NCBI GenBank assembly: GCA_963575645.1
Contig: OY754465.1
Span: forward strand, 4,030,001-4,094,000
Length of the DNA stretch: 64,000 bases
Reading direction: 5' to 3'
Origin: Xanthostigma xanthostigma
Taxonomy: Eukaryota; Arthropoda; Insecta; Raphidioptera; Raphidiidae
Each line of letters opens with the position of its first letter. The first letter of the stretch is position 1. The notes beneath the pieces are model-generated. The model ran no database searches, was not told where the DNA came from, and saw only the letters and a list, made by a program, of their open reading frames with translations. Shown here one piece after another: positions 1 to 64,000 of this stretch. The position numbers were made by a program, and so were the translations under genes.

Positions 1-89
1 CTGTATGAAAAAAAAATATAGTACCTATCGGAATCTTACTTTCTTATATCCACGGTGGATACAGTTATGTCCGCGGTGAATCATAGAAA

Positions 90-284
90 TACTAAGTGAA
101 AGTGCCTGCAATTAAGAGAGAGAACAGTTCTCATCTCTATATGGTAACTAATGATGCAAAACAATGCTGCTTTGAGTAAACAAATTTCTGGCTTTCTGCA
201 GCGTTCTCTCTCTTAACTGAGGACACGTTCACGTATGGCATGCATACGCACTAGCGTACTCTAGTTTACTTATGTCTCTATGCA
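90..284. repeat. Foldback repeat family A, copy 1
   Basis: About 195 bp whose two ends are near inverted copies: one arm has AGAGAGAGAAC and the other GTTCTCTCTCTT, followed outward by an AGAGTACGCTAG-like end and a CATAGAGATAT-like end. The middle holds TTGAGTAAACAAAT. The same unit recurs near 2.3, 21.0, 32.3 and 52.0 kb. No coding capacity is visible. It is best explained as a short non-autonomous foldback transposon (MITE-like); the mobilising family is not known. Confidence 0.7.
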
Positions 285-895
285 GTGGGTACAGTTGTGT
301 CCGCAGTGGATACGAAGAAAGATTGAGAACTTCTCTTCTAAGATATTATATATGGCTATGTAATGTCCATAACACACTATACAAGTCTGTGTTTAGGAAA
401 TATTGTTGTATTTTATCATTTTCACAGTTTATTCACACACTTAACGGCTATAGTTATTTTTCTTTACAAATCTGAATATTTTTCAGTTTGCATGAATATT
501 TGTTTGGTCTGTTTCTTTTCTTCGCTTATGGATTTTGTTTGATGATTGTTATTTTTGTCTTGTTTGTATTTGAAACATTCAATGTCCCACCACCAAGGGC
601 GGGGGGGGGGTAGGTTAAGCAAAAAAATCAATATTTTTTAAGTTTTATTAATATCACACAAGAATACTTACGAAGGAAAGTATCAAGCAAAATATTAATT
701 CCCAAACTAATTTTACAAATTCCTTTTCAAAAAGTATTTCTAAATTTTTGTTTTTTAGACAGGTATTCATATTATTTTCAGTTTTATATTTTTATTATTA
801 TGATCCGGGGGGTAATTATCGCCCGCCCCCATATCTGTGCCCTTACGGCAGATAATCATAAAACAACTGCTAATCAATTACTTAAATGAAACAGT
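285..895. other. Uncharacterised AT-rich stretch
   Basis: No gene is visible. A run of ten G occurs near 601-611, and there is a short GATCCGGGGGGTAATTATCG segment near 801. Confidence 0.4.
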
Positions 896-1595
896 GAGGT
901 TATGTTGAGTACTTATACCTGACGTCATCCTACGACATGTTGAGTCGATGCGTTTCTCGGATGTTCAGAGACTCGACTCAAATCTAACAAATAACAAAAA
1001 GTTGGATATTATTGTGTATCTAATAAATGCCTCCTTGGAACAATAATTATTAATTTATGTGTGTTATAAGACGGCTCAAATGAAGGTAAAATCAAACATT
1101 GAGGTTATGTTGAGTACTTATGCCTGACGTCATCTTACGACATGTCGGATCGATGCGTTTATCGCACGGATGAAGAGACTCGATTCAAATCCAACAAATA
1201 ACAAAAAGTTATATATTATTGTGTATCTAATAAATGCCTCATTGGAACAATAATTATTAATTTACTAGCCGCTACCCGCGGCTACGCCCGCGATTAAGAT
1301 GGAAATCGACTTTTGACATGCATATCAGGGGTTGAGGTATTGCACATATTTTGACAAACAATTTTCTTATTTTTCGTAAAAAATTTTTATTTTTTTTTAA
1401 TAAAAAGTATCCTATGTTACTTCTAATACCTTCAAGAGTGTATGTGCAAAGTTTCATGATGATCGGTTAAGTAGTTTTTGCGTGAAAGCGTAACAAACAA
1501 ACTTACATTCGCATTTATAATATTAAATAAATATGATGTGTGTTTATAAGACGGCTCAAATGAAGGTAAAACGAAATATTGAGGTTATGTTGAGG
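896..1595. repeat. Tandem repeat, period about 205 bp, interrupted by an inserted element
   Basis: The word GAGGTTATGTTGAG starts at 896, 1101 and 1581. The first two units are 205 bp apart and share most of their length, including CTGACGTCATC and GTGTATCTAATAAATGCCTC. The third start is delayed because a 267 bp element (1265-1531) sits between units. The third unit is only partial. Confidence 0.8.
1265..1531 (-). mobile_element. CTAGT-ended element, nearly identical to the copy at 63780
   Basis: Read on the minus strand it starts near TAATATTATAAATGCG, runs through a GTTTGTTTGTTACGC stretch and ends CGGGTAGCGGCTAGT. These ends resemble insect Helitron-like or RTE-tail sequences. The first 220 bp match the copy at 63780-64000 with a single difference. 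A 61-residue frame that appears in both copies is simply the repeat read in one frame, not a gene. Confidence 0.65.
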
Positions 1596-1835
1596 CACAC
1601 GTTCGGCATGCGTGCGAGTTAGGGTGGTAGTGGGAGTTGGTGGGTACGCGAAACGTTTGATGTGATTGTTTTATACATTGCAGCTGACACATACATTTCA
1701 AAGAGGCCACGCTCACATACGCGATATATAATAAAAGCCAGGGATGCGATATTTTTCGGAAACAAAATCACTCTTATATCCTATGAAAATGTATTTTATT
1801 GTATGGACGTTTCTACTTTAATTTAAAGAATAAAT
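1596..1835. other. Uncharacterised stretch
   Basis: Mixed-composition DNA with GGTGGTAGTGGGAGTTGGTG near 1622. No open frame or repeat partner was recognised. Confidence 0.3.
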
Positions 1836-1872
1836 CGAGCGGGGTGGCGTAGTGGTGAGAGCACTAGACGCA
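1836..1872 (+). repeat. SINE head fragment, tRNA-Ala-like
   Basis: GGGGTGGCGTAGTGGTGAGAG matches the A-box end of the SINE at 7511, and the match stops abruptly after CACTAGACGCATTC. It is a truncated SINE head joined to the LTR-like repeats that follow. Confidence 0.6.
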
Positions 1873-2205
1873 TTCTAACAATGACACACAGCTTGTTGTG
1901 GGACAACAATCGGCTTTTTGTTCTACAATGATACACAGATGGTTATGGGGCAACAGTCGGCTTGCTATTCTAACAAAGACACACGGATTGTTGTGAGACA
2001 ACAATCGGCTTTTTGTTCTACAATGATACACAGATGGCTATGGGGCAACAATTGGCTTGCTATTCTAACAAAGACGCACGCATTGTTGTGAGACAACAAA
2101 TGGTTTGATATGCGTAGATAAAAAGGCTGTGTTGCCAAATTCCAGACAACAATGAATGCAAGAAAAAGAAAGAACTATCCAGCGCATATATATACCATGG
2201 CGATA
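1873..2205 (+). mobile_element. Degraded LTR 5' part with internal repeats
   Basis: The block contains alternating about 48 bp half-units (pair period 96 bp: CTATTCTAACAAAGAC at 1964 and 2060) built on GACAACAATCGG. It then reads TGTTGCCAAATTCCAGA. The same order of words occurs in the solo LTR at 62705-62900, so this is a diverged partial copy of that LTR family. The heat-shock-element array of the 62.9 kb copy is not intact here: TTCCAGACAAC replaces the alternating GAA/TTC units. No TATA box follows at the expected place. Confidence 0.6.
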
Positions 2206-2302
2206 GCTCAGTAGAATAAAATAATTATTTAAATTCTTCATACAGAGACCGAAGTATAACTTTTTTTGAGATTGTGGATCAACTTATTTTTTGTTGTTAC
2301 TG

Positions 2303-2857
2303 AGTTTACCCTATAGAGATATAAGTACTAGAGTACGCTAGCGGGTATGCTTGCCGTAAGTGAAAGTGTCTGCAGTTCAGAGAGAGAACGCTGCAATCGT
2401 TCCGTATCATTCTCTCTCTCTCTCATGATCGCTCGGTGACAGATCGTTAACTGAAAAGGGAAGGGCGGGGAAAACGACACCCTTATTTAACTAGCCATGT
2501 GCTGTTTATATCTTTAGTTACCATAGTGATACGGAATTGTAAGTTGGGTTACCATATGACAGGCGTTTGCCGCATTTGACAGGCATTTTAAGGGTTAGAC
2601 AGGCCGGCATTGGTCTGAGACAGGCATTTTCAAATTTCGCGCCTATTGAAAAAAATTATGTCCTCTGACAAATATCAGTAATAAACATATCCTTCTTCAT
2701 TATTATCTGTTGGCTTTTACTTATTACCTATACAGCGTTTTGCTTTAGACAGGCATTTTTCTTAAAAATCAGGCATTTTAGTTACCACAGACAGGCGTCC
2801 CTCTATTTACATATGGTAACCCTACTCGCGGACTCTAGTTACTTATATCTCTATGGT
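2303..2857. repeat. Foldback family A, copy 2, split by another element
   Basis: The left end (CTAGAGTACGCTAG near 2325, then AGAGAGAGAACGCTGC) and the right end (CGGACTCTAGTTACTTATATC near 2828) belong to family A. They are separated by the 277 bp element at 2546-2822. Confidence 0.65.
2546..2822. mobile_element. MITE with 13-bp terminal inverted repeats and GACAGGC repeats
   Basis: It begins GGGTTACCATATG and ends CATATGGTAACCC, a perfect 13 bp inverted terminal pair. Inside are about seven copies of (G)ACAGGC, several followed by ATTTT. No clear target duplication and no coding capacity were found. It sits inside a family A copy. The superfamily is unknown. Confidence 0.75.
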
Positions 2858-3428
2858 TTACCCATTCACAGTGAGCTCTGCGCTATGGGCTAACACACAG
2901 ATTTGTAGGTAGATCTGGATGCTCTGGGTGTATATATGTAAACAACGGAGCGGAACGGGTAGCGCACCATCGGAACTGTACAGCACAACAGAGAGAATAC
3001 TGTGTTGACGGGGAAAGAGGGCGGCTGTGTTGTTGTGTTGGGGGCACCCCAGTCGATGTGCAAAGGTTTGGGGAGGACGAAACATTCATTATTATTAAAA
3101 TGTTGTGATGTTCAAAGACCGTGATGCGATTGAACCCCGATGATGAACGCGTCAGTTCGTTCCGATCACAAAGACCTGAGCGCCTGAAGGTATATCAGTT
3201 ATTTTTAACCTGTCATTAATGTTGATTGTAATACAATATACATAGATATGTAGGTACAAATGTAGTAGGTATTCTTGCCGTCTAACACCAATTCTCAACT
3301 GAGACAAAATCAGAGTGCGCGGATCGACAAACGATATTATTGTATTTGATGTCCTATAGGTCTGTATTTGAAATGATTTACGTTGAAATATTATACACAA
3401 AGTGTGGGTGTTGGCCCTTTATACTTAT
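2858..3428. other. Uncharacterised stretch
   Basis: Overlapping minus-strand frames at 2858-3089 are rich in Pro, Ser and Cys and match no family I recognise. There are no splice-site pairs I would trust. Confidence 0.3.
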
Positions 3429-3431
3429 TTA

Positions 3432-4007
3432 AGACCGATTCACACTATAGTTCCGGTCACGGTCCAATCTCGGTTCGGTAAACGATTCTTACACAAGAAA
3501 CAATGAGCGTATTCATATTATCAGCACCGCTCAAGTTCGGATCCAATCACGCTCCGGCACCGATCCGTTTAGAAGAATATTTTGCTGCAGCGTGATCGGA
3601 TTTTGCCTGACTTATGAATAGGTTTTTGTTTCAAATGCAGTATTCGTCTATTCGTACAGGGTGTAGTATTCGTCTTCCGTTTTCCTCGCTAATAAGCTTG
3701 GATGCACCCACATTCTTCTCTTCGTTGTCTTGCGTTTCACTCTTTTCTTATTTGCCGTATCTTCATCAAGAAGAATAGCTATAACAGCTAATTCTTCAAC
3801 TGAAAAATCGAACGACATTGTCAGACAACTAGACAAATTGTACTTATGAAATAAAGTAAAATGTATTGCAAAGGAAATACATCAGACTTCTTGCAAATCG
3901 TGATTGAACCGTGATCGAACCCAGAATGTGTGAATACAGTGAGATTTTATCGAACCGAGACTGGACCGAGAGCGAACCGTAACCGGCACTATAGTGTGAA
4001 TCGGGCC
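3432..4007. mobile_element. PIF/Harbinger-type transposon, internally deleted
   Basis: A 576 bp element with inverted ends of about 50 bp. The left begins AGACCGATTCACACTATAG; the right, read inward on the other strand, begins GGCCCGATTCACACTATAG. Both are flanked by TTA (3429-3431 and 4008-4010), the target duplication of PIF/Harbinger elements. The inside keeps the first part of a Harbinger/ALP1-like reading frame on the minus strand, which supports the assignment independently of the termini. The rest of the transposase is gone, so the element is non-autonomous. Confidence 0.85.
3648..3836 (-). pseudogene. Harbinger (HARBI1/ALP1-like) transposase, N-terminal remnant
   Basis: A 62-residue frame starting at an ATG at 3836. 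The start region contains VEELAVIAILLDED, then a run of Lys/Arg, then RRMWVHPSLLARKTEDEYY and a stop. Insect HARBI1/ALP1-like proteins typically open with an acidic EEL..IA..LDE segment followed by a basic patch and a WVHP...RK..GE(F/Y).TLY motif, so family and orientation are clear. The protein ends just after TLYE, where the deletion joins unrelated sequence. The DDE catalytic part is absent, so it cannot be an active transposase. Inference: a deletion derivative of an autonomous element elsewhere in the genome. Confidence 0.85.
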
Positions 4008-4302
4008 TTAGTGTGCAAACGTGTTGCGAGTTTTCTTTCGGGTTCAATGTTGTTGATGAACTCCTTTGGAAAGATACTGATAATAGAAAACAGTTATTTA
4101 TTTTAGAATTAAGAATGACAACCTGTTCTTTTTGGGGAATTCAAAAGCTTGAAATATTTACAAGGTATCAAAACTATTAAAATAGAACACTGCACTCTTA
4201 ATGCAAAAGAACGAAATTTTTATTCTTTGATGTTACATGTTTCTAAATATTCGAAATATTAGTAGTATAAGAATCTTGACCTACATGTTTTCAATACCAT
4301 AA

Positions 4303-4712
4303 GTATAATAATAATGCGTTTAACGTCCGTTTCTCGACTTTATGTCATAACAGACGCCATTCGCATTATTACTACTTTCCATCTATCAACACTTCGCATT
4401 ATTTTCTACATTTTTAAGCTTCCACTTAATTAATAGCAATGGGCGAATGCAGGAATTTTAGGACATTAGGATAAGGTAGGCAAATTTTGAGCTGGACAGG
4501 TAATTGGCCATGGCCTTGAATAAAGAACCATCTCGATATTTATCTGGAATTATTGAGGGAAACCATGGAAATCCTCAACAAGATGTCCAGTACAGGAATT
4601 ACCGTTTCTCGGCGAGAGGCAGCAGGAAAAAGTCCCAGCCACAACTGCCCCCGCCGGGATTTGAACCCGGTACCTCCCGAATGCGAGTCTAGTGCTCTCG
4701 CCATTACGTCAG
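4303..4712 (-). mobile_element. tRNA-derived SINE, copy 1
   Basis: On the minus strand the tRNA-like head (B box GGTTCAAATCCCGG near 4655) is followed by a body with GAGAAACGG, CTTGTTGAGG and CCTTGAATAAAG-type words, and a TTATTATT-rich end near 4303. It matches the plus-strand copy at 7509-7957 along its length. The anticodon loop would read CGC (Ala), but the stem is imperfect, so this is a SINE head rather than a tRNA gene. Confidence 0.75.
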
Positions 4713-4735
4713 TACTAAACATATATCGTAATATA

Positions 4736-5118
4736 ACGTCGTTGGTTCTGTAATACCTCGTATGTGCAAAAAGTAAAATTTGCAGGAAAGGCCAAAAAGT
4801 GGTTATTTCACCAATGGATGGTAAGAACTAGCAATTTTAGAGGTATTTTACTAATTCATACTTATCTTTACTATACGTGTTTAATTAAGACGAAGTATTT
4901 TCTTAAAAAATATTTAACGTTAATTTCGGATTTATTGGCACATGGGAGGAATTATTTGATACAACTTTTCACATAAGAGTTACTTCCCCTTGTTGGTTAC
5001 TGTAAAATTAATTTTGAGGTATTACTAGTGTAAGAGCTCCGTTTTCTGAATCTTTTCATTTAAAAAACGTAAAATCTGCCAATTATGCACATAAGAGCTA
5101 TTACAGAACCAACGACGA
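4736..5118. mobile_element. MITE family with CGTTGGTTCTGTAATA ends, copy 1
   Basis: Terminal inverted repeats CGTCGTTGGTTCTGTAATA and its complement at 5101-5118. A second copy lies at 41158-41538. The body is about 380 bp, AT-rich and non-coding; a 70-residue frame inside it is repeat sequence. Confidence 0.75.
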
Positions 5119-5518
5119 TAAGTAAAAAGCAAACTTTACGACCAGCACGAACTCCTGTTAACTAGTTTGGTAGAAGCAGTCCAAATCAACATATACGGTT
5201 AAGAGGACGTTCATTAATTACGTTACCCCAAAATGGGGGGAGAGGTCCGGAAAAATCCTACGAAATGTCATTTAGAGGCAGGGTGGGTCAATGTAAATCT
5301 TTTTATTACAGAGAATATACATTATAATAACCGTTAACATTTTGTGTTACAAAAAAATCATGTAGGGTAAATCTCACATGAGGTTTGAATGAGTTTTTAT
5401 CTTCAACATCAAGAAATATATTAATGAAAAAACAGCACTAATTCAGTTCGTTACAACTATTTTATTCGTTTGTAAAATATGAAAAAAAATGGTTGTCTGT
5501 AAAGTCGGTTTACGGACG
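5119..5518. other. Uncharacterised stretch
   Basis: AT-rich DNA with ACCCCAAAATGGGGGGAGAG near 5225. No gene or recognised repeat. Confidence 0.3.
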
Positions 5519-5710
5519 ATAGTTTTACGTGATAACGTATTCCGCTCGAATAATACATAACCTAAATTTTAGTAGCTGTCAAACTTGGGCCGATCGTGGG
5601 CGGAACGTGACACTTTTTCGTGCATGCAGCCGGTGTTTCATCAATTTATTTTCGTACATGCAGCCGGTGTTTCATCAATTTATAAGACGTTATCACGTCA
5701 AAAAACTACC
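5519..5710. repeat. Short inverted-repeat element with a 34-bp tandem duplication
   Basis: The ends contain ACGTGATAACGT (5527) and ACGTTATCACGT (5689) in inverted orientation. Between them the unit TCGTRCATGCAGCCGGTGTT occurs twice, at 5618 and 5652 (period 34). It looks like a small foldback element; no coding sequence. Confidence 0.6.
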
Positions 5711-6750
5711 TATTTTTTTATTTGGGACAACAATATTGATTTTAAATGTTAAATATTTATACACTTAACTTTTTAGTCACTATTACTGTATATGATCATG
5801 TTACTCTGGTTAGGATCAGTAAATATACACTTTGACGTATTTATTTTTCAAGTGTCTAATACAGTTTATTTGTGGATTTACCTGCAGGGTTTTTTTCTGT
5901 ATACGAAAAATATTATTTAAAACTCAATCATATCCCCCTTCTGTCAAACTGCCAATGGTAGTTATAACTTATTTTACAGATTAATTTTCATTTACTGTAT
6001 ATATATTATAATAAAATATTCTGAAACACTGTTTTTTAAATATTATCAAATACATTTTCAAACAAAAATAATACTATAATATACCTAGTCAATAAAATTA
6101 GAATTACCTTCATAAAACATTTTAAAATATATTTTAGCCTTAGATGATGGGCGTGTTTTATTTAAATAAAAATATATATATATATATATATATTCGTTCT
6201 TAAATGATTTTTTTGTTGTTGCCAAATTACACTAGCAAGTGCGCTTTTCAACAAATAATTTTATTGCACATACCGTTAAATTAGCGGTATGTGCTCTAAT
6301 ATCGCATTGCGCGTCAGAGCTGACTTTCGTTCATACAAGAAGTTATATCTAAGTTAATTTCACACGAAATCAATTCAAATTGTAGCTTTTTGAAAAGATA
6401 AGATTCTGTTCTATAAAACTGAACCATTTTTAGATCGATTCGAGTTCATAATTACTACTAAAATTGTAATTGAAAATCACGAATAGCAGTTGTCGGTTGG
6501 TACGTACGTCCGAGCTCTACAGATCGCAATTTCGGTCGGATCGCCTTGGTTTATATTTTTTTACTAAAGGAGTAGTACCCTTTTTAAATTAAATAAAATG
6601 TGTTCAGTAGTTTAATTTTTATAAACAGTTTTATTTTATTATTTTATGTCAGATAATAGTTTAAAAAAACGATATAATAATAATTAGTGTGTAAATTACC
6701 ATAGAAGTGCCACACTTCTAATACCATAATAACAACGGCACAACCATTCA
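5711..6750. other. Uncharacterised AT-rich stretch with an (AT)n tract
   Basis: Contains an (AT) microsatellite at about 6172-6192. A short segment near 6460-6510 (AATTGTAATTGAAAATCACG) resembles 49995-50040. No gene. Confidence 0.35.
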
Positions 6751-6822
6751 GCTTCCGTGGCATAGTGGATAAGCCATTGATCGGCAATGACAAGGTCCCG
6801 AGTTCGATTCCTGCCGAAGTCA
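6751..6822 (+). repeat. tRNA-Arg-like sequence (SINE head or tRNA pseudogene)
   Basis: A box GTGGCATAGTGGATAAGC and B box AGTTCGATTCC are correctly spaced, and the anticodon loop could read TCG (Arg). The acceptor stem CTTCCG/CCGAAG has a mismatch and the anticodon stem is weak. It is followed by a T-rich stretch rather than a terminator immediately after the discriminator. I read it as a tRNA-derived SINE head or pseudogene. Confidence 0.5.
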
Positions 6823-7201
6823 TTGATTTTGATTTATTTTTTTTTTAAGTAATACAATTTATCAAAACATCATCACCTATTTGCAGGAACAAGCCTAAAA
6901 TATTTCTTGTATTCGGAATGTATTAAGAAATTGTGTAATCAATAAATAATTGCTTCTTTAAAAATATCTTATGTAAATCCTAAAGAGCCATCCCAGCGTG
7001 TTATCGTCCTCGGCAAGTAAATAATATTATGCGCGTGTAATAATTTGTATATTGCGTGTAATATTAATAAATATTAAATTTAATTTCATAACATTCGATA
7101 TCTAAATAGGTAAATAATTAAAATGCACGTATTTTATGATAAATATTTATAAAAAATCTTTTATCACGGATAAATACTTTTCAAGTTGCTAATCAACAAC
7201 A
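6823..7201. other. Uncharacterised AT-rich stretch
   Basis: No gene. Possibly the tail of the tRNA-derived repeat in its first hundred bases. Confidence 0.3.
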
Positions 7202-7376
7202 AAAATTATTCAAATCTTTGATTAACGTCTGAATAGAACTCTTCAAGTATATATAAAATTATCGAACAATTTTTCAGATTATATAATTATGACAAAAAAA
7301 AAATTTGTCAATATATAGTCTGAAAAAAAAAGTGGTCGATAATTTGATTTATTTGAACAAAAATTATTATTTATCT
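7202..7376. repeat. Dispersed repeat, partner at 41543
   Basis: Shares TCTTTGATTAACGTCTGAAT, ATTATCGA.CAATTTTT and CAATATATAGTCTGAAAAAA with 41543-41660, in rearranged order around an internal inverted repeat. Non-coding. Confidence 0.6.
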
Positions 7377-7381
7377 CGTAG

Positions 7382-7492
7382 ATTATAGGTTACTTCCAAT
7401 CACACTAAAGATTAAAATTATTATTTATCTCGTAAGTAACTGTAGATAAATAATAATTTTAATCTTTAGTGTGATTGGAAGTAACCTATAAT
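7382..7492. repeat. Perfect 49-bp inverted repeat
   Basis: Arms 7382-7430 and 7444-7492 are exact reverse complements around a 13 bp spacer (CGTAAGTAACTGT). The arm starts ATTATAGGTTACTTCC. It directly abuts the SINE that starts near 7509. Confidence 0.95.
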
Positions 7493-7508
7493 TTTTACTA
7501 CTATTTTT

Positions 7509-7957
7509 AACCGAGCGTGGTGGCGTAGCGGTGAGAGCACTACACTCGCATTCGGAAGGTACCGGGTTCGAATGCCGGCGGGGGCAGATGTTACTGGGAC
7601 TTTTTCCTGCTGCCTCTCGCCGAGAAACGGTAATTTCTGTACCGGCCATCTTGTTGAGGTTTTCCATGGTTTCCCTCAATAATTCCAGATAAATATCGAG
7701 ATGGTTCCTTATTCAAGGCCATGGCCGATTACCTGTCAAAGTCCTATGCTCAAAATTTGCCTACCTTATCCTAAATTCCTAATGTCCTAAAATTCCTTCA
7801 TTCGCCCATTGCTATTTGTTAAGTGGAAGTTTAAAAATGTAGGAAATAACGGGAAGTGTGATAGATGGAAAATAGTAATGGTGCGAATGGCGTCTGTTAT
7901 GACATAAAGTTGAGAAACGGACGTTAAACGCCTTATTATTTTTATTATTATATTATG
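7509..7957 (+). mobile_element. tRNA-derived SINE, copy 2 (best copy)
   Basis: The head GTGGTGGCGTAGCGGTGAGA (A box) and GGGTTCGAATGCC (B box) could fold with anticodon CGC (tRNA-Ala-like). The body contains GGACTTTTTCCTGC, GCCGAGAAACGG, CCATGGTTTCCC and CAAGGCCATGGCC, and the 3' end carries a TTATTATT tail. Length is about 450 bp. The copy at 4303-4712 is opposite in orientation and a head fragment lies at 1836. The Pol III promoter boxes would be the transcription signal of the parent family. Confidence 0.8.
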
Positions 7958-8239
7958 TTTAAATTTAGAACCTAGGAAATTTAAGTTTTTCGATGGCGAA
8001 GGTTAAATTGGATTTAAGTTGTTAACCGACGTTGGTGCAACTGGCTAATGGCGTTCTCGCTAATCCCTGACAGTTTTATGACTGGTTAGTTACGCGCAAT
8101 TGTATAATATTTATTATTATCATTTGTTTATAATGCACACATAGTTTTTAATGTGAGGTAATTGCATTGCACATTTATAACGAAATGAAATTTTACAATA
8201 TTATTGGTTCATAACAACACTCCACTAGACACAGATATA

Positions 8240-8805
8240 CAGTATGTAAACACGTAAGGTGCACATAGGGAAATTAGCATTGGGAAAAAATACTTGGATC
8301 AGAGTGACTGCATTAATTGTTATTTCTATTGAATTATCGTGGTAATCTTGAGGATTTCTATTTTATTATGATTCATTTTTATTTTACTTGACTTTTTTAA
8401 TAATAAAAAGCTCTTATAAATCATTATTTTATTTTTTTTGTACAAAAATAAAACAAAAAAAACAACTCCGTCTGTTTGGAAACATTTCATTCAAAAGTTG
8501 TCTGACTGGTATGACGTATGCGCGTTGGTAAATCAGTGACCCAATGTCTTTAGGTTCAACACGAATAGACGGAGATATTTGATCTCGCACCATATATAAG
8601 TATTTTTGGGAATTTAATGTCCCATTAATAAAAAAGTCCGATTATGTTGTAATCATTTGAATATTTTCTACGGTAGTATACACATTCATTTTGCAAAAGA
8701 ATATTATCTGTCAAATTGAAAAACAAGATTTCAAGGCTCACTCTGATCCAGTCATTTTTTCCCAATGTTAATTTCCCTATGTGCACCTTACGTGTTTACA
8801 TACTG
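8240..8805. mobile_element. Tc1/mariner-type deletion derivative, copy 1
   Basis: Starts CAGTATGTAAACACGTAAGG and ends with its complement, both flanked by TA (8238-8239, 8806-8807), as for Tc1/mariner elements. Inverted ends run for about 65 bp. The minus strand inside keeps two blocks of a mariner-like transposase frame. Copy 2 at 22598-23154 lies in the opposite orientation and retains the same two blocks. Confidence 0.85.
8468..8636 (-). pseudogene. Mariner-like transposase remnant, copy 1
   Basis: The minus strand encodes FFINGTLNSQKYL, then VRDQISPSIR, then VRQLLNEMFPNR. In related DD34-type transposases this corresponds to the segment after the second catalytic Asp (GPFF..GTLN...YL..L..Q) up to the region before the third catalytic residue (VR.YL...FP.RWIG). 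The catalytic residues between the blocks are replaced by unrelated residues, and sequence upstream contains stops, so it is inactive. Confidence 0.75.
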
Positions 8806-8972
8806 TATATGGAAATAATATAATCACTCGACACAACACATTATAATATGTGATGGCAATTCGTACCAACTATTTATGTTTTAATTAACTACTGTTTTCA
8901 CGTGCATACGTCATGTAGTTGAGTGCATTTGTTTCCGAAATTATTTGAAGCTGTTTTAAGTATTCCATTCAG

Positions 8973-9328
8973 TCCGCTGCACACGAGGCTAGAAACACTG
9001 CTTGAAGTTCTGCTGGCTCGCCTGCTAGCTCACAAGATAGGTTTTAAGATTAGTACCTTGCTAGCTCCGCTGCTAGGTATGAGCAAGAACCGACAGGAAA
9101 CAGTACCTTGTCACGAGGGCGGCTTGAACAAAACGCCCACAAACCAACATGGCGTCATTCTGCTCAGAGTCAGTCAACAGACACGTTCTGTGTTTATATT
9201 TGAACTGTCACAGCGCGCGCACCAGATTTATTCACAAAACTAGCTTGAAAAACACGCAATCAAGAAAACCAGCACTAGAAAACTAATAGGCAAATCTAGC
9301 AGCGTTTCTAGCCTCGTGTGCAGCGGCC
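8973..9328. mobile_element. MITE with GCTGCACACGAGGCTAGAAAC ends, copy 1
   Basis: The left end CCGCTGCACACGAGGCTAG and the right end, its complement finishing GTGCAGCGGCC, form terminal inverted repeats of about 30 bp. A related degraded copy is at 47535-47917 and a lone end at 46987. The GGCC start with nearby TAA/TTA suggests a PIF/Harbinger relative, but this is not proven. A 106-residue plus-strand frame here is repeat sequence. Confidence 0.65.
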
Positions 9329-9379
9329 TTTATAAGTGTTTCGAGGCTGGTTTTGCCGCTGGAATCACTGCTGGGACTT

Positions 9380-9790
9380 AAGGCCCCTTCACACGTTGGA
9401 TGCCCGAGGTGAAGTCGAGGGCATCATGACGCGCAGTGTGGTGTAAAATATTTTTCTTCATACCTCGGTCGTAAGTACGCTTATTATAAATACTTTAATT
9501 AATTAATCAATTAATTACATAAAAAAACACAGCTTTGAGGTTATACGTAAAAACACGAATGACAGCTGTTCGCGACTATTAGCTAAAATGCAATAGGGTT
9601 GCTATGGAAACGACATCTAAACAACAATTGATTGGCTATTTTTTTTACTGCCGCCCGAACGTACGTACTTCCCGCATCAGTGCGTGTAATCCCACCATTG
9701 CGTAAATGTTAGACTTTCTGTCTTACAACTGATACCGAAAGTATGTACTTTCGATCGAGGTATGAAGAATTTTTTTTTCTGACCTTTGAT
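9380..9790. repeat. Foldback repeat family B, copy 1
   Basis: TTTCTTCATACCTCGGTCG near 9451 is repeated in inverted form near 9751 (ATCGAGGTATGAAGAA). Between them are CGAATGACAGCTGTTCGCG and CGCCCGAACGTACGTACTTC. A second copy is split at 31855-31945 and 32484-32770. Confidence 0.7.
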
Positions 9791-9873
9791 GTCGATGCGT
9801 CCATAAATAACTATATATAAAAAACAGACTGGTTGCACTCCGGGAGTGCCGGCAGAAGTGAAAACTTGAATAT

Positions 9874-9957
9874 TACCTCTACTCTCCATCCGTCTTACGA
9901 ATTTTCGATCAGTTTACCCGTACCTCTACTCTCCATCCGTCTTACGAATTTTCGATC
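9874..9957. repeat. Tandem duplication, period 47 bp
   Basis: TACCTCTACTCTCCATCCGT begins at 9874 and 9921 and continues identically through TTTTCGATCAG in both units. Confidence 0.9.
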
Positions 9958-11300
9958 AGATCACGTGTCCTGACGCGAATTTAACATTTTTTACCCATTA
10001 CAAAAAAAGTGTACAACGCCGCTAAAGAAGTTTTTACTTCAAAAATTTTTTTAGATAAACAAAACAGCCTGTATATGATGATTCATGATTATGCAGTGAT
10101 ATGACTAAAATCATCCAAACATTCAATAATATGTTAAAACATAATATGAAAGGTAGAACTTGACGTGCCTCCAGCATTGCATTTATGTCACTGAATACCT
10201 GGTGCAATAAACAGATACATTTATGCGATGTCCATTATATTTTCTATAGGCGATCACTGATTAAAGATCACCCTGTGTGTAGCCAAACCTGCACATTAAA
10301 AAATCGAAATAACTTTACGGCGATTTTCGTAAATTTCAGCAATGAGAAAATAAATTGTTTCGTTTCAGCAAATATTTGAACAATTATTCATTCCTTTACC
10401 ATTCCAACTCAATGAGCGGAGAATGATACTAATATAGGTCGAAATTCACTTTTCAAAGTTTTACAATATTTTTTCGTCTTACGGCTCTTGTTAACGACCG
10501 TTTTAGTCAACGGGTAACGAGCCGACGCGAAACGGTTACCTTTGTACACGATCCGCTAATATACGTTATCGATATCAGTTCTATACTTGAAGGGCGAAGA
10601 AGTGCAAGTTCGTTATGTCATGCTTGTTTATTTTTGTAATTTTCTAAAGTCTTGTCCCAACACTGGCCTATTATGAACAAGGCTAATTAATAAATCCATA
10701 TCAATATCAATTTTAAACTCCATATATTCACAATGAAGCGCACAAGGTAGGTATAGGTAAAAACGTGCGCGCACATCTGTCGTCGTCAAAAACCCCCCTT
10801 CGGACAGTTCGACCAGAGGTCTCGCCATTTCTTTGGGTTCCGTTTGAGTCAATTATTTCGTTTTACTGTCATTTTAATTGTCGGCGGTTTTGTATCAGCC
10901 TGTATAATAATTACACGTTTACCTGTGACTGTATTATGATAACATGACGAGTGTTTTGATCGTTCAAACAGAAAATTGCATTTTCAAAATCAATTAGTAC
11001 CAAATACGAATAATCTAATATGTAATCCATCTATTGCACTAGTGTGCATGTTAATTTATAGAAAATAAATATCGGTACACAATAATAATATACAGTGTTG
11101 TATTAATGTGCAATTAACTGTACATTGCGCTTAATTTATATTAATACTTTGTGCCTACGGGAGTAATTCCTTTGAAATACACACACGAAAAAATGTATAT
11201 ATATTAAACTAACTTTATATAATATTAATTAAAATAATAATAATATTTAATTATTATTGATTGAGTAAATAAGGGATCACTGTAACAATTTGTCTTATTT
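9958..11300. other. Uncharacterised stretch
   Basis: About 1.3 kb of AT-rich DNA with no repeat partner in the window. The minus-strand frame at 10628-10852 and the plus-strand frame at 10765-10947 overlap and have no family signal. Confidence 0.35.
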
Positions 11301-11380
11301 GTTAACAATTCTGTAGACAACGTCTACAGTGGCCAAAGGATCCAGAAAAACACAATTACAGATATTAAATTTGCATTTAT

Positions 11381-11418
11381 TGACTAACGTTTCGAAGGAT
11401 TTACCTTCATCCTTAGAG
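11381..11418 (-). ncRNA. Hammerhead-like stem-loop 1
   Basis: On the minus strand: CUAA, then GGAU, a hairpin GAAGG-UAAAU-CCUUC, then GAAACG and UUAG. The outer CUAA/UUAG stem and the inner 5 bp stem are both perfect. The left strand matches the hammerhead core CUGANGA poorly, so this copy is the weakest of the set in the core. Confidence 0.35.
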
Positions 11419-11459
11419 TACAAATGCCGTCAAATATGTAATGTTGTCAAAAAATAAAA

Positions 11460-11816
11460 CAGTTGTGTGGTTTTAAGAAACCACGACGCAAGTGAAACTT
11501 TTATTGGATTGTAGGCGTTGGATTGTAGACAGTTATCCATCACGATTAATTATAAACAACAATATTCACATGAATACACGAATAAAAACATGTAAACACT
11601 GTACAGCACTTGCCCGCATGACAGACTGACTATGTGTTATACATACTACACGGTCAGCTGATGCTAACCATGGGCGCCGCCATATTGGCCTTGGCTGCTC
11701 TACCGAGCGTCTACTCCGAACGCCTTTCACTTTACCCTTACTCCGCGGCTGCCTGTAATGCGACATGCAACAGACGGCCAGAAAAATTCGGGGCGATAGA
11801 ATAAAAGTTTCACTTT
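11460..11816. mobile_element. Repeat with AGTGAAACTTTTATT inverted ends, copy 1
   Basis: AAGTGAAACTTTTATT near 11491 and AATAAAAGTTTCACTT near 11800 are inverted ends. Outside the left end is a hairpin GTGGTTTTAAGAAACCAC that is shared with the copy at 46229-46569, so the unit extends past the inverted repeats. The body includes GGGCGCCGCCATATTGGCC and CGGTCAGCTGATG. Confidence 0.7.
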
Positions 11817-12035
11817 AAAAAAAACATTATGTCTGCAATTGCGTTTTTCTGGATCCTTTGGCCACTGTAGACGTTGTCTACAAAATTGTTAACAACTAAT
11901 TTTTGGATCGCTTGTTCTTTACTTACTTTGTCTTATGTAGACATACTGTATTCAAAGTAGGTTAGGTTCCTGAACGGTCTGAAGTTCGTACAGACAATAG
12001 GGCCGTTCGAGATTAACTTACTATTTCGTCCAATC

Positions 12036-12395
12036 TCAAAGTCAAAATGCAATATGCTTTAAAAGCGAAAAAAGCTTTTATTGTTATGTATCCATCATTT
12101 TTGACCAGACTCTTGACACAAACCATTGCTAACAAAGATAAAATTGTGGAGGTGATGCTCTTAAATCCAATCAACTACCATTAAGATTAAGCATGGATGA
12201 CATTACCAAAAAGTCTGAAAGTCAAAATGCGTTATACTTTTGAGGCGAAAAAACTATTATTGCAATGTATCCAGACTCTTGGCACAAATCATTGGTAACA
12301 AAGTTATTATTATGTAGGTTATGCTCTTAAATCCAATCAACGACTATTATGAAGCATGGTATGATGACACTTCCAAAACTTGCTCTTGGTGTTGA
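12036..12395 (+). repeat. Imperfect tandem duplication, period 180 bp
   Basis: AAAGTCAAAATGC starts at 12038 and 12218. Each unit also contains AATGTATCCA/TATGTATCCA, GACTCTTG(A/G)CACAAA and GATGCTCTTAAATCCAATCA-type words. Origin unknown; no coding sequence. Confidence 0.75.
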
Positions 12396-12921
12396 AAGGC
12401 AGTGACAGCTGCACATCGCAAAAAAAAATGTAAATTATATATTTGCTTGCGTTTATTACGTATTGATAACGAATCAAGAATCTATCTATCTATACGATCA
12501 GTATTAAAAGAATTACATTATGTACTTCAAAAATTCACAATGTCAAATATTTTAAGTTCTACTTTAAACATCGTTATTTTGATACTGATACTATTTCAAC
12601 AAATAATTTACTTATATAGATTGCGTATTCTTTGTGTTTTCTTTTTTAACCGACTTCAACAAAAAGGAGGAGGTTCTATGTTCGTCTGTATATATTTTTT
12701 TTTTATGTATGTTCACCGATTTCTCTGTCAATTATGAACCGATTTTCAAATTTTTTTTTTATTCGAAAGAGCGCACCTCAGAGGTGGTCCCATCGGAACC
12801 AAGTTAGGATCTGATGGTGGAATCCGGAGAAATCGAGGGAAACTCTCAAATTTCAAAGTCACACATAATGTTTTTTATGTATGTTCACCGATTTTTAGTG
12901 TTAGATTAACACTAAAAAGAG
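12396..12921. repeat. Dispersed insect repeat fragment (GACTTCAACAAAAAGGAGGA family)
   Basis: Contains AACCGACTTCAACAAAAAGG followed by AGGTTCTATGTTCGTCTGTA and two ATGTATGTTCACCGATTT words, an arrangement common in insect repeats. It passes directly into the foldback at 12922. Confidence 0.5.
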
Positions 12922-13132
12922 AAAAATAAAATATTTTTAACAAAAAAATTGAACCGACTTCACACTAAAAAGTAAAAAATAATTCCGTATTGAAATGTTT
13001 TGGAGTCGGTATAGTTCTCGGAATAGATTTCATTTTGGCTGACACCGACTCCAAAACATTTCAATACGGAATTATTTTTTACTTTTTAGTGTGAAGTCGG
13101 TTCAATTTTTTTGTTAAAAATATTTCATTTTT
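12922..13132. repeat. Long foldback, 89-bp arms, one mismatch
   Basis: Arms 12922-13010 and 13044-13132 pair over 89 bp with one mismatch around a 33 bp loop. The arm holds TTGAACCGACTTCAC, then ACTAAAAAGTAAAAAATAA, then CCGTATTGAAATGTTTTGG. The same ACTAAAAAGTAAAAAATAA core occurs in the foldback at 34286-34512, whose outer and inner arm sequences differ. Confidence 0.9.
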
Positions 13133-13849
13133 AACTTTGTTAATTTCAATTGCTTATTTGCAATTTGATCTTTCTTTCATATTTATCATTACGCATTCAA
13201 CATTACATTACGATGAAGAACATTTTAACATTTTAGAATGTCATATTTTATATGAAGCTTTATAAACTAAAGCTCTGTTTTAATTTGACACGACTCTATG
13301 AACTTAAAAGATCATATTCTTGATAGTTAAAATTTCGTTTTACTAATATAAATCCACCTATCCATCATGATAACAATCTGTATCAACTCATGACGTTTGT
13401 TGTTTCCTTTTTTTTCAGTTTTACACATAATATACTTACTAAAAATTAGTTGAACCCATTATTTACGGGTATCAAACATATTCGAAAAAAAAATAACATA
13501 ATATTGACATAACAATTATTATTATTCATTATTTAAATACAATTATTCAGCTTTGTTTATCGAAATTGTATCAACATGTACACAAAAAAAAAGATTTAAT
13601 TATTCATATTTTATTTCAAAATAATTTATAAACGCATTCCACCGCATTTATTTTGTTTTGTTCACTGATTATATTATAAAATAGATTTGCGTATATTCAG
13701 TTGTATAAATTATTATATATTGGTAGTAGGTACATAACGATTTACGAAAAACGAGACTGCTCTTCATTTGAAATAAATTTTTTGAAGAAATGAGGAAGTT
13801 GAAGAGGAAATACTGGCACTATAACTGTATAAATAATTTTTATTGTTAG
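13133..13849. other. Uncharacterised AT-rich stretch
   Basis: No gene or repeat partner recognised. Confidence 0.3.
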
Positions 13850-13950
13850 TAGAAGTTTTGTTCCAAAATATATGTATTGAAGGAGATTTATTTGGTTGAG
13901 GAACAATTGAAAAATAAGCATTACCAGAGTATCGCTTGTGGCCAACGTCA
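13850..13950 (-). mobile_element. Retroelement family H, partial copy starting at the predicted ribozyme cleavage site
   Basis: On the minus strand it reads GGCCACAAGCGATACTCTGG, then CCTCAACCAAATAAATCTCC and ends GGAACAAAACTTCTACTAAC. Full-length relatives at 27 and 55.8 kb carry the hammerhead-like motif just upstream of GGCC; here the copy begins at GGCC. The adjoining AACGT also belongs to the neighbouring repeat, so the junction is fixed only to within five bases. Confidence 0.65.
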
Positions 13951-14107
13951 TAGAAAAAGACAAAGTTTTTGAAACATAGATACCTACTTTATTCAGATTG
14001 AATGCAAGTACATCAACCAATCCTATCATCGGAGAAATCAGGGAATTACATCGAAGAAAGAGACGCAGATATATTTTCGATACGCTTTGTTGCCTTCGCC
14101 TTAGACA
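13951..14107 (+). repeat. Repeat family R fragment
   Basis: AACGTCATAGAAAAAGACAA, TGAATGCAAGTACATCAACC and TCATCGGAGAAATCAGGG match the copies at 20275-20660 and 24030-24400. It directly precedes a LINE 3' end. Confidence 0.7.
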
Positions 14108-14111
14108 ATGA

Positions 14112-14399
14112 TCTATATATAATTGCTTAACGTATGCTAAATCAAATATTAACACATTTTCGAAAGTTAGCGACACTACTTGTCACTTTCTACGTAATAT
14201 TGATCAGCTAACAATTTCGAAGCACCATTTAAATCTGTTTGCTAAAGGCCCAAATTCTATGCCTATAAAATTATATAATCAATTACCGGCTAATGTTAAA
14301 TCCATTAATAGCCTATCTTGTTTCAAACGCGCCATCAAGCGTCTCTTAATTCAGCACACTTTTTATTCAATCCAGGAATTTTTTTCGACCTCATTGTAA
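14112..14399 (+). pseudogene. LINE (CR1/Jockey/L2-type) reverse transcriptase C-terminus
   Basis: An open stretch of 95 codons, with no start codon of its own, ends at a TAA at 14397-14399. It contains the C-terminal signature PIKLYNQLPANVKSINSL, then FKRAIKRLLI, then FYSIQEFF. CR1-, L2- and Jockey-like proteins end with LYN.LP..IK....L..FK..LK..L....FYS..EF. The upstream part of the reverse transcriptase, including the catalytic YADD box, is missing, so this is a 5'-truncated retrocopy. After the stop come AATAAATAAAC and a (TTA)n tail at about 14451-14473, as expected for such elements. Confidence 0.85.
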
Positions 14400-14660
14400 T
14401 TTCTATGTTTGACTTGTTCCACACATTTATGTCAACGGAATAAATAAACTTTATTATTATTATTATTATTATATAGTAAATTATAAAATATATAATAAAA
14501 ACCATATTTTTCGCACGGCCAATCAGCTGCCAAATTTTAGCCATGGACATAATATGGCACCAGATTTTATATAACTGAACATTCGCGAATGTCTATAAAA
14601 ATTGACGTTTGTTGTTAAAAATAACTAAACCCCACACTCGTGCCTTAGACAACAGTATAA
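14400..14660. other. LINE 3' UTR with (TTA)n tail, then unassigned DNA
   Basis: The 3' UTR contains AATAAATAAACTTTATTATT followed by TTA repeats. Past about 14480 nothing is recognised. Confidence 0.6.
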
Positions 14661-14972
14661 TACGCGCCACGAATATAAAAGGTTCGGAAGTTAGATGCGA
14701 ATGCGGGCTTGCGCTTGTACAGTCTGTTGAAAAACCACAAACTCGCACCTCAACAAAACTAACATAGCAATAACAACTTGACAATAGCGTACTCGACTGT
14801 ACTTTAAAGCAGTAAAGTGACAAAGGCAACGAGCGATCACGTAAATCACCGACGAGCGCACGTTCCGTGCAGGTAGCCGGGAGGTGGTGAGAGTATCAAC
14901 GGCTCTATAAAATGTGCCTTTGCGACGCTTTTTTTTTACTAACTTCCGAACCTTTTAGATCCGTGGCGCGTA
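14661..14972. mobile_element. MITE with TACGCGCCACG ends
   Basis: TACGCGCCACGAATATAAAA at the left is matched by the complement of ATCCGTGGCGCGTA at the right. The inverted region continues through AGGTTCGGAAGTTAG (about 33 bp). It is 312 bp long, somewhat GC-richer than its surroundings, with no coding frame. Confidence 0.7.
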
Positions 14973-15032
14973 CTAAACTGTGTAACATTCTGTGCAGTAG
15001 TGTACAACAAAATACAGATTTGATATACGTAC

Positions 15033-15171
15033 CTGCAGCATGTTTGTGAAACCATTGACGCGGAATAGTTGAAATGCACTCGTCAAATAAATATCGCATA
15101 ACATCAATCACTGCGGCTGGTTGAGCAGAATGCGAACTGGCTGCCGCCGGGTGACTAGCTGGACTGTGCAT
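15033..15171 (-). CDS. Candidate first coding exon of an unidentified gene
   Basis: Minus strand. An ATG at 15171 in the context ACAAACAATGC opens a 46-codon frame that ends at a CAG|GTACGT donor (donor GT at 15031-15032). An in-frame stop lies 12 bases upstream of the ATG. The N-terminus is low-complexity (SHPAAASSHSAQPAA) and is followed by VIDVMRYLFDEC and IPRQWFHKHAAG. Composition is less AT-rich than nearby DNA. I do not recognise a family. If real it is a 5' exon whose downstream exons lie further along the minus strand; it could also be chance or part of an unrecognised transposon. Confidence 0.35.
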
Positions 15172-16467
15172 TGTTTGTGACCGTCACTAATTCAGTATTA
15201 TTATTGCCTACAGGGTACCGCGACCCTTTAAACTTACGGAGCACAGTCAGAAAAATTACCATAAATAATTTAACTGTACAAACGTATTTAAGAATCGAAA
15301 AAACCGGACGGGACCGCTAGTGTATAGATAATTAAACTTATATTATAAACTTAAAAGCTACGTTGCTCCGCGGTGTTTTGGTCTTATTTTTTTAGTATTA
15401 AAATAAGTTATGTACTTTTAGAGAATTTTTCAATTTTGTCAAGCCATATGGTTTGCAGCATATGCAAACTATCTGATAATTATATTAAATTAAAGTCGTC
15501 GGCAAGTATTGATGGAATAAATTGAAATTACCTACTTAACCTCAATGAACTAATACGTCAATGCTAATATTTACCATTCTTATATGGACATAAGTGGATT
15601 AATTATAAATATGTAGAATATGATGATTTTATTGCAACTTGTGTTGTGAAATATCATTGAAAGCGTGGGTAAGTTTTAATAAAAAGGAGTGAAAATTTTA
15701 TGTTAGAAATCAGACACAGATTGATGCAGTAAAATAACTGTAATAAACAAAACATATTAGATTATACTAATTAATTATGTTTTATAATAAATTAACAAAC
15801 CTGATTCAATACATTTGTCGATACTTAATTAATTTTATTATTAATCGTCTTTTAACATTTGACATTTCTTAGATCAAGTCACTAATGGAAGTAGTTAGTA
15901 GAATACCCGACAGACTAAGACAACACAGTTTGGCGGAACGTTCAAACTTACATATACTGTAGCTTAAATACAAATTTTTAAATGTTTAAAAACGAATCCC
16001 CTGAGTAATAATAGAAAACTAATAAGTATGATAGATGTGATAAATTTTTGTTTCAATAAGTTGCTTAGAAATCTCGATTTGAAACTAGATCTGGATTCAT
16101 TCTAAAGTTTAGTTTGTCTGCACTCTGTTTTGCAGTTGTCTAAAAACAAGAAGTCTGACCAAAGTGTCGTGTTGCATCACTCAGTTCCATTTTGCAGTAA
16201 AATGTAACAAGACTTTGTTTTTTACAGGCGATCATAAAGTAAACAAGAACGTCTAGATCATGACGCAATAAAGAGAAATGCATTTTTTAAATGTTCTGCA
16301 GTCGGTAACGGGATCACGCTTTCTTAAGCCCCCTTTACTTCACAGCTCTCGACTTCCTTGTGTGTGCGCGCGCACATACTGTACACTTGTAGCTTCTCTG
16401 GGTGATCTGTCACAACTTACACAGAGAAGCTGCGTACTGCGTGTGTGACTATAGTATATTTTTATTA
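15172..16467. other. Uncharacterised stretch
   Basis: AT-rich. A small inverted repeat around 16390-16430 (GTAGCTTCTCTG / CAGAGAAGCTGC) follows a GTGTGTGCGCGCGCACA segment at 16360. No gene is visible. Confidence 0.35.
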
Positions 16468-16949
16468 GTGATGTGCCGGATCGTTAAAAATGTATATCCG
16501 CGGATACGGATACGGATCTTAACTTTCTTAGAGTACGCGGCGGTAAATATTGCACATTGACCTTTGGAAAGAGACTATCTGTTATGGGAAAAAGTTATTG
16601 ACCTCTTTAAGAGTTAACTCTCATAACAGATTGTCTCTTTCCAAAGATCGATGTGCAATATCTCATTATAAAGATAGTTTTTTTAGTTCCTTTGAGTTAT
16701 GTATGTACTCACTACGATAAATGTTTGCAATATATAAAGGTGCCAAATACGATTTTAAAAAATAAAAAATAATCTGAATGGAATTTAACAGTTTTTCATT
16801 ATTACCTCATCACCTATATATATAAAATTTCATCTATGAATTGAAAATTAATACGGTAAAAGGTCCGCCAAAAACTAACGGATACAGATACGAATCTTTC
16901 TTCTCCCTCGGATATCCGCGGATACGGATACGGATATCCGGCACAGCAC
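16468..16949. mobile_element. Element with GTGATGTGCCGGAT ends, copy 1
   Basis: Begins AGTGATGTGCCGGAT and ends ATCCGGCACAGCAC. Near both ends it has clusters of ATCCGCGGATACGGATAC. Inside is a long inverted repeat: TTTGGAAAGAGACTATCTGT against ACAGATTGTCTCTTTCCAAA. Copy 2 is at 29636-30112 in the opposite orientation. The ends resemble hAT-type MITEs, but no 8 bp duplication was confirmed. Confidence 0.75.
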
Positions 16950-17533
16950 AAGTTTTTATACACAATTTGTATTAGTTATAAGGCTATATTTAGTCATAAG
17001 AATTTCTTAAGTTGACGGGGCAAAATTTGTTTACAGGGTGAAGTTTAGTTACTAAAATTTGACTTAAATTATATTTCGCCGGCTCCTAATTATTTTTTTA
17101 TAGAATTAATTCCCCATGAATGTTACAAATCCTCTCCTGTTCGTTAAAATTTGACGCAAAATGTCTGGTTTCGTTAGATTGAATTGAAAAATTTTCCAAA
17201 TGCAAATATTTATTGGAAGATATTCATCAACACAAACGGCTGTCAGATCTTATCGTCAAGTGTCATTTATTACAAAATCCAATTTATTTCAATCGAGATA
17301 CTCAGTGCATGCAGATTGCATTGTTGCACTAGAAAGATCCGTTGTTTACTAATAAATGTAATTATTTAGATCAATATACAAATTGCGAATCGGTTCGCTA
17401 TTGGTTTGCATTCAACTGTCAGATAAAGGAAAGGTCAAACAAAACACGATCGTGTAAACTGTTGTTTGGTTGTATTATAACATTTTCGTAACTAATTTGT
17501 TTGCTAATTACTGATTGCTTTTTCTTGTTTTAG
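16950..17533. other. Uncharacterised stretch, possibly intron upstream of the 17534 exon
   Basis: No repeat partner recognised. A candidate branch region (CTAATTACTGAT) and pyrimidine tract precede the acceptor at 17531-17533. Confidence 0.35.
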
Positions 17534-17619
17534 GTAAGTACCAGTCATGTTCAGCGTCATTAAATATCTCCAGTTTTAACACAGAAGTGTTGAATGTCGG
17601 CAATGTGAATAATATAATG
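17534..17619 (+). CDS. Candidate internal exon of an unidentified host gene
   Basis: An 86 bp segment is bounded by GCTTTTTCTTGTTTTAG|G on the left and ATG|GTAAGTTTC on the right, both strong splice sites. Of the three frames only one is open: two bases of a split codon, then 28 codons including KYQSCSASLNISSFNTEVL and NVGNVNNIM. Cys and several Asn/Ser could suit an extracellular loop, but I recognise no family. It is not repeated elsewhere in the window, which favours a host exon over a transposon. The flanking kilobases would then be introns full of transposons. Confidence 0.45.
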
Positions 17620-18082
17620 GTAAGTTTCATTTAAAATTCAATAACGTGAACAAACTAAACTTGTTTAATTCAATGGTCGCTTTCTCTAGACAAATATTTG
17701 CCGTTTATGTTAGGTCCTATTTAGTAATTACTGAAAGCTGTTCTAACGCCAAATTAAAACCGGCTAGTATGGTCCCTTAATTCTTTATTTATGGTAATTG
17801 GGATATTATCATTTACAACGGTTTAGATACATCACACGAGCTTTCTATTGTGTTATTTTGTATTGTTAATATTTTAATTTTTTGTTTAACTTTCATGTTT
17901 TTGTTAGAAACATTGACAGCATGGTCCATTTTTTAACACAGGGGGGGTAAACAACTGCTAAATTCATTTTATACTCGGATGCAGCGCTAGCGCCATTTCG
18001 GACGATTTTTGAACTGTTATTAACAGTATTTAGATGGTTACTTTTTCAACTTATCCTCCTTATCTCTACCCTCCATAGTTCA
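17620..18082. other. Uncharacterised stretch
   Basis: A run of nine G lies near 17940. Nothing else is recognised. Confidence 0.3.
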
Positions 18083-18157
18083 GATACCGAGCCGCAAACG
18101 AAATACATATTTTGCAGATTTATATCTATCGCACTCGGGTGAATCCGGAACGGGCCG
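18083..18157 (+). mobile_element. Helitron-like 3' end fragment
   Basis: GAGCCGCAAACGAAATACAT, then CGCACTCGGGTGAATCCGG and CGGGCCGCTA match the end of the element at 58802-59214. It abuts the start of the next Helitron. Confidence 0.6.
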
Positions 18158-18890
18158 CTATACTAATATATAAAGCTGAAGAGTTTTGTTTGTTTGTTTG
18201 GTTGAACGCGCTAATCTCAGAAACTACTGGTTAGAATTGAATTTTTTTTTGTTGGATAGCCCATTTATCGTGGAAGGCTATAGGCTATATAATATCACGC
18301 TACGACCAATTGGAGCGGAACATCAATGAAAAATGTTGCAAGATGTATCTCAAAATTTGTCCGTCCGACAAATATTATCAGGTGAAATGTCTTAACTAAA
18401 TATGGCAATATTAGCGCATTGCGTTTAGAATCCCGGATAGCTCAGTCGGTAGAGCATAAGACTCTTAATGCCAGGGTCTTGGGTTCAAGCCCCACGTCGG
18501 CGAATATATTTTTATTTTTTTATTTTCTAAATTGCTTTCTTTTAAGGTTTACATTTCAATTTTTTTAAATTTTATTACGACTAATTAAAATTAAATAAAT
18601 CTAATTAACAGCTCATTTGAAAACTGTTACAACTATAGGTACCTATATAAAAATAATTTTCCTACAGTGTTTTCAATTATAAATATTTATTATATAAAAA
18701 AAATATTACTTAAAAAAAGTAGAAATATGTACTGCTTTTTAACGACAAAAACTTTTGAACGGCAACTCCGATCATTATGAAGTTTGGGCACAACATTCAT
18801 CTCGGTAAACTAAGATGAATGTGCGTACTCATGTCTCTTCCTTCCCCATTCGTTCTTTTGCACCCGGGTGAAACCGGGCGGGACCGGTAG
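18158..18890 (+). mobile_element. Non-autonomous Helitron-like element carrying a tRNA-Lys-like module, copy 1
   Basis: Begins CTATACTAATATATAAAGC and ends with a hairpin (CCCGG-GTGAAA-CCGGG) followed by GCGGGACCGGTAG, the layout of Helitron 3' ends (hairpin, then CTRR). Relative to the 338 bp copy at 22093-22430 it holds an extra block of about 390 bp with a tRNA-like sequence. The block is flanked by CGACAAA on both sides. Inference: a tRNA-derived SINE inserted into a Helitron and was then spread with it. Confidence 0.75.
18431..18503 (+). tRNA. tRNA-Lys(CTT)-like sequence inside a Helitron
   Basis: Contains GGATAGCTCAGTCGGTAGAG (A box), the loop ACTCTTAAT (anticodon CTT) and GGGTTCAAGCCCC (B box). 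The anticodon stem is damaged by ATGCCAGG after the loop and the acceptor stem pairs poorly, so a working tRNA is unlikely. Confidence 0.6.
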
Positions 18891-19344
18891 TATATTATAT
18901 AAAATGTATCTATGCAGACATGAGTACGATGATGACTGATGTGACAGGTCAGCCATGAATCTTAATCGGACACGCAGCATCTAACTGTCAACCAGTAGCT
19001 CTTCATGTCTGGAGATGTGTGTTTTTAAATTACGATTTATAATATAATAACACTCCAACTTGACTGCGTAATATGTCATTGACTTCGTATTCATTTCTAT
19101 TTTATATCTAGACAAGTCTCCTATATATTATCTATTTGCATTGTCCACATACTATAGTAGCAAAAGTCCAAAATGTCTTCCAAAAAATCCTTTTTCTTTG
19201 AATGCAAGCCTCTGTAATTATCATAGCAAGAAGAAGAAAATATTTTGAAAGATTTAAATATTTTTTTCTTAAAAAAGTGAAATATATAATCTACAAAAAT
19301 GTTTCTTACGGACATCACAAGATCATCGCTTCTACCATATCATA
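18891..19344. other. Uncharacterised stretch
   Basis: No gene. A 65-residue minus-strand frame is Lys/Phe-rich from AT-rich DNA. Confidence 0.3.
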
Positions 19345-19520
19345 AACCATCTTGGTTTTCGGACTTGTAGACTTGGCATTTCTACTTTGACGTTTCGTCT
19401 ACAACTGCGGTAGACATTATCAAAGGCGATGTGGCAAACGCCTTTGATAATGCCCACCGCTGTTGTAGACCAAACTAGGTAGAAATGCAATGAAAGCCCG
19501 GAAACCAAGAAGATTTGAAA
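19345..19520. repeat. Near-palindromic Penelope-like repeat copy with hammerhead-like motif
   Basis: Two inverted half-copies face each other around GGCAAACGCC: GATAATGTCTACCGC...GTAGACGAAACGTC on the minus strand and a similar GATAATGCCCACCGC...GTAGACC on the plus. The outer parts share GGTTTTCGGACTTG / CCCGGAAACCAAG. The same words follow the Penelope-like frame at 35.0-35.1 kb. Confidence 0.65.
19384..19427 (-). ncRNA. Hammerhead-like stem-loop 2
   Basis: Minus strand: UUGAUAAU, hairpin GUCUAC-CGCAGUU-GUAGAC (6 bp, perfect), GAA, ACGU, C, AAAG. The left strand differs from CUGANGA(U) at C3 and G8. The outer stem is weak unless shifted to UUUG/CAAA. Confidence 0.4.
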
Positions 19521-19658
19521 TAACTCCAACCTATAAAACCTACACACTTAAATATCACATTAAAATTTTCAAAACTTTTTTACACCGAGTTTCTTCCTAT
19601 CTTAATATATGTCCAATGAATTTTAGAAGTTACCACAAAACACCAAACAGCTTATTCC

Positions 19659-19708
19659 ATCTCGAAATACGTTTCGTTAGCCATGTTAGCATCATCAGGA
19701 GTTGAGAT
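19659..19708 (-). ncRNA. Hammerhead-like stem-loop 3
   Basis: Minus strand: an outer AUCUC/GAGAU stem, then CUGAUGAU (perfect hammerhead core strand plus U), GCUAACAUGGCUAAC, GAA, ACGU, A. The core strands are perfect, but the inner hairpin has decayed: both arms read GCUAAC rather than being complementary. Confidence 0.4.
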
Positions 19709-20274
19709 TTAATCATATCCTGATTATACCAACATAATTATCAAAACAGACGTTACGAAGAAATAAGTGATGTAGTGTTTTCTGGTTATTTTAAAAATTT
19801 TGTCCAGGCATCTGTGTTTAGAAACATAGAAGTTTTTAGTTACTGCATTACTAAGATGCGCACATTATAGTATCATCACAAGACAATAAAATTACAGTTT
19901 TTTGTGTAATTTACATATTATATTTTAAAATACATTTCCAGCATTGCACCCAGCGAGAGATAGTTTGCATGTGTTCTACTTATTTCTGCGGCAGCAGTGG
20001 GTGTAACGCCTTAACTCATAATAATATAAGAGAAAAAGAGCTCATTTTATTGCCTGTAGAATATAATATACAGTGTGTTCAACACAACTCAAGAAGACAC
20101 ATAAGTAGTTTTTATCTGGAAAATATCTTATAAACTATGCCATGAAAATTTTATTATTTTCAGAATATTTTAAATAAGTATCTTGATTTATTATAGAAAT
20201 TCGTAACCATTCACAAGATGTATAAAAAGACCATGTAAATAAAAATGGGGTTACTTAATACGTATCTGTTTTAT
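19709..20274. other. Uncharacterised stretch
   Basis: No gene or repeat partner recognised. Confidence 0.3.
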
Positions 20275-20660
20275 GAAAAAATACAGTTTATGCATATACT
20301 TTTATTCTATACTGAGCATAGGAATAAAAACGCACAACATTAGGGTGCAAACATATACTTCTGTCTTTTTTTACACCGTAAGCATTGGCGTATCCAGGAG
20401 GGCAAAACAAGCACGGGGGACCCGGCTTAAGAAATTTCTAATTTGCTCCCTCCTGGGCCAAAAGCTGGGTACGCCTATGTTAACGTCATAGAAAAAAACG
20501 AAGTTTTTGAAACAGAGATACTTTATTCAGATTGAATGCAAGTACATCAACCAATCCTATCATCGGAGAAATCAGGGAATTACATCGAAGAAAGAGACGC
20601 AGATATATTTTCGATACGCTTTGTTGCCTTCGCTCACCGCACATTGAGTAGATAGACAAT
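20275..20660 (+). repeat. Repeat family R, copy 1
   Basis: From ATACTTTTATTCTATACTGA to TTTGTTGCCTTCGCTCACCG. It includes a small inverted pair (GGCGTATCCAGGAGGG / CCCTCCTGGGCC.. GGGTACGCC). An inverted copy is at 24030-24400 and a fragment at 13951-14107. The class is unknown; no long frame. Confidence 0.75.
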
Positions 20661-21028
20661 GATTCATATTGTAGATTATTAAATATATATGGGTTTATGT
20701 GAAAATAAAAAATAAACGTGGTTTTGTATACACACGGTATAATGTACTGTAAAGCTGTTCCACATGTAAAACCGAGATCCCTTTATAGACACAGAGAAGG
20801 CTTCAAAGTTGATATAAGCAGAAATTATTTTCGGAAAACAACCTACCGAATCCTATATTAATAGGCGAGCAAAATGAAGATGATTTTACCCTAAACATGT
20901 CCACAAAATCGCAAAAGGGTACAAATTTATATAATTATGATACATAATCTGTCAAAATTGTATTTCCGTGCGATGACTGGAACTTGTTAAAAAAGAGTTA
21001 AGAAACTGTGTTTCATCAATTTCTTGCA
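20661..21028. other. Uncharacterised stretch
   Basis: AT-rich, no gene recognised. Confidence 0.3.
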
Positions 21029-21238
21029 GACTAGAGTACGCGAGTGAGCCGTGAAAGTGTCTGCAATTCAGGGAGAGAAAAGTTCCTTATATCTCTATTA
21101 TAACTAATGATACAAAACAATGCTGATTTGAGTAAACAAATATCTGATTTTCTGCCGCGTTCTCTCTCTCAACTGAGGACACTTTTACTTATGGCAAGCA
21201 TACGAACTAGCGAACTCTAGTTACTTATATCTCTATGG
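21029..21238. repeat. Foldback family A, copy 3
   Basis: CTAGAGTACGCGAGTGAGCC at the left and GCGAACTCTAGTTACTTATA at the right with the internal TTGAGTAAACAAATATCTG. Confidence 0.75.
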
Positions 21239-21573
21239 TTTTTTTGCTTGTATCTTGTCAAAATTCAATATTGTAACCATGGAAAAGTTCTTACTTAACT
21301 AAGTTTGTCTTTTTACTGGCCTATAATAATAACAAATCAGTAATTAAACATTATACCTCTTTCAATAAAAATTTGTCTTGAACCAAAATTTTCATGTAAT
21401 CATTGGGCAAGTGATTATAATTTTATACATAACAACAATACTGAGAAAACAGACAGCATTGGTAAGTTTATTTATTTTACTTCCAATTTTTAACTTTAAT
21501 TTTAACAATAACTTTAACAATAACAACTGTAACAACAATAATTTAAAACTTTTTATATATAAATCTTCTAGAT

Positions 21574-21610
21574 TCTCCGAAGATGGCATAAAGTTTGCCG
21601 AAACGTCAGA
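21574..21610 (+). ncRNA. Hammerhead-like stem-loop 4
   Basis: UCU, CCGAAGAU, hairpin GGCA-UAAAGUU-UGCC, GAA, ACGU, C, AGA. It has one core mismatch (U4 to C); position 7 is variable in hammerheads. The UCU/AGA outer stem is 3 bp. CAATAAAATGCAATAAATAAA follows (poly-A-signal-like words), suggesting a retroelement 3' region. Confidence 0.5.
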
Positions 21611-22092
21611 CAATAAAATGCAATAAATAAACCTTCAGTATTTGCTTAGTTCATCGATCCTATGCCACCAGGATTCATCCTTTAATCTTACAACAAGTTA
21701 TTAAAGTCAGAATTTGTATAAATATTTTTTTATGAAGCAATTTAGGAGACCACAATTTGGTCGTATTATTTTCTAAAATTCGTCTCTTGAATGCCATTTC
21801 TTTTAAAATAATTGAATGGTAAAATTTAATAGACTAAAGCCAGTCCTGTGCTGCAGCCAGACATCGTGTGATGTCGTCCATCATGTCAATCAGACTGCAT
21901 TACGACTGCAAGTGTAAGGCGGATCATCTACACTACAGTTTAGAATTGTAACGATGAAAATACCTACACTGTGGCTCAAAAATAGAGACGAGATAATTAA
22001 TTGACATACAATTCAATTTGGATCGGCTGACTATATTGTGTACTGTGTAGGAAAAGAGTTCAAAAGTGAAATAAATTTATAATTATATTAAA
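21611..22092. other. Uncharacterised stretch
   Basis: After the motif the DNA holds no recognised repeat or gene. Confidence 0.3.
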
Positions 22093-22430
22093 CTAGCGGT
22101 CCCGCCCGGTTTCACCCGGGTGCAAAAGAACGAATGGGGAAGAGACATTCATCTTAGTTTACCGAGATGAATGTTGTGTCCAAGTTTCATGATGATCGGA
22201 GTTACCGTTCAAAAGTTTTTGTCGGACGGACAAATTTTGAGTTACATTTTTCATTGATGCTCCGCTCCTACTAGTCGTAGCGTGATATTATATAGCCTAT
22301 AGCCTTCCTCGATAAATGGGCTATCGAACAAAAAAATTTTTTTTTCAATTCGAACCAGTAGTTCCTGAGATTAGCGCGTTCAACCAACCAAACAAACAAA
22401 CTCTTCAGCTTTATAATATATTAGTATAGA
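22093..22430 (-). mobile_element. Helitron-like element without the tRNA module
   Basis: The minus strand starts TCTATACTAATATATTATAA and ends with the hairpin CCCGG-GTGAAA-CCGGG and GCGGGACCGCTAG|T. It is continuous across CCGTCCGACAAAAACTTTTG, exactly where the 18 kb and 38 kb copies carry the tRNA-like insert. It is the empty-site form of the same family. Confidence 0.8.
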
Positions 22431-22597
22431 TTTCACGCCGCACAGTGATCGGGCCTATTTTTGAAGTTTACTCCTAAAGAACCGATTGTGAATTATAAGG
22501 CTCGGTACGGAAATTTTATGAGTAGTAAAATCAATTGGTGAGGCGTTACGCTCCACCGCTTCAAGTGTGACGTTACGCTCGTCCGCTTCAAAAGAGA

Positions 22598-23154
22598 CAA
22601 ACACGTAAGGTACACATAGGGAAATTAACATTGGGAAAAAATGACTGGATCAGAGTGAGCCTTGAAATCTTGTTTTTAAATTTGACAGATAATATTCTTT
22701 TGCAAAATGAATGTGTATACTACTGAAGAAAATATTCAAATGATTACAACATAATCGGACTTTTTTTATTAATGGGACATTAAATTCCCAAAAACATTTA
22801 AATATCGTGCGAGATCAAATATCTCCGCCTATTCGTGTTGAACCTAAAGACATTGGGTCACTGATTTACCAACGCGCATACGTCATACCAGTCAGACAAT
22901 TTTTAAATGAAATGTTTCCAAACAGATGGAGTTGTTTTTTTTGTTTTATTTTTGTACAAAAAAATTAAAATAATGATTTATAAGAGCTTTTTATTATTAA
23001 AAAAGCCAAGTAAATTAAAAATAAAATAGAAATTCTCAAGATTACCACGATAATTCAATAGAAATAACAATTAATGCAGTCATGGCTAACTCTGATCCAA
23101 GTATTTTTTCCCAATGCGAATTTCCCTATGTGCACCTTACGCGTTTACATACGG
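22598..23154. mobile_element. Tc1/mariner-type deletion derivative, copy 2
   Basis: Shares both inverted ends (ACACGTAAGGTACACATAGG and its partner) and the whole interior with 8240-8805, inverted. TA follows the right end (23155-23156); the left end is slightly eroded (AGACAAACACG). Confidence 0.8.
22764..22929 (+). pseudogene. Mariner-like transposase remnant, copy 2
   Basis: Plus strand: FINGTLNSQKHL, VRDQISPPIR and VRQFLNEMFPNRW. The same two blocks and the same intervening filler occur in copy 1, so the internal deletion predates both insertions. The final NRW keeps the Trp usually seen in FP.RWIG, which copy 1 has lost. Confidence 0.75.
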
Positions 23155-24029
23155 TATATAACTGTTGATTTTGATGATTATTGATAACATGAATGGTTAA
23201 TTTTGTTGAATGGTGTAAAAATACTTAATAACAGTATAGTAAGTACGTAACACCTACCTACGTATTGCATATGTAGTCTTGAATGCATATTCACTTGCAT
23301 ATTAGGACGGGAATAATGCCTGTACATTCTACATCATACTACATTATCATAAAGAACTCGTGTTAATGGTAGAGTGCGGTATCTTCAACCCAAACACGTT
23401 TAGTGCCATTTAAAATTATATTTTTCAATTCAATTAATAGCATTTACTACCTTCCTTTGCCGAATCTTTATCAGTATATGTTTGCTTAGCATGTTCTAAA
23501 CATCTGTTCATCCAAAATTTCCTCATTCCAGCTTTTCCTTGATTTTCCTTTCCTTATTTTCTTCGCATTGTTGGACCATGTTTCATCTCGTGACTGTGTA
23601 CACCCCCCTAAGTGCCCAAATTTGCTTGATAAATTGGGTCAAAAATGATAAATCTATTTGGTAACCGTCATAAAGGCTTCAAAACTTCAGTTAAGTTTAA
23701 ATGAAGAGTTTTCTGTTCCTAAAATAATCTTGTAAGCATATAATCTATAGAAGAGAAAAGGGAGAACACAAGAGTGAAGTTTCTCTCCATGTAGACAGCC
23801 ACTTTTGTCCAGCTTTCCGAGCTCCTGATTAGTTCCTTTTTCTATCGTGAAGTTGGTTTTACCATAGATTCTGGCAGTATATCTTACAAGGATATCTCGA
23901 GCAATTCTATCAATATTCTGGCAATATATATCTTACAAGGTGCTTATAAGCCTTGAGTGTACTCCCCACTCTAAAACAAAGATTTGAAGCTATAGTGATT
24001 ATTATAATCATATATTTAATACTTTACTA
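23155..24029. other. Uncharacterised stretch
   Basis: A short imperfect duplication, TTCTGGCA(G/A)TATAT with CTTACAAGG, occurs near 23872 and 23915. No gene recognised. Confidence 0.3.
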
Positions 24030-24400
24030 CACGAATAGTATTCTATCTACTCAATGTGCAGTGCGTGAAGGCAACAAAACGACCTGCGTCTCTTTCTTCG
24101 ATGTAATTCCCTGATTTCTCCGATGATAGGATTGGTTGATGTACTTGCATTAAATCTGAATAAAGTATCTCTCAAAAACTTTGTCTTTTTCTATGACGTT
24201 AACATGGGCGTGCCCAGCTTTTGGCCCAGGAGCGGGCAAATTAGAAATTTCTTAAGCCGGGTCCCCCGTGCTTGTTTTGCCCTCCTGAATACGCCAGTGC
24301 TTACGGCTTAAAAAAAGACAGATGTAGGTATATGTTTGCACTCTAATGGTTCGATTGCGATTTTATTCCTATGCTCAGTATAGAATAAAAGTATATGAAC
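24030..24400 (-). repeat. Repeat family R, copy 2
   Basis: Inverted match to 20275-20660, including CCGATGATAGGATTGGTTGA and GGGTCCCCCGTGCTTG. Confidence 0.75.
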
Positions 24401-24836
24401 TAAAATTATCGGCGCTATTCTTGTGTCGATTGCTTAGGTCCATTGTTGTACGAACATGGAGGTTGAATTATGAGTGTACTCGATATCAGAAGTATTAAAT
24501 AATACGATATAACACGCATTCATACAAACCATAGGTCTTTGATTGTATTATTATGAAATGCTTAGTTATAATATACTGACAAATTGCATTTTGATTCACT
24601 TAATTAATACATACATAATGTAATATGAAATATATTTGATTTATTAATAGTGACGCATTTCATATTTATAACCACTACAATTTGTCAACGAAATCAGTTC
24701 TGTTCATTTTTTATACAACTAATGTCTTTTTAATAGAGTTATATTTGACTTAAAGTACAGAGCATATAAAAATAATTTCTTTTTTGTATGACTATAACAT
24801 GAACGTTATCCGTGACCATTATTTTTTTTATATACA
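24401..24836. other. Uncharacterised AT-rich stretch
   Basis: No gene or repeat partner recognised. Confidence 0.3.
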
Positions 24837-25184
24837 CACTGTAAAAAATGGATGTAAATACACTTTGAAAGTTAATGTAAAATTCACTCAAATTTCTAGG
24901 CGATTGTACATTATTATTTATTTTTACAAGTAAAACTTTATAAAAACTTGGACTTTCACTGTAAAATTAAACAATTTATTGGTTTTTTACATAAAATAAT
25001 TTAAAATTACGTACATTTATGTAGTTTTAATTTATTTCTATGTAAATTTCCATTAAATTAGTGTAAAAATTACCTAACAAAATATGTAATAGTGTGCATA
25101 TTCCTTGAAATATGTAAAAATTACAGCATAATATGTATAATTACATAATAAAATGAAGAATTACATATTAAAATGTAGAACTAC

Positions 25185-25442
25185 ATGATTGTGTTGGGAA
25201 TTTTGGTACCTATTTACATAGCGACCTTATTCCTTTTTGCATTTGTAGAGTGTCGAACGCATCTGGAACGCATTCTTCGCCATATTGTTACAGTATTGAG
25301 ACATGACTTGCAGTTTGTGACTAGTGGTAAAGTGTCATCTCTGAATTTATTTATAAATATTTATTCAACAGGTAAGTTTATTTTAATTGATTATATTGCT
25401 TGCATGCTCTTAAATTATATGTACTTTGTTATAAAGTATTAA
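25185..25442 (+). other. Open frame with a possible splice donor inside the CACTA-like element
   Basis: An 85-codon frame contains CRTHLERILRHIVTVLRH and ends its better part at TCAACAG|GTAAGTTT (25371). A pyrimidine-rich TTTTTGCATTTGTAG precedes it at 25248. It could be an exon of the element or of a host gene, or chance; no family recognised. Confidence 0.2.
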
Positions 25443-25699
25443 TGTCTTAAAAAAATGAGGAAGAAATTAGTAAAATGTAATTTCAGTGTAATTCATGTAG
25501 TCGAAGTTTTTACATGGTTTGACACATAAAAAATGTAGCTATTAAATTCCACTAAAAAATATCCATAACCAAAATTTAATTATTCTGTGGAGGAAATACA
25601 ATAGTGGTAAAACTCCTCTCCCCATGCCTTGTAGGTGGGGCAGGGGGTATCTATGAAATCTTAAATAAGAACTCCCATTTTTTATTGCAGAATCGGATT

Positions 25700-25918
25700 T
25701 TACGGCTAAAGCACCTAGGATTTGGCTGAAACATTTTATTCGACATGATAGATGGAGCTGTAATCGAGAATATTCGACACGACACTTTGGAGTCCAAGAA
25801 CGCTGATGTTCAACTTGGCGAAGCCACTGAGAATTTTCCACTCCTGACTCCAGTAATGCATGTTGTGCATTAATCGTTCCGTGGTTTGTAAAAGACGACT
25901 CGTCGGAGAACAATACAT
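25700..25918 (-). pseudogene. Mariner-like transposase fragment, frameshifted
   Basis: One frame reads FSDESSFTNHGTINAQ and later WLRQVEHQRSWT; another supplies HNMHYWSQEW between them. In related transposases the order is LFSDE..FTNHG..N..N.HYW..ENP.WLR..EHQ, containing the second catalytic Asp. The switch of frame shows at least one frameshift. It covers the part just upstream of the blocks kept at 8.5 and 22.8 kb, but comes from a different insertion. Confidence 0.75.
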
Positions 25919-26403
25919 AGCGAAAAAATTGGTTTTTTTTTTGTATTTGACACTGACAAAAAGCTGATTTTGTTAATATAATTTACTATTACTACCAGAA
26001 GTATTATTTGTTTTTTAATAAAGAATAGTTTAAGCACTTCCGTCTTTTTTATTATTCCTTTTCAAATGCAAATTTACATTTAAATATTTCCCTCTTGTAT
26101 GTAATTTTACATTAAATAATATGTAGTATTTTACATATTTTTTTTAGGAAAATATTACATAAACGTATGTAAAATAGTAAGCATGGCTTATGTAATATTA
26201 CATAATTTTGGGGAATGTATTACATAATTTTGTTTAAAATATTACATATTTATATGTAATCTGGACTACATAATTATATGTAAATTTACAGCAAAATGTG
26301 TAGCATTACATAGAATTGTACGATATACGATTACCAGAATAATCGCTGGCAATAAATGGACCCTTGATTATCCATGTAATCGGCCTTCTCATTTCTTACA
26401 GTG

Positions 26404-26605
26404 CAGCCAAAGTTCTAAACTTTATAGCAACAATTTCCTTTTTACTTAAATATAATAATGCGTATAATTTCATAGTATATTATCCTATTTTTAAACACAC
26501 TTTATTGACTTATATATTGTATCTATTGCAACGAAACACCTCCTTTGCGTTCTCGAACATTCTACGACATTCTAGAAGCTTCGGAATGCTTCTGTGCGTA
26601 ACAAT
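26404..26605 (-). promoter_or_regulatory. LTR-like promoter with heat-shock-element array (part 1)
   Basis: Read on the minus strand, alternating units sit every 5 bp from 26582 to 26550: GAA-TTC-GAA, one degenerate slot, GAA-TTC-GAA. About 31 bp further on is ATATATAAG (TATA-like, about 26510-26518). This is the spacing of heat-inducible promoters. Upstream sequence continues after the hAT insertion, at 27771-27842. Confidence 0.55.
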
Positions 26606-26844
26606 TAGAGATGAGTGATATTTCACTACCTGTTACTTAGTCGCTAATATTTGGATTTCACGGTTCACTGTAGTGACTTCAGAGTAGCTACCTGTTACCA
26701 ACCAGCGGCTATAGCGAAAAAATAATCGTCACATGCGCTATTTCACTACCGGTGACTTATTCGCTAGTCGCTACTCGCTATTATTTGGAAACATCTTAAA
26801 TAATAATAAAAATAGTAATTATTTTCCAATTCTAGAATTTAATT

Positions 26845-27167
26845 GTTAGTAGAAGTTTTGTTCCAAAATATTGTATGTTAATTTTAAATTTAAAAAATTT
26901 GTCGAAATTCATAATAAATGATCATGTATACTAGAATTATTTTTACAATTTACCATCTTAACTTGCATTGAGGTATGTTATAGTTTTAGTATTATCTATC
27001 TATAATGTTTATAATGTAAGTTAAAAATTATAATAATATATGTAACGAATATTATACATGTTCATAGGCCCTGATGATGAAAATATATTTTTCGAAACGT
27101 TGGCCACAAGCGATACACTGGTAAAGCTTATTTTCAATTGTTCCTCAACCAAATAAATCTCCTTCAA
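26845..27167 (+). mobile_element. Retroelement family H with 14-bp target duplication and hammerhead-like motif
   Basis: TCTAGAATTTAATT flanks the insertion at 26831-26844 and 27168-27181. The first bases, GTTAGTAGAAGTTTTGTTCC, are an inverted copy of the family's 3' end. The rest runs forward to AAATAAATCTCCTTCAA. Long, variable target duplications and inverted partial copies are known for Penelope-like elements. The hammerhead-like motif is at 27067-27105. No reading frame of its own. Confidence 0.75.
27067..27105 (+). ncRNA. Hammerhead-like stem-loop 5 (best copy)
   Basis: GGCC, CUGAUGA, U, hairpin GAAAA-UAUAU-UUUUC, GAA, ACGU, U, GGCC. The core strands CUGAUGA and GAAA are perfect, the outer stem GGCC/GGCC is perfect, and a GUU cleavage triplet sits directly before the 3' outer strand. 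Helix III would be only the self-complementary ACGU, so activity would need two molecules. The extra U before helix II departs from the standard core. Confidence 0.55.
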
Positions 27168-27770
27168 TCTAGAATTTAATTTTGTTTTATTTTTGCGGAT
27201 GTTATATTTTGTTTTATAATTTTATATTTTAATAATGAATTTTTTTTATTTATTTCAATAAATTATTTATATCAATTTCGTTATGTATATATTTTATTAT
27301 CCCTGAATTGCCTATTGTTGAAAGGGACCCAGTATAATTTATAAAACTTATGGGGAAATTTTTTTTAACTAAAGGTATTACCCATTTTAATAAAGATTTG
27401 TGATCACTAATGTAAAATATGTACTTTATATACTTATAACTTAGTCGTACCTTTCAATAATGCATCATTACATGCATTTTTTAGGTGTAATGTTATACTA
27501 ATACATAATAATATTGTGCATGGGCTGTTTTAGCACCGAACGATATTTTACCTGTGATCACTGTTCGCTGAAATCAATATATTAACATCTCTGCTCTGCA
27601 CGTGCATAGTCATTCAAGTGATCGGCGAACGCTGGTCGCTTATATATTATCTGCACTGCATGCGCATAAGTTACCAGCGATCACGGGTCGCAGTTAAAAA
27701 TCACAGGTATTTGGAAGTCGCAGTCGCCAAAGTACCTGTTACTTGAAAGTAGCTAATAATCGCATCTCTA

Positions 27771-27842
27771 GTAACAATACGCGCATTGTTGTCTACGCGG
27801 TACCGACAACAATGCCGCTGCTGCCAGTGACGTCTCGTTACA
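27771..27842 (-). mobile_element. LTR-like upstream part (part 2)
   Basis: Minus strand: TGTAACGAGACGTCACTGGC start, then CATTGTTGTC and GACAACAATGCGCGTATTGT, words also found upstream in the 62.7 kb LTR. It joins the heat-shock array at 26582 once the hAT element and one 8 bp copy are left out. Confidence 0.5.
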
Positions 27843-28279
27843 CTATATTCATGTAAAAAAAATCTTGCAAGTCGATTTTTACTTTCTTCTAAATGTTTTA
27901 TTGACGTGAAACTTTGCAGTCGTGTGCAATTTTGACGAAAATACAATATTCTGATATTTATTTAAGTTAAAAATAGGAATATTCTAGAAATATTCCTTTT
28001 GTAAAATAGACTGTTACGTCTGAATTCATTTACTAATTTTTACAGAAACTAGTCTACTTAATGCATGCAGTAATGTGCATTTCATGTGTCACGGTTCATA
28101 TTATTTAGTTAGTACTTCCATGTCGACGACAATTTAGTAATTTGATTACATTAATACCTACTTTTATGCGGTGTAATTACTCCTTACCCATTATAAATTA
28201 TATTGCTTGTTACACTTTAATCATATTTAATATTATTCCCTCTCGTGTGTCTACATTACAAAATATAATATACATTGTA
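27843..28279. other. Uncharacterised stretch
   Basis: Starts with GAAACTTTGCAGTCGTGTGC-like insect repeat sequence (about 27910); otherwise nothing recognised. Confidence 0.3.
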
Positions 28280-28855
28280 TAGTGATGTGTCGCTCCTGAG
28301 CGATTCGTTCATAATGATCGACTCCTTCCTCGGAGCGGAGCGGGTCGCTCTTTTTTTTGTGAATGACTCACTCCGAGCGCCATTGCTCTGTGCTGAGCTC
28401 ATTCGCACATTTACAGAGCGCACACAGCACAGGCCACAGAGGCACTAGTGAATTTTGCACGTACGGAGTCATTTAATGTTGAATGACACACTGTAAGTGT
28501 AATAGTACTAAGCTTACAGTGACTTAAACCATTCACATTGACGTCGTTGACAAAGATATAATATTGTAACAATAAAATTTTTATTGTTAAGCTTTTATTA
28601 TACTTTATAGTTTATCCGAAATGCGAATAATATAAGATCAGAATCATGAGCTCAGAGCTGAGTGTGTGTATTGTGCTGTGCAATGCTACGTGACTCCTGA
28701 GCATGCATGATGACAGTTCACACCTCTGCCGTCTGCACTCTTGTGTAGTGCGTACTGTCTAGTGTCGCTCCTTTGAACGAATCCCTCTGAGCGACTCTTT
28801 TTAGTGAGCCAGCTCCCAATAAAGAGTCATGTGGACACATCCCTAATACATTATA
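28280..28855. mobile_element. hAT-like element with TAGTGATGTGTC ends
   Basis: Left end TAGTGATGTGTCGCTCCTGA, right end TGGACACATCCCTA. Inside are repeated GAGCGA/TCGCTC words in both orientations. A matching 8 bp target duplication was not found, so the superfamily is tentative. Confidence 0.55.
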
Positions 28856-29635
28856 TTACAAATTATTAAATAATTATCATATTTTATGTGATGAAAATGA
28901 AAATACATAAACCCTAGCTCGCTACTTATTGCAAGGATGTGCCTGTAGCTTCCCCTGCGCAATTTTAATGATCAATTCTCAGGCCAAATTATCCTTTCAG
29001 TTATTACTTTATTATTTATGATTCTTGATGAATTATCATTTATTAACATCTGAGTTTGAAAGAAATCGCGGAAAGATATGTAAATTTTATATCTAAATTA
29101 AAATCTTCAGTTTATTATTTTCACTCCATCTAGGTATTTGTTTATTCATTTTTTTGACTTAAAAGAAGATTTATTATATTTAAAAAGAAAATAATAAATG
29201 AGATCATAATATTATGTGAATTTATACGTATCAGATTTTTGCACGAGATTAATGCTTAAACGGAAATGAACCGTCATTGACTACACGTGGTTTTTAATCC
29301 TGTTGCATTTATGACACATAAAAATATTGTTTTTCATTGTTTTGCTGCCATCGTTTCAATGCAGATCCGTGAAGCCGACAGAAAAATTAACTCAGTCAGT
29401 TACAAATGCGTTTGTTTTATTTTATTTTTATTTATTTATGTATTTATTTTATAATTGTACACAAACTCAGTAATAATTATAATGCTTAATTCTAAAATGT
29501 TTCCTGCCAAACTTGGCAATGCCAGTCATCACTCTGTATTTTTTTATGAAATAAAAAAACCCGTGGCTTTTTTTGCAAATAAATTTATATTATTCTCGTT
29601 ATCATTTTTTAGTTACTCATATTTTTGTTACAATT
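28856..29635. other. Uncharacterised AT-rich stretch
   Basis: No gene or repeat partner recognised. Confidence 0.3.
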
Positions 29636-30112
29636 AGTGATATGCCGGATATCCGAGGGAGAAGAAGATCCGTATCTGTATCCGTTAGTTTTTGGCGGAT
29701 CTTTTACGGATCTTTTACCTTATTAATTTTCAATTCATAGATGAAATTTTATATAAATAGGTGATTAGGTAATAATGAAAAACTGTTAAATTCCATTCAG
29801 ATTTATTTTTATTTTTTAAAATCGTATTTGGCACCTTTATATTGCAAACATTTATCGTAGTGAGTCCCGTACCAATAGTGCATAACTCAAAGGTACTAAA
29901 AAACTATCTTTATAATGAGATATTGCACATCGATCTTTGGAAAGAGACAAACTTTTTCCCATAACAGATAGTCTCTTTCCAAAGGTCGATGTGCAATATT
30001 TACCGCCGCGTACTCTAAGAAAGTTAAGATCCGTATCCGCGGATCTTGAAACCAAATATCCGTATTCAGATCCGTATCCGCGGATATACATTTTTAACGA
30101 TCCGACACATCA
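29636..30112. mobile_element. Element with GTGATGTGCCGGAT ends, copy 2
   Basis: Inverted relative of 16468-16949 with TATGCCGGATATCCGAGGG at the left and ACGATCCGACACATCA at the right. The inner inverted repeat (CTTTGGAAAGAGACAAAC / GTCTCTTTCCAAAGG) is retained with a shortened loop. Confidence 0.75.
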
Positions 30113-30339
30113 GTAGTTACAATACTTGCAATGAGTTCAGTGGAACTAGTAAACTGTGTTGTACCTCGTGTCTATATCTGATAGCCTAGTTGTCGTACCG
30201 TGTTCTTATATTGTGCTGCATAAACGCACCGGTAGCGAACGCTTGTTTTGTATTAGAACTGCGTAGCATGTTGTTGCGGTTTAAAAACATTATTGATTTT
30301 GTGATGTAACTACAAATTTATGATTTTCGGATTTTTGTC

Positions 30340-30500
30340 TTTACTTATGCTATAAGATATTGTTTCTTGTCAAATTTCACGATTCTAGGTCAACGGGAAG
30401 TATTTGATTCCCAAGAGTCTTGACAGACAGACAGACGGACAACAAAGTGTTCCTGTAATGGTTCCTTTTTTCTTTCTGAGGTACGGAACCTTAAAATTAA
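30340..30500 (+). repeat. Insect repeat segment with GACAGACAGACGGAC
   Basis: TTGTCAAATTTCACGATTCT, CAAGAGTCTTGACAGACAG and GAGGTACGGAACCTTAAAA occur in an order common in insect non-LTR or SINE tails. Only this piece is seen. Confidence 0.5.
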
Positions 30501-31854
30501 ACCGTGTCGATTTTATTTAATGACGTAGTCCTATGTTCAGGCTCGTTTTCAACCGTTATTTCAGAATTTTTTTTTAATATCAAAATAATGTACGATGTTT
30601 TCAATTTTGTTACATGTTTTTACTGACATCGTAAACTAAGAAAAAAAATTTTTTTTTTGCTTAATTTTACGCCATTTTATAATTGTTTTTTTTAACCTAA
30701 AGTAGACAACTTTAAATGGAGATGGGTGGGTAGCGCGGGTGATAACATCACTTGGAGTCATCTGAATTATAAAAATTATATTGGTTATTGTTTCGTAGGC
30801 TTGCGGCTCTATCCCGTACTAGAAATAAACATTTTTATTGATAAATAACAAAATTGCGGGTTTTAGAAAAAAAACAACGAGAAAATCGTGATTTTTTCGT
30901 TGAAAATCGGTTAAAAAAAATAGAAATAATTTTTATAATTAAGTAATTCTAGTACCGGACGGAGCTATTGTTGTGTAGAATACCCTGTGCAAAACTGAAA
31001 GCAATCGGTTGTATACAATCACCCGCGCCGCTTAGAAAAACGTAGTTTTGAGAAAAACGCGTTTAAAGTTTTAATTTCAGATTTCTTACAAAAAAATAAA
31101 AATGAATATTTACACTAATCAGCTATGCCTTCCGTTTCTTCAAAGGCATCATTTTCTGCTAATTTGTTTGCTCTACTCTGCGAGAGTATAAGGGTAACGT
31201 GATAACAATTGAGGTAAAAGTCTTACCGTAAGACCGTTGCTGCTCTCGACTATATGCTGTAGCTTTGTAAATATTTAATATTTCGGTCTAAAATTTTTAC
31301 AGTATTTTCTCAATATATTATACTTACTAAAAATGTTAAAAAAATAAATTCGTTTTTTCAAAACCCGAACACCAGACTACGTCCTTAAATTACATTTTTT
31401 TGAAATTGTTGGAATTTCGTTTGTCCAAAAAAAAATATTTCTAGATACCTACTTTTTGATTGGACAGTACAAGGTTAAGTAACATAAATACAAATTAGAG
31501 ACTGACCATGCAAATTGTCCATTGAACTCAATAAAAGCGCAGACATATAAATGTCTTCATAAGTTATAAGACAACGCCGACTTTTGATTACAATCTGATT
31601 GTTACCGGCCGATCAAATGATCACTGCGTTACCGACTGGTGATCAAGTGATCACTGACGATGATATGACAATACATACTGTGGCGTGCGAGTTTGAATCG
31701 AAAGCATTCTTTTACTTCTTCTTCATCAAGAGAGAACGCTTTGTCGGTCTTTCGATAATAATTAAAATCGAATGGCATCTACGATCATTTCAAAAATCGA
31801 GCTATGTATATAATATGCAGACGACATAAAACAAATGTTCCACCGCTGTGTTGT
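30501..31854. other. Uncharacterised stretch
   Basis: About 1.35 kb with no repeat partner in the window. The 76-codon frame at 31599-31829 shows no family signal. Confidence 0.3.
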
Positions 31855-31948
31855 CTTAAAATTAATATTTTTCTTCATACTTCGATCTAAAGTGCATACT
31901 TTAGGCATCAATTGTAAGCTTTGGTGGGATTACACACACCATAGAGAC

Positions 31949-32286
31949 TAGGCCGTAGCCAGAAATTCACTTCGGGGGGAGTCGAGCTCTGGACCAGAGA
32001 CAATAAGTAATAAATTTATTTGAAAATAAGCATACAGATATTATAAATTTAAATAAATACAAATTTAATTAAAAGGCAGCCGGCGTAGATTTCGACGAAA
32101 GAGTTTAATGATTTATGCATTGCATTTCGATTTTACTCGTTTGAAAAACGTGGAATCCAGTTATCGTATCACAGGTCCGAAAAAAAGTAGAACATATTTT
32201 ACCTAGTGAACGTGTATAAAATGGTGGGTTGGCTAAGGCATTTCGGGGGGGGGTGTACCCCCAAAACACCCCCCTGCCTACGGCCT
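31949..32286. mobile_element. MITE with AGGCCGTAGCC ends
   Basis: TAGGCCGTAGCCAGAAATTC at the left, CCTGCCTACGGCCTT at the right. G-rich TCGGGGGG tracts lie near both ends. Non-coding. Confidence 0.6.
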
Positions 32287-32288
32287 TG

Positions 32289-32482
32289 CATAGAGATAGC
32301 TAGTTCGCTTTCCATAAGTGAAAATGTCCTCAGTTGAGAGAGATAACGCTGCAGAAAACATAGAAAACCAGATATTTGTTTACTCAAATCAGCATTGTTT
32401 TGTATCATTAGTTACCATAAAGATAAAGAACTTTTCTCTCTCTGAATTGCTCACTCGAGTACTCTAGTCTAATATCTCTATG
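32289..32482. repeat. Foldback family A, copy 4
   Basis: CATAGAGATAGCTAGTTCGC to GAGTACTCTAGTCTAATATC. It abuts the preceding MITE. Confidence 0.75.
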
Positions 32483-32770
32483 ACACACACTGATGCGGGA
32501 AGTACGTACGTTCGGGCGGCAGTAAAGAAAAATAACCCATCAACTGTTGTTTAGATGTTTCCATAGCAACCCTATTACATTTTAGCTAATAGTCGCGAAC
32601 AGCTGTCATTTTACGTATATAACTTCAAAACTGCTTGCTTAGAATTTATCTGTTTTTGTTTAATTAATAAGTAATTAATAAATTAATATATTTAATAAGC
32701 GTACTTACGACCGAGGCATGAAAAAAATAGTATACACCACAAGGGCATCATGGCGCGTAATGCAAAATAT

Positions 32771-33199
32771 CAAACTTTCGGCCCTTCTGGTGTAATTTAC
32801 TATATTATATAAATGGCATGCGTAATTATTATTATTACACGGTGCATTTGATTAGTATAATTGACTGTAAATCGAATTGTCGGAACGTTCAATATGAATG
32901 ATTTTCGATCACAGCAGTGATTTTGATGCTAGTTTGATTGCTTGTCACAAATTTCATTTCTTCATGACGCAGCATGATTAGCTATTTAACCGCAAGTAAA
33001 TCTGACATCGTGGTTATCAAAAGATTTCAAGTCTGAGAAGTGGTTAGGTTTTACGTATGTATGTTTTTTTTTGTTATTTCATTCTTTATATACATATTGT
33101 AATTATCACAATTAAATATGAACTACATTAAGAAAATTATCGCTACTATCCAAGTGTACATTTGTGTATAAACCAAAGTCATAGACAGAACATCGAGTT
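32771..33199. other. Unassigned; possibly degraded Penelope-like body
   Basis: AT-rich. It leads into a recognisable Penelope-like C-terminus, but its own frames are broken. Confidence 0.3.
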
Positions 33200-33411
33200 A
33201 CACCCACGCATATACAGGAGGCCATATAAATACACAAACACACAAATAATTTCAACCGCAAAGATGAAGGTTTGAATCTAAGTAAAACCTGGACACCAGC
33301 ACTGTGCAGCCCACTGAATGGAACAACCAATTACAGAAGAGCATACTACGACCGAGTAGAGAACACGAGCACGCTGACCATAAAAGACGGAAGTACACAC
33401 TTACCTTTGAG
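33200..33411 (+). pseudogene. Penelope-like retroelement ORF, C-terminal part
   Basis: Plus strand: HIQEAI, a stop (TAA), IHKHTNNFNRKDEGLNLSKTW, then ...YYDRVENTSTL to the hAT insertion. Insect Penelope-like GIY-YIG proteins end with REAIEI.KH..NFNR..G..L...W, so the match is specific. The TAA occurs where a Glu codon is expected. The frame is interrupted by a 1564 bp hAT element and resumes in phase at 34976. Only the region around the end of the GIY-YIG domain is preserved. Confidence 0.75.
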
Positions 33412-33877
33412 CAGGGCTGCCAGATGAACGGATTTTTCCGTACCAAACGGATTTTTCGAGTAAAAATAAATTTGAACGGATAATGGAACGGATTTCATGA
33501 TCTGAACGGATTTAACGGATTTTCTAACTTTTCCGAATTTTTTACCTTTTTTACTACATATAAATTCAAACTTCACTCGATAATCGATAATTTGGGGACA
33601 TTCGGGTATTTTTAGCACATTCGAGCATATCTGAGCACGTTTATTTCACTACCTCTGTCCTACTCCTCTCTCTATTTGGGTAGAAAAAGATAAGAGAGTG
33701 TATGAAACAATGTGTTCGCGAAACACACACCTATATCGATGAATATCGACTCGCTATCTTTGTCTGATGCGTTTTTATACGCTTTATATTAGTTTGGGTT
33801 GTAAATATGTATGTATGTATGTAACTAACTCCGTAACGGAATCTTTGAGCATAATTTTCACCAATTTCCCGAAGTCT

Positions 33878-34271
33878 GATTAATTTGAAACTTTGCATAC
33901 GTATCAAGGACCGATGACAATGCAATAATTTGATAACAGTTTCCCATTATCCTTATTAGGACCCCCAGGATTAATAAATTCTTTTATAGATCCTCTGTAG
34001 TAAACGCTTTATTTTCACCAATTTCCCGAAGTCTGATTAATTTGAAACTTTGCATACGTATCAAGGACCGATGACAATGCAATAATTTGATAACAGTTTC
34101 CCATTATCCTTATTAGGACCCCCAGGATTAATAAATTCTTTTATAGATCCTCAGATTAATTTGAAACTTTGCATACGTATCAAGGACCGATGACAATGCA
34201 ATAATTTGATAACAGTTTCCCATTATCCTTATTAGGACCCCCAGGATTAATAAATTCTTTTATAGATCCTC
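33878..34271 (+). repeat. Three-copy direct repeat
   Basis: GATTAATTTGAAACTTTGC begins at 33878, 34035 and 34154; each unit runs through AGGACCGATGACAATGCAAT to TTTTATAGATCCTC. Spacing is unequal (157 and 119 bp) because the first spacer has an extra segment. Confidence 0.85.
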
Positions 34272-34285
34272 AAACTAAAAAGTGA

Positions 34286-34512
34286 AAAATAAAATATAGT
34301 TTAAAAAAAACTAAAAAACACGCTTTATATCGCACTAAAAAGTAAAAAATAATTGTTTTAAAATAAGCTTAAAAAGCGTGGGGCGCTTTGTTCCACATTT
34401 TCGTACATCGAGCGCCCAACGCTTTTTAAGCTTATTTTAAAACAATTATTTTTTACTTTTTAGTGCGATATAAAGCGTGTTTTTTAGTTTTTTTTAAACT
34501 ATATTTTATTTT
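34286..34512. repeat. Long foldback, 102-bp arms, one mismatch
   Basis: Arms 34286-34387 and 34411-34512 pair with one mismatch around a 23 bp loop. The arms contain ACTAAAAAGTAAAAAATAA, as in the foldback at 12922-13132, but the flanking arm sequence (CACGCTTTATATCGC and GTTTTAAAATAAGC) differs. Confidence 0.9.
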
Positions 34513-34983
34513 CACACAACTGGAGTCAAGTGTTTCGAGTTACACGGATTTACGGAACACATTGAGGATTTAACTGATTGTACTGCCGCGTTTGTTACTG
34601 TCGCAACATTCTAACAGTTAATATAATATTTTTATTTCATAAAAATGTGAAAAATCCACGAAATAATCGATTCATTGGATGTGAAAAAATGAATCATTTC
34701 TATTCAATTTAAAGTCTGTTTGTAAGTAAAAGTAAATTCAACGTCTTATACGAAATTCATTTAATAATGTTAATAATAAAGCCATAATGAAGGTGGAAAC
34801 ACGTCGATGTGTCGTTTATGGTACCGCATACTTCACTTTACTCTCTATCTCTCTCACACTCATTGCATTAATGGGTGAACCGGGCGAACGGATGGAAACG
34901 GATTTTTCAGACCACTTCCCCCACCACTTTTCCCTTTACCGACGGATTTCTGAGGAGAGAAATCTGGCAGTCCTGCCTGTGAG

Positions 34984-35152
34984 CAGCCTAGAAGGACACT
35001 TCGCCCGCTACCACATCGCCTGTGATAATGTCTACCGCAGTTGCAGACGAAACGTCAGGCAAAAATACCAATGGACCACGGCATACAAGCCCGGAAACCA
35101 AGAAGATTTGTATCGCTACTATCTCAGAAAACGAATTCATTCCGAGAAATAA
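34984..35152 (+). pseudogene. Penelope-like ORF tail, resumed after the hAT insertion
   Basis: In the same frame as 33200-33411: SSLEGHFARYHIACDNVYRS, then a basic stretch and a stop at 35150. The nucleotide sequence includes the hammerhead-like motif at 35028-35060, so the frame reads through it. The continuing frame may be fortuitous past the motif. Shared words (CCCGGAAACCAAGAAGATTT) occur at 19490-19520. Confidence 0.55.
35028..35060 (+). ncRNA. Hammerhead-like stem-loop 6, in a Penelope-like element
   Basis: GCCU, GUGAUAA, U, hairpin GUCUAC-CGCAGUU-GCAGAC, GAA, ACGU, C, AGGC. The outer stem GCCU/AGGC is perfect. Core positions C3 and G8 differ from the hammerhead consensus. Confidence 0.45.
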
Positions 35153-35220
35153 GATATTGTATCTATATTTAATGCATTTTGGGCTCGTAAATACATACTC
35201 CACGTTATTACACAAGGGCT

Positions 35221-35308
35221 GAAAGTTTGATATTCATGCACTGCGCGCCATGATGCCTTCAGCTTCGCCTCGGGTATCATGGCGCGCAGTGCAAAAATAT
35301 CAAACTTC
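35221..35308. repeat. Strong GC-rich hairpin
   Basis: The arm 35221-35257 (GAAAGTTTGATATT, then TGCACTGCGCGCCATGATGCC region) pairs with 35272-35308 around a 14 bp loop, with few mismatches. CATGGCGCGCAGTGC also occurs in family B, so this may be two family B ends fused head to head. Confidence 0.8.
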
Positions 35309-35730
35309 CGGTCCTCTTGGCGTAATATACTATTTCACCATGTATACATTGCTTGGAAATAAACTGTAGAAGATGGCACATTGGTTCGACAATTTATGGT
35401 CATGTATTTTGCAAATTAATTAACATGATGTGGGTTACATCACATCATTGCATATTACACAACATAAGCGTAATATTATACATACGTTATCCGTAAACAT
35501 TGTTTCCAGACGTGGTTAAACTTTACTTTTGATTATATCATTACTTTGTAAGCAATAAGTTGTTAGATCTTCAGATATGAGAATAACTTCATGATAGTAA
35601 TCCAGTTATGTTCATTTATGTGTAGGATGCAGGCTTCTCTTTCCCACTGGGCACCTGCCCTGGGCCCCGCGATGGATATGGCCCCCCTGGTTCCGGACGA
35701 TAACCGTTATTTATTACCGAAAAACATATT
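35309..35730. other. Uncharacterised stretch
   Basis: A GC-richer segment, GGGCACCTGCCCTGGGCCCC, lies near 35650. No gene recognised. Confidence 0.3.
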
Positions 35731-36045
35731 TATTCAACACGCGTGAGTAATATATAATTTCGGAGCCCTGCTAAATTCGGGAGAAATAATAAATTACTTC
35801 ATGTTGACGCGTAGAGTGCGAATAATGAGCCGAAACTGCACGGTAATATATTACTGCATAGTTTCTGGACCAATAGGAACGCGGCAAATTTGTAATTTAT
35901 TATTTCTCCCTTTTTTATCAGGACCACGATTACATATTACTTATGTTAGTTGAATAAAGTATTAAATGCGACTATTGATCGAAGGAGAATATTCCACTCA
36001 CGTGGAATCTTCTCCTTCTCTCACTAATCGCACAATATACTATTA
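35731..36045. mobile_element. Element family T, short copy 1
   Basis: TATTCAACACGCGTGAGTAA at the left; on the right CACGATTACATATTACTTAT and GTTGAATAAAG form the inverted partner. The end contains a hairpin, AAGGAGAATATTCCAC / GTGGAATCTTCTCCTT. Other copies are at 50371-51353 (long) and 60791-61246. Confidence 0.7.
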
Positions 36046-36740
36046 TTTTGAAAAATCAAACGATAATGACTGACTACAATACCTACTTGCTTTTTAGCTT
36101 TTGCTCTACTCTTGCCCGAAAATCAGGCTTTCCGATTTCAGTCTGTTTAGGTAAATTTAAATATATAAAAATACAATTTTAAGTACAAAAGAGATTAACC
36201 AGTTTGTCGCTGATATCCATAGAATGTTATATGCTCAAAAACATATAGATTTTGACGAAGTGATTAACGATTTTGCCCATCTCAAATCTAGAAGGGTACA
36301 TCTTCAATCAACATAGATTTTTAAGCATTAATCTGTGAATGCTAAAAGAGTTACTTTGTGGATTATATTATATTATCGATTCATTTAATTAAACCAAAGA
36401 AATAAAAATAAATCTAGAGCCTTGCTTATCTACATTCTTTGTCTATTCTAACAAAATAGTGCTCTGTCTCCATTAACCTAATCTGCTCAGGGCCTCCAAT
36501 AGCTTAAAGACGACCCTGGTAAGATGCATGTTTGTGAATTCGGAAAAACAGTCGGACTGTGTGATTCCATTCAGCAAATAGTGATACTTGTATAGAGATG
36601 AATGATTAAATAGCGAAACTGCGTGATAAATCATATATATTAATAGTTAATACGCTAAGGTTAAGATGTTTGCCTCCCTTTTTAGAAAAAACCACACAAT
36701 TTCTCCACATAAATTATATATCATTTTACAGATAATTGCT
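36046..36740. other. Uncharacterised stretch
   Basis: GCCCGAAAATCAGGCTTTCC near 36115 also occurs at 41940 within the inverted-repeat element. No gene. Confidence 0.35.
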
Positions 36741-37306
36741 TGCTCTACTGACATCGACAACTAAAAAATTTATTATTGCTTTTGTTTTTGTAAATTAAGT
36801 AATTATTAAACTTATATATATAGATATACATTAAGACACAATACAGCAACGCTGAACAACGTCTGCCATCTGACGGATTTAATTTTGAAACAAAGTCAAC
36901 ACTTCGATCTGTCATCTGACCTTCATATTGTAATACAACAAAAAGAAAAACGTTATTAGCTGTGCGCAAAATTAGAAACGAATTGAATACCTGTAATAAA
37001 TTTTGATTCATTAAATTGAGTTGAATGATTTATTTACATAATAATATATACATTAAGACATAATACTGCATACTGCCATCTGACGGCTTTAATTTTGAAA
37101 CAGCGAGCAACGCTGAACAACGTCACAGCAATGCTGCATGATGCTATCTGACGTCTTAGCTCAACGCTTTTGCTACTTGCGCCTCTATATGACAATTTTA
37201 GTAAAATATTTCTTCGATCTGTCATCTCAGCTTCATATTGTAATACAACAAAAAGAAGAACGTTATAAGCAGTGTGCAAAATTAGAAACGAATTGAATAC
37301 CTGCAA
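36741..37306. repeat. Imperfect tandem duplication of about 290 bp units
   Basis: CTTCATATTGTAATACAACA, AAAATTAGAAACGAATTGAA and GCCATCTGACGG occur in both halves. The second unit contains an extra segment. Matching minus-strand frames in each half (FNSFLIL.TA.NV) are products of the duplication, not evidence of a gene. Confidence 0.75.
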
Positions 37307-37984
37307 TCGTATTTAAAAAATAATTTTGTAAAGTGATAATTATTATACTTATTTAGTGCGAATAATTCGCACAGGTCACTCTAGTTCAACAAGATCAAAT
37401 CAGTTATGAACAGTTCGCGTACTGTCTGACAAACCCTTGAGAGGAGAGTTTCACCACCCCATACAGAATAGACCTTATAGTTACCTCTGTCTTCCGCCGT
37501 AAGGTAGATAGCAGACCGTGAGATGGATGGGGCATAGCGACCATTATGATGGACAATCCATCAATCATTGAAAGCAGCAACAGCAGAGAGCACACTGTGC
37601 CATAACATACTATGTAATATATAGAGGTAGGTTGTAATAGAACACGCCGCACCGTACACAGGACGGAGATTCTGTACTGTTTATAGAGAACCCAGCTTTA
37701 GAGATGGGCGATTAAATAGCAACCTTTGCATTTTTGACCAAGCCTACTTTTTTGACTTGAATTTTTATCAAATCTACTTGTTCAGTTGCGCACACAGCCA
37801 ACGGTAAGTCTTTAACCAGGAGACCTAGCTTGCTGTGTTTAGAGACGGGGTGTTTTCTGATGACGCTTTTTTTTTTTTTTTGTTCTCCACATGCGGAAAT
37901 AGTATATTATGCTCTGCAATTTTTTGGCTCGCTGTCAAATTTTCATCAGCTATGTGGCCCGACGATCAAAAGATTTGCCCGGCC
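37307..37984. other. Uncharacterised stretch
   Basis: A poly-T tract at about 37867-37880. The frames at 37404-37652 and 37830-38087 show no family signal. Confidence 0.3.
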
Positions 37985-38603
37985 CTGCTATAGGCATCAC
38001 GCTACGACTAATTGGAGCGGAGCATCAATGAAAAATGTTGCAAGATGTATCTCAAAATTTGTCCGTCCGACAAATATTTTCAGGTGAAATGCCCTAACTA
38101 AATATTGCAATATTAGCGCCTCACATTCACAAGCCCGGTAGCTCAGTCGGTAGAGCATCAGACTCTTAATGCCAGGATCGTGGGTTCATGCCCCACATCG
38201 GCGAATATATTTTTATTTTTTTTTTATTTACATTGCTTTCTTCTAAGGCTTAGTACATTCCAATTTTTTTTAATTTTTATTATGACTAATTAAAATTAAA
38301 TAAATTTGAAAACTGTTACAACTATAGGTACCTCTATAAAAATAATTTTCCTACAGTGTTTTCAATTATATATTTATTATATTTTATTAATTATAGTAAT
38401 TATTGTTTTAAAAGAAATTTATTACTTAAAAAAAGTATAAATACTACTTTTTAACGACAAAAACTTTTGAACGGTAGCTCCGATCATTATGAAATTTGGA
38501 CACAACATTAATCTCGGTAAACTAAGATGAATATGCGTACTCATGTCCCTCCTTTTCCCCATTCGTTCTTTTGCATCCAGGTGAAACCGGGCGGGACCGC
38601 TAG
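37985..38603 (+). mobile_element. Helitron-like element carrying a tRNA-Lys-like module, copy 2
   Basis: 5'-truncated: it starts within GGCATCACGCTACGACTAAT. It carries the same insert at the same site as the 18 kb copy (CCGTCCGACAAATATT ... TAACGACAAAAACTT) and ends GTGAAACCGGGCGGGACCGC then TAG|T. Shared insertion point with copy 1 shows the composite was mobilised as one unit. Confidence 0.75.
38133..38204 (+). tRNA. tRNA-Lys(CTT)-like sequence, Helitron copy 2
   Basis: GCCCGGTAGCTCAGTCGGTA (one base deleted in the D-arm side), loop GACTCTTAATG (CTT) and GGGTTCATGCCCC. The anticodon stem is broken by the same ATGCCAGG as in copy 1, so it is a shared defect. Confidence 0.6.
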
Positions 38604-39072
38604 TTATTACATAAAATTCCAGAAATTTGTTACTCTAAAGTCAGTGTTCTCCTGTCCCTCATTAATTCCATTGATTTATGGTCCACGATAAGAGGACATC
38701 GGTTTACTTGCTGATTAATCGAAACTGTAAAGTGCAAGTCGACTTACATCAAAGGTCTAAATCGCCCATCTCTACCCAGCTCTGGATATGTCTAGTCATG
38801 ACTCATATAAAAGATGGAAACTGATGTGATGTGATGTGAATGTGTCAGATACACTACGTTCTCTCATCTTGCTCCTTTCGCTCTTTCAAAAATGTGTTCC
38901 AGTCCTTTACGAGGTGTGCTTTAAAACTAAACTTTTATTTTCCTTGTATTACACGTGGCATTTGATTATGTTCTAAAATTCTATTGCATTTGAACAAAAT
39001 ACATCTTTATTTTACTGTATAATATATAACAGAGACTGACATTTGGATTTTTTCAAAGACATAACCTCAATA
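38604..39072. other. Uncharacterised stretch
   Basis: No gene or repeat partner recognised. Confidence 0.3.
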
Positions 39073-39839
39073 TACAGGATGTCCCATTAAAAATGGGACA
39101 TAGAACAACCGCAGATTCTCCAATTCAAAATAAAACGATTAAGCGAAATATGCTTAGATAAAATGTTACTCGTTTTCGAAATACGGGGTGTTGAAGTTGA
39201 AAACTGAAAAATTATTAATGTCCATAATTTTTTTAATACACCGTATAATTTTACTCAAATCGGCACACTTGTTAAATACCATAAAATGCACCTAACAATA
39301 AAAAAATAAGTTCAGTACGCTCTACCAGTGGCGTACGGCAGGAGTAAGTAATGCTTGTACCCCTTCTAAATGTTACGCCGCTGTCTAAATTTAAATTTTG
39401 ACTATAATTTTAACTTTTATATTTTCTAAGTCAATAATGTACACTTGTTAGTTTGTTGTAAAGTCATTGGTTTTCGAGATATTCGCAGTTTTTTTAAGAC
39501 AAAATTGTAAAAATGAATATTATTAATAATAATACAAATAAAAAGTACATGTCTATCTATCTTTAATTGCGAATATCTCGAAAACCAATGACTTTACAAC
39601 AAACTAACAAGTGTACATTATTGACTTAGAAAATATAAAAAAAAATTAAAATTATAGTCAAAATTAAAATTTAGACAGCGGCCTAACATTTAGAAGGGGT
39701 ACAAGCATTACTTACTCCTGCCGTACGCCACTGGTAGAGCGAGTAACATTTTATCTAAGCATATTTCGCTTAATCGTTTTATTTTGAATTGGAGAATCTG
39801 CGGTTGTTATATGTCCCATTCTTAATGGGACACTCTGTA
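39073..39839. mobile_element. Inverted-repeat transposon with TACAGGATGTCCCATTAA ends
   Basis: Both ends carry TACAG(G/A)(A/G)TGTCCCATTAA and pair for about 100 bp (CAGATTCTCCAATTCAAAAT and so on). TACAGGGTGTCCC-type ends are common in insect mariner-like MITEs. The interior is a second foldback (39322-39738). Confidence 0.8.
39322..39738. repeat. Nested foldback with about 165-bp arms
   Basis: CCAGTGGCGTACGGCAGGAG at the left and CTCCTGCCGTACGCCACTGG at the right; the arms continue through GTACACTTGTTAGTTTGTTG and GGTTTTCGAGATATTCGCA with small differences. It is a complete foldback sitting inside another. Confidence 0.85.
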
Positions 39840-39842
39840 TAA

Positions 39843-40015
39843 AAGGAAACCGTGACTGACTGACTAATTGATCTATCAACGCACAGCTCAAACCACTGGA
39901 CGGATTGGGCTGAAATTTGGCACACAGATAGTTACTATGGCGTAGGCATCCGCTACGAACAGATTTTTGAAAATGTCTTCTGTATGGTTCAGGAGCCGTT
40001 GACACACATGGTCAT
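39843..40015 (+). repeat. Insect repeat segment (GACTGACTGACT family)
   Basis: GTGACTGACTGACTAATTGA, CACTGGACGGATTGGGCTGA and GCGTAGGCATCCGCTACGAA follow the order of a widespread insect repeat. Coding frames over it on the minus strand are spurious. Confidence 0.55.
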
Positions 40016-40690
40016 TTTGGGTTTGATGAACTTTAGTGTTTGGTATAATTTTAAGTTCTCTAGCAATTAAAACTACAGGACAAGCTTTCATTAGAAGTTA
40101 ATGTAAAAATGAATAACGCAATAGCCAGACTAGAACATAACTGTTTTGACACATTATATTAATTATTATGTAACAATTCTCGTATATAGTTTTACTGCAC
40201 TGTGTATAATGATGATGATTTGGACGTATGCCGTATGTCCTCAACAAAACTGCTTTAACATGATCATTTCTTTTTGTTATAACTAAGTATATTGTTCACA
40301 ATAGCCATAATATGTTATGCGCGATGAGATGCCATGACGCTGCAGATTATTCTCAAAAATAATTACAAACGGTTGAACATAAACGGAACACGCGCTTCTT
40401 TTGCAGAATACCACAATTAGTTATGATTGAAAATCGGTCTATCTTTACGGTAACTGTTGTTTGTGTCGTCTGCTTTTACGAAGAATCAATGCTTCAAAAA
40501 TGCTTGAAAAATGACAAATTTAATCATCGTTCTTTCATGGACTCTGCATCGTCATGAGGTGTCTGCATTATTTGATGGAATTACCAATGAATAGCATCCT
40601 CTCTTAGTTCAAGCTTTACTTCCATATGAATTAGCTATTAGACAAAGAAAAAACAAATAATTTTTATGCAAAAATTCGTATCCTGGTAGT
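40016..40690. other. Uncharacterised stretch
   Basis: No gene or repeat partner recognised. Confidence 0.3.
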
Positions 40691-41156
40691 CTAAGATCCG
40701 GTATTAGATAATGTTATTTGATGATGACAAAGATTATATGTTTGATAAATCGCACATGGGTTGCCTAGCTAAATCGCGTACCGATGCTGTTAAATTAAAT
40801 AAATTCGAATTAACTTTTTTGGGTCAACTTCCCTGATTTGTTAGTCATTAAATCGAGCCTAAGATGAGAGAATATGACGCAAGGAATTGGAATATACCAT
40901 TGATTCTATACATAAATATGGATCATTCACATAAACATACCTTGTAAATAGTCGTATTCTCTGTATTTTGAGTTTATTTGTTATGTTAACATTTTATTTG
41001 TGTCATATTCTCTCATCTTAGGCTCTATTTTTATGATGAAACAAATCGTGGAAATTGATCCAAAGAGGTTAATTAGAATTTATTTTATTTAACAGCATCT
41101 GTACGCGATTTAGCAGGGCAACCCTTGTACGATTTATCAATGTACATATTATCTAG
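40691..41156. mobile_element. Inverted-repeat element family U, copy 1
   Basis: AAATCGCACATGGGTTGCCT and CGCGTACCGATGCTGTTAAA at the left recur inverted near 41100-41150. A second inverted pair (GAGCCTAAGATGAGAGAATA, 40855 and about 41024) is nested inside. A partial copy is at 44633-44795 and smaller pieces are near 41665, 42350 and 42955. Confidence 0.7.
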
Positions 41157-41157
41157 C

Positions 41158-41538
41158 ATATCGTTGTTTGTTCTGTAATACCTCTTATGTGCCAAAAAGT
41201 AACATTTGCAGGAAAGGCCAAAAAGTGGTTATTTCAGCAATGGATGGTAAGAACTAGCAATTTCAGAAATATATTACTAATTCATACATCTTTACTATAC
41301 ATATTTAATTAAGACGAAGTATTTTCTTTAAAAATATTTAACGTTAATTTCGGATTTATTGGCACATGGGAGGAATTATTTGATACAACTTTTCACATAA
41401 GAGTTACTTCCCCTTGTTGGTTACTGAAAAAAATAATTTGGAAGTATTACAGCTCCGTTTTCTGAATTTTTTCATTTAAAAAACGTAAAATCTGCCAATT
41501 ATGCACATAAAAGCTATTACAGAACCAACGACGATATA
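41158..41538. mobile_element. MITE family with CGTTGGTTCTGTAATA ends, copy 2
   Basis: Matches 4736-5118 along its length, same orientation, with small deletions. It is inserted next to a family U end. Confidence 0.75.
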
Positions 41539-41542
41539 ATCT

Positions 41543-41735
41543 TTGTATAAATAAAATTATCGACCAATTTTTTTTTGTCAATATATAGTCTGAAAAAAAT
41601 TGGTTGATAATTGTATTTATTTGAAGAGTTGTATTCAGACGTTAATCAAAGATTTGAATTGAATTTCAATCTTTTTTATCATCAAATAACAGATAAGGGT
41701 ATTAGTTTGGTCAATGAGTGCTCATAAGGGGAATG
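41543..41735. repeat. Dispersed repeat, partner of 7202-7376, plus family U piece
   Basis: AAATTATCGACCAATTTTTT, CAATATATAGTCTGAAAAAA and TTCAGACGTTAATCAAAGAT match the 7.2 kb copy. The last 60 bases hold TCATCAAATAACAGATAAGG from family U. Confidence 0.6.
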
Positions 41736-42326
41736 TAGATGGAAAAGTCGAAAGCAGAACGTTTGACTTAGGAACTTTGTTTGGACTAGTTAGGAGATAA
41801 ACATACTAAAAGTCCTTACCCCTCCGAGGTACGCCCGAAGGGGGGGGAGCACAAAGAAGGTCCCGTTTTTTGGTTTTTTGCTTTCATCTCGAAAACGGTA
41901 CGTCGTACGAAATTTTGTTGTAATACATACTCTATTCTCGCCCGAAAATCAGGCTTTTCGATTTCAGCATGTTTAGGTAAATTTAAATATATAAAACTGC
42001 AATTTAATGGTATACTGAGTACCTAAACTGTTTAAAACAAAAATCATCATTGAACTAGTTTTTCATATACTTAATTTTTCGGAGCTCATAGCTAGGCAAA
42101 GATTGGAGATAGATAAAAAGTGTGAAAGCTAAAGTTGTAGAGAATTTTATCAGCTTTCATTATGTATTACAACAAAATTTCGTACGATGTACCGTTTTCC
42201 AGATGAAAGCAAAAAACCAAAAAACGGGCGTACCTCGGAGAGGTAAGGACTTTTAGTATGTTTATCTCCTAACTAGTACAAACAAAGTTCCTAAGTCAAA
42301 TGTTCTGCTTTCAACTTTTCCATCTA
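41736..42326. mobile_element. Element with about 190-bp inverted ends
   Basis: TAGATGGAAAAGTCGAAAGC at the left pairs with its complement ending CATCTA at the right. The arms include CTAGTTAGGAGATAAACATA, CTAAAAGTCCTTACC and GTACGAAATTTTGTTGTAAT. The centre shares GCCCGAAAATCAGGCTTT with 36115. No coding frame. Confidence 0.8.
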
Positions 42327-42990
42327 GAAATTATTCGTTGCTTAAGCTATATATATTTCTAATACCAGATCTTGCGCTATGAATAATGTAATTCGTAATG
42401 ATGAGCCGTCATCATTCTATGCCGTTATTATTATGGAAATTAATTTAAAAGAAAAAATATTTCATTGTAAACAATCGACTTTCCGTCAGCAATTTTAATT
42501 ATTTTTTTTTAGAAATCTATCCTTTTATCGAATCAGATTACGGAACATATTTTCTTTTGTTGTATTATGAACCATTAATACTAAAATGACAAACCGATGA
42601 AAAACAGCCCGAGCAGTCAATGAGAAAATGATGAAAACTCTTCAAAAAAAGAATTGAATATAATAGGGATTCGTGAGATATTGGCGAGGAATGGTATAGC
42701 TGTAGATGGGGAATAAAAGGGAACGTGGACGATCGGTAGGTACAACAATAATACGTCCTATCGTTCTGATTGCACATAACCTATCGTATCTTCCACCTTA
42801 CATACCTGGCAATGTCAGATTCTTTGTGCTGATCATTGTAGATGGAGTGGAGGTTACTTCACTTCACTGTCCTGTGACTGAATGTCATTGTGGCGCGAAC
42901 TTGAGGCGACACTGCCATAATAGTGCGAGATCCGCTGTTAGAAATATATACCCTCATCTGTTATTTGATGATGACAAAGAGTATGTTAGA
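42327..42990. other. Unassigned stretch containing part of the longest open frame
   Basis: A 215-codon plus-strand frame starts at 42706 but runs into a Helitron and another repeat after about 42990, so only its first 85 or so codons are unique here. They include Cys/His-bearing HCPVTECHCGANLRRHC, which I do not recognise. No convincing splice sites. Family U words occur at 42350 and 42955. Confidence 0.25.
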
Positions 42991-43076
42991 TCTATACTAA
43001 TATATAAAGCTGAAGAGTTTGTTAGGTTGGTTGAACGCGCTAATCTCAGGAACTACTGGTTCAAATTAAATTTTTT

Positions 43077-43241
43077 AACTTCCCGCTTTAAAAAAAAAAA
43101 AAAAAATTTTTTTTTTTCAAAAATCGGGAAGTTATTGGTTTCACCCCGATTTTCGAAAATCGAGTTTTCGCCAGATCTCGACGTTTTGAGGTCCTACGAA
43201 GCTATTAAAACTATTTTGGCGATGATGTCCGTAGGGCTGTA

Positions 43242-43291
<50 letters not shown>

Positions 43292-44320
43292 AACCTTTTA
43301 TATCTTTTGAACGGAGTGTCCGACTGAAACGCGGTTTGCGGCATCTGACGTGATCTTGGTGAACTTAGACTTCCTGAAAATTTGAAACGATTCGGCCCAA
43401 AAAAATTTGAGAAATCTTAAAAAAACAAGTTTCAAAATTTTTTTAAAATTTGTTTTTGTAAAATATTTTCTAAACTACTAAACCGAATAATTCCAAAATC
43501 TAATCAGCTCTTCTCCTTAACAAACTGCGTCGATTTCCGCAAACCGCATCAAAATCGGTGCATTTGTTCACGAGATACCGTGAACGAAAAAATCGTAAGA
43601 AAGTGTTTTTTTAAAATGATTCTTAAAATTGTTATCAGATCGATTTTTTTGTAATAAATTACTTTCTTAGGCTAAAAAAACTGCGTCGATCGCCGCAAAC
43701 CAGATCAAAATTGGTTCATTTGTTCATGAGATAACGTGAACGAAAAATTAGGAGAAAAGTAATTTTTTATAATTACTCGTAAAATTCTTATCAAATCGAT
43801 TTTTTTGTAATAATTTACTTTCTTAGGGTAAAAAAACTGCGTCGATCGCCGCAAACCAGATCAAAATTGGTTCATTTGTTCATGAGATAACGTGAACGAA
43901 AAATTAGGAAAAAAGTAATTTTTTATAATTACCCGTAAAATTCTTATCAAATCGATTTTTTTGTAATAATTTACTTTCTTAGGTTAAAAAAACTGCGTCG
44001 ATCGACGCAAACCGCATCAAAATCGGCTCATTTGTTCACGAGATATCGTGAACGAAAAATTTGTAAAAAAGTGTTTTTTTTAAATTGCTCGTAAAATTCC
44101 TATGAGATCGATTTTTCTGTAATAAATTACTTTTTTAGGATAAAAAATTGAATCGACTGCCGCAAATCGCATCAAAATCGGTTCATTTGTTCATGAGATA
44201 TAGTGAACGAAAATTTCGTAACAAAGTGTTTTTTTTTTGAGCTCGAAGAGCTAAAAAATAAACTTCTTGCTATATTTTATATATTTTTGAACGTTTCGAA
44301 CTCGAAAATAGCGGGAAGTT
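43077..44320. mobile_element. Element with AACTTCCCGC ends and internal 156-bp array
   Basis: Begins AACTTCCCGCTTT and ends AGCGGGAAGTT. Near the left is GATTTTCGAAAATCGAGTTT followed by ATCTCGACGTTTTGAGGTCC, words typical of a widespread insect repeat. It contains a (GT)n tract at about 43246-43282 and a five-unit tandem array. Confidence 0.75.
43525..44240 (+). repeat. Five tandem units of 155-156 bp
   Basis: CTGCGTCGATNNNCGCAAAC (or close variant) starts at 43525, 43681, 43837, 43993 and 44148. Each unit also contains TCGATTTTT(T/C)(T/C)GTAATAA and TTTGTTCA(C/T)GAGATA. The period is constant to one base while units differ in sequence, as in an old array. Confidence 0.9.
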
Positions 44321-44527
44321 ACAGGGATGGCCTGCAGGGTCAAACTTCTTTTCAAATTTTTTTTGTTGGATAACCCATTTATCGAGGAAGGCTATATAAT
44401 ATCACGCTACGGCCAATAGGAGCGGAGCATCAATGAAAAATGTTGCAAAATGTATCTCAAAAATAAGCTTCTATTCAGGTGAAATTCCCTAACTAAATAT
44501 ACTAATATTAGCGCTGTACATTCACAA

Positions 44528-44600
44528 GCCCGGCTGGCTCAGTGGGTAGAGTATGCGACTGTTAATATTAGGGTCGTGGGTTCGAGTCCCACGTTGGGCT
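44528..44600 (+). tRNA. tRNA-like sequence with Asn (GTT) loop, Helitron copy 3
   Basis: GCCCGGCTGGCTCAGTGGGT (A box), loop GACTGTTAATA (anticodon GTT) and GGGTTCGAGTCCC (B box). The acceptor stem GCCCGGC/GTTGGGC pairs with two G-U wobbles, better than the CTT copies. The anticodon stem is still imperfect (TGCGA / TATTA). Probably a SINE-type module. Confidence 0.6.
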
Positions 44601-44632
44601 AATGTATTTTTAACTTTTTTTTTATTACATAG

Positions 44633-44795
44633 CTAAAAAGTTAATTAGAATTTATTTAATTTAACAGCATCGGTACGCGATTTAGCCAGGCAACCCATGT
44701 GCGATTTATAAATGTATAGATTATCTAGAATATAATCTTTGTCATCATCAAATAATAGATGAGGGTATATATTTCTAATACCAGATCTTAGACTA
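44633..44795 (-). repeat. Family U partial copy
   Basis: AATTTAACAGCATCGGTACG, GATTTAGCCAGGCAACCCAT and TCTTTGTCATCATCAAATAA match 40691-40790 inverted. Confidence 0.7.
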
Positions 44796-45038
44796 TATAC
44801 TACAGGGCACACCTCTCTGAAACCGTTCTAAACTTACCTTGTCAAAATCGAATGGTTGCCGTCAGTATTTCAACTCCCCCTTTTTTTTTAATCAATCTAG
44901 TATTGTGACAATGTTTGTTGGAGGAAGCAGTCTTATTGACGGTAGAAGTAACGTGGCTGGCATTCAGGTTTTGAATTATTTACAAAATAATAAATTTGGA
45001 AATGAAATGTTCAGTAGCGGATTAATGACATTATAGAC

Positions 45039-45247
45039 TTGCAAAGATGGAGGGGTCGGGTCATGTCCCGTCCACATGAGCTCGAGCCCCATTTGTACAG
45101 AGGAGAAGAAACGATTCACATAGTAAATACTTTCTGCATCTGACAGCTGGACTATTGTAGCCATGTTACGAGCGGTGAACCCTGTCTGTCGATTGAAAGC
45201 AGGCGATGGGTACATCGCGTAATTAGGCCACGACATTACCGACTGCC
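45039..45247 (-). CDS. Candidate exon of an unidentified gene
   Basis: Minus strand. A pyrimidine-rich stretch and CTTCTGAACAG|GG form an acceptor at 45248-45250. The frame is open across about 69 codons: MSWPNYAMYPSPAF, RNMATIVQLSDAE, YVNRFFSSVQMGLELMWTG, then HDPTPPSLQ, followed by a possible but weak donor GTCTAT. Codon choice and residue mix look protein-like, unlike nearby AT-driven frames, which begin just past the donor. I do not recognise a family. It is not repeated in the window. It could belong to a host gene or an unrecognised transposon. Confidence 0.4.
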
Positions 45248-45841
45248 CTGTTCAGAAGACCAACAAACGACAGGTAACTTTCCGAAATTCAAATTTACTT
45301 TATCTGAAGAAAATTGGGCCCTTTAACGTCGTAATTACAGTAAACATTTTTTTTTACATTTATGGTGGATATAGAATTGACCTGAGATATTTTTTGTCTT
45401 TTATTATGTGAAAAGTTTTAATTAAGGTTTTGACGTAGGTACTGATATTTTCAAAATAACCAACAAAGTGTTCCAAGAACTGTCGTTTTATAGCCAAAAT
45501 AAACAGATTTGTTATTTTTTAATTGAAGAACAAATCTATCTTTAATATTATTAATGTTGATACGTAATAAAAGATAGTATATTGATTTAGTCATCATGTT
45601 TTTTGTTGTGACTTTTCGACGTCCATATTCTTGATGTCGACACAACAAAACAAACAAAACTAAACATTGGAAGTTGTTGAAATCGTTTTACTTGAAAAGA
45701 AACTGAGTGCAATGGATTTTTAATTTAATGATTTTATTTCTCGATATTTAAAGAGCTCTTAACCATGGAAATCGAATACGGTTTTATTGTTTAGCGCTTT
45801 ATATGAAATTGTAGTATAAGTTTTTTTATGTTATAACTGTA
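45248..45841. other. Uncharacterised stretch
   Basis: If the exon at 45039-45247 is real this is intron upstream of it. No repeat partner recognised. Confidence 0.3.
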
Positions 45842-46679
45842 CAGAATGATTTTTAAGTTGATTCTTTTTTTTAACAGCGTTTAGAAATAAAATAGACGAA
45901 CAAATATTTCAAGTAACTCAAAAAATGGGAGAGAAACGGCTTTCAAAGTTTTAATAAATTTTATCAAATTTTGAGGTCGGTCCTGGCGTTATGTTATGTC
46001 ACTATGGAAATATGTTATGTCATTATCAAGTATTCAAAGAAATTGTCCAGAAGTTGTCCACGTTTTGTAGGACACAAAGATGCGTGCGTTATAGCTATGC
46101 TTGTAGTTGCGAATTATTTGGGATGCATTTCCGATTCGTGCTATCATTTCTTCGCGCGTAATAACCGGGATTTTTAATTAACTAAATAAAATTAAAAAGA
46201 ACTAATTAAACTTTGAACGACTGTTTTTAAAGTGAAACTTTTATTCTATCGCCCCGAATTTTTCTGGCAGTCTGTTGCATGTCGCATTATAGGCGGCCGC
46301 GGAGTAGGGGTAAAGTGAAAGGCGCTCGGCAGAGCAGCCAAGGCCAATATGGCGGCGCCCATGGTTAGCATCAGCTGACCGTGTAGTATGTATAACACAT
46401 AGTCAGTCTGTCATGCGGCCAAGTGCTGTACAGTGTTTTCATGTTTTTATTCGTGTATTCATGTGAATATTGTTTATAATTAATCGTGATGGATAAGTGT
46501 CTACAATCCAACGCCTACAATCCAATAAAAGTTTCACTTGCGTCGTGGTTTCTTAAAACAACACAACTGTTTTTTCTCTTATTTTTGAGTTTTGATAAAA
46601 AAGTTACTTAAAATATTTGTTCGTCTATTTGATTTCTACACGCTGTTAAAAAAGAAGAATCAACTTAAAAATATTTCTG
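45842..46679. mobile_element. Tc1/mariner-type element with about 80-bp inverted ends
   Basis: Starts CAGAATGATTTTTAAGTTGA and ends CAACTTAAAAATATTTCTG, flanked by TA (45840-45841, 46680-46681). The arms continue through AACAGCG and AATAGACGAACAAATATTT. No transposase frame was recognised. The AGTGAAAC-ended repeat (46229-46569) is nested inside. Confidence 0.8.
46229..46569. mobile_element. Repeat with AGTGAAACTTTTATT inverted ends, copy 2
   Basis: Inverted relative of 11460-11816, including the flanking GTGGTTTCTTAAAAC hairpin and CACAACTG beyond the inverted end. Interior words ATATGGCGGCGCCCATGG and CAGCTGACCGTG match. Confidence 0.75.
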
Positions 46680-46986
46680 TATATATTGCAGGTAGATGTA
46701 AGAGAAATTGTGACTATTAGATTTCTTTATGTCTGCAAGATGAGTTGTTATCTGCGAACTAGAGTGTAATGTATCTTAACTTTGACCATCCACAACCCTG
46801 CATACCGATGGCAGGTGACCCGTGACAAAACTTGGAAATGATTCGTGTCATTGATATCAACTATAATGTACCTACAATCGAGTATCTTCCGATTTCATTG
46901 TATATGTCGAATGTCGATCCTATTATACATATTATATTGTATTGAGAAAAGAGTACCTACATTGCATTATTATTAAAGAGCATCTA
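46680..46986. other. Uncharacterised stretch
   Basis: No gene or repeat partner recognised. Confidence 0.3.
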
Positions 46987-47917
46987 AAGGCCACTGCACA
47001 CGAGGCTAGAAACACCAATGGCCTCGAACTGCGCACTGTATACCTGGCTCTTAATCTTTATTACACGAACTGCGCACTGTACAAAAGACCATAAAAATTC
47101 ACAGTACACGAACTGCGCACCAGGCAATTATAATAATAATTATGTATGATCAAAGGAAAGAAAAATAAAACTTAACAGCTCTGCAAGTTTTAAAAGCACA
47201 GCGCCATTTTTTAAAACCTTCGAAAAGGAAAACTTTACACTTTCCAAAACCAAAATATCGTTACCTCTTTCACTATACTCAAAAACGGGATTCATAATTA
47301 ATATCAGACGCTAGAGTAACTTTAGCAAGACTTCACTACAAGCACCTTCACAAAACAAATCTGAAGAACAATTGAAAAATGAACATTTCCATCAAAAGCA
47401 AATGCACGTCTACTTGACAATGCGAAGATAAATCAATTAAGAAAAGGGATTAATAATTATTTTTGTAAATACCAGCAATTGGACCAGTGCGGAATTCATG
47501 TTAAGTATTACAGGTAATAAAACGAACCCTCATTAAACGATTGAGAAAGTGCGCAGCGCGTCCAGAAACTTGCTTGAAGTTCTGCTAGCCGGTAGGCTGG
47601 GTACGAAGCTAGAAATGACGTCACTGCGGGCTTGCCTGCTAGCTCACAAGATAGGTTTTAAAATTAGAACAGGGGCTGTTTTCCTTGCTAGGTCCGCGGC
47701 TAGGTATGAGCAAGAACCAATCAGGAAGCAGTATCTTGTCACGTGGGCGACTTGAGCAAACGCCCACAACATGGCGTCATTGTGCTCAGAGTCAGACAAC
47801 AGGACGCGTTTTTCTCTGTGTTTATAAATTTGAATTCGTGTGAAGCGAGCACATAGCAATCAGGAAAACCAGCGCTCGAAAACTAGTAGGCAAATCTAGT
47901 AGCGTTTCTAGCCTTAA
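46987..47917. mobile_element. Degraded copies of the GCACACGAGGCTAGAAAC MITE
   Basis: A lone end, GGCCACTGCACACGAGGCTA, is at 46987. A fuller relative of 8973-9328 spans 47535-47917 (ACTTGCTTGAAGTTCTGCTA to GTAGCGTTTCTAGCC). A CGAACTGCGCACTGTA word is duplicated near 47027 and 47070 between them. Confidence 0.6.
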
Positions 47918-47941
47918 TAATTATGACAACCTAATTAAATA

Positions 47942-48423
47942 CAGTGTAACCTCTTTATAACGAATCTCAAAGGACCGAGCATTTTTTTCGTTATAAAGAG
48001 TTTTCATTATATGGAGGGAAGAAAGAAAAATAACCAAATTTATTCCATAACACATATGTCTGTCAACTTTGCCTGACGTTTTTTGCTATGCCAATATTTG
48101 TTTTGTATTTTATTAAGCATCTTATGCATGTTTTGGGATGTGGTGGAATCATCTTCATTAAACAATAGGAATTTTTCGATAAGTTTGGCGGCATCAAGTG
48201 CTTGTTGAATAGTTGGTGTTGGTTCAGAATCGTCCTCTTTACGTCTGTAAATATTTGCTGACGTCTAAATATGAACATATTTCTTCGTAATAGAGAGTGG
48301 CTGTTGCGCTATAAAGAGGGTATTAATGTATAGGTTTTAAGGTAAACCAACCAAATTATAAACATGTCTACGTTATAGGGAGTTTTGCGTTATAACGAAC
48401 GACGTTATAAAGAGGTTAGACTG
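47942..48423. mobile_element. Tigger/pogo-type deletion derivative
   Basis: Starts CAGTGTAACCTCTTTATAAC and ends GTTATAAAGAGGTTAGACTG, flanked by TA (47940-47941, 48424-48425). CAGT..AACCTCT.TATAACG is the hallmark of Tigger-like ends. The minus strand inside keeps a C-terminal piece of the transposase. Confidence 0.85.
48058..48237 (-). pseudogene. Tigger transposase C-terminal remnant
   Basis: A 60-codon open stretch begins EDDSEPTPTIQQALDAAKLI, continues KFLLFNEDD and ends near NKIQNKYWHSKKRQ. Tigger/jerky-like proteins have an acidic linker followed by .EAL.AL..L..FL...E near the C-terminus. The DDE domain is missing. Confidence 0.65.
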
Positions 48424-48477
48424 TAATACCAAATCGACACAAAATAAATTCACCTGTAAGTATTATCACAGTAGAAA

Positions 48478-48518
48478 AATCTTTCACGTGATATAACACT
48501 TATCACGTGAAAGATTTG
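48478..48518. repeat. Perfect 17-bp hairpin
   Basis: AAATCTTTCACGTGATA and TATCACGTGAAAGATTT are separated by 7 bases. The arms contain CACGTG. It could act as a binding palindrome or a small foldback. Confidence 0.85.
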
Positions 48519-48834
48519 GTCTAAGAAATAAAGCAAAGCGTAACTTCAAGATAGTATCCTCGCTGGTACTTAAATAAATGTTTTCCGATTTCCACAAAGA
48601 ATAACTGTTATTGAGGTCTTTTTATATGAAATTAAATGAAGGTAATTCATCGGCTAAAGACATAACCATATCTTGTAGAGCTGTTACCTTGGCCAGCACT
48701 TAAGTAAATGTTTTCCAGTTTTCACAGACAACCAACTAGCGAAAGAAAGAGCAATTTTATAGTTAGACACAGAACTTTGCTTTTCCTGCAGTTCCAGCCA
48801 ATAATATATGCTCACAACTTAAATAATAATAATT
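48519..48834. other. Stretch with a short dispersed duplication
   Basis: CACTTAAGTAAATGTTTTCC near 48700 resembles TACTTAAATAAATGTTTTCC near 48570. No gene. Confidence 0.4.
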
Positions 48835-48847
48835 GTTACACAGACTC

Positions 48848-48865
48848 GCCCCACGTTGGGCGCCA
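48848..48865 (-). other. Primer-binding site, tRNA-Lys type, 1
   Basis: TGGCGCCCAACGTGGGGC on the minus strand complements a tRNA-Lys 3' end (gypsy-type priming, established knowledge). The tRNA-like modules in this window end CCCACGTYGG, consistent with it. Confidence 0.65.
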
Positions 48866-49025
48866 GTTTGTAACAATTATTATTATTTTATTCAACATAT
48901 TTATTAACGTAAGTTTATAACATGAATATTACGTTAATAAATATGTTGAATTAAATAGTATTCATGTAACAAACTTACGTTAATAAATATGTTGAATAAA
49001 ATAATAATAATTGTTACACAAACTG

Positions 49026-49043
49026 GCCCCACGTTGGGCGCCA
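49026..49043 (-). other. Primer-binding site, tRNA-Lys type, 2
   Basis: Identical 18 bases to the first site, 178 bp away. Confidence 0.65.
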
Positions 49044-49090
49044 GTTTCTAACAATATTATTATTTTTTTATAAAACATATTTATATTTTA

Positions 49091-49456
49091 TTAACATGAA
49101 CACTACTTCCTAGTTCATACGCTCCGCTGCCATCTTGCCTCTGTTTCTTCACACTACCACCAAAGTATACCAGTGACGGCGTGGCTTTTTTAAAACGTGG
49201 TGTTACAAATTAATTAAGGTACCTATGTTTCATTTACAAATATTCACAAATTAATTATATAATCACAATTAATATTCAGCGTAAGTAATTCAATACACAA
49301 TTATTCTCATTTAGCAGTACCTACATTGCTGCCAACGTAATTAAATAGGTATGTTTAAGTTATTTATTTTCATGACTTTGATCGATAATAATATCACAGT
49401 GGGACGGACAGAAATTAAGATCGCAATATCTTATTAATAGCTTCATTTTAATGGTA
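49091..49456. other. Uncharacterised AT-rich stretch
   Basis: No gene or repeat partner recognised. Confidence 0.3.
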
Positions 49457-49487
49457 AACATTTCGATGATTATCGCATCATCGTCAG
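49457..49487 (-). ncRNA. Hammerhead-like stem-loop 7
   Basis: Minus strand: CUGACGA (perfect core with C at the free position 7), U, hairpin GAUG-CGAUAAU-CAUC, GAA, AUGU, U. The usual ACGU is AUGU here and no outer stem is evident. Confidence 0.35.
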
Positions 49488-49500
49488 CGCTTGTGTTAAA

Positions 49501-49840
49501 ATATATCTATCTGTATATATAAAATTCCCGTGTCACGATTTTGGCCGCGATAATCTCCGAAACCACTGAACAGATTTTAATAAAATTTTGTAAATGTGTC
49601 TTGCTTGGTGCAACTTAGGCTATAGGATAGTTTTTATTAAATTTTTTATACAAAATTACGGTATTTTCTCAAAAAATCTGTTTGTTTGCTTCTGAGCTAA
49701 TTTAGATATCAAACAAATAAACAAAACTTTTTTAGTGCCAAATAGCGACATCTATCTGTTAGAACTCTTGCTCAAAGCTATTAGTTCATAAGTAAATGTG
49801 GTATTATTAATTCTACGTCACATGTGTTTCATAGACAAAC
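49501..49840 (+). mobile_element. Helitron-like element, related to 58802-59214
   Basis: TATATATAAAATTCCCGTGT, CACGATTTTGGCCGCGATAA and GAGCTAATTTAGATATC are followed by GCTCAAAGCTATTAGTTC. It matches the minus-strand copy near 59 kb. The CTRR end is not resolved here. Confidence 0.6.
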
Positions 49841-50370
49841 AATACAATGTAAACACAGAAGCAAACACACAACTGTTTTAGTACCAAATAGCGACATCTG
49901 TACACCGACACTAAACCTCAATCATTCTGTCATCTAGAAACAAGACAAACTAAAATTTCCGGCCACACTGTTCCATTAGAAATAAACTTCTTACGACTAA
50001 AAATGTAATTGAAAATTACGAACAGAAGTTGTCTGTTGGTCTGTACCTACGTATTTCTTTATTTTTTTATTTGCGGGTTGCGAGTTCTCCAATATATTAA
50101 ATTCAAGTAAGTCGAGCAATAGTTGTAAACCAGATAGGTTAAAACAATGTGCGATGTGCTAATGCGATGTATGTATGTATGTATGTTATGTAAGTGAGGT
50201 CTCCCTTATTGCGCACCACTCTGTCTTATTGGAGTCTATTTCATTTGAACGTCCTCTGAGAGAAAAATACATAGGTACCATTGTGGAACTATACTGCGAT
50301 CTAACATTTTGTACACCAATAAACACACACATATTCCAAGTTTTGGGCTTGTTTTAACATCTGATTTAGG
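49841..50370. other. Uncharacterised stretch
   Basis: A second CAAATAGCGACATCTGT at 49886 belongs with the preceding repeat. A (GTAT)n tract occurs near 50168. Confidence 0.35.
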
Positions 50371-51353
50371 ATAAATTCGGGAGAAATAATAAATTACTTC
50401 ATGTTGACGCGTAGAGTGCGAATAATAAGCCGAAACTGTACGGTAATATATTACTGCACAGTTTCTGGACCAATAGGAACGCAATAGCGATTTGTATATA
50501 TGAAAACAGCATCGCAATTCAGCGAAAGTCAGGGCCATCTTGTGTGCATCGAGGACTGTGGGTACGTCAATCAATGAAGTGATTTATTATTAAGCTATTG
50601 CATAGCTTTTATCGCGGGCTTTGAGTGCGGCGACCGAATCAAGAAATTCCTTAACGACAAAACCTAACACCCCCCACTCCGACCGGCACAGCGTTGAAAG
50701 CCGTGCATCGTCTAACGTCGTTTCAGTTCGGCAGACTTCGGCACGGTGTTTGTGTGCGTGCGACTAGACGTATGGTTGCTCATAACTGATTCTATCTTTA
50801 TTTGTGTATAAAGTGTTTTAAATATGAATAAACAAAGTGCATTTATTAATGAAGAAAGTGATAAAAAAATAGTGAAAGAAAATGAGTGAGTACTCTATAT
50901 ACATACATTTTATTATTATCACAAATGAAGTATTTTTTTTTTGAATTTATATATAATACTGCTATAAAAATAACCTAAATTATTTAGGTTATGTGCAGAG
51001 AAAGTATATATGATATTATATCTTATATAAATGTACATCGCGCGAAATTCTATGATCAAACTCTTAATATCGTTCTTTTTGTTCAAATTTTTTGAATGAA
51101 TAATTGTTTTGGTGTGTAATTACACTATTTATACCTAGCTATTTTCGTTTTATAGAGAAGAAAAACTTAAAGACCTAAAAAGAATATGCAATAACTTTAC
51201 CGCGGCAGTCCCCGAGTGCCACACGTATTTTTTTTGTCCCTCTTTTAACAGGGCCCCGATCACATATTACTCGTGCTAGTTGAATAAAGTGCGACAACTT
51301 TCACGCTCATGGAATCTTCTCCTTCTCTCACTAGTCGCACAATATACTATTAC
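50371..51353 (+). mobile_element. Element family T, long copy with exons
   Basis: The flanking parts match the short copies at 35731 and 60791. Between GATTTATTATT (50591) and CCCTCTTTTAACAGGG (about 51238) this copy holds about 640 bp that the 60.8 kb copy lacks, including two spliced coding exons. The short copies are therefore probably internal deletion products, or this copy gained a gene piece. The superfamily is not recognised. Confidence 0.65.
50824..51279 (+). CDS. Two-exon frame inside the long family T element
   Basis: Exon 1 (50824-50885) starts ATG and reads MNKQSAFINEESDKKIVKEN, ending AATGA|GTGAGT. Exon 2 (51156-51279) starts after ATTTTCGTTTTATAG and stays in frame: EEKLKDLKRICNNF, then TAAVPECHTYFF, to a TAG inside the inverted repeat. 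Splicing gives 61 residues. The intron is 270 bp. The donor and acceptor are good and the frame matches across the junction, which is unlikely by chance but not proof. The sequence is Glu/Lys-rich and probably a truncated transposon protein. A TCAGTT initiator-like word lies at 50723. No family recognised. Confidence 0.45.
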
Positions 51354-52043
51354 TTGTTTGTGAAATTATTAACATCCGATATATACGACCATAAGAATTT
51401 GTAAAAAAGAAGCTTTTGATCTTCTTACGGTGTAATCGTATTGTATTCGATACGACTGGGAAACAAAACAGAACGTCAGTGTATAAATTTCAGCCGTTTG
51501 CGCTGGTCCGTTTGCCGTCTAGGCTGAAACTACCTTTTGAATGCGTCTTTCCACTCTTCATTATATTCTAAATGTCTGTTTGAAACGCGCTGACCACCGT
51601 TTGCAATGGACCTTTAAATGTTTACGATATTATCATAGTATGCTCTGAGGCAATAGGTTCTTGTTGTTTTCTACCCCAGTTGTAGAATATGCTTACGGTA
51701 AACATAAGAGAATACGTAAAATTCTTAAAAACTTAGTCTACATCTAGAACGTATATATTATGCTTGTCAACTATTTTATTAATATTATTTTTAAAATTAA
51801 AAGAAAATCTTCTATTAATATAATTAAAAAGATTCCAGCCAATTGGGCGACGGAATCATCCAACTTCAAAATGTTGACATTTGATACCTATATAGATAGT
51901 ATTAATGATGAAAAAAAATCTGATATTGCACGAGCTAGTATTCAATATGATATTTGCCATAGTTACTGACATAATACGTTCCACGTCATGTAAAAATTAA
52001 TCAAAGCATGCTTAACTATTTCATTTCTGACCATGGAGATATC
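51354..52043. other. Uncharacterised stretch
   Basis: The 69-codon frame at 51760-51969 is Ile/Lys/Asn-rich. Its 3' half is less AT-driven, but no family or splice sites are recognised. Confidence 0.3.
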
Positions 52044-52424
52044 AGTAACTAGAGTACGCTAGTTCGTATGCTTGCAATAAGTGAAAATATCCTCAGTTGA
52101 GAGAAGAAAACCCAGAAAACCAGATATTTGTTTACTCAAATCAAACATTGTTTTGTATCATTAGTTACCACAGACTACAGACATAAGGAAATGTTCTCTC
52201 TCTGAATTGCAGTAACTAGAGTACGCTAGTTCGTATGCTTGTAATAAGTGAAAATGTCATCAGTTGAGAGAGAGAACGCTGCAGAAAACCAGATATTTGT
52301 TTACTCAAATCAAACATTGTTTTGTATCATTAGTTACCACAGACTACAGAGATAAGGAAATGTTCTCTCTCTGAATTGCAGACACTTTCACGGCTCACTC
52401 GCTTACTCTAGTCTAATATCTCTG
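52044..52424. repeat. Foldback family A, tandem dimer
   Basis: GTAACTAGAGTACGCTAGTT starts at 52044 and 52212. Both units contain CCAGATATTTGTTTACTCAA and GTATCATTAGTTACCACAGA. Only the second has the complete right end (GGCTCACTCGCTTACTCTAG). Period 168. Confidence 0.85.
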
Positions 52425-52950
52425 TTTCTGACAGATCTACAAAACAAAAGAAGAGCTGATTTTTTTTTATTTTCAAAATATTTTCGAAACTATAAAGTTT
52501 AGAAAAAAATTTTTTTTAACGAAACTTGAAGATATAAATAGAATAATAAGTCGCTATGAAAAGTATACCATTATTATAGAAAAAAACACCGTTATAGTAT
52601 ATATCTCTAACCCTTTTCCTCTGTCGATAGTATACGATTTCAATTTTGAAAAAAAAACTAAAAAGAACTACAACTGACAGTTGGTATAAATTGTTTAGAA
52701 TCACGTTGAATTCTAGTTTGTGAGTTAAGGGTCGACCGAGGGCGGGAGAATGAATCAATGTTTCAGGAGTGTCGTTAATTGAAAAGCTTATTGTTTCGTT
52801 AAATGTTATCCCGTTTAATACGTCTATGTATATAAATCATTATTGTTATATTTGTGTTCTTGACGTAAATACGTTAAATTATATAAGTTATTTGCTGCTA
52901 AATACGATATACAATGTGTTCAGATATTTATCTAAATAATAGCTGAATAA
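52425..52950. other. Uncharacterised AT-rich stretch
   Basis: No gene or repeat partner recognised. Confidence 0.3.
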
Positions 52951-53545
52951 ATGGCCTTATTCACCGAACATAAGTGAATTTGTATTTTAGGTAACTATTC
53001 CTCCGAATAAATATCGATAATTCAATTAACTAACCATAATTATGTTTACTTCAGGTATAAATCTTTTCTTTCTTACCTCCAGGGTATTGCCTGATAAAAT
53101 AATAATGGCCGCCACATAGATCACAATACCTAACCTATAAACGTGGAGTATTATATCTACAGTTTGCACTTGCGAATTTATTTATGTGTTGTTTATTGAA
53201 GTATTCATAGATAGATAGATAGATTGTAAAGTGTATAACATTAAATTAGTGTAAAACATTAAAGTTGGTGGAAGTTTTGTGTGCAATTGGGTTAGGATAA
53301 AACATTATTTATTTGTAAGACTTCTTTTTTACATTTACGCTAACGCCACCGGTCTATTTTTTGGGTGAACGTCAAAATATTCAACAAAAAGAGCAAGGAG
53401 TATAGTGTAGTGTATATTTATTATTTAACTAACTTTTTTACCTGATATTTTCCTTGGTGAATTCAAAATAAGTTTTATTTTAACGAATAAATTTGTTCAA
53501 AGATCAGTAACTTCTTTCTTTAATAGTGTTCGGTGAATATGGGCA
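52951..53545. mobile_element. MITE candidate with TATTCACCGAACA ends
   Basis: ATGGCCTTATTCACCGAACA at the left and TGTTCGGTGAATATGGGCAT at the right form 20 bp inverted ends with two mismatches. The interior is AT-rich with a GATA tract near 53209. No target duplication identified. Confidence 0.5.
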
Positions 53546-53635
53546 TTATTGTCATTTCCAAAACATTATAGTTAACGAAGGAGATTTATTTGATTGAGGA
53601 ACAATAGAAATAAGCTTTACCAAAGTATCGCTTGT

Positions 53636-53674
53636 GGCCAACGTTTCGAAAAATATATTTTTATCCTCAGGGCC
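53636..53674 (-). ncRNA. Hammerhead-like stem-loop 8
   Basis: Minus strand: GGCC, CUGAGGA, U, A-U-rich hairpin (AAAAAUAUAUUUUU), C, GAA, ACGU, U, GGCC. Core strands are perfect (position 7 = G). Confidence 0.5.
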
Positions 53675-54579
53675 TATGAACATGTATAGTATTCAATTAC
53701 TTTAATATTCCCAGATAGACAAGTATGAGACTCATGGGTATGATGAAAATGAATTATCCAAATTTTACAGAATATTGAACGTATTTTATTTGACGAAATT
53801 AGTATATGAGAGATTTAGATCAAATTGACATCATCAGAAAAGTGTAATGTAAGCACCGAAAATGTAGAAAAGTATTGAATGAATAGTGTGTCAACAATGT
53901 GACAATTTTTTGGGTCATTTAATTGAGACAACATTCATAATTGAATTTGAAGCATTTATGATACATCTGATGATGGAAAAATGCAGCTAATTGTGAATGC
54001 ATTCGATGCATAGTTTTTGTAAACATAATGTGACATTCGCATGAACTAAGTTGATTAGATCAACATTGATGGTTTTGATTGCAGCAACTTTGATACATCT
54101 CATGACGACAATATGTTACTAATATTAGATACATAAAATATATTATATTTTGCATCCAATGTGTGACATTCCGTGTATTCATTTAATGTAAACAATGGTG
54201 TCGACTCCATTCATGATTATAAATTCAATACAAAAATATACCACTACTATTTTCTCTTACTCTTATCTTATTTTGACCAATTAAAATGCATCCCCTACCA
54301 AGAAATAAAATTTTTCTAAGAATTTCGACCAAGAAAATATATTTGAGCGTCAGTTTGCTGTAAGCTTTAACGAGTTTTGCTGTCCAGAGCTCTATCGTGG
54401 TGCGAGTTATTATATAATAATTATAATTATGTATGTATAAGAACGTTCGTGTGATTACACCAGATGACCAGTGAATTTAAGCAAGACATTATAAATTAAA
54501 AATGCGGACCAAATTGTCTAAAAAAAGGAAATTTTTGGGGACAAAAATGATGAAAGTATTCATGAGTAAGTATGGCTTC

Positions 54580-54900
54580 TTATTTGTCGAAGAAAGATAT
54601 GTTTAATAAGATTTAACAAGTTATTATGGTATTCCACTAGATTTCTTATATTTTATCTTTATTACAGGCGCAGCAAAAAGAACAAATTTACATTAGCTGA
54701 ATTCGCGACTGATTTCACGGAAGTATTACACACGTTTAAGCAAATGTCCAAGAATGCAAAAAAGAAGAGAACGTTGATTAATCAAAGACAAGAAGAAACT
54801 TCGTATTTGTTGTCAGATGATGAGGAACATAATTTTTCAAGCAACGATATGTTAAATACGCAATACACTTTAATCATTATATTTTTACTGTAATTATCTC
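54580..54900 (+). CDS. Probable C-terminal exon of the CCCAGATAGACA transposon
   Basis: The exon starts after TATTTTATCTTTATTACAG (about 54668) and stays open to a TAA near 54893: RSKKNKFTLAEFATDFTEVL, then FKQMSKNAKKKRTL, then a Gln/Glu stretch, LLSDDEEHNF and a hydrophobic end. A plausible donor (CATGA|GTAAGT) is at about 54567; the frame that fits would read DKNDESIHE before it. An AATAAAATC poly-A-like word follows at about 54920. The basic-then-acidic layout suits a nuclear protein. Family not recognised. The start is uncertain, so the coordinates cover intron end plus exon. Confidence 0.4.
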
Positions 54901-55011
54901 ACTTTGTATTTAATTAAAAAAATAAAATCAAACGTCAGCTGAATAAAACTTTTGTATATTTTATTATTTATCTGTGTGTATTCATCTATGATTATCATAT
55001 TGTGATCATTT

Positions 55012-55158
55012 CATGACAACATAAGAAAATTTCAAAATTCCTAAAAATATACTCATTTCCATGAAAAATTTATTTGAATGATATGCATATAATTCAAATA
55101 AATTTTTCATGGAAATGAGTTTTATTTAGGAATTTTGAAATTTTCTTATGTTGTCATG
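55012..55158. repeat. Foldback with about 67-bp arms
   Basis: CATGACAACATAAGAAAATT at 55012 and its complement ending at 55158 pair over 67-68 bases with a few differences near CCTAAA(A/T)A, around a 12 bp loop. Confidence 0.9.
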
Positions 55159-55814
55159 GTTATGCTCACAATATGAAGCAAATATGAGTCAACGATATTC
55201 ATCACAGAAATAAGCAAATTTGAAGTAATTTTCAATCTTTCTAACACCGTCATAGAATGTACATAATATGAAGCAAATATGAGTCAACGATATTCATCAT
55301 AGGAATAAGTATATTTTGTAGGAATGTTGAATCTTTCAAATATTATCATGATCTACTGTTAATATGAAGACAACTTTTAGTTGAAGATTATTAGTATCCA
55401 TTTGATTCAATATTTATACAATATATACTCAACGAATTCTGTCATGATTTTCATTCACTATGAGCTCACACAGGCACTCATAATAGGTCCATGGTGAGTT
55501 CATTTCATGTATCAAAAATGATCTAAATTTGCAGTAAATTTGCTGTAAACCTGTCTATCTGGGTTATTATGATTTTAAAATTACAAATAAATGCATTACA
55601 AATCAGATAAACCAAACATTATGACATTATACCTCAATGCAAGTTGAGATGGTAAATTGTGCAGATTATTCTAGTATAAATCTGCACAATTTACCATCTC
55701 AATTCTTGCATTGAGGTATGTTATAATGTTTGGTTTATGTGATTTGTAAGGCATTTATTTGTAATTTAGAAATCATAATAATATTAATTTAATTGAATAC
55801 TATACATGTTCATA

Positions 55815-55853
55815 GGCCTTGAGGATGAAAATATAATTTTCGAAACGTTGGCC
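55815..55853 (+). ncRNA. Hammerhead-like stem-loop 9
   Basis: GGCC, UUGAGGA, U, hairpin GAAAA-UAUAA-UUUUC, GAA, ACGU, U, GGCC. One core change (C3 to U). The downstream sequence ACAAGCGATACTTTGGTAAA is shared with copies 5 and 8. Confidence 0.5.
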
Positions 55854-55935
55854 ACAAGCGATACTTTGGTAAAGCTTATTTCTAATCTCCTTCAATACAT
55901 ATTTTGGAACAAAACTTCTACTAATTATAGTTAAC

Positions 55936-56332
55936 CATGCACACGGGAGGGTTTTAATGTCAATTATGTTATCCTTCATTCACTCTGCGACGCACTGTAT
56001 GTACAGAAACGGTAATGTTTATTCTGTGCATGTATTAAATAGACGTATGCAATTGTGTGTATCTATTGTTAATTAACATTACGTTGACAACTAAGGTTAT
56101 TCAAATCTGATTAGAAAACATACAGGAATTGTAAGATTCGAAAGGATATAGTAGGCAGATTACACCCACGCATTATTATTGAAGCCGGCTTAAAGCAACG
56201 TGACCACCATTTTTTATGCAGTGCTCGGAAAATGATTTGACACGTGAGGGTTAGTAAAGAAAATTATGAACACAAAATATTTAAATCATATTATTTTAAA
56301 AAAAGAATAACTAAGATAATAATAAATTCCTT
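55936..56332. other. Uncharacterised stretch
   Basis: No gene or repeat partner recognised. Confidence 0.3.
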
Positions 56333-56760
56333 TAAGAGTATTCGTCCCTGCAAATACCCCCTGCACCCTTCATCTCAAATCTTTTCCCCTCGCCTAAAAA
56401 CGGTTCGCGCTCTCCCGACACTATTTTTAAAGCTAGAGGGTTCTGGTAAACGCCAAATGAAAGACAAAGAAACAGACTACAGATCCTTCAGGCGAATTTT
56501 TTGAAAAAAAATTCCTGAAAAAACTTACAACCTTTTGAAAAAAATAATAAGTTACGTAATATTTCACACGTAGGCGAAACTGTTTTTCAAAAAATTCGCC
56601 TGAACGATCTGTAGTCTGATTCTTTGTCTTTCATTTGGCGTTTACCAGAACCTTCTAGCTTTAAAAATAGCGTCGGGAGAGCGCGAACCGTTTTTAGGCG
56701 AGGGGAAAAGATTTGAGATGAAGGGTGCAGGGGGTATTTGCAGGAACGAATACTCTTAAC
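56333..56760. repeat. Foldback with about 178-bp arms
   Basis: 56333-56510 and 56583-56760 are inverted copies: AGAGTATTCGTCCCTGCAAA, CTTTTCCCCTCGCCTAAAAA and CTTCAGGCGAATTTTTTGAA. Two nearly identical translated frames from the arms are artefacts of this. Confidence 0.9.
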
Positions 56761-57074
56761 TCCTAAGTGGCGCATAGGGCCTCTACGAAAATTTTGAATC
56801 TAGTCCTATCTTTTGTCATATTTTAGACTTGAAGCCAGGTAGTTCCTTGTTCCATAACTTCTTCACGAACAGTTCTTCTCCAAGATATTTTTGGTCTTCC
56901 TGTTTTTCGGTATCCCTGTGGGTTCCAATCCAAGGCTCTCTCTGCTATGTCGTCATCTGTCTTTCGTAGCGTGTGTCCTATCCAATTCCATTTCCTACGT
57001 TTTATAGTTATATAGATTTGTTCAAGACATGCACGTTTCCAAAGTTCGTTGTTCAAGACGTGTTCATATACCAT
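56755..57074 (-). pseudogene. LINE (RTE/CR1-type) ORF C-terminus
   Basis: Minus strand: the frame from 57074 reads RRKWNWIGHTLRKTDDDIAE, then ALDWNPQGYRKTGRPKISWR, then WLQV and a stop, after which NMTKDRTRFKIFVEALCAT continues in the same frame. Insect non-LTR elements often end with KW.WIGH.LR......A..WNPQG.R..GRP..TWRR...E......W.......DR..W...V.ALC. The stop after WLQV shows decay, and the reverse transcriptase domain upstream is missing. It abuts the foldback. Confidence 0.85.
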
Positions 57075-57117
57075 TTCACCTTGAATAATTGAGATAATAA
57101 ACTTTTATTTGTCAATA

Positions 57118-57839
57118 TTAAGGAGGTTGAGCCGTTTTACGAAGATAATGAAAAAAATCTGAAATAAAGTTTTTTTACTAGATTTTTTTATGACAAAATT
57201 CCTGTAAAAAATCCAAAATCATTAGGAAATTTATAAAGTTAAAAATTAAAAAAAAAAATTACATGTAGTCTTATGGAAAATATGTCAACCTAGCATGCAA
57301 ACGGTACATTTTAATTTTTTGCAAATAACCAAATAATGTTAGCAGTTTCGAAAACTAACTACTTATGTAAAGAATCGATGTCTTATGCATATTTTAATAT
57401 TTTTTCCAATTTAATTAGGAGACTTTTAATCAATAAAAAAAATTATTAAACCTTAGCACTTTTCGATTATGGACTTTTATTCTTGACAATTTTAACAATT
57501 TTAATTGAATTTTCAACTTTTTAGTGATTTAATTTTAATTTTTATAACTTCTAATTTCTTTTTTTAATTATTTACTGCAAAAAATAATTAAAATACAGAT
57601 ATTTACATAAATTTATTTTTTCTCACCTAACTTTGTACAAAAAATTCAAAAGTTAGTCCATTAAGTAAAATACTGAAATAATTAATTAATATTAAAAAAA
57701 AATATTTATTTATGCCTTTATGACAATAATTTATTGGTGTCATCGACTTATAACCTTTTGTAAAAATGTATTATGGAAAAGTTCCCATTTAGAATTCGAC
57801 TTACTTTTGATTGAGACTGTAACGCATCAACCTCCTTAA
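57118..57839. mobile_element. TTAA-flanked MITE with GGAGGTTGA ends
   Basis: TTAA|GGAGGTTGA at the left and TCAACCTCC|TTAA at the right. TTAA duplication suggests piggyBac-type movement, but the termini do not start CCC as most piggyBac elements do. The interior is very AT-rich without frames. Confidence 0.55.
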
Positions 57840-58375
57840 ATATGATTTTGTTTTACGAGCACAATTTACCAATATTTGTTTTGTTTTTTTCAAGTTAAAC
57901 CACCTGTGTCATAGAATATTTGGAAAGGAGTTAGGTATATTGCAAAATCAGTTTTGTATAATATGCAACATCTATTGTCATTTTTCCAATATAAATATAT
58001 TGCAAACCTAACAATAGGTAAAATAATAAAGACAATGAAATTTGCTACAAGCAAGAGCAATGTATATATGTTTCACACAGGTGTAAGCTATTTCGTTTCC
58101 CAAAGAATATTTGAAATTTCCCGCTGGGAAGTCATTTTATTAAAATGTAAATACGGATTGAAATGCGACAAATGGCTATTTATTAATGTTTTTTTAGATT
58201 ACATTAGCACTAAATTATTCTAATCGACGTATCTACAGCTGCTAAAATGACTAAATAAGAAGAAGAAGAGCTCTCTGTAGGCACAGATCACCTGGAGAAT
58301 CAACCTATTAATTTGTTAGTACAGTCAATTATAAATATTTTGCAAGTATTCAATAGATTTATAAAAAAATATATT
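57840..58375. other. Unassigned, with a possible LINE tail
   Basis: The 89-codon frame at 57954-58223 shows no family. AAAATGACTAAATAAGAAGA with a (GAA) run at 58240-58268 resembles the 3' end of an RTE-type LINE. Confidence 0.35.
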
Positions 58376-58629
58376 TAGGTATACAAAAAATCATATTATA
58401 AAAACGCGACCGCTCAAAAAGGGAGGGAATGAGTCGGAAAACTTCGGGGCACAGCATATTGTGACAAAATGAAGCGAGGGTTCCTCCGAGAACCGAAGAT
58501 TCTCTTAGTTTTAAATAAGTTTAAAATAAATATTGTATCAGATATAAAAATTATATCAGCCAAATTAAAGTGTTACGGGAAAAATATTGTTCAATCTCAA
58601 TCGCGTGCGAAGCCGCGGGCAGCAGCTAG
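58376..58629 (+). mobile_element. Helitron-like/CTAGT-ended fragment
   Basis: Ends GCGAAGCCGCGGGCAGCAGC then TAG|T, similar to the minus-strand end of the 1265 element. The 5' boundary is uncertain. Confidence 0.5.
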
Positions 58630-58801
58630 TTTGTAATAAGTTGACATTGATTTGATTCATTTATTCATAAAATGGAAGTTTTTAGGACCATTTTCTTAAA
58701 ACAACGTCGAAGAGTCGAATGCGCAGTAGAGATTATTATTTGCCAAACAAAATTAACTGTGGGGCTTATACTGTACCCAAAGAATGAATTTATAATAATA
58801 T
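58630..58801. other. Short unassigned stretch
   Basis: No repeat partner recognised. Confidence 0.3.
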
Positions 58802-59214
58802 TAGCGGTCCGTCCCGGTTTCACCCGGGTGCGATAGATATAACTGTGCTAAATGTATTTCGTTTGCGGCCCGGCGTCTGAACTAATAACTTTTAAGCAAA
58901 TTCTACCTGATTTGATTCTCAACTAATAGCTTTGAGCGAATTCTAATAGATGTGGCTACTTGGTACTAAAACAGTTTTTTTTTGCTTCTGAAGTCTGAAC
59001 TAATAGCTTTGAGTAAATTCTATCAGATGTCGCTGCATGTTACTAAAACAATTTTTTTTGAAGAAAACGCCGTTATTTTGTACAAAATATTTAATAAAAA
59101 CTATCCTATAGCGCAAGGCACATTTACAATATTTTATTAAAGTCGGTTCAGTGGGTTCGAAGATTAACGCGGCCAAAATTGTGACACGAGAATTTTATAT
59201 ATATTATATAGAGA
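58802..59214 (-). mobile_element. Helitron-like element
   Basis: The minus strand ends with the CCCGG-GTGAAA-CCGGG hairpin and ACGGACCGCTAA (CTRR). It contains two copies of AGCTATTAGTTCAGAC-type words and CAGCGACATCTGATAG. It matches 49501-49840. Confidence 0.65.
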
Positions 59215-59275
59215 GAGATATATAATGATTATAATCACACTGACTGAAATATTTTTCCTTTTTCAATTAACGTAA

Positions 59276-59506
59276 TCTATACTAATAATATAAAGAGGTA
59301 AAGTATGTAAGTAATCTCCGAAACTACTCAACCAATTTCAAAATTTTTTCACCAATATTTTGAATGGACCTTCAGGATGGATATAGGCTATATATTTATC
59401 GCGTTAAAATAAAACCGCTTTTCGTGGAGACCAATTCTGCAACATAAGTCGACGAAAAAACGGCGACAATTTTACAAATTCGGGGGAAGCCGGACCGGGC
59501 CGCTAG
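59276..59506 (+). mobile_element. Helitron-like element, short
   Basis: Starts TCTATACTAATAATATAAAG, contains AATCTCCGAAACTACTCAAC, and ends GGAAGCCGGACCGGGCCGC then TAG|A. It has TC/CTAG termini without target duplication. Confidence 0.7.
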
Positions 59507-60268
59507 AATTGCATATTTTCTATATTGCGTCTGAAAAACTGAGTGTCTAATGCATTAAAATCACATTTGGCTTGCACCTTAAGCCACACCTGTTGTTTTA
59601 CTGCTGAACAGTGATGCTTCCCTCAAGTGTTTCGTGCATTCTGCACTGTCTCGTTCAGGTACGGTATACGCTTCGACCCCAAAGGTTTTGATTACATTTT
59701 TCACTGACAGTATTAACCCAATCACGTAATTATTTATCTAAAAGTTTAGTTGACTATAAGTGAACCATTCAAATTATTGACCGCACAATATTTTGTTTGT
59801 TTTATCAGTTTGTTGTATAGTTACTGTCTGTTACCCGTGTTGATTTTTGCAACGACTGGTTGTTTGGAGTCGGTTATGGTCTGGAGCGTATCCAATAACA
59901 TATTTTGCAGCATCAGCATCCAAATGATGCAATTACAAAGCAAATACGGCTATCCTTACACTGAAATGCATTTTTATATTGCGTTCTCTCTCTCTAACGT
60001 TCAGTCGCACCAACTGTTGTGTCGTGATGACAGGAATACACTGTTTAAACTGTCTTAAAGGTGTGACATAAAATGCACCATTGTCTAGGAGTGGCAAACG
60101 TTTCTGTCTGGGAATTAAACTGTTTAAATTAAACTCGTATATTTACATTTTCTAAGATACTTGACTGAATGAAATTTTAGAAAAAAATCAGTAAAATTGG
60201 TGAAATTTTATAACCTATAGTTCAGGGGTGTCAGACAGATTTTTCTAAAGGGCCCAGTGCCAGATGCT
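59507..60268. other. Uncharacterised stretch
   Basis: The 102-codon frame at 59750-60058 has hydrophobic stretches but no recognisable family and no splice sites I would trust. Confidence 0.3.
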
Positions 60269-60429
60269 TCGCTCCTATTAGTCGTAGCGTGATATTATAT
60301 AGCCGATAGCCTTCCTCGAAAATTGGGCTATCCAACAAAAAATAATTTTCAATTTGAACCAGTTGTTCCTGAGATCAGCGCGTTCAACCAAACAAACGAA
60401 CAAACAAACTTTATATACTACAGTATAGA
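60269..60429 (-). mobile_element. Helitron-like fragment of the 22 kb family
   Basis: GCTCCTATTAGTCGTAGCGT to CTACAGTATAGAT is the 5' half of the family (minus orientation). The 3' half is missing. Confidence 0.7.
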
Positions 60430-60790
60430 TTATATGGATTTCTCCTGAATCGATTTTATCTGTGCTCATTCGTACGCATCGTGATAAAACATATATTGTG
60501 TACTTCATTAAAACGAAGAGATCGATGCATGTTTCATCACAATCTGTGCGAATTAACACACTCAAATCGGACCAGACACTTTTTTTCCTTCCCGTATTTA
60601 TATTTAGGTTTTATTAGTGTCTTTAAAGCATCGTTTATTTTTATAACGCATTCGGTTTCACTGTAGAAAGTGAATATTTGTTACAAACACACGCTTCTTT
60701 TTTACTGTCGGGATTCAAACCCGAGACTTTCAGTTTCGCGCTGACTGACTTATCAATTACATACTGTACAGTTACAAAACTAAATAATAA
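60430..60790. other. Unassigned, with a tRNA-derived fragment
   Basis: The minus strand near 60705-60750 reads GGGTTTGAATCCCGACAG (B box) after GCGCGAAACTGAAAGTC. This is a likely SINE head fragment; the rest is unassigned. Confidence 0.35.
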
Positions 60791-61246
60791 CTTTTATTCA
60801 ACACGCGTGAGTAATATATAATTTCGGGGCCCTGCTAAATTCGGGAGAAATAATAAATTACTTCATGTTGACGCGTAGAGTGCGGATTATGAGCCGAAAC
60901 TGTACGGTAATGTATTACTGCACAGTTTCTGGACCAATAGGAACGCGGTAGCGATTTGTATACATAAAAACAGCATCGCAATTCAGCGAAAGTCAGGGCC
61001 ATCTTGTGTGTATCGAGGGCGGTGGGTACGTCAATCAATGAAGTGATTTATTATTTATCCCTCTTTTATCAGTGCCCCGATTACATACCTATTACTCGTG
61101 CTAGTTGAATAAAGTATTATGTGCGACTATTGATCGAATGAGAATATTCCACTCACGTGTTTCCGCACTCGCTACTCTCGTGCAGCAAATTTCACGCTCA
61201 TGGAATCTTTTCCTTCTCTCACTATAGTCGCACAATATACTATTAT
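60791..61246. mobile_element. Element family T, short copy 2
   Basis: Left end TTCAACACGCGTGAGTAATA and inverted partner near 61067-61104 (CAGTGCCCCGATTACATACC, TTACTCGTGCTAGTTGAATA). Differs from the long copy by loss of about 640 bp between GATTTATTATT and TCCCTCTTTTATC. Confidence 0.75.
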
Positions 61247-61822
61247 TTCCCAAAAATAATAAACTTATAATAGTATTTGCACGTCGCACCTGTACTTCTT
61301 ATTATTTGCGTAGTGTGTGTTTTTATTGTGATTGAATTAATCATTATTAATATAATTAATTACCTGTTATTATTGTCTTACTTAACTTGCATGTAATGTA
61401 TTGTATAATGTAAATGTTATACACTTTTGACTGAAAGAATTACAGTGCGAAAAAAGTTGTATCAAACATAGTGTTTAAAACACATAAATTTAACTACAAA
61501 ATCTGACTATCTTACAGGTATTGGAACTGTCAAAAAAATAATTAGTACATAAGACATTTTAATTTATTACCTTTTTCAAGGTTCTCAAAATAATTTACCG
61601 ATGTTATAAGAAGAAAAAACAATAATTCATGCTTTTGTCCTGTAAAGAGAATGCGCAATGGTTTACCTTAATAAGGAAACGAACAATCGATTGTAGGGGA
61701 AACATGCCCGTATTTTTGTTCTTCAAATTGGGCAAATGTCTGGATCTAATTTAATACTGTCTTTGATACGGTTATTGATATTTGAGTAGAATTTTTCACA
61801 ATTAGATAAAAACAGGGAAATC
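61247..61822. other. Uncharacterised AT-rich stretch
   Basis: No gene or repeat partner recognised. Confidence 0.3.
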
Positions 61823-62168
61823 AGTTTAAAATCAATTACAAAGTTCCGCCCGACATACACGAAAAGCGAGTTAATGTAAACGTGGTAAAGTATTTTCTCG
61901 TATTGTCATCTAATTCTGAGTTATGTTAAAAATGTCAAGTCTCTATCTCATCAGGAAATTAGTTTAAAATCAATTACAAAGTTCCGCCCGACATACACGA
62001 AAAGCGAGTTAATGTAAACGTGGTAAAGTATTTTCTCGTATTGTCATCTAATTCTGAGTTATGTTAAAAATTTCAAGTCTCTATCTCATCAGGAAATTAG
62101 TTTAAAATCAATTACAAAGTTCCGCCCGACATACACTAAAAGCAAGTTAATATAAACGTGGTAAAATA
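61823..62168 (+). repeat. Tandem repeat, period 138 bp, 2.5 units
   Basis: AGTTTAAAATCAATTACAAA starts at 61823, 61961 and 62099. Units one and two are nearly identical through CTCTATCTCATCAGGAAATT; the third stops after GTGGTAAAATA. Confidence 0.95.
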
Positions 62169-62704
62169 AAAACAAATTATATCCGAAACCAACAATCCAA
62201 TTTATAGAGATGCATGTGTGCATTTTACTAAAATCTGAATAACCGAATTAAAATGGTTGCTCTTTGATGAGATTCTCGAACGAGTCATAATTATTGAAGC
62301 AGCCATGTTGGTGATAAATCAATCAATAGGCGTTTTTTTAAAAATAAATCCACTGAACGGGCATCTGAAACGGTGTAACACGGACATGATGATGAGTAAT
62401 TTAGTTACGGAACCACACATAAGATGTATTTGAGCCAAGTGCAAGACATTTCTAGTATTATATTGCAATCATCACTTAGCTGTTGTTTGGTTTATGAAAA
62501 ACATACATATTTACATCTGCTCAAAGTAAAGAAGACTGTCGCGTCACTATGGTACATCACTTTGTGTCACCAGTTAAACGCCGACGCAGGCCAGTTGGCT
62601 TCGGACGCTGATTTATTGCACCAGTTCTGAATTAAACATCTCTTTGCCCAATATGCCATTTCTTTCTTATGTACATTTCTTATTTATATACATCTGCATA
62701 ATAT
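62169..62704. other. Uncharacterised stretch
   Basis: No gene or repeat partner recognised. Ends in the ATAT target site of the LTR. Confidence 0.3.
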
Positions 62705-63358
62705 TGTTACACGCTCCCCGTTGCGACGACAACAATCGACTCGTCATTCTAACAAAGCCAGACATTGTTGTCTAACAACAATCGGCTCGTCATTCTGACA
62801 ATGATACACAGATTGTTGTGGGGAAACAACAATCGACTTGATGTTCCTACAATATGCGTAGGTAGAAAGGGCTTTGTTGCCAAATTCCAGAACATTCTGG
62901 AAAGCCTACCCGGCGCCTATAAATACAACGAGCTCGGTGAGTCTAGCTAGTCAGTCAGTGTAACAGTACGTACAGTGGGTTACAAAACATAAATTGTTCA
63001 GTCGGTACAATAGTACCGAGGTAACTGTGTAAATAAATGCTAGTGCAGTGTGGTTAATAAAACATTGACTGAAGTTATATAAATCTGGTTTAACATAAAT
63101 AATTTCTTGCAAATAGTCGTGTGTATATAGTTAATAGACAAGTGTGTAAATAAACTTTGGTGTGTTCCTGCATTGTAAATATTTTGTGTACATAATTAGT
63201 GACTTTATATTCTTCGTTAATTATTCTTTTATTTTATTAGTCAGAATTTTTCTGTTACGTTAAAGAAGTACTTTCGTTTTGGTGTTTAACTGTTTTGTTA
63301 AACGTTTATTATTGTAAATAAAATAGTTTCTACCACATACTAGAACAGTTTTGTTACA
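62705..63358 (+). mobile_element. Solo LTR with 4-bp target duplication
   Basis: Begins TGTTACACGCTCCCC and ends AGAACAGTTTTGTTACA, flanked by ATAT on both sides (62701-62704, 63359-63362). The 654 bp unit has repeated CAACAATCGG words, a heat-shock element, a TATA box, an initiator and several AATAAA words downstream. No primer-binding site follows, so it is a solo LTR. A 4 bp duplication fits a Ty3/gypsy- or BEL-type element. A diverged relative lies at 1873-2205. Confidence 0.8.
62885..62956 (+). promoter_or_regulatory. Heat-shock-type core promoter in the LTR
   Basis: TTCCAGAACATTCTGGAA (62885-62902) is a perfect four-unit heat-shock element: TTC-GAA-TTC-GAA at 5 bp steps. TATAAATA is at 62918-62925 and TCAGTCAGT, an arthropod initiator, is at 62951 with its A at 62953, about 35 bases from the TATA start. 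Known biology: HSF binds such arrays. Inference: this LTR is heat-inducible. Confidence 0.75.
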
Positions 63359-63779
63359 ATATAGTATTCTTTTGCATTATATTCTGCACAGTTTTCTTTT
63401 CGTACAAAAAAGAGCTTGCTTTACTACGTGACGCAATGTGCTTATCTTGATAGATCTCAATAAATAAATGCATAATTAAATCTCATAAGTATATAATTAG
63501 TGAAATTACAACAAGATTATTTTAAATTATAATTCCGCACTGACCAAATCAACTTGACCACCGATAAAACACCGAAAAACCTGTTTTATTTTTACGTCTG
63601 TACGTTAACTTTATTTTTTAGTGGGTTACTTTGACAATTGTTTTGAATAATAGAGAATTTTTAAGTTAATACACTTGATAAAAAATATGTTTTAGGTTTG
63701 TCTCATCTCAGTTTACCATTAAAGATGATTACAACTTTTTTCGAAAAATTATATTTTTGAAGTAATTATTTATAGACAT
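63359..63779. other. Uncharacterised AT-rich stretch
   Basis: No gene or repeat partner recognised. Confidence 0.3.
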
Positions 63780-64000
63780 ACTAGCCGCTACCCGCGGCTA
63801 CGCCCGCGATTGAGATGGAAATCGACTTTTGACATGCATATCAGGGGTTGAGGTATTGCACATATTTTGACAAACAATTTTCTTATTTTTCGTAAAAAAT
63901 TTTTATTTTTTTTTAATAAAAAGTATCCTATGTTACTTCTAATACCTTCAAGAGTGTATGTGCAAAGTTTCATGATGATCGGTTAAGTAGTTTTTGCGTG
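63780..64000 (-). mobile_element. CTAGT-ended element, copy 2, cut by the window edge
   Basis: Matches 1265-1485 with one difference in about 220 bases, same orientation, so both insertions are recent. Confidence 0.75.

Follow-up and report, generated by a model that had tools for sequence, protein, structure and literature searches.

The DNA analysed here, referred to as the window, is a 64-kb stretch of the Xanthostigma xanthostigma genome. It is AT-rich and laden with repeats, and its longest ORF does not exceed 215 aa; these properties fit the expectation for an animal genome. SINE-like repeat copies with tRNA-like starts were found at 18433, 38134 and 44528 on the plus strand, among which only 44528-44600 passed the Rfam tRNA cut-off. 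Near-perfect, MITE-like hairpins are located at 56332-56759, 12916-13138 and 34286-34512 (arms of 182, 95 and 102 nt, 96-99% complementary), the first two with microRNA model matches below the cut-off. Tandem arrays occupy 33854-34272 (157/119-nt units, copies 100% identical) and 43522-44235 (156-nt units). The sequence TCTGGAATTTGGCAACA is common to about 62868-62898 and about 2124-2146, both on the minus strand; at the former site it is preceded by AGAATGT, giving AGAANNTTCNNGAA, which we take to be heat-shock-element-like.

Nine motifs resembling the hammerhead ribozyme are also located in the window (Table 1). All of them, as claimed in an earlier note on this DNA, were found at their positions, four on the plus strand and five on the minus strand. 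A tenth, decayed copy was not listed in that note.

Table 1. Hammerhead-like motifs of the window (coordinates are those of the window)
Motif	Family	Coordinates	Strand	Features
27067	A	27066..27106	+	GGCC/GGCC stem I, CUGAUGA, extra U, 5-bp stem II, GAA, ACGU, U17
55815	A	55814..55854	+	same repeat as 27067, C3U
53636	A	53635..53675	-	intact core; A-C mismatch at the stem II closing pair
21574		21572..21612	+	UCU/AGA stem I, CCGAAGA (U4C), extra U, GGCA/UGCC stem II, GAAACGUC
11381		11381..11421	-	ACU/AGU stem I, CUAAGGA (G5A), extra U, GAAGG/CCUUC stem II, GAAACGUU
49457		49452..49492	-	CUGACGA, extra U, GAUG/CAUC stem II, GAAAUGUU; no adjacent 3-bp stem I
19659		19663..19703	-	CUGAUGA, extra U, GAAACGUA; no helix II
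35028	B	35017..35115	+	PLE ORF start overlapping a degenerate hammerhead (GUGAUAAUG...GACGAAACGUCAGGC); C3G and G8A
19384	B	19330..19428	-	UUGAUAAUG, 6-bp stem II, GAAACGUC; C3U and G8A; frame closed by a stop
Tenth, unlisted copy	B	19439..19535	+	decayed; CAAACU where GAAACGUC is expected

The layout that the earlier note described for all nine motifs holds throughout for the single extra U 5' of helix II and for the GAA of the 3' core strand (9/9 each), and in part for the remaining elements. The self-complementary ACGU of helix III is present in eight motifs, with AUGU in 49457. An adjacent stem I of at least 3 bp was observed in six (3-4 bp); the other three (19384, 19659 and 49457) have a shorter or displaced stem, or none. 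In 19659 an outer AUCUC/GAGAU pairing, offset by an internal loop, was recognized by eye as possible. In seven motifs stem II counts 4 bp or more and its closing pair is intact, the exceptions being 53636 and 19659. An H17 is found at the putative cut site of every motif (U in five, C in three and A in one). The sequence CGAAACGT occurs 10 times in the window, against 1.2 occurrences expected from base composition; eight of these are within the listed motifs and two outside (1649 and 44298), and in 49457 it is replaced by CGAAATGT.

The earlier note had also stated that the core is kept while the stems differ between families. The 3' strand agrees with this and the stems do covary (see below); however, the claim was overstated for the 5' strand, as CUGANGA is intact in only four motifs (27067, 53636, 49457 and 19659), and the other five each carry one or two changes at the fixed core positions C3, U4, G5 or G8. 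Every part is intact in 27067 alone, including the two core strands, the GGCC/GGCC stem and the GU-U17 site described before. In 21572-21620 and in 11373-11421 (minus strand), the 3' strand of stem I runs nearly directly into CAATAAA, which resembles a poly(A) signal, and TGCAA follows in both; the motifs 21574 and 11381 may be distant relatives.

The window was scanned with a descriptor that tolerated up to two mismatches to the CUGANGA core and required 4 bp or more in helix II as well as GAAA[C/T]GU; 300 dinucleotide shuffles served as the control. Seven sites were found in the window, against a shuffle mean of 0.33 and a maximum of 3; with at most one mismatch the numbers were 5 and 0.017, and with none 2 and 0.003. 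All seven sites contain a one-base insertion before stem II, though zero was also permitted. The descriptor missed 53636, because its closing pair is broken, and 19659, which is devoid of stem II. An origin by chance, or as hairpins of low complexity in this AT-rich DNA, would agree with the often AU-rich stems, with the imperfection of eight of the nine copies, and with the one match that a relaxed scan (U required, one non-pair tolerated) gave in the reversed window against six in the window itself. This explanation is contradicted by the seven sites found against 0.33 in the shuffles, and also by the fixed 17-nt spacing and the recovery of 35028 from a held-out search (see below); we give it next to no credence.

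Seven of the motifs align without gaps across 41 columns. In stems I and II of this alignment 71% of the cells are paired, against 55% after shuffling, and 12 changes affect both sides of a pair, against 3.4 in the shuffles (0 of 500 as high). The covariation score of 0.495 exceeded that of all 500 shuffles, and six slid registers reached at most 0.290; the number of further pair types was unremarkable (163 of 500 shuffles as high). Stem II is paired in 86% of its cells, with changes on both sides in four of five pairs, and stem I in 57%. The covariation is supportive and not independent, since the structure was partly read from the same sequences and three rows are from one family. A better test is the recovery of held-out copies. 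The covariance model R1, built from the seven motifs, gave 35028 as the best untrained match (E 0.004; the next was 0.34); the motif 19384 reached only E 6.8.

The hammerhead models of Rfam gave no match across the window, whether the gathering score or a limit of E 10 was applied, and none in 27000-27180 with laxer filters. The best sub-threshold Rfam match at 27067 was the snoRNA model snoZ161_228 (E 0.23), as might be expected of a C/D-box snoRNA-like RNA with the UGAUGA as C box inside a short terminal stem. Its score of 19.3 bits is far under the gathering cut-off of 45, and no D box was seen by eye before the 3' GGCC, and the stem arms are only 31 nt apart; the match was rejected, and a snoRNA-like origin is barely conceivable. 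Three pattern scans of viral contigs gave at least 120 stretches, 1 and 8, respectively. The matches listed from the first scan, window included, comprise 123 motif matches in 121 sequences, and among these matches listed 27067 is the one whose two stems pair best (5 and 4 bp). In the viral sequences, two matches with a stem II of 7 and 6 bp but a 1-bp stem I, and another (L001) with stems of 4 and 3 bp, were informally taken for chance. The viral contig with the single match of the second scan is packed with long ORFs, and inspection of the eight matches of the third by eye revealed no Penelope-like element (PLE).

Minimal type I hammerheads of PLEs have been in print since Cervera & De la Pena 2014, and excerpts of a later article describe thousands of them in many metazoan genomes, mostly dispersed and some in PLE terminal repeats (PMC7761336). 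These PLE hammerheads have no helix III and may cleave as dimers (excerpts of PMC6155905, PMC6466107, PMC7229834 and PMC6431247); dimer cleavage was reported by Lunse, Weinberg & Breaker 2017 (via PMC6466107). The window motifs resemble them in the nearly absent helix III and the dispersed copies, and the dimer proposed in the earlier note agrees with this literature. They most likely belong to this already published kind. The hammerhead reading is supported by the architecture, the enrichment and the match to published motifs. Judged from their sequences, the motifs are very probably minimal type I hammerheads of several PLE families, left in the genome as short insertion ends. We are similarly confident of the predicted minimal type I layout, with stem I outside, stem II as the hairpin, and helix III reduced to ACGU.

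The PAc RNA from the Poseidon PLE of Anolis carolinensis has the form CUGAGG-AUG-...-GGGC-GAAACGUC-AGG (PMC11167929). According to the excerpts of this article, its cleavage was seen only with added protein; C3G or G8C abolished the cleavage, and the double mutant partially restored it. The window motifs share with PAc the layout, the extra U, the ACGU helix III and the H17 site. The earlier note correctly placed the extra U in every copy and took it as an objection to a hammerhead; the objection is removed, since the PAc RNA carries the same U and cleaves with protein. The extra U is therefore compatible with a working hammerhead, and is common to the window motifs and a biochemically studied PLE. 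The plus-strand hammerhead of the viroid CChMVd has an extra A positioned before helix II. This natural extra core nucleotide (excerpts of PMC3705267) is a further likeness to the window motifs, which differ in that theirs is a U and not in a viroid. A literature search for CGAAACGTC or CGAAACG returned no PLE title among the matches listed.

Within family B, 35028 closely resembles PAc in sequence. The AUG at 35028, which is formed by A9-U-G10.1 as in PAc, opens MSTAVADETSGKNTNG, alongside MPAIDVGETSGENASG in PAc. Like PAc (CUGAGGA, U, stem II, CGAA, ACGU, C17 and a short stem I), both 35028 and 19384 have 21 nt from A9 to G12; unlike PAc, family B has A8 in place of G8 and lacks C3. When the core was set aside, 46 of 85 letters of 35028 were identical to PAc, the top value of 127,794 window positions (the next was 40); the corresponding 36 of 85 for 19384 is reached by 34 window positions. 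The in-frame pattern ETSG.N..G is common to 35028 and PAc (5 of 5000 shuffles as high); the protein similarity beyond ETSG, taken by itself, was not significant (770 of 5000).

The 60-nt downstream tails were also compared with PAc by gapped local alignment, using 5000 background pieces, and this gave weaker evidence. Only the tail of 35028 stands out (14 pieces as high); that of 11381 is marginal (114) and that of 19384 weaker (308), with 886 for family A and 3340 or more for the remaining motifs. A match to the PAc tail at 62950 (minus strand) scores 39 against 24 for 35028, and four further matches in the window score 26-32; all of these are out of register and have no ribozyme, and were rejected. 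The sequence comparisons show homology of 35028 with a PLE terminal repeat or ORF start. At 81% identity to 35028 over 99 columns, 19384 is assigned to the same family.

A8 replaces G8 in all three family B copies, two of which keep stem II and GAAACGUC. Position 3 is U in 19384 and, judged by eye, in the third copy as well; by sequence, a U3-A8 pair could substitute for C3-G8 in both. The motif 19384 and the tenth copy lie head to head, and form a hairpin with 37-nt arms (19392-19428 and 19439-19475), 89% complementary, around a 10-nt loop. These inverted partial PLE-like ends at 19392-19475 may reflect the PLE insertion process. A Pfam search for reverse-transcriptase and GIY-YIG domains found none in nine same-strand frames from three regions with 35028, 19384, 19659 and 27067, and none in ten ORFs; the only Pfam matches listed were below threshold. 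Short insertion ends need not contain the reverse transcriptase and GIY-YIG ORF. We infer from their architecture that the seven other motifs (family A, 21574, 11381, 49457 and 19659) derive from PLEs, and that the window copies are insertion ends. The earlier note missed that the motifs are a known kind in a known class of retroelements, that one family overlaps a PLE ORF start, and that five cores are altered.

Comparison of the three family A copies (27067, 55815 and 53636) showed that 4 of 39 ribozyme columns are variable, against 6 of 52 flanking columns. The upstream flank varies in 1 of the 19 nearest columns and in 4 of 24 overall; the downstream flank in 2 of 25 and in 2 of 28. The ribozyme decays like its surroundings within this family, which suggests that the individual copies are relics; the conservation between families might therefore reflect selection on the parent elements. 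The earlier note had named random decay of the core relative to neighbouring bases as evidence against a ribozyme. Within family A the ribozyme is indeed no better kept than its flanks, so that part of this contrary evidence is present here. Most of the window copies are probably dead insertion ends.

The seven non-coding motifs differ from PAc in having 17 nt, and not 21, from A9 to G12, and in their short closed frames, which end within 2 to 20 codons although the AUG at A9-U-G10.1 is kept in six of the seven. These differences from the coding motifs and PAc, together with the absence of a PAc-like tail in family A, could indicate that only family B is a PLE, and that family A, 21574, 11381, 49457 and 19659 are non-autonomous, retrozyme- or SINE-like repeats with a borrowed ribozyme, moved by PLEs or LINEs. 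Metazoan non-LTR retrozymes with type I hammerheads have been published (excerpts of PMC7229834), and the window motifs are like them in being type I hammerheads in repeats of an animal genome. However, those retrozymes are described as short units in tandem whose hammerheads are canonical; the window copies are scattered and have a minimal helix III, and no overlap was seen between the nine motifs and the 19 tandem-repeat rows of the window. The extra U and the ACGU are also the same as in PAc. Such a mixed origin is possible, though we consider it somewhat unlikely, and descent of all the families from PLEs is preferred.

The role of the ribozyme in PLEs is still called unknown in the excerpts of PMC7761336. 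In a living element, RNA transcribed through adjacent copies would form stems I and II, and helix III would gain the stability that it lacks from two ACGU strands or from the protein of the element itself. The RNA would be cut after H17 into ends with 2',3'-cyclic phosphate and 5'-OH; the retroelement RNA would thereby be trimmed. When the seven 41-nt pieces were folded alone, stem II was predicted in register in three, stem I in four and both in two (27067 and 21574), where core bases were also paired. The predicted homodimers of these pieces gain 3.2 to 9.8 kcal/mol, and no clean double hammerhead was seen by eye. That the monomers are not predicted in the active fold fits a need for a dimer or a protein, and is no proof of it. 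One or another of the window copies might be able to cleave.

The motifs might instead have been conserved as a structure at the PLE end that binds protein or starts reverse transcription, with RNA cutting incidental. According to the excerpts of PMC11167929, catalytic mutants of PAc had no effect on insertion in vitro, RNA-seq ends were absent at the PAc cut site, and the cleavage was protein-dependent; the A8 of family B, with stem II and GAAACGUC kept in two of three copies, would also agree. However, hammerhead letters (A6, G8, A9, the extra U, GAAA and GU) account for most of the invariant positions in the seven aligned motifs, and the stems change together. We regard a purely structural role as improbable, and conservation as a hammerhead is preferred.

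In family B, as in PAc of Anolis, A9-U-G10.1 forms the AUG that opens the PLE ORF, and the 'extra' U is thus part of the start codon. The extra U might accordingly mark a hammerhead subclass, extending from this animal to lizards, whose core doubles as a retroelement start codon; this proposal is tentative and more doubtful than not. If it held, a cut 26 nt downstream would separate the AUG from its ORF, and the RNA would be either a message or a processed template, which is an equally speculative step. It is no more than a tentative suggestion, too, that the non-coding families with 17 nt, six of whose seven members keep the AUG, descend from such an overlap. A literature search for an overlap of hammerhead and start codon in Penelope pointed solely to PMC8490949, as represented by its excerpts.

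The silence of the Rfam hammerhead models on the window copies suggests that model-based counts of PLE ribozymes in animals may be too low. Should the U be linked to the start codon, this would offer a simple way to test whether cutting by the ribozyme competes with translation in PLEs.
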